From the NCBI GenBank assembly GCA_963920765.1, contig OY987251.1:7753219-7817218 (forward strand): a stretch of DNA of 64,000 nt, given 5' to 3'. Both the position numbers and the translations under genes were made by a program. Origin of the DNA: Ulota crispa. Its lineage: Eukaryota > Streptophyta > Bryopsida > Orthotrichales > Orthotrichaceae. The notes beneath the pieces were generated by a model. The model did no database searches and had not been told where the DNA came from. It saw only the letters and a program-made list of their open reading frames with translations. This document shows, piece by piece, positions 1-64,000 of this stretch. How positions within the stretch are numbered: the first letter of the stretch is position 1; every line of letters starts with the position of its first letter.

Positions 1-349
1 AGAATTTAGCCAAAAAAATTGGATTCATTTTTATAGAAATTGTAAAGTGAAAGGTATTGATAAATGAAAGATATAACTAATATGCTAATAAGCTTTGGAA
101 GAATTTGAAAATTGTTAATCCCAATGGCAAGAATGCTCTAACAAACATTTTGTAACTTTAGTTTTCATTTTCATTTGAAAATTTTCAAAATTGAGAGTAA
201 AAGATAACTTTATATGTTTTTTCTACCCTCTTCCTACCTTCATTGCCCGCAAAATAAAACTCCTTTTAACTCTTACCTCACTATTTGGAATTGAGTGGTT
301 CAATTTTTTTTTGAGTAGGTATCAATCTATAAAGTTCTAAAAAATTAAA

Positions 350-438
<89 letters not shown>

Positions 439-652
439 TTTTTTTTTTGCTGCCCGATTTGACATTGAAATTGAAAAAACCTTCTAACTTTTGCATTACT
501 TATTGGAATGACATGAAACAAAGCTTCACATGTAGATTATGATGAGTAGCATCTATCTTAAAAATTTCATGAAAAATTTCCAAATCATGAAATCAATAGA
601 GCCTGCCCAAGTTCTCATAAAGCCCAAAGTGGGCTCCTTGGTCCTTTAGGGG
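1..652 (-). mobile_element. TTAA-flanked repeat, truncated by the window edge (copy 1)
   Basis: The right end reads GGTCCTTTAGGGG followed by TTAA (653-656). The body is the reverse complement of the complete element at 11336-12247: the shared landmarks (the CCAAATAGTGAGG stretch, the GCGGGCAATGAAGG stretch, the TAGCATATTAG stretch) occur in opposite order and orientation. The far end lies outside the window. An AT microsatellite (352-435) has expanded inside this copy and is absent from the other. No coding capacity is visible. Confidence 0.8.
352..435. repeat. (AT)n microsatellite
   Basis: About 42 uninterrupted AT units inside a transposon copy. The sister copy near 11.55 kb has only a few bases here, so the expansion came after the copies separated. 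Confidence 0.97.
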
Positions 653-789
653 TTAAGATACATGCTCCTAGTGAAAGAGGGTTTTTCCTATTTGGATGAA
701 TTTCATCCGGATATATGTAGGGAAGTCCTTGGTAGAGATGCTCTTACTTGTTAGTGGAGCAAGCTTAAGGCCACTTTACACTACAAGCT

Positions 790-989
790 NNNNNNNNNNN
801 NNNNNNNNNNNNNNNNNNNNNNNNNNNNNNNNNNNNNNNNNNNNNNNNNNNNNNNNNNNNNNNNNNNNNNNNNNNNNNNNNNNNNNNNNNNNNNNNNNNN
901 NNNNNNNNNNNNNNNNNNNNNNNNNNNNNNNNNNNNNNNNNNNNNNNNNNNNNNNNNNNNNNNNNNNNNNNNNNNNNNNNNNNNNNNNN
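790..989. other. assembly gap (200 N)
   Basis: Exactly 200 N, a conventional scaffold-gap size, so the true distance is unknown. It lies about 590 bases upstream of the RING gene start and may hide promoter sequence. Confidence 0.99.
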
Positions 990-1578
990 AATTCACTGTG
1001 CCAGAAATCTTGTGAGGTGAGAAGTTCGAGGGCCAGATTTCATGTTTGAAGCCCCCTAATTTAAGTTTGAAGCCCCTATTATACAACATCACACAAATGC
1101 CACCACAACACTCCCAAACTCCCGATTCTCCCCTCCAGATTCTCCCCTCCAGATTCTCCCCACAGATTCTCCCCACAGATTCTTCAACGACGAGCGTCCT
1201 TCTCCTTCACCACTTTGCCCATCCTGCCCAACACCGCCCCCCTTCAATCCAACAACGAGGGCGGCTATGGCGTCCTCACACAACATCACGTGCTGCTAAC
1301 ACCACGCCACCCAAACCAAACACTCCTCATCCAAACTCCCTCACTCACTCTCTCACTCACTCACTCTCTCAGACTTCCACTTGGCATGTCCCAATTAGAC
1401 TCGAAACTCCACTCACTCCACGTCGCATAAACCTTCTTAGTCTCGTCCAAAACCCACATCTTTGTTGCTGTTCACACTTTTCGACATTATCGCTGGAACT
1501 CCAAGCTCTGCTCTTTGCTTGAGCGTTTGGGATGAGGACAAGAGAGGAGCAAGAGAGGGGCAAGAGAAGAGCCGGGCT
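990..1578 (+). promoter_or_regulatory. 5' flank and probable 5' UTR of the RING-H2 gene
   Basis: A pyrimidine-rich, C-rich stretch quite unlike the AT-rich surroundings. It contains a short tandem array of CAGATTCTCCCC-like units at about 1125-1180 and CTCACT repeats near 1340-1375. CT-rich leaders are common just upstream of plant start codons. No TATA box is obvious, and the assembly gap truncates the region. Confidence 0.5.
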
Positions 1579-4212
<2,634 letters not shown>

Positions 4213-5310
4213 CTTTGAAAAACCATTTTCAAAGCTTTTTGAGAAGAAGCAAAGCAAGTGAAATACTTCGTGAGAAGGAATTCCTTGTTGAAGATGTTGC
4301 AGTCTTTGCACATTTTATGAACATATTGTATCCGGTAGCAAAGCAAAATAATGTGCAGGTAGTTTAGGGAATTTGATGGGCAGGAACTGTGGGTGGTGCA
4401 TTCAACAATTGTAAATATCTCTCTTCCGTAAATTTTGACCTCTCTAATCATCATTATATATGATCATATTAGACCTTCAAATATCCCTCCACCCTTATAC
4501 CTCTAATGGATTTGTGGGACACTAGTTTCCTATTTATTTGAGAATTATTAAACCCTCGGATTGGATTGAGGCGGTTTTGCACTAAACACTACACGTAAAT
4601 CTTTTAATAATTGAATGAGATCTTGAGAGTCCCAATACTTAAGATTGAAGCGTCCTAAATTTTAGTTTACAAACACAAGTGTTTGTAATACGCATGAAGG
4701 GATACAGTAGTTGGTGGACAACAAGGGATAAGGTTTTACGTTGACAAAAGTTTGAGTAGGTACCTTACTTGAAAGCTACCTACTGCTAAGGTAGGAGGTT
4801 CTAATTTGGTGCAGGCTCTAAAATGGTGCACCTTCTTAAATGTAGATAGTTTCTACATGTTGTTTTTCATAGCCCTTCTACAAATCTACAATGTACAAGA
4901 TTTGTACATTTGAGGAGGTGCATCATTTTAGAGACCTATGGCCTTTTCACTTCAAAATTTTATAACTAATTCCACAAAACTCCAAAAATCTGAAACAACT
5001 TGAGTTAGATGTCAATTCTTCTTGTCTTTCAAGAAAAATTTACTGAAAAATATTTCAAGAAGTTTCACCTCCCCAAAATTCAGTTTCAGCCCTTAGATGC
5101 TCCATTCATGAGCCTCCTACCTTAATGGTACAACAAAACCCCTTGTAACGTAGTAGTAGTTGCTTATTTTCCACACTTTCATTCTAGCATGTAGTTGTCA
5201 AGTTGTTTATTTTTATTTTTATTTTGGTAGTTTTTTTTTGTGTTTTTTGTGTTTTGTTTTTTTCTAATTAAGCAAGTAAATATACAAATCAAAGTTATTT
5301 CTTTTCAAAT
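4213..5310. other. 3' flank of the RING gene and intergenic repeats, no gene seen
   Basis: AT-rich sequence after the RING stop codon. I see diffuse repeat homology, with AAGGTAGGAG-type ends near 4790 and CCTACCTTAA near 5117 bracketing about 330 bases that resemble the AAGGTAG element family described further on. No exon-like stretch. Confidence 0.5.
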
Positions 5311-5541
5311 ACTGGTGGTGCTGGAGGTGCTTTTCCTCGGTATCGTAGACAAATGGATGCCAAATATCTCTTCTTTTGTTCGTAATTTGCATATAAAGGC
5401 TTGGCTAATCCTCCTCTTTGGAAACATTCATTGAGGTTTGTTTTGAAAAATGAGAACTCTGAAACTCGTTTAATGGGGACTTTTTCATAAGCGGCATGGC
5501 ACGCGGCTGTTAGCATCTGCACAATCCATCAAGGAAATTGA
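5311..5541 (+). pseudogene. decayed coding fragment of unknown family
   Basis: One frame runs for 77 codons with only two internal stops (TAA at 5383 and in the codon after GTFS) and a final TGA overlapping the start of the next transposon. The conceptual peptide is protein-like: FPRYRRQMDAKY, then NPPLWKHSLRFVLKNE, then AAWHAAVSI, with balanced polar, aromatic and charged residues unlike the Lys/Phe/Ile-rich noise around it. I do not recognise the family. The right end is cut by the TTAACCC-type end at about 5540. Confidence 0.45.
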
Positions 5542-6060
5542 GTTAACCCTTGAACGCCAATGCAGATGTTTTTTTGTTTGATAGATGACGAAAAGACGAA
5601 AGAAAAAGAAAAAGAAAAGACACAATCTGTTGTACGTAAGAAAGTAATTTTTCATTTGATTTTTTTTAAGTAATCGTGAAGACGTGGTCCATCATGGAAG
5701 CCAAAAAAAATGACTTCATTGAATGCACTCATAAATTTTAGGGAAGAATGATATACAATGAGCGGGAATACTTGAGCCATAAGCCAAGATTTTTTTGTCA
5801 AAATACTAATTTTTTTGTACACAGGGCCTTGTAATTATACATTTAAAATTTTTATATTTTGAAAAACTTGCCATTCTTTTAGTTTTAAAATTAGTTTTGA
5901 GACTCAAAATTGATTCTTGCTCACAAAATCTTGGCTCATTGCTCATGACTCTCTATTTCATGCTCATATATTAGCGTTATCCAATTTTTAGGTACCCTTA
6001 ATTATGAGAAAATTTACAAAGATGGTGTTAGGCTTGAGCTGCTCTTTTTGCAATTTTCAT
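5542..6060. mobile_element. TTAA-type element, subfamily with GCTGCC...GGCAACATG core, partial
   Basis: Begins TTAACCCTTGAACGCC. It shares its body (GATGACG, GTAATCGTGAAGACGTGG, TGCTCTTTTTGCAATTTTCATGAAGGCAACATG) with copies at 14369-14736, about 40960-41240 and, inverted, about 48030-48310. The right end is not clear. Confidence 0.55.
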
Positions 6061-6200
6061 GAAGGCAACATGCATTGTCAGCTTATGCAAGTTTTGGCAA
6101 TAGTGTTATATTATGTGGACATCTTACTGCACTAATGTCTTCCCTCGCGGTTTGAGATTGTTTACACCCCGCTTTTGGCCACTATGACTTGCGCATTGTT

Positions 6201-6277
6201 TAACCCCTAAATGTCCACAATCCCAAATTTCAATGTTGAAAACACCACATTCTAGTGTCATGGGCATTTAGGAGTTA
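6201..6277. mobile_element. 77-bp hairpin MITE, third copy
   Basis: AACCCCTAAATGTCCA pairs with TGGGCATTTAGGAGTT, with a central GTTGAAAACACC. Same size and layout as the copy at 1731-1808. Confidence 0.7.
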
Positions 6278-6562
6278 AGAGTTAAACTCCTTACAAAAAA
6301 CAAGGATACTCTAGTTTTCAAAATATTTTTTCTTTTTTTCTTTTACATTTTCTTTAGTGTTTGAATCTCCCTCTCTCATCTCTACAACGACAAAGTTTAG
6401 AAGAGGAACACTGAACCTTCATATTGAAGGTAGTGCCGTAGAATAATCCTCCTAACAATTGCATCACCAATAGATTAAAAAGCAAGTTGAGATGAGTTAT
6501 GAAATGCACTCTAGAAGAATAATCAAATGAAAACTTTTTAAAATAGATTAATTACAAATTAA

Positions 6563-7477
6563 TCCCTAAAGGACCAAGCCATTTTTTCTATGAAAAACAC
6601 AGAAAACTGTCACTTTTGGGGAAGCAAGTACAATGGTAAGAAAAAAAGTTTTTATAAGAATTCAACCATAAAATCTTATAGTAGACTACAAGAAGTACAT
6701 GTGGTAAAACATTCAGCTCAACCTACAAAAAAATGAGTGAGATATTTACATCTAAATTGCGGAAAAACATTTTTTTTGCTGCTGCCCAGAAATTTCAGAA
6801 GGCTTTTACCACTCTTAGATCAAAAAAATTACTCTACACAAAGTTGAGATTTATTTTTCCCATGTAGGAGACCAAGTTAGGTATGTGTGGGAGAATTTTC
6901 AAATCAATTGGAACTACCCAACACATGGGAAAAAATAGTAAGTAAAAAGAATAGAGAATGAATCAAAACACTAATTTGTTAAGAATTTAATTACAAAAAT
7001 GAAAAATGCAAATCCCAACTGTTATAATGTTGTGATAAACAATCTACATCCTTGGTTTTTTTTTTTTTCAAAATAATGAAAAATGAGTAAAATAAAGGAC
7101 TTCAAAATTTATTTTAGAGTAGAGAATCTAGAACTACCCGTAGACAAAAACTCCTCATAACTTTCATCTCATCTATCAAAATTGAATGATTCAAAGCTCC
7201 CCACATCTATATAAGTCTAAAGAACCTATTTCAGATTTTTATTTGAAAAAAATGAAATTTTAAAGAATTTTTTGGCTGCCCCTCAAACACCATTTTTCAT
7301 AAATTCATGCATAACTTCTTCATCAAATGTCAAAATGAAGAAAAATTAGATGCCTACGTAGATCTTTGAATTCCCCACCATCAACAAAAGTTTCTAAAAA
7401 TCACAAAAAGTAGATTAGCCATAGGTACATGCCCAAAATCCCATTTGTCCCCCAAGGGGACTTTGGTCCTTTAAGGA
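6563..7477. mobile_element. TTAA-flanked element, CCATTTTTTC subfamily
   Basis: TTAA (6559-6562) then TCCCTAAAGGACCAAGCC; the right end is GGTCCTTTAAGGA then TTAA (7478-7481). Related bodies lie at 36925-37636, about 48612-49640 and about 51240-52123. It is 915 bp with no transposase frame, so non-autonomous. Confidence 0.75.
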
Positions 7478-7481
7478 TTAA

Positions 7482-9805
7482 GACACATACTTGACATCCA
7501 TTCAAGTGGATCTCCCCTTTGCACTACTCTCAACAATCCTTATCAATAACACTTTGAAAATTGATAATTCAAAATTAGTTCTTGAAGGAATTTTGGAATG
7601 AAAAAATTAAATAGTTCTTACAATGCTTAATTATTTTCCTTCACATTAGAAAATAGTAACTTCTAATTGTGGTAGTTTTTTAAAGATGAATTTTATCGTG
7701 ATTACTTTGTAAAGGAGTATGATCTTTTGGATTGAAAAATTTAAGTTTTGAGATGAAATGAAAACATGTACTCTTTAAATTATAGAATAGTTACAGAGAA
7801 AAGTTTTGAGAGGTCTATATATTCAACAAATGCTAATAAACAAACCATAAAAGTCTAGTAACATGAAGATGGATGAAAAGTCAAAATTTGTAAGCAAGGG
7901 ACTTGTTTACGTGCGTTAATTATTTAAAAATGTGAATGCTTGGGCTTTAGAGGTCAAGAAAAACAAAACAAACAAAAAAAGTATAAATACTACAATATCC
8001 AGAAATGTCATTTTAAATCATACCCTTTCCAATTCAGTCATCCCAAATGTAAGTTCGTCTGTTGGGAGCGGTCGAAATTCACTCATATTCTGTGAAAATT
8101 ATGATGTGAATGTCAGCTTAATTGTAAAACATAAAACTTTATACAGATCTGTTAAGTATAAATTTACATTTTTATCATTAACTACACTACAAGAAAAACA
8201 TATCCTAAACAATTGATCAGCAATGATTGGAAATGTGTAAAGTGATTCTAATTGAGTTATATGATAGTCATTGTGGACATTTGTAATCATTTTGTACTGG
8301 TTATTTAGAATTCCTAGTAGTGTAGAAGTACATGCATATGTCTATAAAAGCTCAGTCAATAATATCTTTAATTTGAATGGGACTGAAAGGTGATATCAAT
8401 GATTCCAATATAAAATATATAAAAAAATGTCATTTTATATGAAGGAGGAAGATTGTACAAAGTCAACAAGATTATTATATTAGTTATACAAAACATGAAG
8501 TCTCTAAATTTGTTGAATAAAAAGAGTCATACCGGAGTGTTTTGCAAAGCATAAATTATAGCTAGCGTGGCAATTTCGGGAACCCATACTTCACCCAATA
8601 TTTTCCATTTCTATAACCATCCATAAAAAAAACCATTTTTTATGCTTATTAAAAAATAAACAACAAGAATTCAATTGACTTTGAAATTGGAAAAACATGA
8701 TGTTTGTAAATGATCAATTTTGTATTGTTAAATCAAAAAGAGTAAATCTTCTTTCTTTTAAATATTGTAGTACTAAAAAAGGTTGTCCTTTGTATTTATT
8801 GCATTTGATAGTCTGTATGTCAAGGCTTGATTGCGTGACGTATTTAACTATTTATGGACTATTCATGTAAGGTAAATTATTTTATTGTGGACATAATTAT
8901 TAGTTTGAGTTGTTAGATTGAAGTATAAAATGTGATATAATTACTGTAACAAGAAAACCCACTCAATATTTGGGAAGAGTTAAAGTTAAAATTAAATGTG
9001 CAATTGCACCATTTGTTAAAATATGTGAAAGCATTAGAGCTCATGTGAGCCATGAACACCACTCAACCGCTCATCAGAGTAAAAAATAAATAAATAAATA
9101 AAATACTTATGGTAGTGCTTGTGAATGCTTATAAAGATAATACTAATGTCTATTATAGACCTTTCTAACAATTTAACTTAGATGCATTGTTTGTCTATGA
9201 ATCCTTTCACAAATGTGGCTTTAGCACAAAGCAACCATGTCAATCCAAAATTAACGATGCCCATTCAAAACATATAATTAATTTCCCTATAATGCAATAT
9301 CTCACTATAGATGAAATATGTTGGACATTAAGTCCTAATTTTTTTGGTCTCCAAATTCTTTTTGAGCATATTGTTTTGACCACAATGAGGGATAGATTCA
9401 CTTTGCCCGCAGTGGAAGAAATGTTCACAAGAGGGTAGTTTACTTTTAAATGTGATCATTTTAATGTTTTTTAACATCACAAAGTCTCTCCATCTTCTCT
9501 ACATGTCTCACAAGGATTTTTATATATTTTTTGATTTGAACCTATGTCCCAATCTTTTGCAAGTATCTTCAAATGATTTGCAAGAGATTTTGGAGAATTC
9601 ACAAGTGGATGCATATGACGTATGTACATTCTAGTGTACAATCATGCACTTTGCATAAGTTGGATGTACAAGGACACCTATGGAAGGCAATTTTGTACTA
9701 AGAAGGCACCCTTTATTCTTAGTTTCTTACATCCTATCCAAAATTATACTTTTTTGGAAAAGAGTATAGAGGGAAGGAACTTCTAGTTAGTAATATAGAT
9801 CATGG
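7482..9805. other. AT-rich intergenic stretch, no supported gene
   Basis: Contains one CACTA-like MITE (8183-8335) and a short AAAT tetranucleotide run (about 9086-9105). At 9187-9634 on the + strand weak coding-like text occurs (for example FTLPAVEEMFTRG and DLQEILENSQVDAYD) that may be a gag-like retrotransposon remnant, but it is too weak to call. Confidence 0.5.
8183..8335. mobile_element. CACTA-like MITE (CTACACTACAAGAAAAA end)
   Basis: Left end CTACACTACAAG, right end AGTAGTGTAG, with a self-complementary body built on 'CCTAAACAATTG...CAATGATT' and 'AATCATT...GGTTATTTAG'. The CACTACAAGAAAA terminus is the classic plant CACTA/En-Spm end. Related copies lie near 20.2, 20.45, 21.67, 24.07, 44.75 and 47.55 kb. 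Confidence 0.65.
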
Positions 9806-10430
9806 CATGGTTGTTACTTTGAGTAAGATTTGGTTGTTGAACAGCAAATGCAAATGCACAAATTAGACTGCACATACATACATGTTTGTTCATTCTTGCT
9901 TTTTAAGGTATTTTTAGGGTTTTTGACCTAAAAAGGAAGAACCAAATTACTATTTTTTTCATTTTTATGACGTGATATGGTTTTAAATCCACATTTTGAC
10001 TTCATGTTGGCAACAACAAGTGCCATCAACATGTACAAAGTAATTTTTTTTTTTGTCATTTTTTGAAATTGACTATGAGTTTACTGCATTGGATGGACAT
10101 GAACCCAATTGGGTATTTTGAACGGACAATCGGGCAAATAAATGGACAATAACACCATATTTGTTAAACTGGAAAAAACGGGGGTACCATTTTATACTCC
10201 ACCTTAAACCCAAAAAGTTATCTTACACCAAATTCAAAGGTATCAAATTCAGTCTCAGGCACTAAGATTTTTTCTCCCACAAATTCTTCCTCTCAAGTGA
10301 AGACACGTGTACCAAAAAAAAACGCTGCAAGCTCCGTTTTAGGTGATCACCTAAAACCTCCAGAAGTCCCAAAATGTACTCTTTTTCCCAATGTAACAAA
10401 TATGGTGTTCAGTCCAATGTGACAACCATG
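9806..10430. mobile_element. GGTTGTTAC-type TIR element with a nested MITE
   Basis: Ends CATGGTTGTTACTTTG and CAATGTGACAACCATG form a terminal inverted repeat. The body carries the sequence found, in opposite orientation, between the PPO exon copies at 28-30.6 kb (for example CTTCATGTTGGCAACAA, CATGTACAAAGTAA, GACTATGAGTTTACTG). A smaller MITE (10151-10409) has inserted into it. Confidence 0.65.
10151..10409. mobile_element. MITE with AACACCATATTTGTTAA inverted ends
   Basis: AACACCATATTTGTTAAACTGG at the left is mirrored by CAATGTAACAAATATGGTGTT at the right. It belongs to a family ending GC(A/G)ATATT(C/T)(G/A)TTAA...GGGAAAAA, with other copies at 27001-27252, 28084-28334, 31945-32095, 35545-35694 and 37980-38233. 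Confidence 0.7.
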
Positions 10431-10497
10431 ACATAATGATATAATATAGATAGATTATTGAACATATAAATAATGAAATGGATTGACATGAAAGTAC

Positions 10498-13400
10498 CCT
10501 CAAATATGGTATCAAATTTTTAACTTCTTCCGGAACAATTACTTGGGTACATTTGTCTTCCATTATAATCGGTTCTTTTTCTTTATCATCTTTTGGGCCT
10601 TTTTTTTCTGGGGGAGGGGGAGGAAGTTCCGGTTCTGGTGGGAGTGGGGGTTCCTTTGCTTTTCTTTTCTCTTCGGCTTCTTTTTCTAGAGCTTTCCTTT
10701 CTTTTTCTTCCTCTTCTTCTATTTTTTCTGCAGCAAAATGTTTTCCATATACCGCTTCTTGAATAGTTTGTTCAATGTCTTTGTAAACGCTCTGACAGTA
10801 TTATTATGAACAAAAAACTAGTGAGTACACTTAAAAACACTTCAAAGCAATATTCTTACATTGTAAAAACCACTATATTGAACAAAATTAAATAGAAAAG
10901 CTATCAAATTTTTATTCACTTATCAACGACTAGATATCAATTTCCTTCAACAAACTATGAAAACATTATATGTGTGAAATTACTTTGTTTGAATTACAAA
11001 ACCTTAAGTGTCTCATGCAATATCCAAAATTTTCTAATAACACCAAAAGTTCATAATTTTGTATTATATGACATCGATTATCAAGCTTTGGGTGCATGTC
11101 CATCACCCAAATTTAGAAATCTAAAAAAGGAAGAGGGAAAGAAAAAGGTACAAAAGGGGAGGATGAGAAAACACTTGAAAAATCATCAAAAATTGAGAGA
11201 GAGCAAAGAGTGTGCAAGGCACACTTATCATGATTCTTAAACTTCAGAGATTACCATTCTAATCACAAAGTAAGCTATGACATAATTATAATAATAGTTC
11301 TATGTAGACTGTTTAATCATATTATCTCACTTTAACCCCTAAAAGCCCAAGGGGTCCACTTTGGGCTTTATGAGAACTCCAGCAGGCTCTATTGTTTTCA
11401 TAATTTGGAAATTTTTCATGAAATTTTGAGGGTGGATGCTACTCATCATAATCTACATGGGAAGCTTTATTTCATGTCATTCCAATAAGTACTGCAAAAG
11501 TGATAAGGTTTTTTCAATTTCAATGTCAAATTGGGCAGCAAAAAATATATTCTATTTTTTCTTTTTTCTTTTTTTTTAAACTTTATAGATTGATACTTAC
11601 TCAAAAAAAATTGAACCACTCAATTCCAAATAGTGAGGTAAGAGTTAAAAGGAGTTTTATTTTGCGGGCAATGAAGGTAGGAAGAGGGTAGAAAAAACAT
11701 ATAAAGTTATCTTTTACTCTCAATTTTGAAAATTTTCAAATGAAAATGAAAACTAAAGCTACAAATTGTCTGTTAGAGCATTCTTACAATTGGGATTAAC
11801 AATTTTCAAATTCTTTCAAAGCTTATTAGCATATTAGTTGTATCTTTCATTCATCAATACCTTTCACTTTACAATTTTTGTAAAAATGAATCCAAAATTT
11901 TTTTGGTTAAATTCTTTTATATATGCTTTCAACTCATTCTCCAACATATTGCAAAAATTGCACAAGAAATACAACATGTATGTTTTTATCTAAAAAGTTT
12001 GAAAAACAAAACTTTACCTTCTGGAAGGATTAGAAAATCCTACATTTTGAAATTTAGGCATATTAATATTGCAATTGGTGGGAATGTTCATTCTGAAATT
12101 TTGGGACAATGTACTTGTGCAAGTCAACCAAAAGATTGTATGGTTGGATTTGTTAAAAAGTAAGTTTCAATGAAGATTTTGACCATGGTTTGGGGACTAG
12201 TATTTTGTTTCAGTTTTGGGCCTCTAAACACAAAAGAGTTTTAGGGGTTAATCATATTATCTCAAAAGTGAGTTTAAGTTAAATACTATAATTAGAATGC
12301 CTATTTTCAACTCATTTTCATATGATGATCAAGAATATTTTCTTAAAAAACCATAATAAACACATTCAATGTATGTTGTACCTGATATCTTGACACGTCA
12401 ACATCATAAAATGCTTGAAGTCTTGTTTTTATTCTAAACTCAAATTTGGGAACGAGAACATCTTCCACAAAATGAGCAACCTGTAAAAAATAATTTCTAA
12501 GTTGCAAATAGAAATTGTAATACATTTTCAAATTTGCACATGTGAAATTTAAGCGTTCTTTAATATTTTTTTGGGTAATAATAACACACAAAGCTAAGTA
12601 ATTAAGTATGAACACTAAAATCAAGTATAGTGTTGAAAAAAACCATTTCTGGTAGGCTTGATAATTCTGGTGTAGAGTTGTACCCAGTATATAAATCTGT
12701 TCAAATGCACAATATTATATTTTTCAATTTTACATCATTTTGCAAAATAAAGATATGAAAAGTTTTAGAAAAAATTCAAAACCTGAACATTTAAACATGT
12801 GTACTTTCATATATATATGTTTTTTTCTAAATTACTTTACATTCAGATTCGATTACAGAAATACTTACAAACTAAATTAATATATACTTATAGGTATAAT
12901 GTTAATTACTATGATAAGTATTTGATGGAAATTTTAAAAAAATCCGCGATTTAAAGATTTGTTAGTTGTCTTTAAATCTTCTAAAAACGGGAATAGAGCA
13001 TAATCGGTTTTTATTAGCTTTGCAAATGTACCATATATTTGTATTTTGATTAGATTTCCTAAATCAAAGATAGCTCAACAAATTTTCATCAATAACTTAA
13101 TATAGATTCTTCCAAAGTCACGTCCAAAGAACTTGGGGTAATAATATAAATAAATGGCCAATAAAAATATCAAAAGAGGCATATATATTAGCAATAAAAA
13201 TTGTGTTTCAATCTATATCTGTTTCAACTTGAGGAGCAAGGATATACAGTATACAAACACGTATACATGCATAGAAAATTTGGTTCAACATGTTTTTTGA
13301 GTACTTTAATATGAAAGCTCGTATATTATATATATTTTTTGAACTTGGACTATTGAGATTTAATTGAATACTTCATCCCCTTTTCTACTTTCTTCTTTTT

Positions 13401-16400
13401 TTTTTGGAGGGGAGGGGAGGGACTCACTACTATAAAATGTTAAAACCATATGAAAGATACTTTAGGGTGTATTTTTTATATCAAATCTACAAATTAGAAA
13501 CTGCACAAATATATCATGTGGTAGTTATACTTTTTTTTGGGTCCAAATAAATATTAGGGAAAATTTCATGGATATCCTTGAAGTTTGTCATAATTTCATA
13601 GATACCCTTGCTTTTTTCAAAAATTTCACAGATACCCTTGGACCAAAGTTTTCTAGTGTTTGTTTTGTTGTGCATGTCACTTCCTTTTTTCCTTTGTGTG
13701 TACTCATAACAAAAAAAATAATGAGCGCACAAAAGGATAAGGAAGTGATATGCACAACAAAACAAACCCTTGAAAATTTTGGTTCAAGAGTACTTGTGAA
13801 ATTTCTAACAAAATAGGGGTATCTATGAAATTATGGTTATCTTAAGGGGTATCTATGAAATTTTCCTTAAAATAGGGTGACTTTTATTCATTACAATAGA
13901 ATTATATAGTAAGATGGATTTAAACGCTATAAAATACATATAAATAGGGGTGACCCCAAGCTTTTATCTTTGTTTTTTCGTACAACCAAATGCCATATGT
14001 ACCTAAATATGGTATGTTCATGTATTCATGGTCTACCGATATGCACATATTTATGGCTTATGCAAAACATTGGAAGATCTTCCAATGTTTAAATAGAATA
14101 AGCTAAATATCATGCAATCTCCCAATGTTTAGGCAAATACTAAAAAACCTCCTAAAATTTAGAGAGACCCAACAAGATTTTGTGTTATTTATTTATTGTT
14201 TATGAACTTTGTGAACTCCACATTTACTTAAATATGACATCCGAGCATGAGGGTTATATAATAAAATATCTTCTTATCCAAATACTGATACCCAAATGAA
14301 TTATGTTTTTCATATTTTTCATTTAATAAATTGTTGTGATTAGATTTTAAGCTTCAAGAATTTCTTAACCCCTAAACGTCCAACATGACAAAAATTGTCC
14401 TTTTCATGCCAAAAAAACACCCCAAGGGAGGAAAAAGAAATTTTTTTCAATTTTTTTTCTTGAAAGTGGTCAGAGAGATGTGTCACATCATTGAATGCCA
14501 AAAATAACTACTCTCAATGCCTCCATATTTTTTAAAACACCAATTTGTAAAGAGATGTACAAGGTTCTGTGCTGCCCTTTTTGTGAGGGCAACATACACT
14601 ATTGACTTTTCCTTCTTTTGAGGAGAATACTATCTCTCATGTACACATGCCACAGGGTGTTCACTGCCATGAATAGTGCGCTCTACTTGGTTTGAGCCCC
14701 GGATTGATCATGGATTTAGGGTCCGTCCTTTAAGGGTTAACTATGGGATTAAACTAAAATTAAATCAAATTCTTTGTTGTAACTTATTCCATAATAATCT
14801 AATATAGTAAAATTTTATAGGATTTTGATTAAGTTTGGCCTGACAAAGCAATTTCTAAAGGACCATGTGACCATATCGTTTTGACTTAACTAAGTTCGAA
14901 AAGATAAATGTTGTTTCAAATTGAATCAAGATTATCTTCTTGAAGCGTATAACCATGTTTACAGTGTTCAAGTACGACTGAAAAATTGTTTGATAATGTA
15001 CAAGAAATATTTGTAAATAATCAATACAGCTATAGTAGTTCCACAAACTCCACAGTCTATCTGATATCAAATTGGCTTTAAAATTTCAAACAGAAATGAT
15101 TGGAAACAATAAAACAAGTTCAACTAGAATACTTATTGGTTTTTTAATGATAATCATACAAAATACCTAAAATAAGAAGCATTAGAGCAGCATAAAATCC
15201 ATAAGGACTTAGTTGATAACATCCTGCCATTTGACCAATATCTTTTAAATGTTGCCATAGAGGGTTTATCAAAGAAGCTACAATCAATCCAAAGAAACAC
15301 ACATTTTAAACAGGGACTACGCAAAAATTATTAATGCAATTTGTTGATGATTAAAGACAATTATTTATCAACAAAGACTTTACACGTAGGTATGACAAAT
15401 AAACTAGAGAATTTACTAATATAAAATCAACATATAATATAAAATAATGTCATATATTAATAACATATGCCATATTTAACAAAAATTTAAAAAAAATTCA
15501 TGTAATACAATTTTACATATATACTTACTAATTATGCAAGAGATCAAGAGATATCCCAATGTTTAGACAAAATAAGGTAAAATATTGTGAGATCTCTTAA
15601 ATTTTGCATACATTTTTTCAACTTTTTGTTTTGGATTATCATCTATGGACTTATCAAATTCCATATTTAGTAAGAATGTAACTCTCACGGTTTAAGATTT
15701 CAGGAGGTATATTTAATTCATCCCACATTAAGTTCCATTGTTCCTAGCAAAAACAAAATTTGGATGTCACTTATTATAATTTATTTCAATAAATTATATA
15801 CGCTTAAGTAACACAATTTTTTTTTCTTATATCTTGCAACTACATAGTTTATATGATGTGTTCTTGATTCATAAAGAATATATCTATAGACACACACGTA
15901 GAACCTCGAGCGTAGAACACTTACCAAAGTCAAAAGTCCAAAATCTTTATCATGAAGTTCAGCTCCCTTTGAACTATACCAAAGAAATATTGCTAGTATT
16001 TGAGCTAAAACATTGAAATAAATTTGAAGAAATATCAATTCATGTGATTTGGATATAAATTATATTGATTAAAGAAAACATGCATCTCAATTATAAAGCA
16101 AAAATTGTTTGTTTGTCAGGTGAAAATCAAATGTTTTTACTAACATCAAAAATTCAAAATTTGAAATTCTAAAACATTGGGTGTTGAGCATTGGTTTGTC
16201 ACTAGAAATTCTAAGTTTAAAGAGGAGGAGGAGAGGAAAAGGAAAGAAAAGGGAGGATGAAATCTAATAATTATTGAGGAAGGGGTAGTAGAGGGAGAGG
16301 AAAAGGGAGGACCAAAAATCACTTGAAATTAAGAGAGAGACTACGCAAAGAATAGACAAAGCATTACAGTTGTATTTATGTAATCATTGCTTGTATAAAA

Positions 16401-19400
16401 GGAATAATTAAGTTACTTGTTTCTCTTATTAATTTTAGTTACCATCGAATCCCTTCAACACTTCACGCATTAGTCTAAATTCTTCTTTTGGAGCATCTCC
16501 TTGCATGTCTAACAAAGCTAATTGAATCTTTTCTAAGATTCCATAATCGTATTCTTCTGAAAATCATATTAAATTTGTGATATGCCCATCAAAATTTGTT
16601 GAAAATCTATAGTTCATACAAGTATCACGTTAAATATATAATCTTGTGATTGGGTTTGAAAATTCATAAAATAGTAAAAAGACCAAAGATATTCATAATC
16701 AATAAAGTGATTCCCATTTGAGTATCATTACTTATTTAGTCAAATGTGAATTTCTATTACATACTCCCCCGTCCCAAAATAGTTGTCCTTGTTTTTAGTT
16801 GCAACATTTTTGTGCTGCGATTGTGTTGAGAACAATATAACTCATGTGAATTCAAATTCTACACTACAAGGACCAATGAAGCTAATTGCATGAGTTTGCC
16901 AAATTTTTATTCCTGAATTGGATACAAGAAATATTTCATATATAGCCTACTAAAAACCAACAAAGAAAAATTGGAGTTTGAACGTGAGCAATCATTTGGT
17001 ACAAAGGGAGTATGTATGTGCAATGATTTCCCAAAATCATGATATAAGAAGTTCCTAGATTTGTAAGACTGACATATCCAGCTAAGTCTAAGAGTCCAAA
17101 ATGCCAAAATAATAATCCCAAACTTGTCCTTGTAGACATTTGCAAATCATCTAGACATTTTTTTTAATGTTTGTTTTGCTTAAACATCAAGAATTTTTTT
17201 TGGGTGTTTTGCCTAAATCAAGGGAGATCTTCCAATGTTTTGCATGATCCAAAGTTATATGAAAAGTTTGGATTTAGATATATACAAGTACACAAGCATA
17301 CACTAATCACAAGCAAGACGTACATGGCTATTGCAGGGTAGGGGGTAGGGAGCTAGAGGGGAGGCTTTTGTATTAGAAAGGCATTCTTTGTCTTTACAAC
17401 CTACTCCAAAATTCTAGAAGGTTTTGGAAAAGAGCACAAATAGAGAGAAATTCTCTTGCTTACTAGCATACTAGTTAATAGGCACACACACTTTGCATGA
17501 GTTAGACATGTATGAGTAATGCAACATTCAACTTTATAGAATCAAATCAATTGGTTTAGAATCTAATCTTGATGGACTTTACAAAAAATGAATATCTCAC
17601 AATTGGTTCAAAATTTAACCTTGATGCATTGTTAATATGGTCCTTTTTTGAAACCAAAAATAGTAATTGCCTTCATCACAATGCTAATATTTATTACTTT
17701 GTTAGGGAGGGCTTGGCATTTTGTTGGTTTTCTAGCACATGGTTGGAAGGCATTTGGTGTTCTATATACAAGGCATCCTTATTGTTTCAGCTTCCACCAA
17801 AAAGTTCTAAAAGATTTTAGAAAAGGACATGATTGGAGGGCAATTGATGTTCTATATCTAGGGCATCCTTTATTGCTTTCACTTACACAAAAAAAATTTA
17901 GAAGGTTCTAGAAAAAATCAATAAGTTGAAATATTCCCACTTAGTAGTATAGATAGATGGTGCAATAAATATACATTTGATTAGTGATTACCAAAGTGTA
18001 GAAGAGCAATTTCCATATATGTTTCTTCATCTTTTGGAGGATCTGGCTCTGGTGGTGGAAGTGGAATTGGATTACCATTTTCATCAAGAACTTGATTCCC
18101 ATCTTTGTCCACTAACCTCAAAAAAAAATGTCAGAAGCTTCAGAATTTACAAGGAAAATTTCATGGATACCCCTGAAGTTTGAAAATACTTGCATAGATA
18201 CTTGTGCTTTTTCAAAAATTGCACATATACCCTTGGATCAAAAAAAATTAAGCGTTTATTTTGTTGTGCATGCCACTTCCTTCTTCTTTGTGTGCGCATT
18301 GCTTCTTTTTTGTTTCACTACACCCCTTCTTCAACATTGATCACAAAGGAAGTACAAGCACAACCAATAAATGCCTAAAGATTATGGTCCTAAGGTATTT
18401 GTGTAATTTCTGAATAAGCACAGGTATCTATGCAAATATTGCAAACTTCAGTGCTATCCATGAAATTTACCCTAATTTATATATACAAGTATGCCTTGCT
18501 CCTGATTTGTTTACATGTATAGACCAATGACAATCTGTGACCTATTGTTTTCAAAATAATTTGAATTATGAATAAATATAAAACACATTCCAATGCGTAC
18601 TTTAATTATTTGCCAGGAATTTATTCAATATTTTCTTTCATGTCTTAGTTTGCATTTTAAATGCTTTACATATTACTTTAATTCAATCATTTTATATTCT
18701 TCACACTATTGTATTTTAATTCTTACATTGATATTGTATTTCAGGAGGTTTTTCTTCAACTATGTCTGTTGTAATTATGTCCATAGGCAATCCTTCTTCA
18801 TTGTGTTTTATTTCAATCTGTTTATTTGTTTCAGTTTTATCTCTTTATTTCTTTTATTTGGTTTTTGTTTGTAATACCAAGAAAAACATCTAGCAATTTT
18901 ATACTCTATGTAAATTTTTTTAAGATTTTGATTTTTAAGTGAACCGAACTATATTTGGTGGCTTTGATACAAAATTGATTGTTGCGATGAAAATGTCTTA
19001 GTCTTAGTAGGTTGGAAAGCGCATCAAATTATTATTAGAGTAGAGGTTAAAAACAGAATACAATCATTTCCATAGAATGATAAGTCATGTATAATTTCAT
19101 CACAAAAGCCATAGAAAAGTCAAATTTTTATATTAATGGATTGGTTTTACTTGTGAAATAATTCAAAAATAACTTTTTTCTTAACCATTGATATAGATTG
19201 TTTGTGCACAGTCACGCTTAGTTTTGATAAGTTCTTGCTAATTTCTATGCAAAAATGTATAACAAACGTAACTCATAAGTCATAAAATGAGTTATAGGCT
19301 CGTTATAGGACCTTGAACTTTGTTCTCTAGGAATTAAATTTAGGTAATTTACATTTCTAAACTCAATGGGATGCAAACAATTTTAAAGGTAAAACATGAA

Positions 19401-22400
19401 AGCTTTTTTCATTTCTATCTTCTTCTTAACTATAAAATCCGTTAAAAAATAGATTCTTCTTTGCTTCTTGAATACACCAAATAGTGCAATTAGGTTGACC
19501 CACACTAATTTCTTGACATTTTAAACTATATAAATACTTATCAATACTACATTACAAAAATTCAATAATTATTGCTATAAAAACAATTTAGAAGGTATAT
19601 ATGGCAACAACAACAACGCTTTGGCAGTATCCAAGTCATAAACCATGTTAAATCCTAGTATTTAAAAAGTTGCATGCACTTCAAGATGATTAAGCAATGA
19701 GACATGAGACAACTTTCTAGAGTAAGGCAACCTAATTAGCAAAACCACCCACTATTTAGTGTAGTTGTGTGACAATATTTAGTTGTGTTCTCAAAAATAA
19801 GAACTATAAATTCCTACAACTTACCTTCAAAAACCTAAAAGCCACCAAGTTTGTTTTTTGAATTTTAGAAGCTAACAGAAATTTAACTATGGCATTTGTG
19901 GTAGTTGATAGTATTAAGTATTCAAAGTAAAAAAAAGCCACCGTTAATTAGGAAAGATTACCCTTTTTCCATGTAGTAGTTCATCTACTTCTTCTACAAC
20001 ATCATAAATTAAATTCACCACTTTTGTAACTAATGCATCAACCTCCGTGATCAAGTCATACATTTCATCATTTTCGCCCATGTCATAGCCTATTCCATTT
20101 TTGAAAAAAACAATGTATTTTGTAGGTCATAATTAATGGAAATGATCATGTCAACAATGCACATTATAAAAGATTTTGAAAATTTTAAAAGTAAATATTT
20201 CTAAGAATCATATCCTACTAGTAATACATAATTATCCTGAACAATTGGTTCACAACCATTGCAAATGTTCACAGTGACTATAATTGAGTCATCTCATAGT
20301 CTTTGTGGATATTTGCAACTAATGTGGACTAGTCATTTAGGATGATTTTTTCTTGTAGTGATCATTCTTGCAAATCACTAATAGAAAAATAATATTTGAA
20401 AATCAAGCTACATTGTCAAAGCTTGGTTTCAAATGATTTCTCTTTCCACTAGAAAAAATGGGTTCTTAACAATTGGTTCACAATGATTGTAAGTATCCAC
20501 AATGACTTTTAGATAACTCAATTATAGTCATTATGGACATTTACAATCATTGTGGATCAATTGTTCAAGATATTTTTTTTATTGTAGTGCTAGTGATTAG
20601 TACTTTGTATCATCAAAAGTGTTCCAATCATTTCAAGAGTATTGTTAAGAGAAATGAACCCCAATTTGAGAAATGCAATCAATAAATTATAACAAGTTTA
20701 ATGAAAGCCAGACAATTTTATTGTGTGAAAAAATATTCCAATCTTATTGGATTTACCAACTTTTATAAGAGAATTTCTCATTCTTTTTTCACCATCTGAG
20801 ATTCTCCCTTCCCAGCATTGTGTAAACGATTCTGGACCACCTGATTTGTTTTATGTAGGTCTTGTTAAAAATTTGATAAATAGTGTGTTTGTTTTTAAAT
20901 GATGAATTTTAAATACTTTTTTAAATAGCGTTGTATAAAATCATTTTACATGTTTCATCCGCCACTTTTGAATACTACAGAAAAAAAAATGTTTTCCCAA
21001 AATGTCATATATAACTAAATCTAAACAATTCTTGTAATCTTGGATTTTTGTTTGCAAAACAGAGGGAGATCTCTCAATGTTGAGGGACATAAGCTTTTGA
21101 ATGTTTTACATATATCTCCCCATATTTTGCATATGTTATATGCAAAATATCAAGAAATTTCCTAATGTTTTATATGTGGATGATTATTTTCTAAGTTTTG
21201 TGTAGTCTGAACTTGGTGAAATACTCCATTAGATGTATTCTTTCAAAGTTTTGTTTAATACCACTAAATATTATAAATTGGGATCTTGATAGATCTATTT
21301 AAAAAAACAAACAAAAAAGTTGAAAAAAAACAATGAGTATTGGAGAAGTAATTTGATCAAAACCATTATTTTGAATGCAAGTCTAGTTTTGAGAGGGGGT
21401 TGACTTTTTTTGGTAAGAGATATTTGAACTCAATATAACATAACTCAATCCACTTTATTATTAGTTTTTTTGTTTATAGATTTCAAATATATACTCTATT
21501 AAGCCAAAACATCAATAAATATAAGCTTCAAACGTACTAAAATTTTAACCCACTCTTGAAATTTGGCTACATTAAGCTACTAGGTTTTAATTTTGAATTT
21601 TGAAGTATGGATTCAATGAACTTGGATCATGGAATTACGTGATAATTGAAAAAACCCTTAAAGCTCTACAAGAAAACTGTGTCCTAAAAAATTGATCCCA
21701 ACAAGTGCAAATGTCTATAATGATGATAAACGTTTCATCCAATAGTTGTTGTAGATTTTTGTAATTATTGCAAACTAATTGTTTAGGACAAGTTTTTCTT
21801 GTAATGAAGCTTCACTAAAAATCCATTACTCTAATGATAAATCAAACTATCACAAAACCTATTATAAAAAAGATGTAATATCAAACATATACTTACTTGA
21901 ATATTCAACAATCACTTTCTCTTCATCATCACAAGTTTCATTTATAATTCCTTCAACGTCAACCAACTTGCCCTAGGTAAACAAAATAACCTTCAAGATA
22001 AAGTTACATGTTCTATGCCACCATTTATTTGGTTCTATTGAATGACAATTACAAAACTAACAAACTTGAACTACATAAGCATTAGTTTTGACTACAAAAG
22101 AAAATCAATTGAAAACATGAAATTTACATTGTTAATATTATATTCATTAATCTTGGAAAAAAATGTAATTTTGGGGCTCTTGAGTTTTACTTTCTTGAAT
22201 AATTATTTGCTATATACTCTTTCAAGGACATTAAACCCAAGAGTCCAAAATTGTATTTTTCCTCAAATTAATGAATATTGTGTTTCTTGTACTAAATTAT
22301 ATAACAAAAAAAATCTTGTTTTCATATCTAGTGCAAGAGAATGTTTAACTTTAGATGTTGTATACCTGTATCAAGATCCCTTGTGGAACACATCTTGAGG

Positions 22401-22936
22401 TAACAATACCTATCACATATGAAAAGTATATTATATCATTTTATTATGACTTAGCATTAACTCAAATATAATACTAATTTTTTTAGGCTACTTTGATTTC
22501 TAAATTTCTATGCATAGTAATCAACACAAAATTACACTATTCATTTCATTTTGATAAAATCACGTTTCAATAAATATGCAACACTTGTTTACCATTTTCA
22601 AAAGCCACATAATTGCAAGCAACATAACCCAGCCATTGTAAAGATTGATGACCATCTCCAACACACAATCTTATATTTGATGTTTTCCAATCCCATAAAT
22701 TTTTCTTTTTTCTTATTTCTACCTGCTACATAACTTTGGATTAAAATACTTTTATACTATTAATTATATTGGGTATGGAAAAGATTAATGCATAATTATT
22801 TATCATATGCAATGATAATTAAGTACATTTCAAATTAATTTAATCAACCTTTGAACTTACTTGCAGATGCATAAATTTTCCGGTCTGAAATCCCATAATG
22901 GTTCTTCACTTCTTCTTGCTTGGTAATTATGGGATA
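10498..22936 (-). CDS. intron-rich conserved gene, 13 exons rebuilt, product unknown; ends incomplete
   Basis: Minus-strand exons in order: 22861-22936, 22593-22718, 22366-22409, 21897-21972, 19962-20089, 18727-18817, 17992-18111, 16443-16556, 15925-16004, 15689-15743, 15167-15277, 12382-12480, 10498-10791. All have AG/GT borders, and eleven of twelve junctions join in phase without a stop; the link 15167 to 12480 is out of phase, so an exon is missing there. About 471 codons are recovered. Text includes LWDWKTSN, VGDGHQSLQWLGYVACNY, VPQGILIQGKLVD, an acidic linker, PIPLPPPEPDPP, LLTLEQWNLMWDELNIPPEI, and in the last exon a Glu/Lys coiled coil (residues about 20-48 of that exon) followed by a PPLPPEPELPPPPP stretch. 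The mix of acidic coiled coil, proline runs and an N-terminal ubiquitin-like-looking segment recalls axonemal proteins of flagellated sperm, but that is a guess. Both gene ends are undetermined. The introns hold many MITEs. Confidence 0.75.
11313..11329. repeat. 17-bp direct repeat, left copy
   Basis: TTAATCATATTATCTCA occurs here and again, identical, at 12248-12264, on either side of the 912-bp element. See the finding on target duplication. Confidence 0.9.
11336..12247 (+). mobile_element. complete TTAA-flanked element, 912 bp (copy 2)
   Basis: TTAA (11332-11335), CCCCTAAAAGCCCAAGG at the left; GAGTTTTAGGGG, TTAA (12248-12251) at the right. It is the full-length sister of the truncated inverted copy at 1-652. 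It lies in an intron of the multi-exon gene. No transposase-like frame. Confidence 0.8.
13556..13870. mobile_element. foldback MITE ending AGGGAAAATTTCATGGATA
   Basis: The left end AGGGAAAATTTCATGGATATCC is complementary to the right end GGGGTATCTATGAAATTTTCCTT. Inside, TTTGTTTTGTTGTGCATGTCACTTCC pairs with GGAAGTGATATGCACAACAAAACAAA, so the element folds along its whole length. A second copy lies at 18158-18475. Confidence 0.75.
14369..14736. mobile_element. TTAA-flanked element, GGCAACATAC subfamily, 368 bp
   Basis: TTAA (14365-14368) then CCCCTAAACGTCC; right end GTCCTTTAAGGG then TTAA (14737-14740). The core TGCTGCCCTTTTTGTGAGGGCAACATAC links it to the copies near 5.6, 41 and 48.1 kb. 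Confidence 0.75.
17330..17960. repeat. two or three tandem-like copies of a 110-170 bp repeat
   Basis: The text GGAAGGCA...TTTGT(A)TTA...AAGGCATCCTTTA...TCTAGAAGGTTTTGGAAAAGAG...TTCCCACTTAGTAGTATAGATA recurs at about 17360-17480, 17745-17825 and 17835-17955, with another copy near 9680-9810. Function unknown; perhaps ends of a decayed retroelement. It lies in an intron of the multi-exon gene. Confidence 0.5.
18158..18475. mobile_element. foldback MITE, second copy of the ATTTCATGGATACC family
   Basis: Left end AAATTTCATGGATACCCCTGAAG, right end CTATCCATGAAATTTACCC. It shares TTTTGTTGTGCATGCCACTTCC with the copy at 13556-13870 but has lost much of the matching right arm. Confidence 0.7.
20200..20600. 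mobile_element. two CACTA-like MITEs next to each other
   Basis: Copy one (about 20213-20362) has the core CCTGAACAATTGGTTCACAACC...GTCATTTAGGATG and ends TTTTCTTGTAGTGA. Copy two (about 20449-20592) begins CCACTAGAAAAAA, has GTTCTTAACAATTGGTTCACAATG and ends ATTGTAGTGC. Each folds on itself through CAATGATT/AATCATTG arms. Both lie in an intron of the multi-exon gene. Confidence 0.65.
21663..21805. mobile_element. CACTA-like MITE
   Basis: Begins CTCTACAAGAAAACTGTGTCC and ends GTTTAGGACAAGTTTTTCTTGTAATG, the two ends being complementary over about 20 bases. Same family as the copy at 8183-8335. Confidence 0.65.
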
Positions 22937-24072
22937 CTACACTTTCAATGAAATTAATTGATTTTTCTTATATCCTTCTACATAATCTTATGAAAATTTC
23001 AATCACCGGTTTGCTGTTCATTGTTTGATATAGAAATAGAGAAAACTTGCTTTTTCATTAATATATTTGATTTCAATTGCAAGCCTAATATTCCAAAATT
23101 TGTAATTTAAATGACTTGTTTAGATATTCACTCTCAATGCCATATTTGTGTAAATAAGGACTTTGCAAAGTTCATAATTAGCACACTTCCCTTGTAGTAA
23201 AGAATAGTCCCATGTCAATATGCATAAAGGAACTCCTTGATAAAGGACTAGTCAATGATTGCTATTTGAATGTCATTACACTCAAAAATCTTTCAATAAA
23301 ATCAAAATTTTAAGAGTCCATATTTAGTAAATATGGCATCTGACCTAAATTTCTAGTATAAAATGAATTTCCATTGTCTTTCATAAAATACAATTAAGCC
23401 ATGTTTAGCTAGCTAGACTATTCATGTAACTTTGGATTTTTTGTGTAAAATATAAAAAATTTGTCTAAAATTGAGGGACATAGATCCTTAGATGTCTATC
23501 ATGTCTTGCACAGACTTCCCAACATACAACAATTTTCTCTTAATATACATCACACATCTCCCAACATTTTGCATAAGCTTTTCATAGTGTATTTTTTTCA
23601 TTTTACTGATTATTTTTAGACTTTGCATAGTCAACAATTAATTAAACATAACATATTTTGATTTTTGTCATAGAGAAAAGATTTACTTAATATAAAATTA
23701 GGGTCTTAGGATATTATAGCCTAATTTTACATATTCAAAGCAGAGTTTTGAATTCATGAGAATGTATGAACCTGATTTGATTTAATAATTGTATCAAGAT
23801 ATGAAACAAAAATATGATTGTTTGGAAGAGTTCTTCAAAACCAACCTCACGCTTCTTTAAGCGACGCAACAAAAGTCATCGTCGTAGCAACACTGGCTAC
23901 ATATATCAAATGTATCAACTTTTATATTTTCATTCATGTTGATTTTTTGGTTAGAAAAATTCAATTTTTTTGGCATGTTCCAAAACATGCTTATCTAGGA
24001 TTGATTTTTATGTTATTCCTCCATGCAACAATCATAGCCTTCCTCTTCCAAGCTCTTGTTTCATTTAGATCA

Positions 24073-24185
24073 CTAGAAGAAAATCATGCTCACAATGATT
24101 ATAACATTGTTCATAACAATTCACTTTGAATCATTATGAACAATGTTTACAATCATTATAGACATTATTTTTCATTATTGCATGA
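24073..24185. mobile_element. CACTA-like MITE with strong internal hairpin
   Basis: Begins CACTAGAAGAAAATCATGC. The arms ACAATGATTATAACATTGTTCAT and ATGAACAATGTTTACAATCATT are nearly perfect complements around a short centre. Confidence 0.6.
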
Positions 24186-24527
24186 AAACGTACATAGGTA
24201 ATATACATGTGCATGATTCCCCCTCATTGGGTTTTTTATTCATCTTTTAAATTTATTTGAAGTTGGGCATGTGCCATTGTGCCGTAACCTCAATTCCTAG
24301 ACCCTAATTCATTTCCATAGAATTAAATGGTGGGAGTAAGGTATGTGCCTACAAACATAAATCTCTCAATGTTTTCCATAATCTTCCAATGTTTTGGGCA
24401 ACTTCCCAATGTTTTGAATATATTTCCCAATATTTTGCATAAAACATATGCAAGTTCTTTAAACATATTTCACTGTTTTGCACATGAATTATTATTTCTA
24501 AAGTTTAAATTGTCTAAATTTAATTAA

Positions 24528-25294
24528 CCCCTAAAGGACCAAAGAGCCCAATATGGTCAAATGGGGTTCTTGGAGGTGTAAAAGTAGACAAAAAAGGCAT
24601 TGCATGCTCAAGTTTTGGTTTGGGACTCAAGGCCAAGTGGAGCTAAAAGTCCAACAAAACTTTTGGATTGGCTTGTTGTTCCTTGAAGCCTCTAGATTTT
24701 GCACCCAAACATTTGAATTTACTATTTTTAATATTAAAAATATTAGTGGGAGTGTATATAGGCATTGAACATTGCATTATGGATGGAGGAATTTTGGATG
24801 GGATGGGTTGGAAGCCCACACTCCCATATATAGGGGAGAAGGTTGGTGATGTATCACTTTTTTTTCTCTTAATTGGGCAAGATTTTTGTAGCTCTAAAGT
24901 AGTGAGCCACCTAGATCCACTTACTTTGAATGACCATAAGTTTTGGATATTTTCCCCATTTAAGGAGTTTTTTTTTTCCATCAAGCATAGCTTGACATGG
25001 TCTCATGGGATGAACCATTAGGTAATTTGTTATTTTGGGAAAAAATCACATCAAAGTCCAAAATCCATATTGTGAACTACTACCCAAATTAACAAATATG
25101 AGATTCTCAACAATGGGGATTTTGCAAATTTACTTGGATTTGAAATCACACTAGCCTTAAACTTTTGATTTATGGGTATAGAATGAACGATTTGGATTGT
25201 GTGAATACTTGTTCAAATTTTAAAAAATTGAAAGAATGTGCTGAAGGTTCCATATTGGAGGTATGCTAAATGTTCTTAGCAAGACGTTTAGGGG
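24528..25294. mobile_element. TTAA-flanked element, 767 bp
   Basis: TTAA (24524-24527) then CCCCTAAAGGACCAAAG; right end AGACGTTTAGGGG then TTAA (25295-25298). No long open frame with transposase features. Its body differs from the other subfamilies; only the ends are shared. Confidence 0.75.
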
Positions 25295-25364
25295 TTAAAC
25301 AAACATAATAGTTGGTTTGGCTTCATAGATTTGAGGCATATTCAAGATTTGAGTTTATATTTAA

Positions 25365-26278
25365 CCCTAAAGCCCTAAGGCCTTTATTTTGTCAAAAGAT
25401 ACTCAAAACTGCCATTTCTATTGCAAAGAGTAAAAAAGTTTGAATATTGGTCTTTTTGCATATCTAACCATAGGATCTTGTACTAGACTAGTATAAAAAT
25501 GTGGAGAAAAAATTCCATAAACTTTGACCACACAAATTGCAAGATATTTGTGTTTAAAGTGTTAAAAACAAACTTTTTTGCACCTTGCCTAACTAGATTA
25601 TTTGACTTTGAACTTTTTATCTTAAAATTTTTGCACCATGAAGTTTTGAGGTTTATTCTCTCATGGTGGGAAATTGTGTTGAGAACCTTTGGAAAAAAAT
25701 CAAAACAAAAAATACTTAATTTTCATCCTTAAAAAAATCATTAGGTAGAAGAAGGTATGAGATTGAACAAAAACTTAAATTGTGAACAACCTTGCAATGG
25801 AATTGAAACACAATAATCCCAATGGTAAGATTATTCTAGAAAAAAAACTTCACCCTTTCCAACAATTTTTTTGAAAAAATGTTAAATTTGCATTCAAAAA
25901 TGAAGTTTATAAGTTATTTTTTCAAGAAGATGCTTGAATTGCCCAAAAAACAAGATTGTCCATAACTTTCTCATAACTAGTCCAAATGGAATGAATCAAA
26001 CCTTTAGATGTAAACAAAACTATAACCTACAAGAATCTGTTTATTTATTTTTCAAATTTTTGTAAAAAAGGATTGCTACCCAATCTCCCCAAATTTATGC
26101 TTATCTAGACATAACTTTTGCTCCCAGGCATAGATTGGAATAAAAAGTACATTCCCCAAAAACTAATGTATTCTTCTATTTTCAAAAAAAGTTTCAAAAA
26201 ATTAAGACAAAAATTGAGGCCATAGATACCTCCCCAAAATCCCAATTGTCCCCCGAGGGAACAACAAGGTTTTAGGGA
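25365..26278. mobile_element. TTAA-flanked element, 914 bp
   Basis: TTAA (25361-25364) then CCCTAAAGCCCTAAGG; right end AAGGTTTTAGGGA then TTAA (26279-26282). The interior near the right end (CCCCAAAATCCCAATTGTCCCCCGAGGG) matches the 6563-7477 and 36925-37636 elements. Confidence 0.75.
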
Positions 26279-26399
26279 TTAATTAACTCTAATAAAGAAA
26301 AAGATTAAATGCAATCTAAGAACCCATATTGTGGCACTGTGGCACCTCTCCAACAAGGAAGACAACCTTTATGGCACTTTATGATGTTAGGACGCTGCT

Positions 26400-26690
26400 T
26401 TGTAGGAGTTTGAGTTGATGGACATGTACACAAAAAGAAAAAAGTAGCTCTAAAGTCTCAAACCCCATTTCACCAAGAAGACACCTCTTGTGGTATTTCA
26501 ACCAACAAAGTTAACCACAAGCGCCGTAAATAAATTTTTAAGCTACATCACGTTGAAAAGCCAATGAAATGTATATAAAGTGGACAAGCCAAGTAAGTAC
26601 TTATATAGTGAGAAAAACAAAGAAACAAAAATGCCAACTCTACCGAGTACCGAGTGAAAAAACTTGCCTTTGCTAAAGATCTATGGACTT
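26400..26690 (+). repeat. promoter-like segment, copy 1 of 2
   Basis: Shares with 27650-27950 a run of blocks in the same order: GTACACAAAAAG, CCATTTCACCAAGA, TTCAACCAACAAAG, ACCACAAGCGCC, CACATCACGTTGAAAAGCCAA, then a TATA-like TGTATATAAAGTGGACAAGC. No start codon follows in this copy; the similarity fades near AAGTGAGCAAAGAGC (about 26715). Confidence 0.65.
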
Positions 26691-27000
26691 TGGATTAGTA
26701 TTAATAAGTGAGCAAAGAGCATTAGTAAAATTATGAGGTTTTCAAGTGCCCCTTAATATGAGACTCTTTTAAAATGTCTTGAGCCTAAACTAGGTACATT
26801 AGAAGTGTGTGTGGAGCGTGGCTACTTTATACGACGCTATCTACTGTACAAACACTAGGCATTACAAAAGTATGGATTTAATATGGTATCCAAACTTGAG
26901 TTCACACAATCAAGTCTTGTGCTATAGTTTTTATGTGATTTTTTGGTATTGTGCACCATTGTGATTGAAAGGTTGCCTTATTTCCATTGGAACCCAAGAA

Positions 27001-27252
27001 CGCAGTATTTGTTAATTTGGGAAAAAATCTCAATTTTGGGAATTCTACATGTTTCATTTCTAAGACTTTTGAGGTGATTTAGAGTGAGGCTTATGATGAT
27101 TTCTTCAAGACATTACATCAATGATGAAATACCTTGAAGGAATTATCATAAAAACTAACAATAAACCACCAAAACATTTTCACAAATGCAAAATTCAATA
27201 TCCCCAAAACTTGTTTTGAGAAAGTGTTTTTCTCAAATTAACAAATATTGCG
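27001..27252. mobile_element. MITE with CGCA(A/G)TATTTGTTAATTTGGGAAAAA ends
   Basis: The left end CGCAGTATTTGTTAATTTGG is complementary to the right end CAAATTAACAAATATTGCG. Same family as 10151-10409. Confidence 0.75.
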
Positions 27253-27401
27253 TTCAAGGCTCTTGGTCATCAATGCACTCAAAGCTTTGGATTGGGAAAC
27301 GTAAGTTGTAAGGTATTTGATTATTTTCCATATCTCAAAGTATATATGAAAACCTTCTTTGCAGTCCCTTGAGAAGGGGCATGGAAGGGCCATCTAGAGA
27401 G

Positions 27402-27647
27402 CATGGTTGTTACATTGGACCAATTCTAACCAGCCCGTCTATCCGACGCAAATATAAATGGTCAAGGCATGGATACATATACCTTTTTTTCTTGTATTTT
27501 GTTTCAGTATGGGTTTAGACACAATCTTGCACTTATTCCAGAACATCCACTTCTTGATTTTAGAGTGGACAACCACCCCATTTGAACCCGTCTGTCCATC
27601 CGCTTGTCTTGTCTAACAGCAAAATCTTGCCCAATGTAACAACCCTA
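27402..27647. mobile_element. 246-bp GGTTGTTAC-type element with 8-bp target duplication
   Basis: CATGGTTGTTACATTGG and CCAATGTAACAACCCTA form the inverted ends. An identical CTAGAGAG lies on both sides (27394-27401 and 27648-27655), a good 8-bp target site duplication. That length suits hAT-like elements; no transposase is encoded. Confidence 0.75.
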
Positions 27648-27649
27648 CT

Positions 27650-28021
27650 AGAGAGTTCATTATTTTGCTAGTACGTGTACAAAAAAGAAAGAAGCAGCTC
27701 AAACCCAATTTCACCAAGACAACTCTTGTGGCACTTCAACCAACAAAGACAACCACAAGCGCCCTGAAAGCTTTCTAGCCACATCACGTTGAAAAGCCAA
27801 CTAAATGTATATAAAGTGGACAAGCCAAGTAAATGTATATAAAATGAGAAAAAAACAAAGAAACAAAAATTTCAACTCTACCAAGTGAAAAAGACTCTCA
27901 ACTGCCTTTGCTAAAGTTTTAAGGACTAGCAGCAACAAGTGAGCAAAGAGCGAGAGAAAGAGAAGCTACCATGGCAATTCGTGCCGTGCAAAATAAGATC
28001 TACAAAAGCAGCTTGAAATCA
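27650..28021 (+). pseudogene. promoter-like segment, copy 2, with an orphan start codon
   Basis: Same blocks as 26400-26690, including TATA-like TGTATATAAAGTGGACAAGC at about 27807, itself repeated as TGTATATAAAATGAG. About 165 bases on, ACCATGG gives a well-placed ATG at 27971 that opens a 17-codon frame (MAIRAVQNKIYKSSLKS) before TGA. It looks like the promoter, leader and first codons of a gene whose body is lost; the next sequence is a MITE and then the PPO exon array. Parent gene unknown. Confidence 0.45.
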
Positions 28022-28083
28022 TGAAATCAACGTCCACGAGGGGGGACTGCACTCCTGCACTCCTGCAGCCAAAAACAAAAAAC

Positions 28084-28334
28084 GCGATATTCATTAAAAG
28101 GGGAAAAAGCTTACAAATTGGGACTTTTGCATGATTAGGGTGGTCACCCTAATTTGAACTTCAACATTTTTTTTGGTACACGTGGTTTCACCTAAGAGGA
28201 GGAATTTGTGAGGGAAAAAATCTTAGTGACTCATACTGAATCTGATACTTTTGAATCTAGTTTAAGGTGGCTATTTGGGATTAAGGTGAAATACAAAATG
28301 GTACACATGTTTTTTCCCTTTTAATGAATATCGC
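28084..28334. mobile_element. MITE with GCGATATTCATTAAAAGGG inverted ends
   Basis: GCGATATTCATTAAAAGGGG at the left is matched by CCCTTTTAATGAATATCGC at the right. Same family as 10151-10409 and 27001-27252. It lies between the orphan start codon and the first PPO exon copy. Confidence 0.8.
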
Positions 28335-28345
28335 ATTAAAACAAA

Positions 28346-28495
28346 CTAAGCCTTGGAATACACAATGCGTGCACCCGTGAGCTCCAACCCGGCCTCCCCA
28401 GGGACAAACCCCTGCGACACCTCACCCACCGTGGTGATCACTAGCTCAGTCAGGTGAGGTTGCCCAATGAGCTCAAACTTTCATCAAATCCCAAT
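28346..28495 (-). pseudogene. PPO terminal-exon fragment, copy A
   Basis: Minus-strand match to the last third of the PPO final exon, ending in SKA and TAG like copy B. Homology stops abruptly after about 150 bases, at the IGI region, and goes straight into the transposon-like spacer. Several substitutions. No promoter or upstream exon, so not a gene. Confidence 0.8.
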
Positions 28496-28796
28496 TCAAC
28501 TTCCAAAGTGCCCAATTGAGGTCATGGTTTGTCCGATGAAGTCAACTCACAGTTGCCTTCTAAAAAATGGTACAAAATGATTAGAAAAACTAACTTTGTA
28601 CATGCTAGTGACACTTATTATTGCCAACATGAAGTCAAAACGTGGATTCAAAGCCATATCACATAATAAAAATGAAAAATGATCATTTAATTTTTTTATT
28701 TTTAAATCCAAAAACCTAAAAATGACAAAATGCCCTAAAAAGCACAACATGTCCGTTTGTCCATCTTGTCTTTTTGGGCAATCCACCTGTGCTGCC

Positions 28797-29180
28797 CTAA
28801 GCCTTGGAGTACACAATGCGCGCACCCGTGAGCTCTAACCCAGCTTCCCTTGGAAGAAACCCTTGCGTCACCTCCCTAACCATGGTGATCACTAGCTTTG
28901 TCAAGTGAGCTCGTCCCATGAGCTCCAACTTCCGTTGGATCCCAATCTTGTACGTCATGTTCGGAGCCAGTTCTGCCGCTGGCACCTGCCCAATGCAAGG
29001 GAACAAGAATAGGTTGCCCAGGAACTCCGGGCACCCGATGGAGGTGTAGTCGTATGTGGAGTTTGGCAGAAATGCAAAGATGTTTTGCAAATGCTGCTCG
29101 TGCCCATTCACTTTTAGCTTCAGCTCCAGCATCTCCTCACCATGACGGGAGGACTTGTTTGGATGCTGTTTGAGCGCCCA
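28797..29180 (-). pseudogene. PPO terminal-exon fragment, copy B, frame still open
   Basis: Covers the PPO C-terminal domain from the RHGEEMLELKLKVN motif to the stop. It reads in one frame through HLQNIFAFLPNSTYDYTS, CPEFLGNLF and GARIVYSKA. The exon's first half (the DPSW part) and all copper-binding exons are missing. Upstream it runs into spacer sequence that happens to stay open and adds MDHDLSWALWAL, which is not PPO. Being uninterrupted suggests a recent copy. Confidence 0.85.
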
Positions 29181-29485
29181 AAGTGCCCAACTGAGGTCAT
29201 GGTCCATTTTGATGAAGGCAACTCATAGTTGATTTTTAAAAAATGGTGCAAAATGATAAAAAAAAAAAAAAAAAAAAAAAACTTTGTACATGTGTACATG
29301 TTAGTGACACTCATTGTTGCCAATATGAAGTTGGACTCAAAGTCATATCTGATATCACATAATAAAAATGAAAAATGATCATTTCATTCTTTTATTTTTA
29401 AGTCCAAAAACCTAAAAATGCCCTAAAATACATGACACAACACATTTGTCCGTTTTGTCTTTTTGGGCAATCCACCTATACTGCC

Positions 29486-29868
29486 CTAAACCTTAAAGTA
29501 CACAATGCGTGCACCCATGAGCTCCAACCTAGCTTCCCCAGGGACGAACCCTTGGATCACCTCCCTAACCATGGTGATCACCAGCTCCATCATGTGAGGT
29601 CGTCCCATGAGCTCCAACTTCCGTCAAATTCCGACCTTGTACGTCATATCTAAAGCCAGTTTTGGCGTTGGCGCCTGCCCGACATGAGGGAACGAGAACA
29701 AGTTGCCTAGGAACTCCGGGCACCGGATGGAAGTGTAGTCGTACGTAGAATTTGGCAGGAATGCGAAGATGTTTTGCAAGTGCTGCTTGTGCCAATTCAC
29801 TCTCAGCTTCAGCTCCAACGTCTCCCTACCATGATGCTCAGACATGTTCAGACGCCCATTTGAACGCC
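29486..29868 (-). pseudogene. PPO terminal-exon fragment, copy C, with nonsense change
   Basis: Same extent as copy B. Where the intact gene reads IGIRRKLEL, this copy reads VGI, stop, RKLEL: CGA has become TGA, a change expected from decay of a methylated CpG. The rest aligns without indels. Confidence 0.85.
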
Positions 29869-30158
29869 AAAAGTGCCCAATTGAGATCATGGCCATTTCA
29901 ATGAAATCAACTCACAGTTGACTTTAAAAAATTGTACAAAATGATAAAAAAACTAACTTGCTTTGTACATGCTAGTGACACTCATTGTTGCCAATATGAA
30001 AATCAAAACGTGGATTCAAAGCCATACTACATAAACAAAATGAAAAATGATCATTTGATTTTTTATATTTAAGTCAAAAAGCCTACAAATGCCCTAAAAA
30101 ACATGACACGACACATATCTGTCTGTCTTGTCTTTTTAAACAATCCACTTGTGCTGTC

Positions 30159-30340
30159 CTAAGCCTTGGACTACACAATGCACGCACCCGTGAGTTCTAA
30201 CCCGACCTCACTAGGGACAAACCCTTGCAACACCTCCCTGACCATGGTGTAGTGCTTGTGCCAATTCACTCTCAGCTTCAGCTCTAGCATCTCCTTGCCA
30301 TCACGGGCGGACATGTTCTAACTTCGTTTGAGTTTGAACG
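30159..30340 (-). pseudogene. PPO terminal-exon fragment, copy D, internally deleted
   Basis: The two ends of the fragment are present, but the middle is lost: the sequence jumps at about 30248 from the segment coding around VITMV to the segment coding around VNWHKH. About 200 bases are missing compared with copy C. Confidence 0.8.
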
Positions 30341-30676
30341 CCCAAAGTGCTCAATTGAGGTCATGGTTTGTCTGTTGAAGTCAACTCATAGTTGTTTTTA
30401 AAAACATAATACAAAATGATAAAAAAATAAACTTACTTCATACATGTTAGTGACACTCATTGTTATCGACACAAAATTGGATTCAAAACCATATCACATA
30501 ATAAAAATGAAAACTGATCATTTGATTCTTTTATTTTTAAGACAAAAAACCTAACAATGACAAAATGCTCTTAAAAACACAACACATAGGTTTATCCGTC
30601 TTGTCTTTTTGGGCGGTCCACCTATGTTGTCAACCTAAATTTGCCCAAAGTAACAACCCTAGTGGGTAGAGATGCC

Positions 30677-33494
30677 CTAAACCTTGGAGTACACAATGCG
30701 TGCACCCGTGAGCTCTAACCCAGCTTCCCCAGGGACAAACCCTTGCGTCACCTCCCCGACCATGGTGATCACCAGCTCCGTCAAATGAGCTCGTCCCATG
30801 AGCTCCAACTTCCGTCGAATCCCAATCCTGTACGTCATATTTGGAGCCAGTTCTGGTGCTGGCGCCTGCCCGACGTGAGGGAATGAGAACAGGTTGCCCA
30901 GGAACTCCGGGCACCCGATGGAAGTGTTGTCGTACGTGGAGTTCGGCAGAAATGCGAAGATGTTCTGCAGATGCTGCTCGTGCCAGTTCACCTTGAGTTT
31001 GAGCTCCAGCATCTCCTCGCCGTGACGGGCGGACATGTTGGGACGCCGTTTGAGTTTGAACGTCGTGGGACCCGTGACGGTGTACAGCGGCGCTTTGAAG
31101 AGCGGGGTGCGAGCTATTAAGGCTGCGTCGTCGGCTGACGTGGCTGTTGGGTTGCAGAATTGCCATGATGGGTCGGTTGATCCTTGGGTCGCCCATTTCA
31201 TTGGTATCTCTTGGTACTTGTATCTGCGCAAAACAATTCGAAAATTCTCTGAGTCGTAAGTGTGCTGCGTGGGTGAACGTTGCCTGAGTTTGTATATATC
31301 CTCGGAACACAGATTGAAGGAAATTGCAGTGAGATCTACACTCAAAATCTAGTAAGGTAAGAACAGCCCTCTCCTTGAGTGTCCCCGATACCTACTTGTC
31401 TGAGTGATGTGAGTGACTGACAATCTTAAAATTGTTATGGGTGACAAAGTGATGGTTTTGGGTGATAAAGGGATGGTTTTGGATGACAAAGTTATGGTTT
31501 TGGGTGATTGGCATGGTGGTTTTGACTGTCCATGATCTCACTTTTTAAGAACTCCTCAAGTTAGTATTATGAGTGTATGAGCACACTAAAGACTTCACTA
31601 AGCATCTTCTTTAGTATCTCCTACAAAAAATCTAGTAAGTCTCCATGAGTGTCCCCATCTTGGATACCTACTTGTGCCATTGATGTGACAATTAAAAAAT
31701 AATAACTGGTTGTGGGTGACAAAGTGATGGATTTGGATGATGAGGAGATGGTTGTGGCCTTGTGGGTGATTGGCATGATGATTTTGAGTGCCCATGATCT
31801 CACTATTTAAGGACTCCTCAAGTTGGTAATATGAGCATAGCACACTAAAAACTTTACTAAGTGTCTTTCTTAGCTAATTATCTCCTACACACAAATGTGC
31901 ATTTTCTCTTATCTTCGACTTTAAAAAAACCTTTGTGAACAAAACACATTATTCATTAAATTGGGAAAAAGTGACATTTTGGGACTTTTGGGTTTAGGGT
32001 CTTTCAAAGAGTATTCACTATTCAACAAATAGTCTTTAAAAAACATAAATTTCAGAAGTCCCAAAATGCCACTTTTTCTCAATTTAATGAATAACCTGTT
32101 ACAAAAATACTTGCAATTGAAACTTTCAAATGGATGCTTAACTTCCTCTTCTTTACTTAGTTCTATTTTTTTCCAAAGCTCATCAACTCATTTTCCTACT
32201 CCAAAATCCTTAGTTTCACGCTAATGGGTGTTCCTACCTTAAGCAAAAGCAAAAACCAATGTGCGTGACGGAATTTCAGAGCGATGGAGAGTTGTGTTTT
32301 TTGAGTTTCAGGGACCTTCTAGTAAGCAAAAACAAACGTATACATGACGGAACACCAGAGCAACAGAGAGAGTTGTCATCGTTTCCGAGTTTCTGAAGGG
32401 GTTGGGAGTTACCTTAAGAGGTCGAGGTCGAGAGACTGCTTGACGCTAACAACAACTTGCTTCCCATCTTCATCATAAAAAGTGAACTCCGTATTAAGAT
32501 AATCAGGATCCGTGACATCTTTCCGGTACTCCCCAGGAAGCGTTTTCCACTGCTCCCAGATCCGATCGACATTCGCATGATGCGCAAAGAACACCGGATC
32601 CGATGCAGAATCCTTGTTCGTCGACATCATTCTCACATTCGTCCAAATATGAACCGGACCATGAGGACGGGATTCAATGGCGCCCATACCCGTCCCGCCA
32701 TAGTCGCCATACCGGTATGCCGCGCCGAACATGGTACGTGGGGTAACACCACCGGACACCGCTTGCGTCCACAGTAAATGTCTATTCTGCGCTCTCGTGG
32801 CGTTCAAATCTTGTGGGTTACACGCCAGCACAGTCTGGAACTCCACCAGTCGACCCGGTATAGTCGAACAGGTGTTCCTCAACGGATGCCACAACGACGA
32901 GGTTTTGTTAATAGGGTTAGCATATAAGCTAGTGTTGAGGGCGTATGCCCGTGGGAGCACATTTGGTAACGGATCTGTCACTTCTTGACTGTCCCAGTTC
33001 CAGAAGGGCAGTGCAAACGTGTCATCGTCGATTAGTTTAGCAAGGATTCGCTCGTTGAAGTAAAGGTATAGTCGGTGCCATGTGAAGAACAGCCAGTTCT
33101 GGTGAATCTCCAGAGGGTACTCGTTCCCTTCAAAGTAGAGATGGTTGTTGCAGTATGCGCAGTGCAGTCGGTACTGGGCTAGAAATGATCGACCGTCTGT
33201 CTCCGGGAGTGCTCGCATCAGTTCCACCGCTTTCTGGTACTTGGCGATGTATGCGTCGTCGACGAGATGCGCTGCTGGGCGGATACGCATCGGTAGCTCC
33301 GGTTGGAAACTGAACTTTCGTTGTGGACCTAGATGAGTTGCTGGCAGTGTGCAACAGTTTTCTACGGTGGAGTTGAAGGCCATGTTGCAGCGGCGTAGGT
33401 CTGGCGCTGGGAATGGCTTGGATTCTGCGTTGTGAGTTGTTGCTAGTAGTATGACCATAGCAAGTATCATGCCCGTCGTAGTAGACCTCCCCAT
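30677..33494 (-). CDS. PPO: polyphenol oxidase / catechol oxidase (tyrosinase family), two coding exons
   Basis: Exon 1 is 32413-33494, exon 2 is 30677-31223; the GT-AG intron of 1189 bases splits one Arg codon. The product has 542 residues. It oxidises o-diphenols to quinones with a coupled dicopper centre. CuA ligands are His111 (in HCAYC), His131 and His140 (TWHR), with Cys115 placed for the Cys-His thioether; CuB has His278 and His282 (HGPVH) and the FFAHHANVDR motif at 302-311. The C-terminal DWL/KFDV-type region follows in exon 2. Residues 8-20 are hydrophobic (MILAMVILLATT) and followed by NAES, a secretory signal; the plastid transit peptide and thylakoid signal of many seed-plant PPOs are not seen. 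I chose Met at 33494; Met at 33515 is possible. Apparently intact. Most of the intron is transposon. Confidence 0.95.
31354..32240. mobile_element. AAGGTAG-type transposon filling the PPO intron
   Basis: Left end AAGGTAAGAACA, right end TGGGTGTTCCTACCTT, matching the inverted ends of the 50099-50414 element. Inside, a block of about 270 bases (CTAGTAAG...GTGTCCCC...GATACCTACTTGT...GGGTGACAAAGTGATGG...CACACTAAA) is present twice in tandem (about 31352-31620 and 31632-31865). A MITE (31945-32095) is nested near the right end. Taking it out leaves an intron of about 300 bases. Confidence 0.65.
31945..32095. mobile_element. MITE nested in the PPO intron
   Basis: CATTATTCATTAAATTGGGAAAAA at the left mirrors TTTTTCTCAATTTAATGAATAA at the right. 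Same family as 27001-27252. Its centre carries a second inverted pair, GGGACTTTTGGGTTT and a CAGAAGTCCC stretch. Confidence 0.7.
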
Positions 33495-33515
33495 GGCGCT
33501 CCTTGGGATCCACAT

Positions 33516-35190
33516 CCTCAAATTTCTCCGCTTCGATTTCACCTCTTGCAACTCTTCTATTACACTCGTAGATCCTGCAACCCGGTTTATATGATTAGCC
33601 GATTCTCTCGCAACGTCAGAGTACCATACTGCACCTACAAGTCCCAAAAGAAATACAGTAGTAAAGCAAAAGCAAGTTTTCGATTGAACACTTTTGTGCC
33701 TCCGTCTTTACTGTCCACGTGCAGTCGTGCACGTTCCCATTCAGTTTTTCAGTCAGCATCCAAAACTCTGAAGTCTGCAGAAATCCTCAATCCCGGAGTA
33801 CTTTTGGAAAAGGGAAGTAACGCTTACCTCAAAAAGTCATGACTTTGTGTTCTCTCCTTGCTTGAGTAGTCGAGAGCCACTCAGTTCAGTCAGTTGCAGT
33901 TCAGATTTCAGCGTGAGTTAAGGTCTGCACGGCCTACAACAAGCCAAAAGCACAAAACCGTCAAACTTTCACTCGTTCATCGGAGAGCAGTTATACGGAC
34001 ACACCTGATTGAGAAAGAACATTCTAGGAACAATATTTCAATCATTGAAGCCGTTGTACCTACTGACCGAGAGTCTGTCCAATTTCTGAGCTGTTCCGAA
34101 CTAACGGCAATGGCTCGTGGTCATGTTGGTTATTCTGAGAGGTTTCACTGTGAAGAATACTGCTGAATTATACAACTTTAAAATGCTTTTGGTGTTGTTT
34201 TAGTTGCCCTGCTGATACATCGAACGCCCGATTCTCTAAGAGAGATTTTCTATCGATCGGCTAGTCACAATCATCCTACTAAACAACTTAGCACACCAAA
34301 ACTCCGGTGTCTTGACATCTTAGCGTTGAGTTAGTGAGATGGAGAGCGAGTAAGCTTTTCCATAATTACGCAACTCTACAGATCGAGCGTCACCTCCCAG
34401 AATTGACATCGAAGCCCACAGTACTAAAAACGAGACTTTACTGAAAATTTCCATGCTTCGACAAGAGCATAACCACCGTATTTGTACCGAATATTCGTTG
34501 CAACAGGCCCCAAAGCTCTAAAGACCACGCAATTATGCCAATCAGAATTGTATGGCCTCCTTAAAGCGTAGTCTCTAGAGGTTTCAGTGTTGGCAACTCT
34601 GATCGACACAAAACCCATACAAAACAAGATTAGTGTAGTAACAAAGCTCTAAAACGTAAGGACTAGAGCTTTAACAAACAGAGTCAATCATGTAACCTGG
34701 TATACATACTACTCCGACGCCTCAATTAGCTTGCTTGCACGGAGAATTGAGCTGTGAATATATATCGAACTGCAACACTGCTCCAAAAAGCAGAGTTTTC
34801 GAAGCGAGTGTATGTAAGTAGTTCACAGCTTTCGTATATATGAACATGGATTAGTAGTCTGTATGTGTACCTGCTGTTGCTGACGGTGGAGTCAAGTCTG
34901 GCCGGTTGGTATTCACAGCAGTGACGTCCTGGTCCACTTCGTACGTACTACTAGATCTCCGATTGTTAAAGTGCCAGACTTGAGACTCCATGGGGTGTTC
35001 ATATAGTGATCGATTAGCCAAGCCAAGCCAAAGCCGCCGGAGAAAATGCCGAGGAAACTAAAACATGTGAATGATTCATGGGGCCTGGCAGGCCCTGGCT
35101 GGATGCAGCTCTTGACGTCCTGAGCCGGTGATTGTCAACGACACACCTGCAGCGGAGTTTTCTACGTTGACTAGTGTCAATGGACGTGGT
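33516..35190 (-). promoter_or_regulatory. 5' flank of the PPO gene, with probable 5' UTR intron
   Basis: On the minus strand, a good donor (GAG, GTAAGCG) at about 33829 and an acceptor (CGGGTTGCAG) at about 33570 suggest an intron in the 5' UTR. A three-codon upstream frame (ATG ACT TTT TGA) ends just before that donor. The stretch is less AT-rich than its surroundings and lacks the window's repeat families, as expected for preserved promoter sequence. AT-rich TATATAT motifs near 34755 and 34835 are possible TATA elements, but the transcription start is unknown. Confidence 0.45.
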
Positions 35191-35199
35191 TTGGTAAAA

Positions 35200-35510
35200 A
35201 TGTAAGCTTTTTCCAATAACGCGTGTAGTTGACTTTTGGAAAACAATGTAAAAACGTTTCTTTGTACATAATGACGACACTCATTGTTACCAACATGAAG
35301 ACAAATGACACAAAGTGAACTTGAAGTCATATCACATGGTAAAAAATGAAAAATTGTAATTGAAATTTTCCTTTTGAAGGTCAAAAATCCTAAACAAATT
35401 CTAAAATGCAAGAATGGACAAACACGTCTATATGTGCAGTCTATTTTATATGTCCTCATGGGCACTTGCCCTACTTGACAACTGAATCTCTCCCAATGTA
35501 ACAACCATGG
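35200..35510. mobile_element. GGTTGTTAC-type spacer element upstream of PPO
   Basis: Shares the landmark order of the PPO array spacer (TTGACTTTTGG, TTTGTACATAATGACGACACTCATTGTTACC, CATATCACATGGTAAAAAATG) and ends CCAATGTAACAACCATGG, the right terminus of the 27402-27647 and 9806-10430 elements. So it flanks the PPO locus on the promoter side as well. Confidence 0.65.
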
Positions 35511-35544
35511 ACTCCCTAAATATTAATATTTTAGTATTTTACAC

Positions 35545-35694
35545 AATGCTCTATTAAGTAATTTGAGAAAAATGCAATTGGGGACTTTTGGGCTTTATGT
35601 TTTTAAAAGAGTACTCACTCTATACTCCTTCAAAAACATAAAATCCAAATGCCATAAAATTGTATTTTTTCCTAATTTATTAAATATCACATTA
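35545..35694. mobile_element. MITE of the GGGACTTTTGGG family
   Basis: Inverted ends TAAGTAATTTGAGAAAAATGC and ATTTTTTCCTAATTTATTAAATA. The internal arm pair GGGGACTTTTGGGCTTTATG and CATAAAATCCAAATGCC is shared with 31945-32095 and with the stretch at 39070-39205. Confidence 0.55.
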
Positions 35695-35917
35695 CGTACT
35701 TTATAAACCGTGATATTACTAATTTGTTTTTCCACAGTGTTGTTGTTACCAAGTCCTCATCATTGTTAAAAATTCTCTATTGCAATAATTATTGATGAAA
35801 ATTATTGTAGAATTAGTAAATATGTAAATAGTGTACAATGTTGAGAAATTACCTCGGGGCAACCTAAATGCACTATTTATTGTATAGATTATGAAAAACT
35901 GACACTGACAGACAATG

Positions 35918-36025
35918 ATTTTTTTCTGATGACAAGATGTTGATTCTGCCCACTGGTACATCTTCCCTCCACATATGCTCGAATGAGGTGGGTAGAATTG
36001 ACATCTTGTCGCCAGAAAAGAAAAC
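35918..36025. other. about 107-bp imperfect hairpin, microRNA-precursor-like
   Basis: GACAAGATGTTGATTCTGCCCAC pairs with GTGGGTAGAATTGACATCTTGTC (about 20 of 23 positions, the rest mostly G:U-type). The stem extends outward through TTTTCTG and CAGAAAA, and the loop is about 35 bases. The shape suits a MIR precursor, but a short inverted-repeat transposon explains it equally well. Confidence 0.4.
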
Positions 36026-36334
36026 ACTGCTGACATAGGTGGGAGGAATTTCTTTGGAAAGACTTTTCTAGCAACATCCGCGTGAACAGTGCCAAATGGT
36101 TTTCTGCAATTGTTTTTCACTTCGAAATTCTTCATAGCATGGGTTGAAGCATTTACCTGTTTGACTCGATTTTCAAGGCTTCCATATAAAACACTATTTA
36201 AGCAAGTTAGCAAGAGGCTCAGAAGGGACAATTCTACAAGGTGATTCTACACGTCTGCCTTGTTTCGTTGAATCCTAGGGTCCATAGTCCACACTGTAAA
36301 ACTTGTACAGCACTGTATGTTGGAGTTGCTGAAG

Positions 36335-36425
36335 AAGCCCCTTCCCATGGACCAATGGGCATATACCAATGGACATGGAGCCTTGGACCAATGGGCAAGG
36401 ACCAATGGGCGAGGAGCAATAATGA
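36335..36425. repeat. short degenerate tandem repeat of (A)CCAATGG(G/A)C
   Basis: The unit GACCAATGGGC occurs four or five times with variable spacers (CATGGACCAATGGGC, TACCAATGGAC, TTGGACCAATGGGC, AAGGACCAATGGGC). It contains CCAAT boxes but no promoter is apparent. Confidence 0.6.
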
Positions 36426-36924
36426 AGCCCATTAGACATTCGGCACATGAGTAGACTTGTGTGTAAAATATACACATATTATAGAAAGACCCATTTTGCA
36501 TATAGAGCTAGACCGACGAGCTACATTTATCTCAAATTCAAGACACCCCACATTTGGGAGTTAATGAATAAAGAACGTTGACTCCGGTCTCAAAAATCGA
36601 AGTGAATGCAGCGTACTTTGTTTGGAATGGTTCAAGACTTCAATCATGTAAGCCTCTAGAATCTTTAAAACCTAGATGGCAAATTCCATCCCTAAAGCCT
36701 TCGGTAGGTAGTAAAAGAGGTCCTAATGTAACAAAGATGTCATTTGGTGATTTGATACCCACTTTTGTTGGATGTGTTGTGGTAGTAACTAGTAAGCACC
36801 TTGTCAATGCTTGCCCTTATCAAGAGATAGACTTTCTTAAGAAGTAACATAGTAAGTTAGAAAAGCAATTTTTGTTGATATGGGAAAAACCATAATTTTG
36901 GAACTTTTAGATTTCATATTTTAA

Positions 36925-37636
36925 ACTCTAAAGGACCAAGCCCCCTTTTTGGAGACAAATAGGATTTTGGACATGTACCTATGGATAAACTATTTTGCAA
37001 AAAAATTAAACTTTTATGGAAGATGGGGAATTCAAAGACTTACATGGGCATTTAATTTTTTCTTCATTCTAGCATTTATTGAAGAAGTTAAAAATGATTT
37101 TTTGGAAAAATGTTGAGATCGGGCAGCCCAAAAATATCTTTAAAATTTGCATTTAAAAAAAATAAAAATATGAAATAGGTTCTCTAGACTTATATATAGG
37201 TGGAGAGTTTTGAATCATTTAATTTTCATTGATAAGATGAAAGTTACAAGAAGTTTTTGTTTGTAGGTAGGTGTGATTTTGAGAGAAACCATACCTACCC
37301 ACAAACAAACTTCTCATAACTTTCATCTCATCAATGAAAATTAAATGATTCAAAGCTCCCCACCTATATATAAGTTTAACAAACCTATTTCATTTATTAT
37401 TTTTTTAAATGCAAATTTTAAGAGTTTTTTGGGCTACCCAATTTGGACCTTTTTCCATAAATTCATTTTTAACTTCTTCAATAAATTTCAAAATGAAGTA
37501 AAATTAGATGCCCACATAGACCTTTGAATTCCCCATCTTCCATAAAAGTTTCAAAAAATCATACAAAGTAGTTTAGTTGTAAGTACATGCTCAAAATCCC
37601 ATTTGTCCCTTGACGGGACAATTGGTCCTTTAGGAG
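36925..37636. mobile_element. 712-bp foldback element with TTAA flanks
   Basis: TTAA at 36921-36924 and at 37637-37640. The two halves are near-complements for most of their length, meeting near 37275: AGTTACAAGAAGTTTTTGTTTG in the left half against CAAACAAACTTCTCATAACT in the right, and GGACCAAGCC against the GGTCCTTTAGG end. It is a palindromic version of the element type at 6563-7477, so one arm was duplicated in inverted orientation. Confidence 0.85.
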
Positions 37637-37979
37637 TTAAGATATCTATGGTGATCTAGAGTGAATTTTATGATGATTTCTTCAAGACCTTACATCAATG
37701 ATGAAACCTATTGAAGGAATTATCAAAAAAACTCATTTTAAAATCACCAAAATATTCTTACAAATGCAAAATTTAGTATCCCAAATTTTGATTTGGGAAA
37801 GATTTTTCCCAAACTAATAAATATAGTGTTTAGTTAAAATCTCCATGTGGTAAAGATTGAAGGCATCATTTGAAAATTTGACCCCACCATTATGGAGTGT
37901 GTTGTGGTGGTTAGAACCTTGCCAATGCTCAAGTTTGAACTCATGATCACCTCATTAGTGTGCCAAAGCCAAAAACAAA

Positions 37980-38233
37980 AATATTCATTGTTTTGGGAAA
38001 GAGCATTTTCCTAAACCAATGTTGTGTATACTAAATTTTGCATTTGTGAGAATATTTGGTGATTTGAAATGAGGATTTTGATAGTTCCTTCAAGATATTT
38101 CATTGTTAATGTAAGGCCTTGAAAAAATCATCTTAAAATTCACTCTAAATCACCATAAAGGATAGATCTTTTAAAAACATAAAATCCAAAAGTCCCAAAA
38201 TTACGTTTTTCCCCAAATCAATGAATATTGCAT
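37980..38233. mobile_element. MITE with ATATTCATTG...GGGAAA ends
   Basis: AATATTCATTGTTTTGGGAAA at the left mirrors TTTCCCCAAATCAATGAATATT at the right. The body repeats text also seen at 27060-27250 and 37640-37830 (GATTTCTTCAAGAC, TTACATCAATGATGAAA). Confidence 0.65.
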
Positions 38234-38337
38234 TCAAATCAACTTAAAATTTGTAGTCATGGTCAAATTGGCCACAAGTGTCTACCTTTATGAGTCAACA
38301 ACCTTGTGATCAAGAAAAAGTTAAAGGAATGCACACT

Positions 38338-38750
38338 AAGGTAGTGTGCTCATAAACCGTCCATCTAAGGGCTCATCCACCTTTTTCATGGTTTTCTGTG
38401 GATGAGAGAGTTATCAATTCATTTTTTAGACAAAGAGAAATAGATGTGGAATGTAACACAAGTCGTTTCATATTTTTTGAAGCATTTTTGAATTACTTAT
38501 GAACTTTCAAAGTGTGTGTGTCATAAGTCCCTCTTTATGACCCTAGACCTTCTAAGAACCGTTCACTTGCAAGTTGTGAAGAGATTTGGGAAACCAAGGA
38601 GAATGATTGGCTCTTGCAACTAAAAACACCTGTTCTTCCATGCATTCAATGATTGTAAGAGGCCTATTTAAGAACTAACCAGTGCACCATTGCACTACAT
38701 GCTACCCAAGTAATTCAAAATGAGTGAGCAATTTTAGAACATACTACCTT
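38338..38750. mobile_element. AAGGTAGT-type element, single-arm derivative
   Basis: Ends AAGGTAGTGTGCTC and GAACATACTACCTT. The body matches only the left arm of the foldback at 42065-42844 (GACAAAGAGAAATAGATGTGG, TATTTTTTGAAGCATTTTTGAATTA, GACTCTTGCAA-like text), so it is either the unduplicated form or a collapsed foldback. Confidence 0.65.
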
Positions 38751-38754
38751 GGTG

Positions 38755-41700
38755 TATGATTGTATCCACCATTTTGTCCCAATACACCAAACTAGCCAAC
38801 AATCAAACTTTGAATAGGCTTTAAGATATTCAAAGTCTAATTTTTGATTAGAATGGTGCATTGGGATAAAAAAGTTGGTATACTCTACTGTGCATTCACC
38901 TAAATGTCTAAAGTGAAACATTATACCATTTTGACTTCTAATGCTATTTGTTAAAGTTGTGAAGGCCAAGCCCTGTGATCCATGTGATGAAGTTTATTCA
39001 TTTTAAACTTAAAACAAAGAAATAAAAAATTCATAAGGATGAACATAGAACTGTTACAAGTACATGTAATATACATACAATATTTATAAACTTAGGACTT
39101 TTGAGTTTTTACATCCTCAAAAAGAGTATTTTTCTGAATTATTTTTGAAAAATATAAAATCTAAAAGTCCCAAAATTGGATTTTCCCCCCAAACCAATGT
39201 GTGTTGCTTTATAATATACGTATAAAGAATCAGAAATAAAGAGCAAAAACGACATGTAAAAATGACACAAGTCACCCAGCATTATGAAATTTAAAGACTC
39301 CTTGGAGTTTGTATATATGTGTGAATGCATCCTTGCTAACTTTGAGGTTCTCAGCTAAACTCAATCTCTCACTAGTTCCTTCAATGGTTTAGTTATTCAT
39401 GTCTTCTAGCAACAACCTTCCTCTTACTCCTATTAGAATAGATACCTATAAAATTTTGAAAATTACCAAATTTGACCGTTGTTAATTATGATTTATGGTA
39501 CATTACATGCGTCTTAGTGTTAAAGATTTCAATGTTGTTTTCTTTGTATCATTTTTTATTCAAATGAATTTAAAAGTTTAAATTGAAAACTACAATCTAG
39601 AGCAATGAGACTTTAGAAAGGGAATTGACTTCTAGTAGAAAGCAATAGAATTAATGAGATTGTTTGTTAACCCTTAAAGAACATCTTGAGTCTTGGTGGC
39701 CAAGTGGGGAAATTCCAAGCTTGAAGAATTACAAAAAAAGAAAGATAATATAGAGGCTAGGTATGCAAGTATGACCAATCACATTAAAGAAATAGTCATA
39801 GCCCACAAGCACCATATGGTCTTTCATCCCTCTTATGAACACATTGGAAACAAAAATAGAAGAATTTGATGTTGCAAATAAAGGACAGCTCATCATGTAC
39901 CACATTCCAATGAAATCTTAGAATTCATACTAGTTGAGACTTGAGAGCCAAAAGTTGGAATATGCAATTCACACTATATCCCAAGTCCCACATTTTAGTT
40001 GACTATATTTTGCCTACATGACACCACTTTTTGGAAGTTTTGGCACCAAGAAGGTGGAACACTATTCAAGGTTTGGATGGAGATTTTTGCTCAACATAAA
40101 TTTCAACTCAAATCCCACCAATATTTTTGTACAAAATATTCATGAATTTGGCTAGTGCTCCTTTTGCTCTAAAGAACTCAATAAAGCTTGAATCTTGCAT
40201 TGATATAGGACTTGCAAAGATGGAGCATGAAACATAACGTAAACTGCCTTACCGCCTGTAAATACAATGAATGACTTGCATTGAGATTAATGAAAGAACC
40301 CCTATGGCCTTATCTAGGCTACTACAACTATGGGCAGACTTCCATATGAAGTCATTTTTGGTAAAGCCCACAAAAAACAAGTATAAGACCAATATTCAAA
40401 GCATGAAAGTGTGGCTTATTTGTAAAAGAAGAATTGACAAGTGTCGCAAATATGTTTTAAGGAGGAAACAATATTTTTCAAGAGTTTGATTGAGTGTTCA
40501 AATTCCATAGGTAAATTTGACTTGATGTTAAAGGTTACCACAATTAATGTAGCATGTTATAGCAAGTATTAAAATTGAAATGTTATTTCAAATTGGGCAT
40601 GTAATATACCATTGGAAAGGTGTTGTCCATGGCTTTTCAACCACAATCATTCTTCTCATTTGGATAAAAACCCACCAATGAGACTTTGTTTAAAATTTCA
40701 TAGCAACATATTATGAAATTCTAACATATGTTAAATTTTGTTGACAACAAGGAACACCTCACTTCTTTCCTCCCTACTCCCATAGAAAGACAAAACCATT
40801 GTTTGCCAATGTCATGTATGTTTTACCAACATTTGGAAATGCCCTAAATCTTAGTTAAAATGGCCGATAAATGGAAGTGTACTCTAAGTGGTACTTTGCA
40901 CAAAGAAAGATTTTGTGAACATAAGGGCTCTTGCTTCTTGGGGCTGCGTATGTTGTTAAACCCTTAAATGCCGATGGCAACCACATTTGTCTCATGGATG
41001 ACAAAAAAGAAAATAGTTTGCTAAATGTAAGAAAGTTATTTTTGTCTTTTTTTAGTGATCATGGAGACTAGAGACATGGTTCATTGTGGAAGACAAAAAA
41101 TATCACATCATTGAATGTCAACATATTTTTTGTTATTCCAAATTGTGAAAAGATTCACAAAGACATTGTTAAGTCCCATGCTACTTTTCTTGCAATTTCT
41201 ATAAAGTCAGCATGTAATGCGAGCTCATGCAATTTTTGACAACACTATTGAATTAAGTGGGAATTTTGTTACAACACCACTATAACAAGCAGTTTCCATG
41301 TCTACAATAGCCCATTTTTGGATACGAGGTGGGGGGAGGGGAACTAAGGTGGAAGTACCCATACATGATAACTTAAGAGATTTTGCAACAACCTACAAAG
41401 AGTTTAAGGCAAAAAATAACTTTCCCATGTAGGAAGATAAAAAATATCGAGATTGCAAAATTTTCATAGTTTTATGTGCAAAACTGAAATTACTGTGAAT
41501 TTTGGGAGTTAGAAAGTGCTCATGACCCATTACCAATGTTTAGATGTATGCAAGTCCAATACTAGCCAAACCACTTTTAGCTCATTATTTCCTACCTCCC
41601 CTCTATGAAATGTGGCATGACTTAAGTGGCCCCAACCTTGAAAAAGATGGAAAAACTCATTCCAAAGCACCTATCCTTGCTCATGGTGGAAATAGCACAC

Positions 41701-42060
41701 CCTACTAGTTGGATATGGAGCATTGGTGGCAATGGGTGCTTTCACCTTAATTGACTTGTGTGTGAATAGAAGTAGGGGGGTAAGTGTGGTGAATTTGAAG
41801 GAAAATTTTCTCAAGGCCAAGGTCAAACCAAAATAAATCAGGGTCTCAAAACAATAGTTTATAAAGAAACAAGTGATGCCAATGAAATCCTTAAATATTT
41901 ACACCCTACTTTCTAGTTTATTTCAAACCGACAGGTTTGAGTGTTCATAAACAAGCATCTCCAACCTCTTGCCCTTGAATGGTAGAGGGGCTCTCTCATA
42001 AAAAAAAAATGGATGAAACTTTGAGCAAAGTGAGGGTCCTCCAATTTTCAAAAAATACCA
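38755..42060. other. repeat-rich stretch without a supported gene
   Basis: Holds a small hairpin at about 38790-38880, MITE-like arms at about 39070-39205, and a repeat at about 39960-40160 shared with 58130-58300 plus 58690-58790. TTAA-type ends occur at about 39668 (TTAACCCTTAAAG) and 40957 (AAACCCTTAAATGCC). The latter starts another member of the GGCAACATG subfamily. No exon-like text seen. Confidence 0.5.
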
Positions 42061-42064
42061 ATTT

Positions 42065-42844
42065 AAGGTAGTATACTCTAAAATCATTGTTTTAAGGGCT
42101 AGCTTGCCTTTTCATGGACTTTTTGAGACAAGAAGATCTTTGTCTAATTTTCAAACAAAGAGAAGTTGATGCCAAATGTAACACAATTTTTTTTGTATTT
42201 TTTGAAGCATTATTGAATTATTGAATTTTTTAAAAGTTTTTTATAGTAGGTACCTGTTTGTGATTCAAAGTCTCTCATAAACCGTTCCCCTCCAACTTGT
42301 AAAGGGATGAGGTGAAATCAAGAAATATGATTGACTCTTGCAATAAAATAAATATTCTCTTCTATGAATTAAAGAGGTCCATTCAAGGAACACTTTATTA
42401 ACATTCCCTCACTACTTATGCTTTCTTTGCAAGGGATCGCAATTCAAGCTAAAGCAATATGCTATAAATGCGACATGTAAAGCGTACCATAGGTAGCCCA
42501 AGAATGGATATGAAGTGATCCTTGAATGGACCTCTTCATGTCATAGAAGAAAAGGTGTATTTTATTGCACAAACCAATCACACTCCTTGATTTCTCCTCA
42601 TCTCTTTCCAAGTTGCAAGAGATTATTTTATGGAAGGCCTAGAGTCACAAATAGGTGTCTACTATAGAAAATTTTGAAAAATCATCAACAATTCAATAAT
42701 GCTTCAAAAAATATGAAAAAAATTGTGTTATATTTGGCATCTATTTCTCTTTGTCTGAAAATTAGACAAAAAATCGCCATATCTTGAAAGACCATGAAAA
42801 GGGAGAACAACCAGTAAAGTGAACGTTTTAGAGCATACTACCTT
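42065..42844. mobile_element. 780-bp foldback element with AAGGTAGTATACTC ends
   Basis: AAGGTAGTATACTCTAAAA at the left and TTTTAGAGCATACTACCTT at the right. The arms are complementary for about 350 bases each: GTCTAATTTTCAAACAAAGAG against CTCTTTGTCTGAAAATTAGAC, and GAGGTCCATTCAAGGA against TCCTTGAATGGACCTC. The non-palindromic centre is short (about 42400-42515). No coding capacity. Confidence 0.85.
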
Positions 42845-42859
42845 ACCTACCTTACTTCA

Positions 42860-43262
42860 TCAACCGTGATCCGTTCCAAACTGGTTGTTTTGGCTCGTGC
42901 GGCCTTGGCAATCAAGCTTTCCCACAAGAATATCTGCACGTCCAAACTTTTTTCTACCATCTGTAAGAAAAATCCTTCCGGTCCAATTTTGTGGTCCAAA
43001 TGGCGAGTTTCTTTGCATGACACGCTTGCGGCTCGTTAACACACTGTACCTCCAAGGGAATTTGAGACTCTTGAGTAGTCTTCAATTCTTCATAATGAAA
43101 AATGGGCTTCTGCCCTCGTGCCTGCCCGTGCCTGCCCGGGGTACCAAATTTCTGTGCAATAGCGGGCCGTGAACTGGCCTGAGAACCAAGAATCTCCAGT
43201 AATTTCAACCAGATTTTCTCCAATTCAATGCCAGGTGGCGGGCAAGTCCATGTCAGATCCAC
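42860..43262 (-). other. GC-richer island with coding-like text, origin unknown
   Basis: Base composition rises well above the surroundings. The minus strand is open for about 100 codons (including EKIWLKLLEILGSQASSRP and ACHAKKLAIWTTKLDRKDF); an overlapping frame continues as GRIFLTDGRKKFGRADILVGKLDC. A frameshift in an old coding segment would explain two open frames meeting at 42954-43042. I do not recognise the family. It may be a captured gene fragment between transposons. Confidence 0.3.
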
Positions 43263-43311
43263 GGGTGGTTTGTCCTAGGGAACACCAAATCTCACGCTGG
43301 ACTTAACTTAA

Positions 43312-43538
43312 CCCCTAACGATGTTGCCTATCAAAAGTGTTGTATGTATTCCTATGAGAACCATTTAGTATCTGAAGAATTGACTTTATGACAAATGCCA
43401 AGAATTTTCTAAAAAATCTTAGTTGACCAATAGTATGTTTATGATTTGGCTTGAAATTTTCAACTTCAATAAGATTCACATGCTACCCAAATGTCCCATC
43501 CAGGAGTCCACATACAAAAAGGCATCATCCTTTAGGGA
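43312..43538. mobile_element. short TTAA-flanked element, 227 bp
   Basis: TTAA (43308-43311) then CCCCTAACGATG; right end CATCCTTTAGGGA then TTAA (43539-43542). The interior is unlike the other members, so only the termini define it. Confidence 0.6.
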
Positions 43539-43542
43539 TTAA

Positions 43543-45307
43543 ATGACTTTGAAACCTCATTTATGGGGCCAAGGTGAAAAAGTTCCAACATTTTACAAAA
43601 AGGATATATGTAAAAATCTGCTCCTGTTTTGGAGTTGGTCCATTTATTTTCCTTCTAGGGCTCCTATGCCAAATTAGGGTTTCAAGATTCAAATGTGAAT
43701 TCAATACCTCCAAATTCAATTGCTTGATAATAAAGTTCTAAACTCTTACATTTGTTGGCATGTGAAATAGCAAAGCCTTTTTTTGTCTTCACCCCACAAA
43801 TAAGTGTTAAAGTCATTAAATCTAATTTGAGACTTTAGTCCTAAAGTGCATTTTTAAATGCAATACTTTTTGGAAGTTCAGGTGTCAAGAAAATAAGATT
43901 TTTGCTCCAACAAACATATCTAAATCAGAAACTCTACCTAGGAACCAAGTTCCAATAGTCAAACTTTTTTTTTAATCTTTCTTTTTGCCCTAATAGAAAT
44001 ACTGCAATCCAACAAAATTGAGATATGGAGTTAAATTGGACTTGTAAATTGGACAGTGTGAAATTCCCTACAGAAGAATATTCTAGAACCTTGATTGTCT
44101 GGCATTTCTATACAAGTAGCTGTTACTCATTACATAATCAAAGGTGTGTTATTCTTTACAAAATGAAATGGTTTTAGCATTATGGTTTGTTTTTTTGTTT
44201 TTTGGTTTTGCCAACTTTTGGTTGAAAATGATTGAATAAGATTCAATCATTGACATTATGTTCAAGAATGAGAATATGGCTAGTGAAAGTCAATTCATAG
44301 GAATATGGCAATTTTAGTTAAACATTTTAATTAACAAAGTACCAGAATAAAAGACAATATCTATATAACAGTGCATCATCTTTAAAAATGCGGTTTATAT
44401 AAAAAAAAGTTATTTACACCTATTGACAAAATCTTCCATAACAAGTATACAAATTTTGTGCAATGTTTTACTTGAGGAACAATAAGCACCGTGTTGTCGT
44501 TTTTACATTGGAGAATATTTGGAGAGACAACATGCTATGGCATAATTTGTTAGAATTGGCAAAATTTTGACATAAGAAAAACCATCGGTATTGAGAATAC
44601 ACACTCCTCTAACATCAACAAGAGTTAATTTTTGTGCCATTTGCCAATAAAGCTTCAAAATCTTTATAGTACATGGATACAATAATCAAACAATGTTTCA
44701 TTTGGTAGATTGGTATTCTCCAAGTGATTTTCAAAAGAATCCCTACAAGAGAAACAAGTCCTAAATAATTGGTGTACAATGGTTGACAATGATTACAATT
44801 AAGCCATCTAATAATCCTTATGAATAATTTTTGGCATTTTGGACTAGTTGTTTAGTACACGTTTTTCTTGTATTGAATGTTTACAAATCTTGAACATTCT
44901 ATTGGTAGTAAAATATGCTCAATGCTAAACCATGTGAAGATGGGTTTTTGGACCATTATCAAACCTCATAGTTCTTTACTTCATGCGTTTCATTTTGCTA
45001 CTATAAATGCATGAGTGAAACTTATTGTTTTTCCAATTTTAGAAGTGAAATCTCATGGAAACCACATTTAACTAAATTTGGAGTTTCAAAAATAGAAATT
45101 GAGATGCAAAACATCACGGGAGACTTGCTGCAAAACATCAGGAAACGTATGTTGTACATCAAGATATGGACATGGGTGATGTACATTAAGAGATGGATGC
45201 ACAACATTGGAAAATCTACTTTCCTCAACATTAATAGTTCTATGTTTTGCACTCAAAAGTGCATGAGTACATGCATATTCCGTTTTTAGTTAAATGTGAT
45301 ATACTAC
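43543..45307. other. intergenic stretch with one CACTA-like MITE, no gene seen
   Basis: A CACTA-like MITE lies at about 44743-44875 (CCTACAAGAGAAACAAGTCC and GTTTAGTACACGTTTTTCTTGTA). Near 45107-45235 is a short run of phrases of the type 'GCAAAACATC(A)...GTACATCAAGA' repeated imperfectly. Otherwise featureless AT-rich DNA. Confidence 0.5.
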
Positions 45308-45316
45308 TTTTATAAA

Positions 45317-46446
45317 GGGGAAATATAAAAAAGGGGCCTGACAATTGGCCATATTTCAAAAACAGGTTTGACAATTTCAAAATATCAAAAATAGGCCTCA
45401 TCCGGTTTGGGTCTAGGAAATGTTTGAGTTTCTGCAAATGATTTTCTTTGATTTCCAAATTGGTTTATCAAGGAAATTTTTTCCGTTATTTTCTCTATTT
45501 TGTACTGTAAATATTGAAAAGTTAAATTTTGTTAGCCAATGTTTACAAATTGCAAACGGTTTTCTCACTTCAACCAGCTAGCTTGGAACTAGCCACCGGT
45601 TCTTCTCGGATGTGGCATCATATACAAAAAGTAGGCCTTGCAACTAAGGTGACCAAACTTTTGTGCATGTTTATTTATGGGAATTGATATGAGCACACCT
45701 AGGGTTTGATATATGCACAGAAGGTGGGATAATTTGAAATGTTTATCATCAAAAGCTAGATTTGGAAATTTTAAAATTTAGATTTGGATTTTGTGACCTT
45801 GATTTAGTCTAGAACTACAATGGAGGTTACACTTGAACTACACCCAATGAAAAGGGTTAGTTGAAGGCCATATTATTACTTTTACCCTTGTTTGTAAAAA
45901 AAGTTAAGCTTTTTCATTGGGTGTAGTTCAAGTGTAACCTCCATTGTAGTTCTAGACTAAATCAAGGTCACAAAATCCAAATCTAAATTTTAAAATTTCC
46001 AAATCTAGCTTTTGATGATAAACATTTCAAATTATCCCACCTTCTGTGCATATATCAAACCCTAGGTGTGCTCATATCAATTCCCATAAATAAACATGCA
46101 CAAAAGTTTGGTCACCTTAGTTGCAAGGCCTACTTTTTGTATATGATGCCACATCCGAGAAGAACCGGTGGCTAGTTCCAAGCTAGCTGGTTGAAGTGAG
46201 AAAACCGTTTGCAATTTGTAAACATTGGCTAACAAAATTTAACTTTTCAATATTTACAGTACAAAATAGAGAAAATAATGGAAAAAGTTCCTTGATAAAC
46301 CAATTTGGGAATCAAAGAAAATCATTTGCAAAAACTCAAACATTTCCTAGACCCAAACCGGATGAGGCCTATTTTTGATATTTTGAAATTGTCAAACCTG
46401 TTTTTGAAATATGGCCAATTGTTAGGCCCATTTTTTATATTTTCCC
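45317..46446. mobile_element. 1,130-bp foldback (near-perfect palindrome) with 9-bp target duplication
   Basis: The flanks carry an identical TTTTATAAA (45308-45316 and 46447-46455). The ends are GGGGAAATATAAAAAA and TTTTTTATATTTTCCC. The arms, each about 565 bases, are complementary almost base for base (GGCCTCATCCGGTTTGGGTC against GACCCAAACCGGATGAGGCC; GAGCACACCTAGGGTTTG against CAAACCCTAGGTGTGCTC), meeting near 45885. A 9-bp duplication with long inverted repeats points to a Mutator-like foldback. No transposase. Confidence 0.92.
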
Positions 46447-46455
46447 TTTTATAAA

Positions 46456-48607
46456 TCCAACAAAAATCAAAAATTTCAGAATGTTTTGGGGTGATTATGA
46501 ATTTGAGAATAATTATTTTCAAGGATTCATCACCTATGAAATGTCCTTAAAACCCTAAAAATATTATTAGATATAGAGTTGTACACGTCAATTAACCCTA
46601 TTATCACTCTGTCCCTATTATCACTTCTCTATCTTCAAAAATTAATGTTTTTCAGGGTTTGATTTCAAATCCAAATTTACAAGCATTGCAAGAAAGTACT
46701 TAGAGTCCTTTACTAGTAGTGCAATTTTTGTTCCATTTGACCAAACTTTGTAAAATATATAGCATATTAGCTATGAAGACCTTAGTTAGGTATACAATTT
46801 ATTGCCTCAACTCATTAGCTATAGCAATGTCAATTGCAAAATAACAAAAACAGATGAAATTTGTCAACTAAATTATCACTTATGGATGACCACAAAGGTT
46901 AAGGAAAGGAAGAAGTTCAAGATGAAAATGACAAAATATGATCATGTATGACAATGAAAACCTCTAAGAAATTGATAATAGGACAATTTCAAACTTGAGC
47001 AGAACCTTGACTTTACCTCATTGAAACCTTAATAACTAACTCATACTTCACTCATTTAGGAATTTGGAATTTGATACCAAACTTTGACTTGACTATCTTT
47101 TAAATGTTTTCATAATCATGGCTTTTGGTGTATTGTAGATTTTTTAAATTAATATTTGAATTAAAGCCCAATGATAATAGGGAAAACTGCATGTAGATCA
47201 CGACAAAAAACATCATGTGGTAAACCAAGTTTTTGCATAATTTTTTTGGCTACCTAATTTCATTCATTTTGTGGACAACCAAACATGATTATTTCTTCAA
47301 TTGGCTTCAATTGAGCCTCTTGGGCCATAAAAAAAAAAGTGTTCTAAACAAGGTCCGGGAAGAACCAACCGTTAGTTCAATGCTAGCCAAGTGAAATGGG
47401 AAAAACCAACTTGCAATTTATAGACTTTAGCTAAAAACCAGTCAAAATTCTTAAAAAATATTACATACAGTATGAAATAGAGAAAATAACCAAAAGAGCT
47501 CCTTGATAAACTGGTTCAATACAAGAATTGAAGGAAATCTAACAACTGCAAATATCCTAAATAACTTTAATTGAGTCATTATATAGTTATTTAAGACATT
47601 TACAGTTGTTGTGAACCAATCATTTAGGACACGTTTTTCTTCTAGCGTTGGTTTTATTGTATTTATTAAGAAATGCGGTTATTGATTAGTAAGTTTAAGT
47701 AATATAAAGTTCTTATCTCATTCTTTGTTTTGTTAGTAGTATAATTTTTCGTCTAAACTAAGTATAAAATATCAAAACTCAAATAAGATTATATAAACTA
47801 TTCACGTGGGTGTAAGTTCTTAGTTTAAACAAATCCTTCTAAACATTTACAACCAAAACATAGAAAATGCAACTTGAACTTAACCAAGGACGTTGATGTA
47901 CCGTTTATGAAGCTGACTTTTCAATATTAACAAAAATTAGCCTTTAAACAACAAGCTGATCATTGTGGTCAAAAGCCGGTTGTAAACAATGGAAACTCAC
48001 ACAGTTTATTACTATTTTCAAAAGTTGCATAAGTTAGCATTGCATGTTGTGATGCTGCCCTCATGGAAATTGCAAGAAGGGCAGCATGGAGTTTAACACT
48101 AGTTTTGTAAATTTTCTCAAAATTTAAAACACATAAAGCATATGAGTGTATTTAATGAGATTATTTTTTTTGCCTTCCATGATGGATCACATCTCTATAG
48201 TCACTTTACAAAAAAGATCAAATGAAAAATGGCTTTCTTACATCTAATGACTTTTATTTTAATTTTAAATCATTCACCTCGTAAAATGTGTTTGCATCAA
48301 CGTAACCCCTAAACATCCATAGAACATAGTATATACGTTGCCATATAATTGGCATTTGCTATCAACAAGAAATTTTAATTTGAGATCTTGAATAGCTCAC
48401 TAGAACCGCATTGATCTATATTCCAACTTTTTTGTTAATCTCAAATGTAATAAAGGTGTGAATCTATTCTAAATACAAGAAAAATACCTCGTATTGTATT
48501 CATCACATTGGCACGCTTAGATGTTGAAGGATTGAGCTTAAGAATGGTTGGATGTTATGTTATTACAACCAAACAAAATAACAAACCAGCTATCCAAATC
48601 CTTTGGT
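46456..48607. other. intergenic stretch, no gene seen
   Basis: Contains a repeat at about 47340-47520 related to one arm of the 45317-46446 foldback (GGAAGAACCAACCGTTAG, AGAGAAAATAACC), a CACTA-like MITE at about 47545-47650, and an inverted GGCAACATG-subfamily TTAA-type copy at about 48030-48312 ending CGTAACCCCTAAACATCC. No exon-like text. Confidence 0.5.
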
Positions 48608-48611
48608 TTAA

Positions 48612-49640
48612 CGCCTAAAAGACCAAGCCATTTTTTCTGTGAAAATTGTTGAAAACTCCCATTTTTGGGGGAATCACTAAAAAGATAGGAAAAGGAGTTT
48701 TGATTTAGAATCCAATCGTGAGATCTTGCCCTAGATTATGGAAGGTACTTGTGGAAAAGGATCAGCTCATTTTGGATGTAAAAGAGTGAGATATTGACAT
48801 CCAAAGTGAAAAAAAAAAAAAAAAATTGCCCAAAATTTTTAGAAGCCTTTGACCACTCTTATAGCAAAAAAATTGTTCTACACAAAGTTGAAGTTTAATT
48901 GCTCCATGTAGAAAACCAAGTTAGGTACGTGTAGGAGAAATTTCAAATGAAATGGAGGTGTACAACAAACTTCAGAAAATCTTTGAATGCTTGAAGGTTA
49001 TGAAATTTACAAATATTCTAGGCTAAATTGGAGGATTTATGCAAAATCTGAAAAACAGAATCACTTTGATCCAAATGGTGAAATCCTAGAAATCTTAGTC
49101 TACTCCAGTTTGGAAAAAAAAAGTCAAAAAAAGAAATAAATAAAAACACAAACTCCTCAAAAAATTAGTTTAATAAATTTTACAAGGGTAAAAAGAATGG
49201 AGGGTTGGGAGTTTTCCAAAAAGAGGCCCTTCCACTTCATTCCCCTTTGCCCAAGTGTCTACACCTTGTGCATGTAAGGCTTGACCCTCTTTGGAGTCAA
49301 CTCTCACTCACAAATGAGAGGTCCAACCCAAATTGTCCCTTCTCCCATAGTTTTGTAAAAGTCTTGATTACGTTTGCATTAATTGTCAAAATGAAGAAAA
49401 AAATAGATAAACACGTAGGTATATGAATTCTCCAACTTGAATAAAAGTTTCAAAAAATTACAAAAACAAGTTTAGCAGTAGGTACATGCCCAAAATCCAA
49501 TTATCCCCTAAAGGTCCATTCCCATTAGATAGTTAGACGTGTGTGAATGAGAATCTTTTTATCTCCTTCCCTAACGCGGATCCACCAACATGGTTTTGAA
49601 ATGAGTCTCTCAAACGTAGGGCAGTTGGTCCTTTACGGGT
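48612..49640. mobile_element. TTAA-type element, disrupted near the right end
   Basis: Left: TTAA (48608-48611), CGCCTAAAAGACCAAGCC, then text shared with 6563-7477 (CCCATTTTTGGGG; AGAAAAATTTC-type; GTAGGTACATGCCCAAAATCC). The expected right end (TTGGTCCTTTACGGGTT) appears at about 49625-49640, about 100 bases later than in the other copies, after a foreign piece starting near 49516. Confidence 0.55.
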
Positions 49641-50070
49641 TCGTGAAGTTTCTTTGTGCAGCTACATTTGGTTTCCCGATAATTTCGCATTGCAAGGCAG
49701 GTGTCGATACCTCATTGGCAGTGAACCCTACTAAAATAATCGGTAACTTGCCTATGCATTTAAAATACAGCTGGCTCGTACACAGGAAGAAATATTCATT
49801 AAAATCCCGGGGGGAACGTGGGCCAGGCTGAGAGGAGCCAATGCAAACGGCAGTCATCTGATGAGCAGGGGACACTAAAATTCTGTATCGAAATGTGTGA
49901 GAGACTTTCAATCCTTTCCGTTTGAATTCATTCGGTTTCCTTGAAAAGACGCTCATTTTGTCAGTGTGTAGAAGAGTTTTGATGCTTTGCGTCTACGACC
50001 AATTCTCAGGGCCTCCTTCCATGTGAAGGCCCATGCCCACTGAACAGTTGGACGCAGCAAAAAAAAAAAA
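49516..50070. other. non-repetitive, GC-richer segment of unknown origin
   Basis: Compositionally distinct, with a 94-codon + strand frame at 49547-49831 (HQHGFEMSLSNVGQLVLYGF...). A piece of it (GAGAATCTTTTT...CCAACATGGTTTTGAAATGAGTCTCTCAAACGTA) recurs at 50688-50752. CAGGGCCTCCTTCCATGTGAAGG near 50010 recurs in the 62207-62375 palindrome and at about 51190. I see no splice structure and no known domain. Confidence 0.3.
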
Positions 50071-50098
50071 GTTCTTGGCGAATATTTGCGTAAATCTT

Positions 50099-50414
50099 AA
50101 GGTAGGAGCATCCATAAATGTCAAACTAGGGGTTTTGAACATGATGACTATTAATAAACAACTAGCAAATTATAAAACCTTATTAGGAACAGAAAAAAAA
50201 TGAGTTTGCACTTTTGAATGTATTATTTGGATACTGTGAGAATAAGTTGTGAGTTTTTAAAGAGCAAACTGCCATTGCACCCATAACCACTTCCAAGATT
50301 TCAAGTTCACATGTTGTACATCCTTGCCATTACATCTATTCACTTCCACAGATTTTCCAAGATTTTAGAAGTGATGGTTACAGGGACACTGACGCTTATG
50401 GGTGTTCCTACCTT
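50099..50414. mobile_element. 316-bp element with AAGGTAGGAGCATCCATAA ends
   Basis: AAGGTAGGAGCATCCATAAATGTC at the left is matched, with few differences, by GACGCTTATGGGTGTTCCTACCTT at the right: inverted ends of about 24 bases. Related ends bound the PPO intron element and the one at 58305-58681. Confidence 0.75.
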
Positions 50415-51237
50415 ACCTCAATATTTGCATGGTGACCACAAAACTAGAAAAAATCTCTAAAAAACTAGATAAATTTGTCAAATCTCTCCTCAAGTTTGCA
50501 CCAAATTTGCTAGATATTGGATGAAAGGTACTAATACTAGTATATATTTATGGATGAGTGAGCAAACGTTGTTGATTCTATCCAATTTTATCCAAATTTT
50601 CCTTGCATGCTCGCATGGTGGGGTGTGTGTTGCTCTACTAGCAAAAATACAAAAAAAAAACGCTAGTTGGACATGTTTGGGCGAGAATCTTTTCGTCTTC
50701 TTCCTTGACGTGGGTTTGCCAACATAGTTTTGAAATGGGTTTCTCAAACGTATTTAGAATGTGTTAATAAATCACATTCTGTCAAATGATGCATTTCCTT
50801 GATACAAGCAACCAATGAGAATGTTCCATGTATGACCTCAAAAAGTGGTAGTAATGATGTGAGACCTTCCCAAAGGTGGGATTTTGAAGTTTTCTTGTGC
50901 TTTTAGTTTTTTAAATATATTACATTATTCACATTCACTCTTGCTCATTCATGTGACGCACCTTACCAATGAGAATGAAATTTGTGGTGATTTGTTCCAA
51001 ACAATGTCCATGGCTGACAAAACCATCATTGGAAGTGCCAATGGGAACAAGGCATGAGGGGTGGCCGGTGGCCGGTGAGGCCACCGTATCTTATCGAGAT
51101 CTTATCAATAATCGATTAGATGGGAGTCTTGGTATTTTTAAATTCCATCCAATTGGTTATTGGTGGGCTCCACCGGCCACCTCCTCACATGGAAGGAGGC
51201 CCTTAGTCCTTGAGGGCTTGGGCATTGGGCTTTGTTG

Positions 51238-52123
51238 ATCCCCTAAAACACTAAGCTCAAATTTTCACCAAAACCGCTCCAAATCTGCCATTCTAGTTCA
51301 AATACCAAATTTTAGAAAAAAAAAAACATATTTTGACAAACACAATTGTAGGATCTTTACTACACTAGTACCAAAAGATGCAAAAAAAAAAATCAGGAGT
51401 TTTCACCATGAATATTGTTAGATATTTGAGTTTGAATTGACAAAAAGCCATTTTTTGTCTTTGCAAAAATTTGGGCAGCTGCACTTCACAAGGTCACATT
51501 TGTATGAAAAAACTCCAAAATGGTTGTGATTTTTTGGATTTGTTCTTCAAAGCAAGTTGGGTACACACTTGAAAAAATTCAAAGCATTTGGAATTATACA
51601 ACACATGGAAAAACAATAGTAAGTAAAAAGAAGTAGAGAATGATTCAAACCACTAAATTGTCAAGAACTTAATTATGAAAATGAAAGTTCCAATCCCAAT
51701 GATTACAATGTTGTGATAAACAATCTACATCTTTTGGTTTTTTTATTATCTAAAATATAGTAAATTGAGTAAATTACTCAACTTCAAAGTTTATTTTAGA
51801 GTAGAGAATCCAGAACTGCCCGCAAACAGAATCTCCTCATAACTTTCATCTCATTGATCAAAATGGAATGATTCAAAGCTTCTCAAGTGAATATAAATCT
51901 AAAGAACCAATTTCAAAAAACAAAATTCAAAACATGTAATTTAAAAACAATTTGGTTGCCCCCCAAGCAAAGAAAAGTACATATCATGCAATAACTTTTG
52001 AACCGTGAAGTCAAAAGTTATGAAAACTATTGGGCCTAGCTACTCCTTGGACATAAAAAATGAAAACCCCATTGGTAGTGAGCTGCCCAATGCTATGTTG
52101 CCAAAAAAGGATATTCAGTGCTT
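51238..52123. mobile_element. TTAA-type element with eroded flanks
   Basis: Left end ATCCCCTAAAACACTAAG, right end GTGCTTTAGGGGTTAT. The body resembles 6563-7477 (TAATAGTAAGTAAAAAGAA-like, GTTGTGATAAACAATCTACATC, GAACTGCCCGCAAACAGA). The TTAA flanks have mutated on both sides. Confidence 0.6.
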
Positions 52124-52372
52124 TAGGGGTTATTGCACATAAGTTGATGTGGGGCCAAGGTGGAAAGCTCCATCAAAAAACATAAGAGTGTCTTTTTTAG
52201 CATCTCCTACTCATTACTATAAATTTTCAGTGATTTTGGGCTTCAAAAAATTTGCATGAACAAATGCTTGCAAGTGGAACTTTTAAATTAATGCCAATGG
52301 TTTTTATTTCCTCTTGCTTACCATTTTGTTCCCGGAGTTCATCAATTAATTTTCCTACTCCAAAGTCCATAA

Positions 52373-53324
52373 CCCCTAAAGACCCAAGTGTTTGTTCAAT
52401 AGCCACTTAAGAACTCAAGTAGGGTCATATGGAGTGAGTTTTTATTGGATGTTCTTGAAATTGTTACACAAGGTGTAATTATGTATCCCCCAACTGGAGA
52501 TATAATTTTTTCCTCAATTGGATGTTTAATTCAAAAGTTATGCTACCTAAAAGAATTTGGGCAGCTTAGGTAGTTTGGGCATCTTTGGAGAATCTTATGC
52601 TAAAACTCTCATCAACTTTTGAAATTTGACAAGTATGTAACTAAAAAGATATGGTGTACAATTGTCAAAAAAAAAAAAAAATTGAGGTCTCACATCACAT
52701 TCTAAAGGGAGTCAAACATTGTTAACTATACTTGGGCACTTTCAAGAAAAAATGTTTTCCTCTAACTTCAGGGCCTATTATCTTTCAATCTATAAATCTA
52801 AAGCTCTTGAATTTTTTTTTTAAACATTTTGAATGTTTATCTCTAACTTTTAACAGTTCAAATTTCAAATAAAAGATGTCCTCAGTGCACAAGAAATCAT
52901 GAAATAATGACTAATATATTGCCAATTCACTTAACCTCCTTATATTGTAGGGCAATTTAGAGTAAGCTAGATTCATAATTTGCTCTTGAAACTTTTCATA
53001 AGTGTATCTAACAAGATTTAGATATCATTGGAATAAAAACTTTAATCCATGTCAACCAAAAATTTGACTCCAAAGAGGCTCAAAGTCTGTTGACCCATGA
53101 GCAAGGACAAAAAAGACTTTTTTATAAATTTCAAACACTATAATCTTTCAATCCGTGTGGTCAAATGGGTTGGGATAATTTGCACTCAATACTATAATAT
53201 TTTACTACACTTTTGTACGGTTGAAGTTTCAAAAATAGTTTTAAAATTAAAATTCACTTCAACATATTGAAAAAACACAAATTTTGGCAATTTTTGGTGA
53301 AAACACCCCTTGGGCCTTTAGGGG
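52373..53324. mobile_element. TTAA-type element, 952 bp
   Basis: Left end CCCCTAAAGACCCAAG preceded by ATAA (a one-base change from TTAA); right end GGGCCTTTAGGGG then TTAA (53325-53328). Its interior is unlike the other members, except for phrases such as TCCAAAGAGGC and CTTTCAATC. No transposase frame. Confidence 0.7.
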
Positions 53325-53328
53325 TTAA

Positions 53329-56300
53329 GGTAACCTTCTCCATACCCGAGTGTTTAAGGGTTTAGGGTACTTCAAGGTCTCAAAAACTTCAAGAAAAAAT
53401 TCTGTAGGTTTAGCATTGCAACAAGTTCTCACGGAAAGTTATTTTTGTGGAAAAAGTATTGTAAAATATGTTAAATTAAAGGGCAAAGTTACATCTCATA
53501 GGGTCCCTAAAAGCAACCTAGACTACTACCCTTGAAATTGCTTGGATGTGTTCCTAGACATGTACTTGATGGTCCTAATTCCAACCCTCCCAAACTAACT
53601 CCTAAGCTGACATGTGGCAAGATTTGCTTGTGCAAGTGGCATGCATTGCTCCATTTTAAATTCACAATGAGTGGTGAACACCTCAAAAGTAGGGGTCGAC
53701 TTTGGGGATTGCTTTGGTATGTGGAAGATTACCTTAGAATCAAGCTTATGGGTGCTTCTACCTTATACCAAGGCCCAAGCCAACCTTGGGAGTGGGCCGT
53801 GAGCTGGACTGCAAGAATTCAAAATGTTCTTGGAGTCTGGACCAGTGAAAATATTTTGGTTGAAGTGGCCTTAGTTTTTTTCTAACCAAAAAATGATTGA
53901 GTAGCAAGGATGGCTACATTCTTTTTATAGATGTAAAGTTGGATGCTTTCAACTTTTCATCAAGGCTAAATCTCATGATGGTTTTATAAGACAGTAAAAT
54001 ATTGCATGAGTAGGGTGAAGCAACATCAAGTGGAACCTTGAAAATTCTGCTCCTACTCCCAAACTCATGTATAAAAGTTGGTTAAATATTTTACATTTAA
54101 AAAAAAAATTCTATAGAACAATTAGCCACACCAATTTTGGTGTAGCAAAAAAGCAATAATTAGTACAAAATCATTTCATTGGTCTAGACCGGTGTTTTTC
54201 TTTTGGGCAATTTAAGACCCAATTGCCTCAAAAAACAAGGTGAGCTTCAAGCCTATAGAAAAAAATGGTGAAAAAATTCAAAAAATGCCAAATTGCAATA
54301 ACAAAAATACCATTGCAGCCTAAGCTTTCACAAAATTCTTATCAAATTGAAAATTGATGCCATCATTTTAAAATTGTTTGAGGTGTTGCCTAATCCAATT
54401 CCATGCAATAATTAAGTAATGCCAATAGTTATTTTGATATTTTCAAAAAAAGACCACCAAATACTTTTAGCTTACAAAATATTCTCATCACTAGTGTGTG
54501 GGGAGATTTTGAGCTTTTTCGGCTAAAAGCTTACTTTTCTCATTTTCATCAAGTCTTTTTAGTGGATGCACCGGCTAATCACCATATACATACATTATAA
54601 TTGAAATTTTTCCAAAAACTTAGTTGGTTTTTAGCCAATGTATTAAGATTTCAATCGATTTTTTGCACATTTCATTTGACTAACTTTCTATTGTTTTTCT
54701 GCTCTCCCTGTTCATTGCTCATCACACTACAGAAATTCATGCATAGGGGCCACCTTCAACTCCAACCAAAATAGGGATGGAACCTCCAAGCTACAAATCA
54801 TTTTCAAAAAATGTCACACAAGCATTGGTCAGAAAACCCAAAAAAAACCCTGGTCTGGACCGATAGCACGAGGTCCACCAAATCCGCCGTGTCACCTGCC
54901 AGTCAACACAATGACTGAAGAATGCTGACAGACCGTAAGTCAATGGCTCTGCCCTGCGGAAATAAGGACTAATTTACTACGGCCTGCTAATTTCTGCTGT
55001 TTGGTGGATTCCACCCGATTTTTGAAACATTGGCTGATTTTGGTCGTAATCTCCCATAATCTCTCAATATTTTCCATTCATTTTCCTCTTACACGATTTT
55101 AATCCGGCTGTTTACTTGAGAGCATCTCTTGACACCCACTTGGTAAGTCATGTCAAATGAGTTTCCAAAGGAAGTGTGGCAGGGTGTGGCTTGAAACTCT
55201 TCTATTAGGTAGGACCACTCATTCCTGAGCGTTTAAGAAATTTGACCCCTATGTACCTAGATTGTTCTTTTTAGTTTTGAAATGAACAATTTGGGTACAT
55301 AGGGTTGGATTAAAACCCGCTCGGGAATGGGTACGTTTACCTTAATCAAGAAGGGTTTAGGGCCGGCCCCTATGTTAGAATGGGCCACAGTGGTACACAT
55401 GACTGGTGAGTGATGCCATCATAATTTGCGGCTTCCACGTGTGTGAATAATGCGTGCAAGGGGCCGTGGAGGGGACCTGTAGAAAGGTGGAATTTGGCAT
55501 GGTTGTGGCTCATTTTGGAGGCCTTGCACTTGCATATCCGCTATTGCAATGGTACTAGAGACTCAATTTGCAAGTTGTTACGGATTGGTACCAAATTTGG
55601 GGCTCATTTCACAGGTGGTAGGAGATGTTCTTAGTCTTCAAAAACATTCACTAGGTAAAATTTGTCTATGTCAAAAAAAAATTGTTATAATCATTTTTTG
55701 TATTATCATGGGAAGGAATGAACTTGGCATAGCCCTTCAACGTAAAAAGGACAAAGATTCTCCCAATTCCAAAAATTGAAGATGGGATTGAAAAGAAAAC
55801 ATTTTGTAAGACATCTATGTAAATTTTAGAGTTTAGAATTATCACTTTCGTAAAGTGAAAATTCTACACCTCCTCCAAGGTATTTTTTAGGGTTTGTAAC
55901 TAAATATTAGAAATTTGTAAGATTTTTCCACTAAATAATTGCATTAATTAAAATGATGCTACAATCAATTTACAACCCGTTTGTAGCTACACGCATAGCA
56001 CTTTTCTAAGTTTGTGGTAATTGTGTAGTTGCATTGCTTTTATTTAAATGATGTTTTGCACAAAGAAAGACGTTTCATGCGTAGCTATACTCACACATTA
56101 ACATCTAATTCTTTAGAAAAAAATAAAAAATAAAAAACTTCAATTTCAAATCCTTGTATTAGCCAAGTATTAATTATCGAAACAAGATATATGTGGAATT
56201 CTAGGAAACGGACAAGCAAAAAAATTCCCCTTCACAGCATTTGTTGCAAAAATTTCCTGTACTATTTGTTTTCTTTAGTCGATTTCAAGTCATTATTCAT

Positions 56301-58300
56301 TTCTCTTTGAGTTTACAATAGACAAATTTAAATCCAGCCAAGCTTTTTTTTGCTGTACCAATTGGTTGATAATGCACCAACTACAGGTCCCCAAAATTAA
56401 TGGTTGGCACTGCTCATTTGGTTGCAAAATACATAAAAAATTTAGACAAAAGTTGCACCAACTCCTTGACCCCTATGAATGTCAACGACTAGTGTAGAAA
56501 TATTATATCTAAAGCACATTGACTACAAAGGTGTAACAGCCATCAAAAATCAATAACACATATGCAGAGTATGTATTCTTGAATAAGAGTTGGAAACAAC
56601 ATTCGGAGAGATAATTGAGCTTCACCGGCTAAAATCCAATGTCTCCCAATTTCAACGAGTTTTGTTTATTACATTTACTGAAAATTTCCGTAATTGTAAT
56701 ATAATGTATTATAATGAGTTTAGCCTTATTTTTGTAATATAATTTCAAACTTTGACCAATTTATTTGTCATTTCACCTAGCTCACTCTGTATTAATAGCC
56801 AATTCTTCCCAATCATTAGTTGGAAGAACGAAATCCATCCACCAAACTAAATCTACCATTACACTCACTAATATTTAAAAATTTAAAAATCATATAATTC
56901 AAAACTTCTGCTAAGCTTCAGAATATAATGAACATGGATGATTCTATCAAATATTTTTTTGTTTGATTTCCTTATCTTTGTGTGTAAAGTATTAATTATT
57001 GTGATTGGTCAAGGCTAGCGTTCTTTAAACTGGCTAAATTTAGCAGGATTGTTAACAAATTTTTCTAGTAGCTGAAAAAAATGTAAGCTTTCTACTGTTA
57101 AATTTGAAATTTTTGCTTTTTAGCAGTGTTTTGAGCCACTTGTGCTAAAAGTGAAAATCATATTTGGGATCACTGGTCAAGGCATACTTGTGTCAATAAG
57201 GGCCCTTTCACCTATGCCCATTTGAAATCATTCAATATGTACGTCACAACCAATTGTACAACAAAGAGTGTTTTCTTGCTGAAAAAAATTAAAAAAATTA
57301 AAAGGAACCACCTTCAAGATTTGGGATTCCTTTAGTAGGGTCCTTTAGCCTCAAATCCCTCATGCTAAAGGGACTTCCAATACACTTTAGATATTAGACA
57401 TATTACTACAGGATTCGTTATCTGGGCTATTGCCATTTAATAACAATCGGCGTAGAAAGCTGAGCTCAGCATCCACTGTACTCTTATTATTTTTGGGTAC
57501 AAAAAATCTTGGATTGTGTGGTTTTAATCCATGTTGGCAACCATTGACACGTGGCTCCTCCTACAACTGTGGTTTTATGTACTTATTTGTTTTGAGTTTC
57601 AATGGTTACAAGTGAACAGCGGCGGCTTTGCAGTTTGCACTAAGAGTCGAAGTACATTTTGGATTCCAAGACGGTTCTAATTCTTGCTTTTTATTGGGCG
57701 TTTTGTACAATCTGTCTCAAAGTCCTTTCACCAAGAATAAAGGTGAAAACTTTGAGAAAAACAACATAACCTAAAGAATGTTGTTGTGTTGTATACGTTC
57801 TCTTTTATTGTATACGGATGGGGCAGTGTTTATTTTTGGGCCTCACAAGGCCACCATGTCAGAAAGTCAGGAGTTTTCACTAAATTTCTTGTTGTGCTGG
57901 GTGCTTGAAACGGTTTTCTTCTGCTGTTTTTAAGGCCATGTGAGCTAAAGTTTTGGTTCAACTGGTCTCAAGTTTTGAATAGGCCTTAAAGAACTTTTTG
58001 ATAAAAGAACTTTTCGGTAGATAGTCACGACTTGAGTTGCAAGTCGTATTTGCAAGTGACGTAAAGAGTAATTTTTAAAAGCAATGTGGAAGTCAAGTTG
58101 CAAGGGTTTATAAGGGGAGGTTCACACCATGTCCCATGTCCCACTAAAATCTGAGAATTTAATTGGTATAAAGTCAAAAGTTGGGATTTGGCACTTTCAT
58201 ATTACGTCACACATCTTAGCTCATTACATTTTTTTACATGGTAGCACTTTTTGGAAATTTTGGCTCTACAAAAGGTGGGATTGCACTCAAAGTTTGAGTC
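53329..58300. other. intergenic stretch, no supported gene
   Basis: Mixed repeats. 54830-55020 is GC-richer and unrepeated. 55213-55327 is a small inverted-repeat element. An LRR-like phrase (NLGLCGFNPC) at about 57505-57540 is probably chance. Open frames of 60-117 codons at 53532-53885 and 55443-55634 show no domain or splice context. Confidence 0.45.
55213..55327. mobile_element. 115-bp inverted-repeat MITE
   Basis: CTCATTCCTGAGCGTTTAA at the left pairs with TTAAAACCCGCTCGGGAATG at the right, and CCCTATGTACCTAGATTGTTC with GAACAATTTGGGTACATAGGG further in. The loop is about 15 bases. Confidence 0.7.
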
Positions 58301-58304
58301 AAGT

Positions 58305-58681
58305 AAGGTAGGAGCACCCATAAGCGTGGAAATAAGGGTTTTGGAGTAGGTAAAACATTTGACTAGCTTCGAAAAAATTATTGTAAGTTAGGAAATGGAA
58401 ACCAAAAATATTGGCATCAATTTCAAGGTTCCAAGTGCAAGCATTTGTTCACAAAGATTTTTCAAAATCCAAAATCATTGAAATTGTAGGAACCATGTGT
58501 AAGAGATGCTAAAAACAAGGCTTGTTGGTTCTTAAATAGTGAGATGGGTACTCAAAACCGTCATGGAGTCACCCACAACCATCACTTTGTCACCCATAAA
58601 TATCACTTAAGTACCCCTAGCCATCTTGACTTTGTCATTAACGCCCATGGGGACGTCATGCCCATGGGCTCGGCTACCTTA
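58305..58681. mobile_element. AAGGTAGG-type element inside an older repeat
   Basis: Left end AAGGTAGGAGCACCCATAAGCG, right end GGGCTCGGCTACCTT. The body shares GTCACCC-rich text and TTTTGGAGTAGG with the PPO intron element. It has split a repeat whose halves (about 58130-58300 and 58690-58790) are joined in the copy at about 39960-40160. AGT on both sides may be a 3-bp duplication. Confidence 0.6.
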
Positions 58682-58894
58682 GTTTGCTAGATACAACTTT
58701 CAATCAAGGTCCACCAAGGCCACCACTATTTTTGAATGAAATATTCATGACTTTGTTAGTACTCCTCTTTACCTTCAATAACCCAATGAAGGTGGGATCT
58801 CACACTAAGTTGAGTCAGTGATGGGTGTCAAAGTTGAAACTTTTGGACAAGGTTAGAACACTTATATGATACATGTGTCAAGTGTGGAAAGGAA

Positions 58895-58926
58895 TATTAA
58901 TAATAATAATAATAATAATAATAATG

Positions 58927-59016
<90 letters not shown>
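58895..59016. repeat. (AAT)n microsatellite
   Basis: About 40 AAT units with two GAT interruptions. Read as codons it gives poly-Asn, which is not evidence of a gene here. Confidence 0.97.
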
Positions 59017-59019
<3 letters not shown>

Positions 59020-59469
59020 CCCCTATTTTAACTACATTTTTAGTGACAAGGGAAGAGGCTCAACAAAAGAGATCTCAAAAACCAAACAAGATTTTCAAAA
59101 TCTAGCCCCTCCCCTATTTTTTTTAGAAAACCTTAAAGACTGGAACATTCAATGACTTGGGTAGTTATCTCACATTTCACGCCTACTTTCGAAAACTTAT
59201 TTTTTCTATTTTTGGAGGAAATTTCAACTTTGTTGCTCCCCTATTATGAACTTAAAAGCAGCTCCCACTATGCTTCAAGTGCCACTTGATTCTTCAAACT
59301 TTGATTTGGTGGTGCGGTTGAAATATACTTCACACTATGCTCCAAGTTTCAAGTCTTTGCTTCATATAGAAATGCTACCATGACAACAATTTTTGAAAAT
59401 TTGGCAACAAAAAAGTGAAAAAAAAGGCCACCTTCAAAGATTTTCCTAAATTATTCTATATATATAGAC

Positions 59470-59872
59470 AAAGAATTACTATAGCAATACCCTAAATTGC
59501 TAATGGGACACCCCTTGCAAGCATGAACTTTGATCATTTAGTGCTATTTTTTTTATTTTTCAAGCGGTCCATCATTCATTCAATTACTGCACTACTACCT
59601 CTTTGAAAGAAAACATGACAAACACAAATTTTGTGGAAATATTATTGCACCAATATTATTTTTTGATGTATTTCTGTTTTAAGTAACTCAAAAGTCCTAT
59701 ATTTTTATTTTCAAATTTAAGCACACCTTTTTTGTTTGAGTATAGCCTTAGAATGATAAAGGTGAAACAAATCTTTTGATCCAAATAAAATAATCAACAC
59801 AAAAAATCACATTTCATGCTCACAGGGGGTGTTCCTTCAGCAATTTAGGGGTGTTGCAATAGTAATTCCCTA
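59470..59872. mobile_element. inverted-end element (CCCTAAATTGCTAATGGGACACC), first copy
   Basis: Left ATTACTATAGCAATACCC, TAAATTGCTAATGGGACACC; right GGTGTTCCTTCAGCAATTTAGGGG, TGTTGCAATAGTAAT. The terminal inverted repeat is about 45-60 bases. TATATATA-like sequence flanks both sides. Confidence 0.7.
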
Positions 59873-59879
59873 CATATAT

Positions 59880-60242
59880 ATAGGGAATTACCACCGCAAC
59901 ACCCTAAATTGCTAATGGGACACCCTCTGTGAGCATAAAATTTGATAATTTAGTGCTACTTTTGAATTGTTCAAGTGGTCCATCATTCATTCAATCGTGG
60001 CATTACCACCTCCTTGAAACATAACATGACAAAAATAAATTTTGTTGAAATATTGTTACACCAATACTATTTTCTGTTGTATTTTTGCTTAAAGTAACTT
60101 AAAAGTGCTATAATTTTATTTTCAATAATAGGCACACCTATTTTTCTTAGTATAATCTTAGAACAATATAGGTGAGACAAATCTTTTGATCCAGATAAAA
60201 ATACAATATTAAAAATCACATTTCATGCTCACAAGGGTGTCT
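59880..60242. mobile_element. second, right-truncated copy in direct tandem
   Basis: Starts AGGGAATTACCACCGCAACACCC, then follows copy one closely (CAAGTGGTCCATCATTCATTCAAT, AATCTTTTGATCCAGATAAAA) to ATGCTCACAAGGGTGTC. It is then cut off before the right terminus, next to a TA microsatellite (about 60247-60305). Confidence 0.7.
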
Positions 60243-60250
60243 CGTTTTAC

Positions 60251-60291
<41 letters not shown>

Positions 60292-60429
60292 CATACATAT
60301 ATATAAAATAATAGAATACGATTGCAAGCCTTGGCGATCCTTTTACCGCCTAGGTAAATAAACATGCATGGATAAAAACTTTATATACATGTTACAAAAT
60401 ACAATTTACTGTAAGGCACTCCTTTCACC

Positions 60430-60720
60430 ACGTTTGATAAATAAACATATGTGGGTAAAACTTGCTTGAGCAAAAACCTGCGTAGGTGAAAATTTGCGTA
60501 AGGAAAAAATGTATGGGCAAAAAATTGCATGTGTAAAAACTGCGAGTGTAAATAATAAAAAATTTAACAAATTTGCTTGAGTAAAAAACCAAAAAATATA
60601 TAAAAAGAATTGCGTGAATAATTACTATGCGGGTAAAAAAGTGTGTAGGTAAAAAATAAATAATATCCACCTTGTGTGAATATAGCGACATTCCATTTAT
60701 TGCATGGGTAAAAAACTCTA
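60430..60720. repeat. degenerate minisatellite, unit about TTGCGTGGGTAAAAAA
   Basis: About fifteen imperfect copies of a 16-20 base unit (ATATGTGGGTAAAACTTG, CTTGAGCAAAAACCTG, CGTAGGTGAAAATTTG, CGTAAGGAAAAAATG, TATGGGCAAAAAATTG, CATGTGTAAAAACTG and so on). The 121-codon minus-strand frame here is a by-product of the repeat. Confidence 0.75.
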
Positions 60721-60887
60721 TGGTATAGAACAAAAATACTTTCTTGCAAGGGAATGTTTTGTAAACAAAGATAAATGTTTTGTTGCACAAGTAAAGTTTG
60801 AAATTGGAGTGCGCAGATTAAAAATAAGAATTAATTTCTTGAGGGAAAAATATTTTGCACAATTGGGCTTGAAATTATTTTTCACCC

Positions 60888-60950
60888 CGTCGGACCGACG
60901 GGTGCCTATATATATATTTTAATTTTAATTTTAATTTTAATTTTAATTTA
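60888..60950. repeat. GC palindrome followed by (TTTTAA)n
   Basis: CCCGTCGGACCGACGGG is a perfect inverted repeat with one central base, in very AT-rich DNA. It is followed by TATATATATATTTT and about five TTTTAA units. This is the sort of terminus seen in some plant transposons, but no partner end was found. Confidence 0.55.
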
Positions 60951-62206
60951 TATATTTATATAACCTCGATATAAAACGCAACTTTTGGAGTTTGGTTTTA
61001 AATTGAGACTAGTAGACTAAACACATTTCTAAGGTAAAGGCAACAAGCACCATAAACGCATGTAAGTAAAGAAAACTGATAGATAGAATCATCCAAGTGT
61101 GCTTGTTTATCCATCAACTTTGTTAATATTAGTAATCTTCACCCATTTTTCATATATAGCAAACCAAATATTTCTTTGAGAGGAGCATGAATCTAGTTGT
61201 TTTATCAAGAATTTCACCCAAATTTTTAATGCCAATTCATTGAGGTAGCTAGTGCCAAATGAAGCAAGATTTCGGCAAAAATTTGCCCAATTTTTTGGGC
61301 ACAACCAATTAGAATACCAAAAAAATACTCTAGAACAAGAATTGGAGAGCATCCATAATATTCATGAAGGTTGGAATTCTTGAGTGACCTTTTCAAAAGA
61401 CCAAACCTCACAACAATTGAGACTTGGTGCAACAATGAAAATTTTGCCACCGTGATTGACGACAAGCCTTGGTGGACTTTGTCTAGGGCCCATGATGAGC
61501 TTTGTATTTCAAGTTCATTAGTGTAGGTTGTATTAGCCAAGGATGATGATCTAACACCGCTGGAGTTTTGCCAACCGTTTGTTATTTTGGTCCTTGGTCA
61601 ATATATGTTTGCTACATTAAAGAGTACATTTAGATTGCCTTAAGAATTAGGTTGTTTTATCTTGGAAAGTTATCTCATGACTCACCACTTGTCCATTTGA
61701 AAGTGCATGTAATTTTTTAGATATTAGGATTTCACGTGGTTTACAACTTGAACACAACTAATTTATTTTTATGCAGTTATGTTGTGTTGTCAAGCCCTTA
61801 AAAAGTTGTTTTTGATAGTAATTATTGATGAAATTTACTATAGCACCAGTAAGTATTTATATAGTGTAGAATGTCAATAAATTAGTGTGGGGCAACCTAA
61901 ATGCACTACTTGGAGTACATCTTGGTTGCTTGGACTTGTCCTCCAAGCCATTTTTGACTTCAACTCTTGTATCTTTGTCTTGTAATGACTTTTCTTTCAT
62001 TTGTATCAAAAAAATAAAACAATATTATACAAAATCATTAATCGAGCGACGGTTTGTACATGTGTAAATTTCGTAAGAGGTCATAAAATCTTATATGAGG
62101 CAAAAGAGGCTCCAAACAGGCATCTTTTTAAAGCTAGAAAATATAAACAAAGTACACTAGGAATCGTACAGAATGGTACAATATAGGTACACGTATTTGG
62201 TCAGTC

Positions 62207-62375
62207 ATTTAGGGCCTCCTTCCATGTGGAGTCAGTCATCGGCAAAACTATATTAAGCCGGTCATCGGTCGGATTGGAATTCCATTTTTTGGAACTCCGA
62301 TCCGACCGATAATTAGTCGGCTTAATATAGCTTTGCCAATAACCGACTTCGCATGGAAGGACGCTTTTAGCCGGT
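62207..62375. mobile_element. 169-bp foldback element
   Basis: GGCAAAACTATATTAAGCCGG at the left pairs with GTCGGCTTAATATAGCTTTGCC at the right; CGGTCGGATTGGAATTCC pairs with GGAACTCCGATCCGACCG around a TTTTTT centre; the outer CTTCCATG pairs with CATGGAAG. No flanking duplication is obvious. Confidence 0.75.
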
Positions 62376-63465
62376 TATCTTGGTATTTCTATTAATGGAA
62401 CTCTACTGCTTCCAGGAAACCTTACAACTTGAACTGTGGTAGTCTAGTTAGTCAATTACTAAGGTAGAAGCACCTAAATGTGACACTTTTGTTAAATCAA
62501 AGGAAAATATTGAAACTAGGCCTGACAATTGGGCGTATTTCAAAAACAGTCCTCACAATTCAGAAACATCAAAAATAGGCCTCATCCGGGTCCTGAGTTC
62601 TTGCGTTTGATTTCTTTCAATTCCCGAACCAATTAGTCAAGGAACTTTGTTTGTTATTTTCTCTATATCATACTATAAATATTGAAAAATTAGATTTTCA
62701 ACCAGCTTTTCAGCCAATGTTTACAAATTGCAACGGATTTTTCTCATTTCAACCGGCTAGTTTTGAACTAACTATTGGTTCTTCCCTTACCACCTCATTG
62801 AATATAAAAAGTAGGCCTTGCAACTAAGGTGATCAAATTTTTAGGCATGTTTGTACATGGGAATTGATATGAGCACAACCGAGGTTTGGTGTATGCACAC
62901 AAGGAGAGGGGTAAATTTTAGATATTTACCATCAACAAGTTGAATTTGGAAAGTTTGAATTTAGATTTGGATTTAAAGACCTTGATTTAGTCTAGAACCA
63001 CAATGGAGGTTACAATTGAACTACGCCCATTGGAAAAGCTAAGCTAGGGGGCAAATTATTATTTTTGCCCTTGTTTGTAAAAAAAAATATGCTTTTCCGT
63101 TAGGCATAGTTCAATTGTAACCTCCATTGCGGTTCTAGACTAAATCAAGGTCTCTAAATCCAAATCTAAATTCAAACTTTCCAAATTCAACTTGTTGATG
63201 GTAAATATCTAAAATTTACCCCTCTCCTTGTGTGCATACACCAAACCTCGGTTGTGCTCATATCAATTCCCATGTACAAACATGCCTAAAAATTTGATCA
63301 CCTTAGTTGCAAGGCCTACTTTTTATATTCAATGAGGTGGTAAGGGAAGAACCAATAGTTAGTTCAAAACTAGCCGGTTGAAATGAGAAAAAACCATTTG
63401 CAATTTGTAAACATTAGCTGAAAAGCCGGTTGAAAATATAATTTTTCAATATTTATAGTATGATA

Positions 63466-63920
63466 CAAGTCTTGTAAACCCATTTACGTTGGTAAATGAA
63501 GGCCTTAACACATTTCACTGTTTTTATTCAAAATAGTTACACTTCCAACTTATGTTATTGCAACAACTCATGATAAACTACATTTGTCATTGTTGTGGTG
63601 TTTGCAACTAACAAAGAAAAATCAACAACTTGAGTCGCTCGCAATAAAGCTACGTACAACTGACCATGACATTAGTTACATGGGAGAGAGAAATTGATGT
63701 TAACTGTCAGGTTTGGGAGAAAGGAAGCCTCACTGGCAATCTAATCGCCTAACATGAGAAACCTAACCGCCTAACATTGGTTATGTGGGAGAGACAAATT
63801 GAAGCTAACCGCCGGCAACCTAACTACCTAACATTGGTTACATTTTTGACAACAGGTGAACCAGTCACTCAACGACTGTATGGACAGGTCGCCAACTTGA
63901 GTTTTTTTATTAATTGTAGA
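63466..63920 (-). mobile_element. 455-bp non-autonomous Helitron nested in the foldback
   Basis: The intact left arm predicts the empty site GTATGATA, TAGAG; the insert lies exactly between that A and T with no target duplication, as Helitrons do. Read on the minus strand it starts TCTACA and ends CTTG, close to the canonical TC...CTRR. A hairpin CATTTAC, CAAC, GTAAATG lies 16 bases before the 3' end. It carries the last codons of a helicase in the same orientation. Confidence 0.85.
63555..63668 (-). pseudogene. Helitron Rep/helicase C-terminal remnant
   Basis: Thirty-seven codons plus stop. HGQLYVALLRATQ matches the Pif1/Helitron helicase motif HGQLYVALSRV(T), and TNVVYHELLQ then stop matches the usual Helitron helicase end (NVVYKEVL-like). 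Ser to Leu in the VALSR motif and the missing rest of the protein make it non-functional. An intron-like pyrimidine stretch precedes it. Confidence 0.75.
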
Positions 63921-64000
63921 TAGAGAAAATAACAAAAAAAGTTCCTTGACTAAGTGGTTTGGGAATTGAAAGAAATCAAATGCAAGAACTCAGGACCTGG

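Follow-up and report, generated by a model that had tools for sequence, protein, structure and literature searches.

An array of four broken copies of the end of the last polyphenol oxidase (PPO) exon, E1 to E4, lies directly behind the intact PPO gene in the analysed DNA of Ulota crispa (64 kb in all, referred to below as the window). The copies have the same orientation as the gene and alternate with four spacers, T0 to T3, which are copies of an abundant hAT-like MITE of 333-374 bp with 8-bp target duplications. The array represents ordinary genome decay, and its most probable history (probability about 0.85) comprises insertion of a MITE just 3' of the stop codon, joint tandem duplication of the MITE and the exon end by illegitimate exchange, deletion of the right end of the MITE, further copying, and decay. 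The features are collected in Table 1.

Table 1. Features of the PPO gene, the exon-MITE array and neighbouring elements; positions are those of the window.
Feature	Position	Strand	Description	Basis or identity
PPO exon 1	32413..33494	-	tyrosinase domain and start of PPO1_DWL	open frame, Pfam, GT splice site after AAG
PPO intron	31224..32412	-	GT...AG	splice sites
PPO exon 2 (E0)	30677..31223	-	intact; source of the copied part (last ~380 nt)	
Predicted surviving 8-bp target duplication copy by T0 right end	30662..30669	.	partner lost	predicted from 28 genomic copies
T0	30335..30661	+	right terminal repeat kept, left ~40 bp missing	80% to MITE consensus 55-382
E1	30159..30340	-	internal deletion (30249/30253), two TAG stops	DNA match and alignment
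T1	29861..30158	+	without MITE right end	83% to consensus
E2	29486..29860 (exon match to 29856)	-	CGA>TGA nonsense change	DNA match and alignment
T2	29175..29485	+	without MITE right end	76% to consensus
E3	28797..29174	-	frame open, 125 codons plus stop	DNA match, ORF, alignment
T3	28503..28796	+	without MITE right end	85% to consensus
E4	28346..28495	-	last copy, 5' truncated, no T behind	DNA match and alignment
Second-family MITE directly behind E4	28081..28337	.	28-nt inverted ends	related to MITE nested at 10151-10409
Array-family MITE, outer copy	9806..10430	-	other MITE (about 10151-10409) nested within	
Diverged relative of array MITE, upstream of PPO	35250..35446	+		72% over 197 nt

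The gene is classed as a plant polyphenol oxidase by its predicted tyrosinase, PPO1_DWL and C-terminal domains. The Pfam profiles PF00264 and PF12142 (tyrosinase and PPO1_DWL) matched above the cut-off, and PF12143 (PPO1_KFDV) gave a weak match in exon 2 (E 6e-4), below the curated cut-off. Exon 1 could alternatively start 7 codons earlier, at another in-frame ATG. The intron comes after the start of the DWL match, as in moss-type PPO genes whose DWL region is interrupted by an intron; PMC3472199 describes such an intron, D3 (D for DWL), in the large Physcomitrella clade. By this general intron region, the gene may be placed with the moss type. The changes polarised to E0 comprise 13 synonymous and 3 non-synonymous ones (p about 1e-4 against neutrality) and point to purifying selection on E0, while its copies decayed as pseudogene DNA.

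E1-E4 are 82-88% identical to exon 2, and the E-values of 6e-16 to 3e-131 in the DNA search show that the matches are not due to chance. The splice acceptor of exon 2 is absent from all copies. The preliminary description recognised one open copy, one with a CpG-type nonsense change and two deleted ones. E3 is indeed open, E2 carries the nonsense change, and E1 and E4 are shortened, but the last two contain stops as well (in E4, two TGA in the aligned part and three over a slightly longer stretch). When neutral drift was simulated with 20-48 changes, 33-61% of the runs left the frame of E3 open, and the changes specific to E3 (13 synonymous and 15 not, i.e. 13/28, p 0.11-0.16) fit neutrality, as do those specific to E2 (15 synonymous, 24 not). 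A function of the open copy was rejected in view of the chance-level open frame together with the neutral changes. The raw dN/dS of E2-E4 versus E0 (0.16-0.20) looks constrained; this does not reflect constraint on the copies, because the polarised changes place it on the E0 branch.

The MITE has inverted ends CATGGTTGTYAC... and ...GTAACAACC plus 3 letters, with the short terminal inverted repeats CATGGTTGTYACATTGGG and CCCAAAGTAACAACC; its left end lies at position 16 of the consensus. Target duplications were compared at 36 loci, 28 of which were kept (those with both ends, each place counted once), using two end offsets that were picked after viewing the end structure, with equal freedom given to the control. 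At least seven of the eight letters were equal in 17 of the 28 copies with both ends and in none of 756 mismatched pairs; at one of the 17 copies (L063) the flank consists of transposon-end-like letters. A hAT transposase domain (PF05699) gave 39 matches in the same genome. Judged by the 8-bp target duplications, the inverted ends and the transposase genes, the family is hAT-like. It resembles hAT-type MITEs in length, inverted ends and target duplication; the four array copies differ from them in having lost their left ends.

The preliminary description had reserved plain tandem gene duplication for the case that the spacer is the ordinary PPO 3' flank at all PPO paralogues and is missing at 10 kb. 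The spacer is present in none of eight PPO-like 3' regions (the matches outside the PPO locus, 8 of 13, each covering ~1.2-1.5 kb beyond the exon match), where the best chance match had E 0.059, and 634 left ends of the MITE were counted genome-wide; thus, it is a dispersed transposon and not PPO flank. Its reported occurrence at 10 kb was confirmed, the same MITE lying at 9805-10136 in the opposite orientation (77% over 342 nt). The element at 9806-10430, taken earlier for one independent inverted-end element, does contain the array MITE but has a second MITE nested inside (inverted ends 10151-10178/10382-10409), and the spacer noted on the promoter side of PPO (35200-35510) is present there as a weaker relative. 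A transposon end at 27599-27644, considered as a lost fifth spacer, is instead part of another insertion of 246 bp (27402-27647), which is flanked by an exact 8-bp duplication of its own, CTAGAGAG at 27394 and 27648.

The right end of T0 is 15 bp from the PPO stop codon. All four T copies have lost the left end of the MITE; loss of the right end is common to T1-T3, whereas T0 keeps it. E1, E2 and E3 pass into the MITE at points no more than about 8 nt apart and define one microhomology junction between the MITE interior (..TGTACG/CCC..) and exon 2 (..TGAACG/TCG..). The exon match of E4 ends about 228 nt before this shared point; hence the earlier statement that every copy breaks off within the exon and runs into one and the same spacer is valid for E1-E3 and not for E4. 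An 8-nt insertion occurs in T0 and T3 and is absent from 29 of 35 genomic MITE rows, the other 6 being unclear (three rows of this set, L050, L051 and L054, represent places already included as L008, L002 and L003). In a tree with 31 genomic MITE copies (rows left after dropping identical stretches, with a 210-nt floor), T0-T3 formed one group (support 90/86; 92% of bootstrap trees); in a small tree with the consensus as the fifth row they were not grouped (60 and 71% support). A single origin of the units is indicated by the larger tree, with the small one disagreeing. The trees of the units are star-like and do not settle the order of duplication. The units further show conflicting private indels, for which repeat slippage is another possible cause.

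The head-to-tail units and the junction shared by E1-E3 are consistent with tandem partial gene duplication by illegitimate recombination. A non-autonomous hAT-like MITE would have inserted directly 3' of the PPO stop codon, where T0 and its right repeat are present. An illegitimate exchange would then have joined the MITE interior to exon 2, so that the MITE and the final ~380 nt of the exon were duplicated in tandem; the shared junction is observed, and the duplication was probably a single event. The right end of the MITE would subsequently have been deleted in one downstream unit, and the units multiplied via unequal exchange, as suggested by the shared and conflicting indels. The exon copies, having no splice acceptor, would have decayed as pseudogene DNA. 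Against simple tandem duplication, E4 is not followed by the predicted terminal MITE with an intact left end, and an extra deletion is therefore assumed. That the transposon was copied along with the adjoining exon, as first proposed, is borne out. Unequal crossing over, also proposed, fits the T0-T3 group, the junctions and the conflicting indels, though slippage could have made the latter.

The maize P1-wr cluster is a reported example of tandem duplication by illegitimate recombination with later unequal crossing-over (PMC2686159), and tandem repeats that arise from transposons are described in PMC6947457. As far as these sources describe them, both systems resemble the PPO array in head-to-tail units, short junction homology, a transposon within the unit and later divergence. 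The PPO unit differs from them in consisting of a terminal-exon end and a MITE only, and its four exon copies have decayed.

Duplication of entire PPO genes in tandem followed by erosion, with the spacer being 3' flank or a separate MITE insertion in every copy, is improbable. Lineage-by-lineage expansion of PPO families is frequent according to PMC3472199, E4 runs on into a different flank, and a part of this flank (27673-27951) recurs at 26422-26720 with 77% identity. However, three copies begin at one interior exon position against one interior MITE position, neither exon 1 nor the initial 161 nt of exon 2 was found a second time within the window, and the sole intron match near the array (28079-28141) belongs to the second MITE family. 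The grouping of T0-T3 and the lack of the spacer in the eight PPO-like 3' regions likewise speak against it.

A DNA-level genome search, which scores the best candidates only and skips very common words, found no exon 2 DNA elsewhere, six of six matches being at the PPO locus; hence there is no sign that a transposon carried the exon away, and the involvement of transposition in moving the exon, as envisaged earlier, is unsupported. Pack-TYPE elements and Helitrons capture gene fragments and likewise have a gene fragment beside transposon sequence; in the present case no dispersal was found and no fragment is enclosed by element ends. That a transposon picked up the exon end (transduplication, Pack-TYPE or Helitron) and re-inserted it at PPO is highly improbable, since, although the exon pieces adjoin transposon sequence inside its terminal region, that search revealed no further exon copy in the assembly, the pieces lie between T units rather than within one pair of terminal repeats, and no T copy has the left end of the MITE.

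As a new finding of this analysis, C-to-T changes seem to be in excess at the CG and CHG sites of the exon copies, as they are in the MITE. C-to-T changes unique to one exon copy were found at 16/114 CG, 13/96 CHG and 10/348 CHH sites, and those in 20 genomic MITE copies (20 of the 35 rows, picked for reaching the right end and used also for consensus matching) at 72/274, 66/289 and 205/2095 sites, respectively. As this decay resembles that of the MITE, it suggests that the exon copies were formerly methylated as transposon DNA, the contrast with the intact exon being weak: E0 differed from the copies in CHG decay (0/37 versus 13/96, p = 0.019), with p = 0.16 for CG decay. CG decay was equal at the third positions of codons, where change in E0 is least restricted (2/16 in E0, 5/39 in the copies), and CHG decay there was 0/12 and 5/29, respectively. 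The third-position result weakens this contrast and lowers the probability of a reading that is unlikely: that the MITE-trapped exon took on CG and CHG methylation while the gene exon was spared, with a chromatin boundary near T0/E1 for as long as the array has existed, and that its small RNAs may still touch PPO. A literature search gave no precedent for CHG decay in pseudogenes; that exon-MITE arrays like the present one are absent from print is not claimed.

It is improbable that the array influences PPO at present, be it by small RNAs, by read-through RNA or by a spread of methylation toward exon 2. Perfect matches to exon 2 of at least 21 nt in E2 (21 and 26), E3 (28, 30 and 32) and E4 (26) would favour such action, as would the CG and CHG decay pattern. 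All copies are sense-oriented, so that no hairpin with exon 2 is expected, and the CHG value of E0 speaks against long-term spreading into the gene. The same layout gives no support to the antisense transcripts that had been suggested to affect PPO expression. An AATAAA motif occurs inside T0, 141 nt behind the PPO stop, and T0 occupies the place expected for the 3' UTR; T0 may thus supply the 3' end of PPO. No function could be assigned to the array from its sequence.

At this locus, a MITE beside a stop codon became part of a tandem array built from the gene's own last exon. In annotation, the open copy E3 (28797-29174) could be taken for a gene or an exon. The array offers a comparison within one locus of similar exon sequence inside and outside a transposon context, for testing methylation-driven decay.

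Past the PPO stop codon, along the direction of the gene, broken copies of the end of exon 2 (E1-E4) alternate with spacers (T0-T3) in the order T0, E1, T1, E2, T2, E3, T3 and E4, an arrangement seen correctly in the preliminary description. The window corresponds to C10:7753219-7817218 of the 275-Mb genome. E1-E4 are 82-88% identical at the DNA level to the intact exon 2 (E0) and lack its splice acceptor because they begin about 165 nt inside the exon; neither exon 1 nor the initial 161 nt of exon 2 is duplicated anywhere in the window. A DNA search of the genome found exon 2 only at the array locus (6/6 matches). Other PPO-like exons, which made up 8 of 13 matches of another search, share 29-41% protein identity.

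Features of the PPO locus and related elements in the window
Feature	Position	Strand	Remarks
PPO gene, two exons	exon 1 down to 32413; exon 2 (E0) 31223-30677	minus	open frames and splice sites
PPO intron	31224-32412	minus	GT-AG
E1; E2; E3; E4	30159-30340; 29486-29860; 28797-29174; 28346-28495	minus	broken copies of the exon 2 end
T0; T1; T2; T3	30335-30661; 29861-30158; 29175-29485; 28503-28796	plus	MITE spacers
Further copy of the spacer MITE family	9806-10430	minus	interrupted by a second MITE
Separate copy of the spacer MITE family, 246 bp	27402-27647		flanked by an exact 8-bp target duplication, CTAGAGAG
Diverged relative of the spacer MITE	35250-35446	plus	consensus match
Second-family MITE copies, ~258 bp	28081-28337 and 10151-10409

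Exon 1 matches PF00264 and PF12142, both above the cut-offs, and exon 2 matches PF12143 weakly, below its cut-off. PMC3472199 describes an intron in the DWL region in the large Physcomitrella PPO clade, which makes a moss a reasonable guess for the source of the window. With E0, E2 and E3 taken as a star for polarisation, the changes private to E0 number 13 synonymous against 3 nonsynonymous (p about 1e-4 versus neutrality); those of E3 (13/15) and of E2 (15/24) agree with neutral evolution, and the open frame of E3 has a 33-61% chance of persisting without selection. The PPO intron contains a long hairpin at 31943-32100 (73-nt arms, 81% complementary, 12 nt apart), related to second-family MITE ends and a possible small-RNA source, a 21-bp minisatellite (31434-31507), and a direct repeat of ~250 bp (31370-31625 and 31640-31889, 74%); parts of 31370-31889 are similar to 58304-58648.

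The spacer is a MITE dispersed through the genome, where 634 left ends were counted at up to 2 mismatches (reversed control pattern, 0); two-ended copies are 333-374 bp long (n = 28). Their 8-bp target duplications agree at 7 or 8 letters in 17 of 28 cases, compared with 0 of 756 mismatched control pairs. These duplications, the CATGG... ends and the 39 PF05699 transposase matches in the same genome are consistent with the hAT superfamily. Were the spacer the ordinary 3' flank of PPO genes, an alternative raised in the preliminary description that would reduce the array to plain tandem duplication, it should recur beside other PPO-like exons; it was found in 0 of 8 fetched 3' regions, and the MITE is also present at 9806-10430. 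A second, very abundant MITE family (5436 first-look candidates in a genome search with a composite query) has its 10151-10409 copy nested in that element; 4 of the 8 other PPO-like exons (L079, L081, L083 and L086) have matches to this family in their 3' regions. Sequences at 27673-27951 and 26422-26720 are 77% identical, matched nothing else in the genome search, and represent an older local duplication downstream of PPO.

T0 extends to the MITE right end, 15 bp from the PPO stop codon. The left 39-46 bp are missing from all four spacers, which start at position 55-62 of the family consensus (left end at 16). The MITE-exon junction is the same within about 8 nt in T0, T1 and T2, with 5 of 6 letters common to MITE TGTACG and exon TGAACG; in E2 and E3 the sequence at this point, a TTTGA repeat, is shorter by 6 nt. 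T1-T3 share a right-end loss, the MITE passing directly into CCTAA of the exon. In a tree with 31 genomic copies, T0-T3 form one group, recovered in 92% of bootstrap trees (support 90/86), within which the branching is star-like; a small tree of T0-T3 plus the consensus as a fifth row did not group them. Their end branches (0.083-0.20), set against a tree-wide median of 0.083, suggest a similar age for the array and for the activity of the family. An 8-nt insertion common to T0 and T3, absent from 29 of 35 genomic rows and unclear in the remaining 6, conflicts with the right-end deletion pattern of T1-T3, a hint that units exchanged sequence or that slippage occurred.

The common junctions, the common right-end loss and the single T0-T3 group point to one MITE insertion, which would have been followed by one illegitimate duplication, one deletion and more copying of units. 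The last unit (E4) lacks the expected MITE, for which a deletion must be assumed; the second-family copy at 28081-28337 now lies near it. The main inference of the preliminary description, that transposon and exon were copied together with later exchange between repeats, stands.

All exon copies are in the sense direction, a layout that by itself implies no antisense transcript and no hairpin with exon 2. The earlier suggestion that antisense or readthrough transcripts could affect PPO expression is unsupported. No function of the array has been shown. E2, E3 and E4 contain perfect matches to exon 2 that are 21-32 nt long, so that small-RNA effects on PPO would be possible. T0 contains AATAAA 141 nt past the PPO stop, so the 3' end of PPO may be provided by the MITE.

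Decay was counted as C-to-T changes private to one copy. In the exon copies these affected 16/114 CG, 13/96 CHG and 10/348 CHH sites, and a CHG-CHH gap as large arose in 0 of 5000 label shuffles. The same excess was found in 20 genomic MITE copies (CG 72/274, CHG 66/289, CHH 205/2095), to which T0-T3 are similar (CG 15/44, CHG 10/34, CHH 59/348); in the MITEs, though, CHH is also raised. De novo CHG methylation by a chromomethylase is described for Physcomitrella in PMC6453930. The simplest reading of the counts is that the exon copies would have been methylated like the MITEs. Sparing of E0 (CG 2/44, CHG 0/37, CHH 2/117) is less sure because the contrast with the copies is modest (CHG p = 0.019, CG p = 0.16), E0 is under coding constraint, and CG change at third codon positions is equal (2/16 versus 5/39 in the copies; CHG 0/12 versus 5/29). 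The array is a further case of a well-known type of rearrangement, to which the decay pattern is a small addition.
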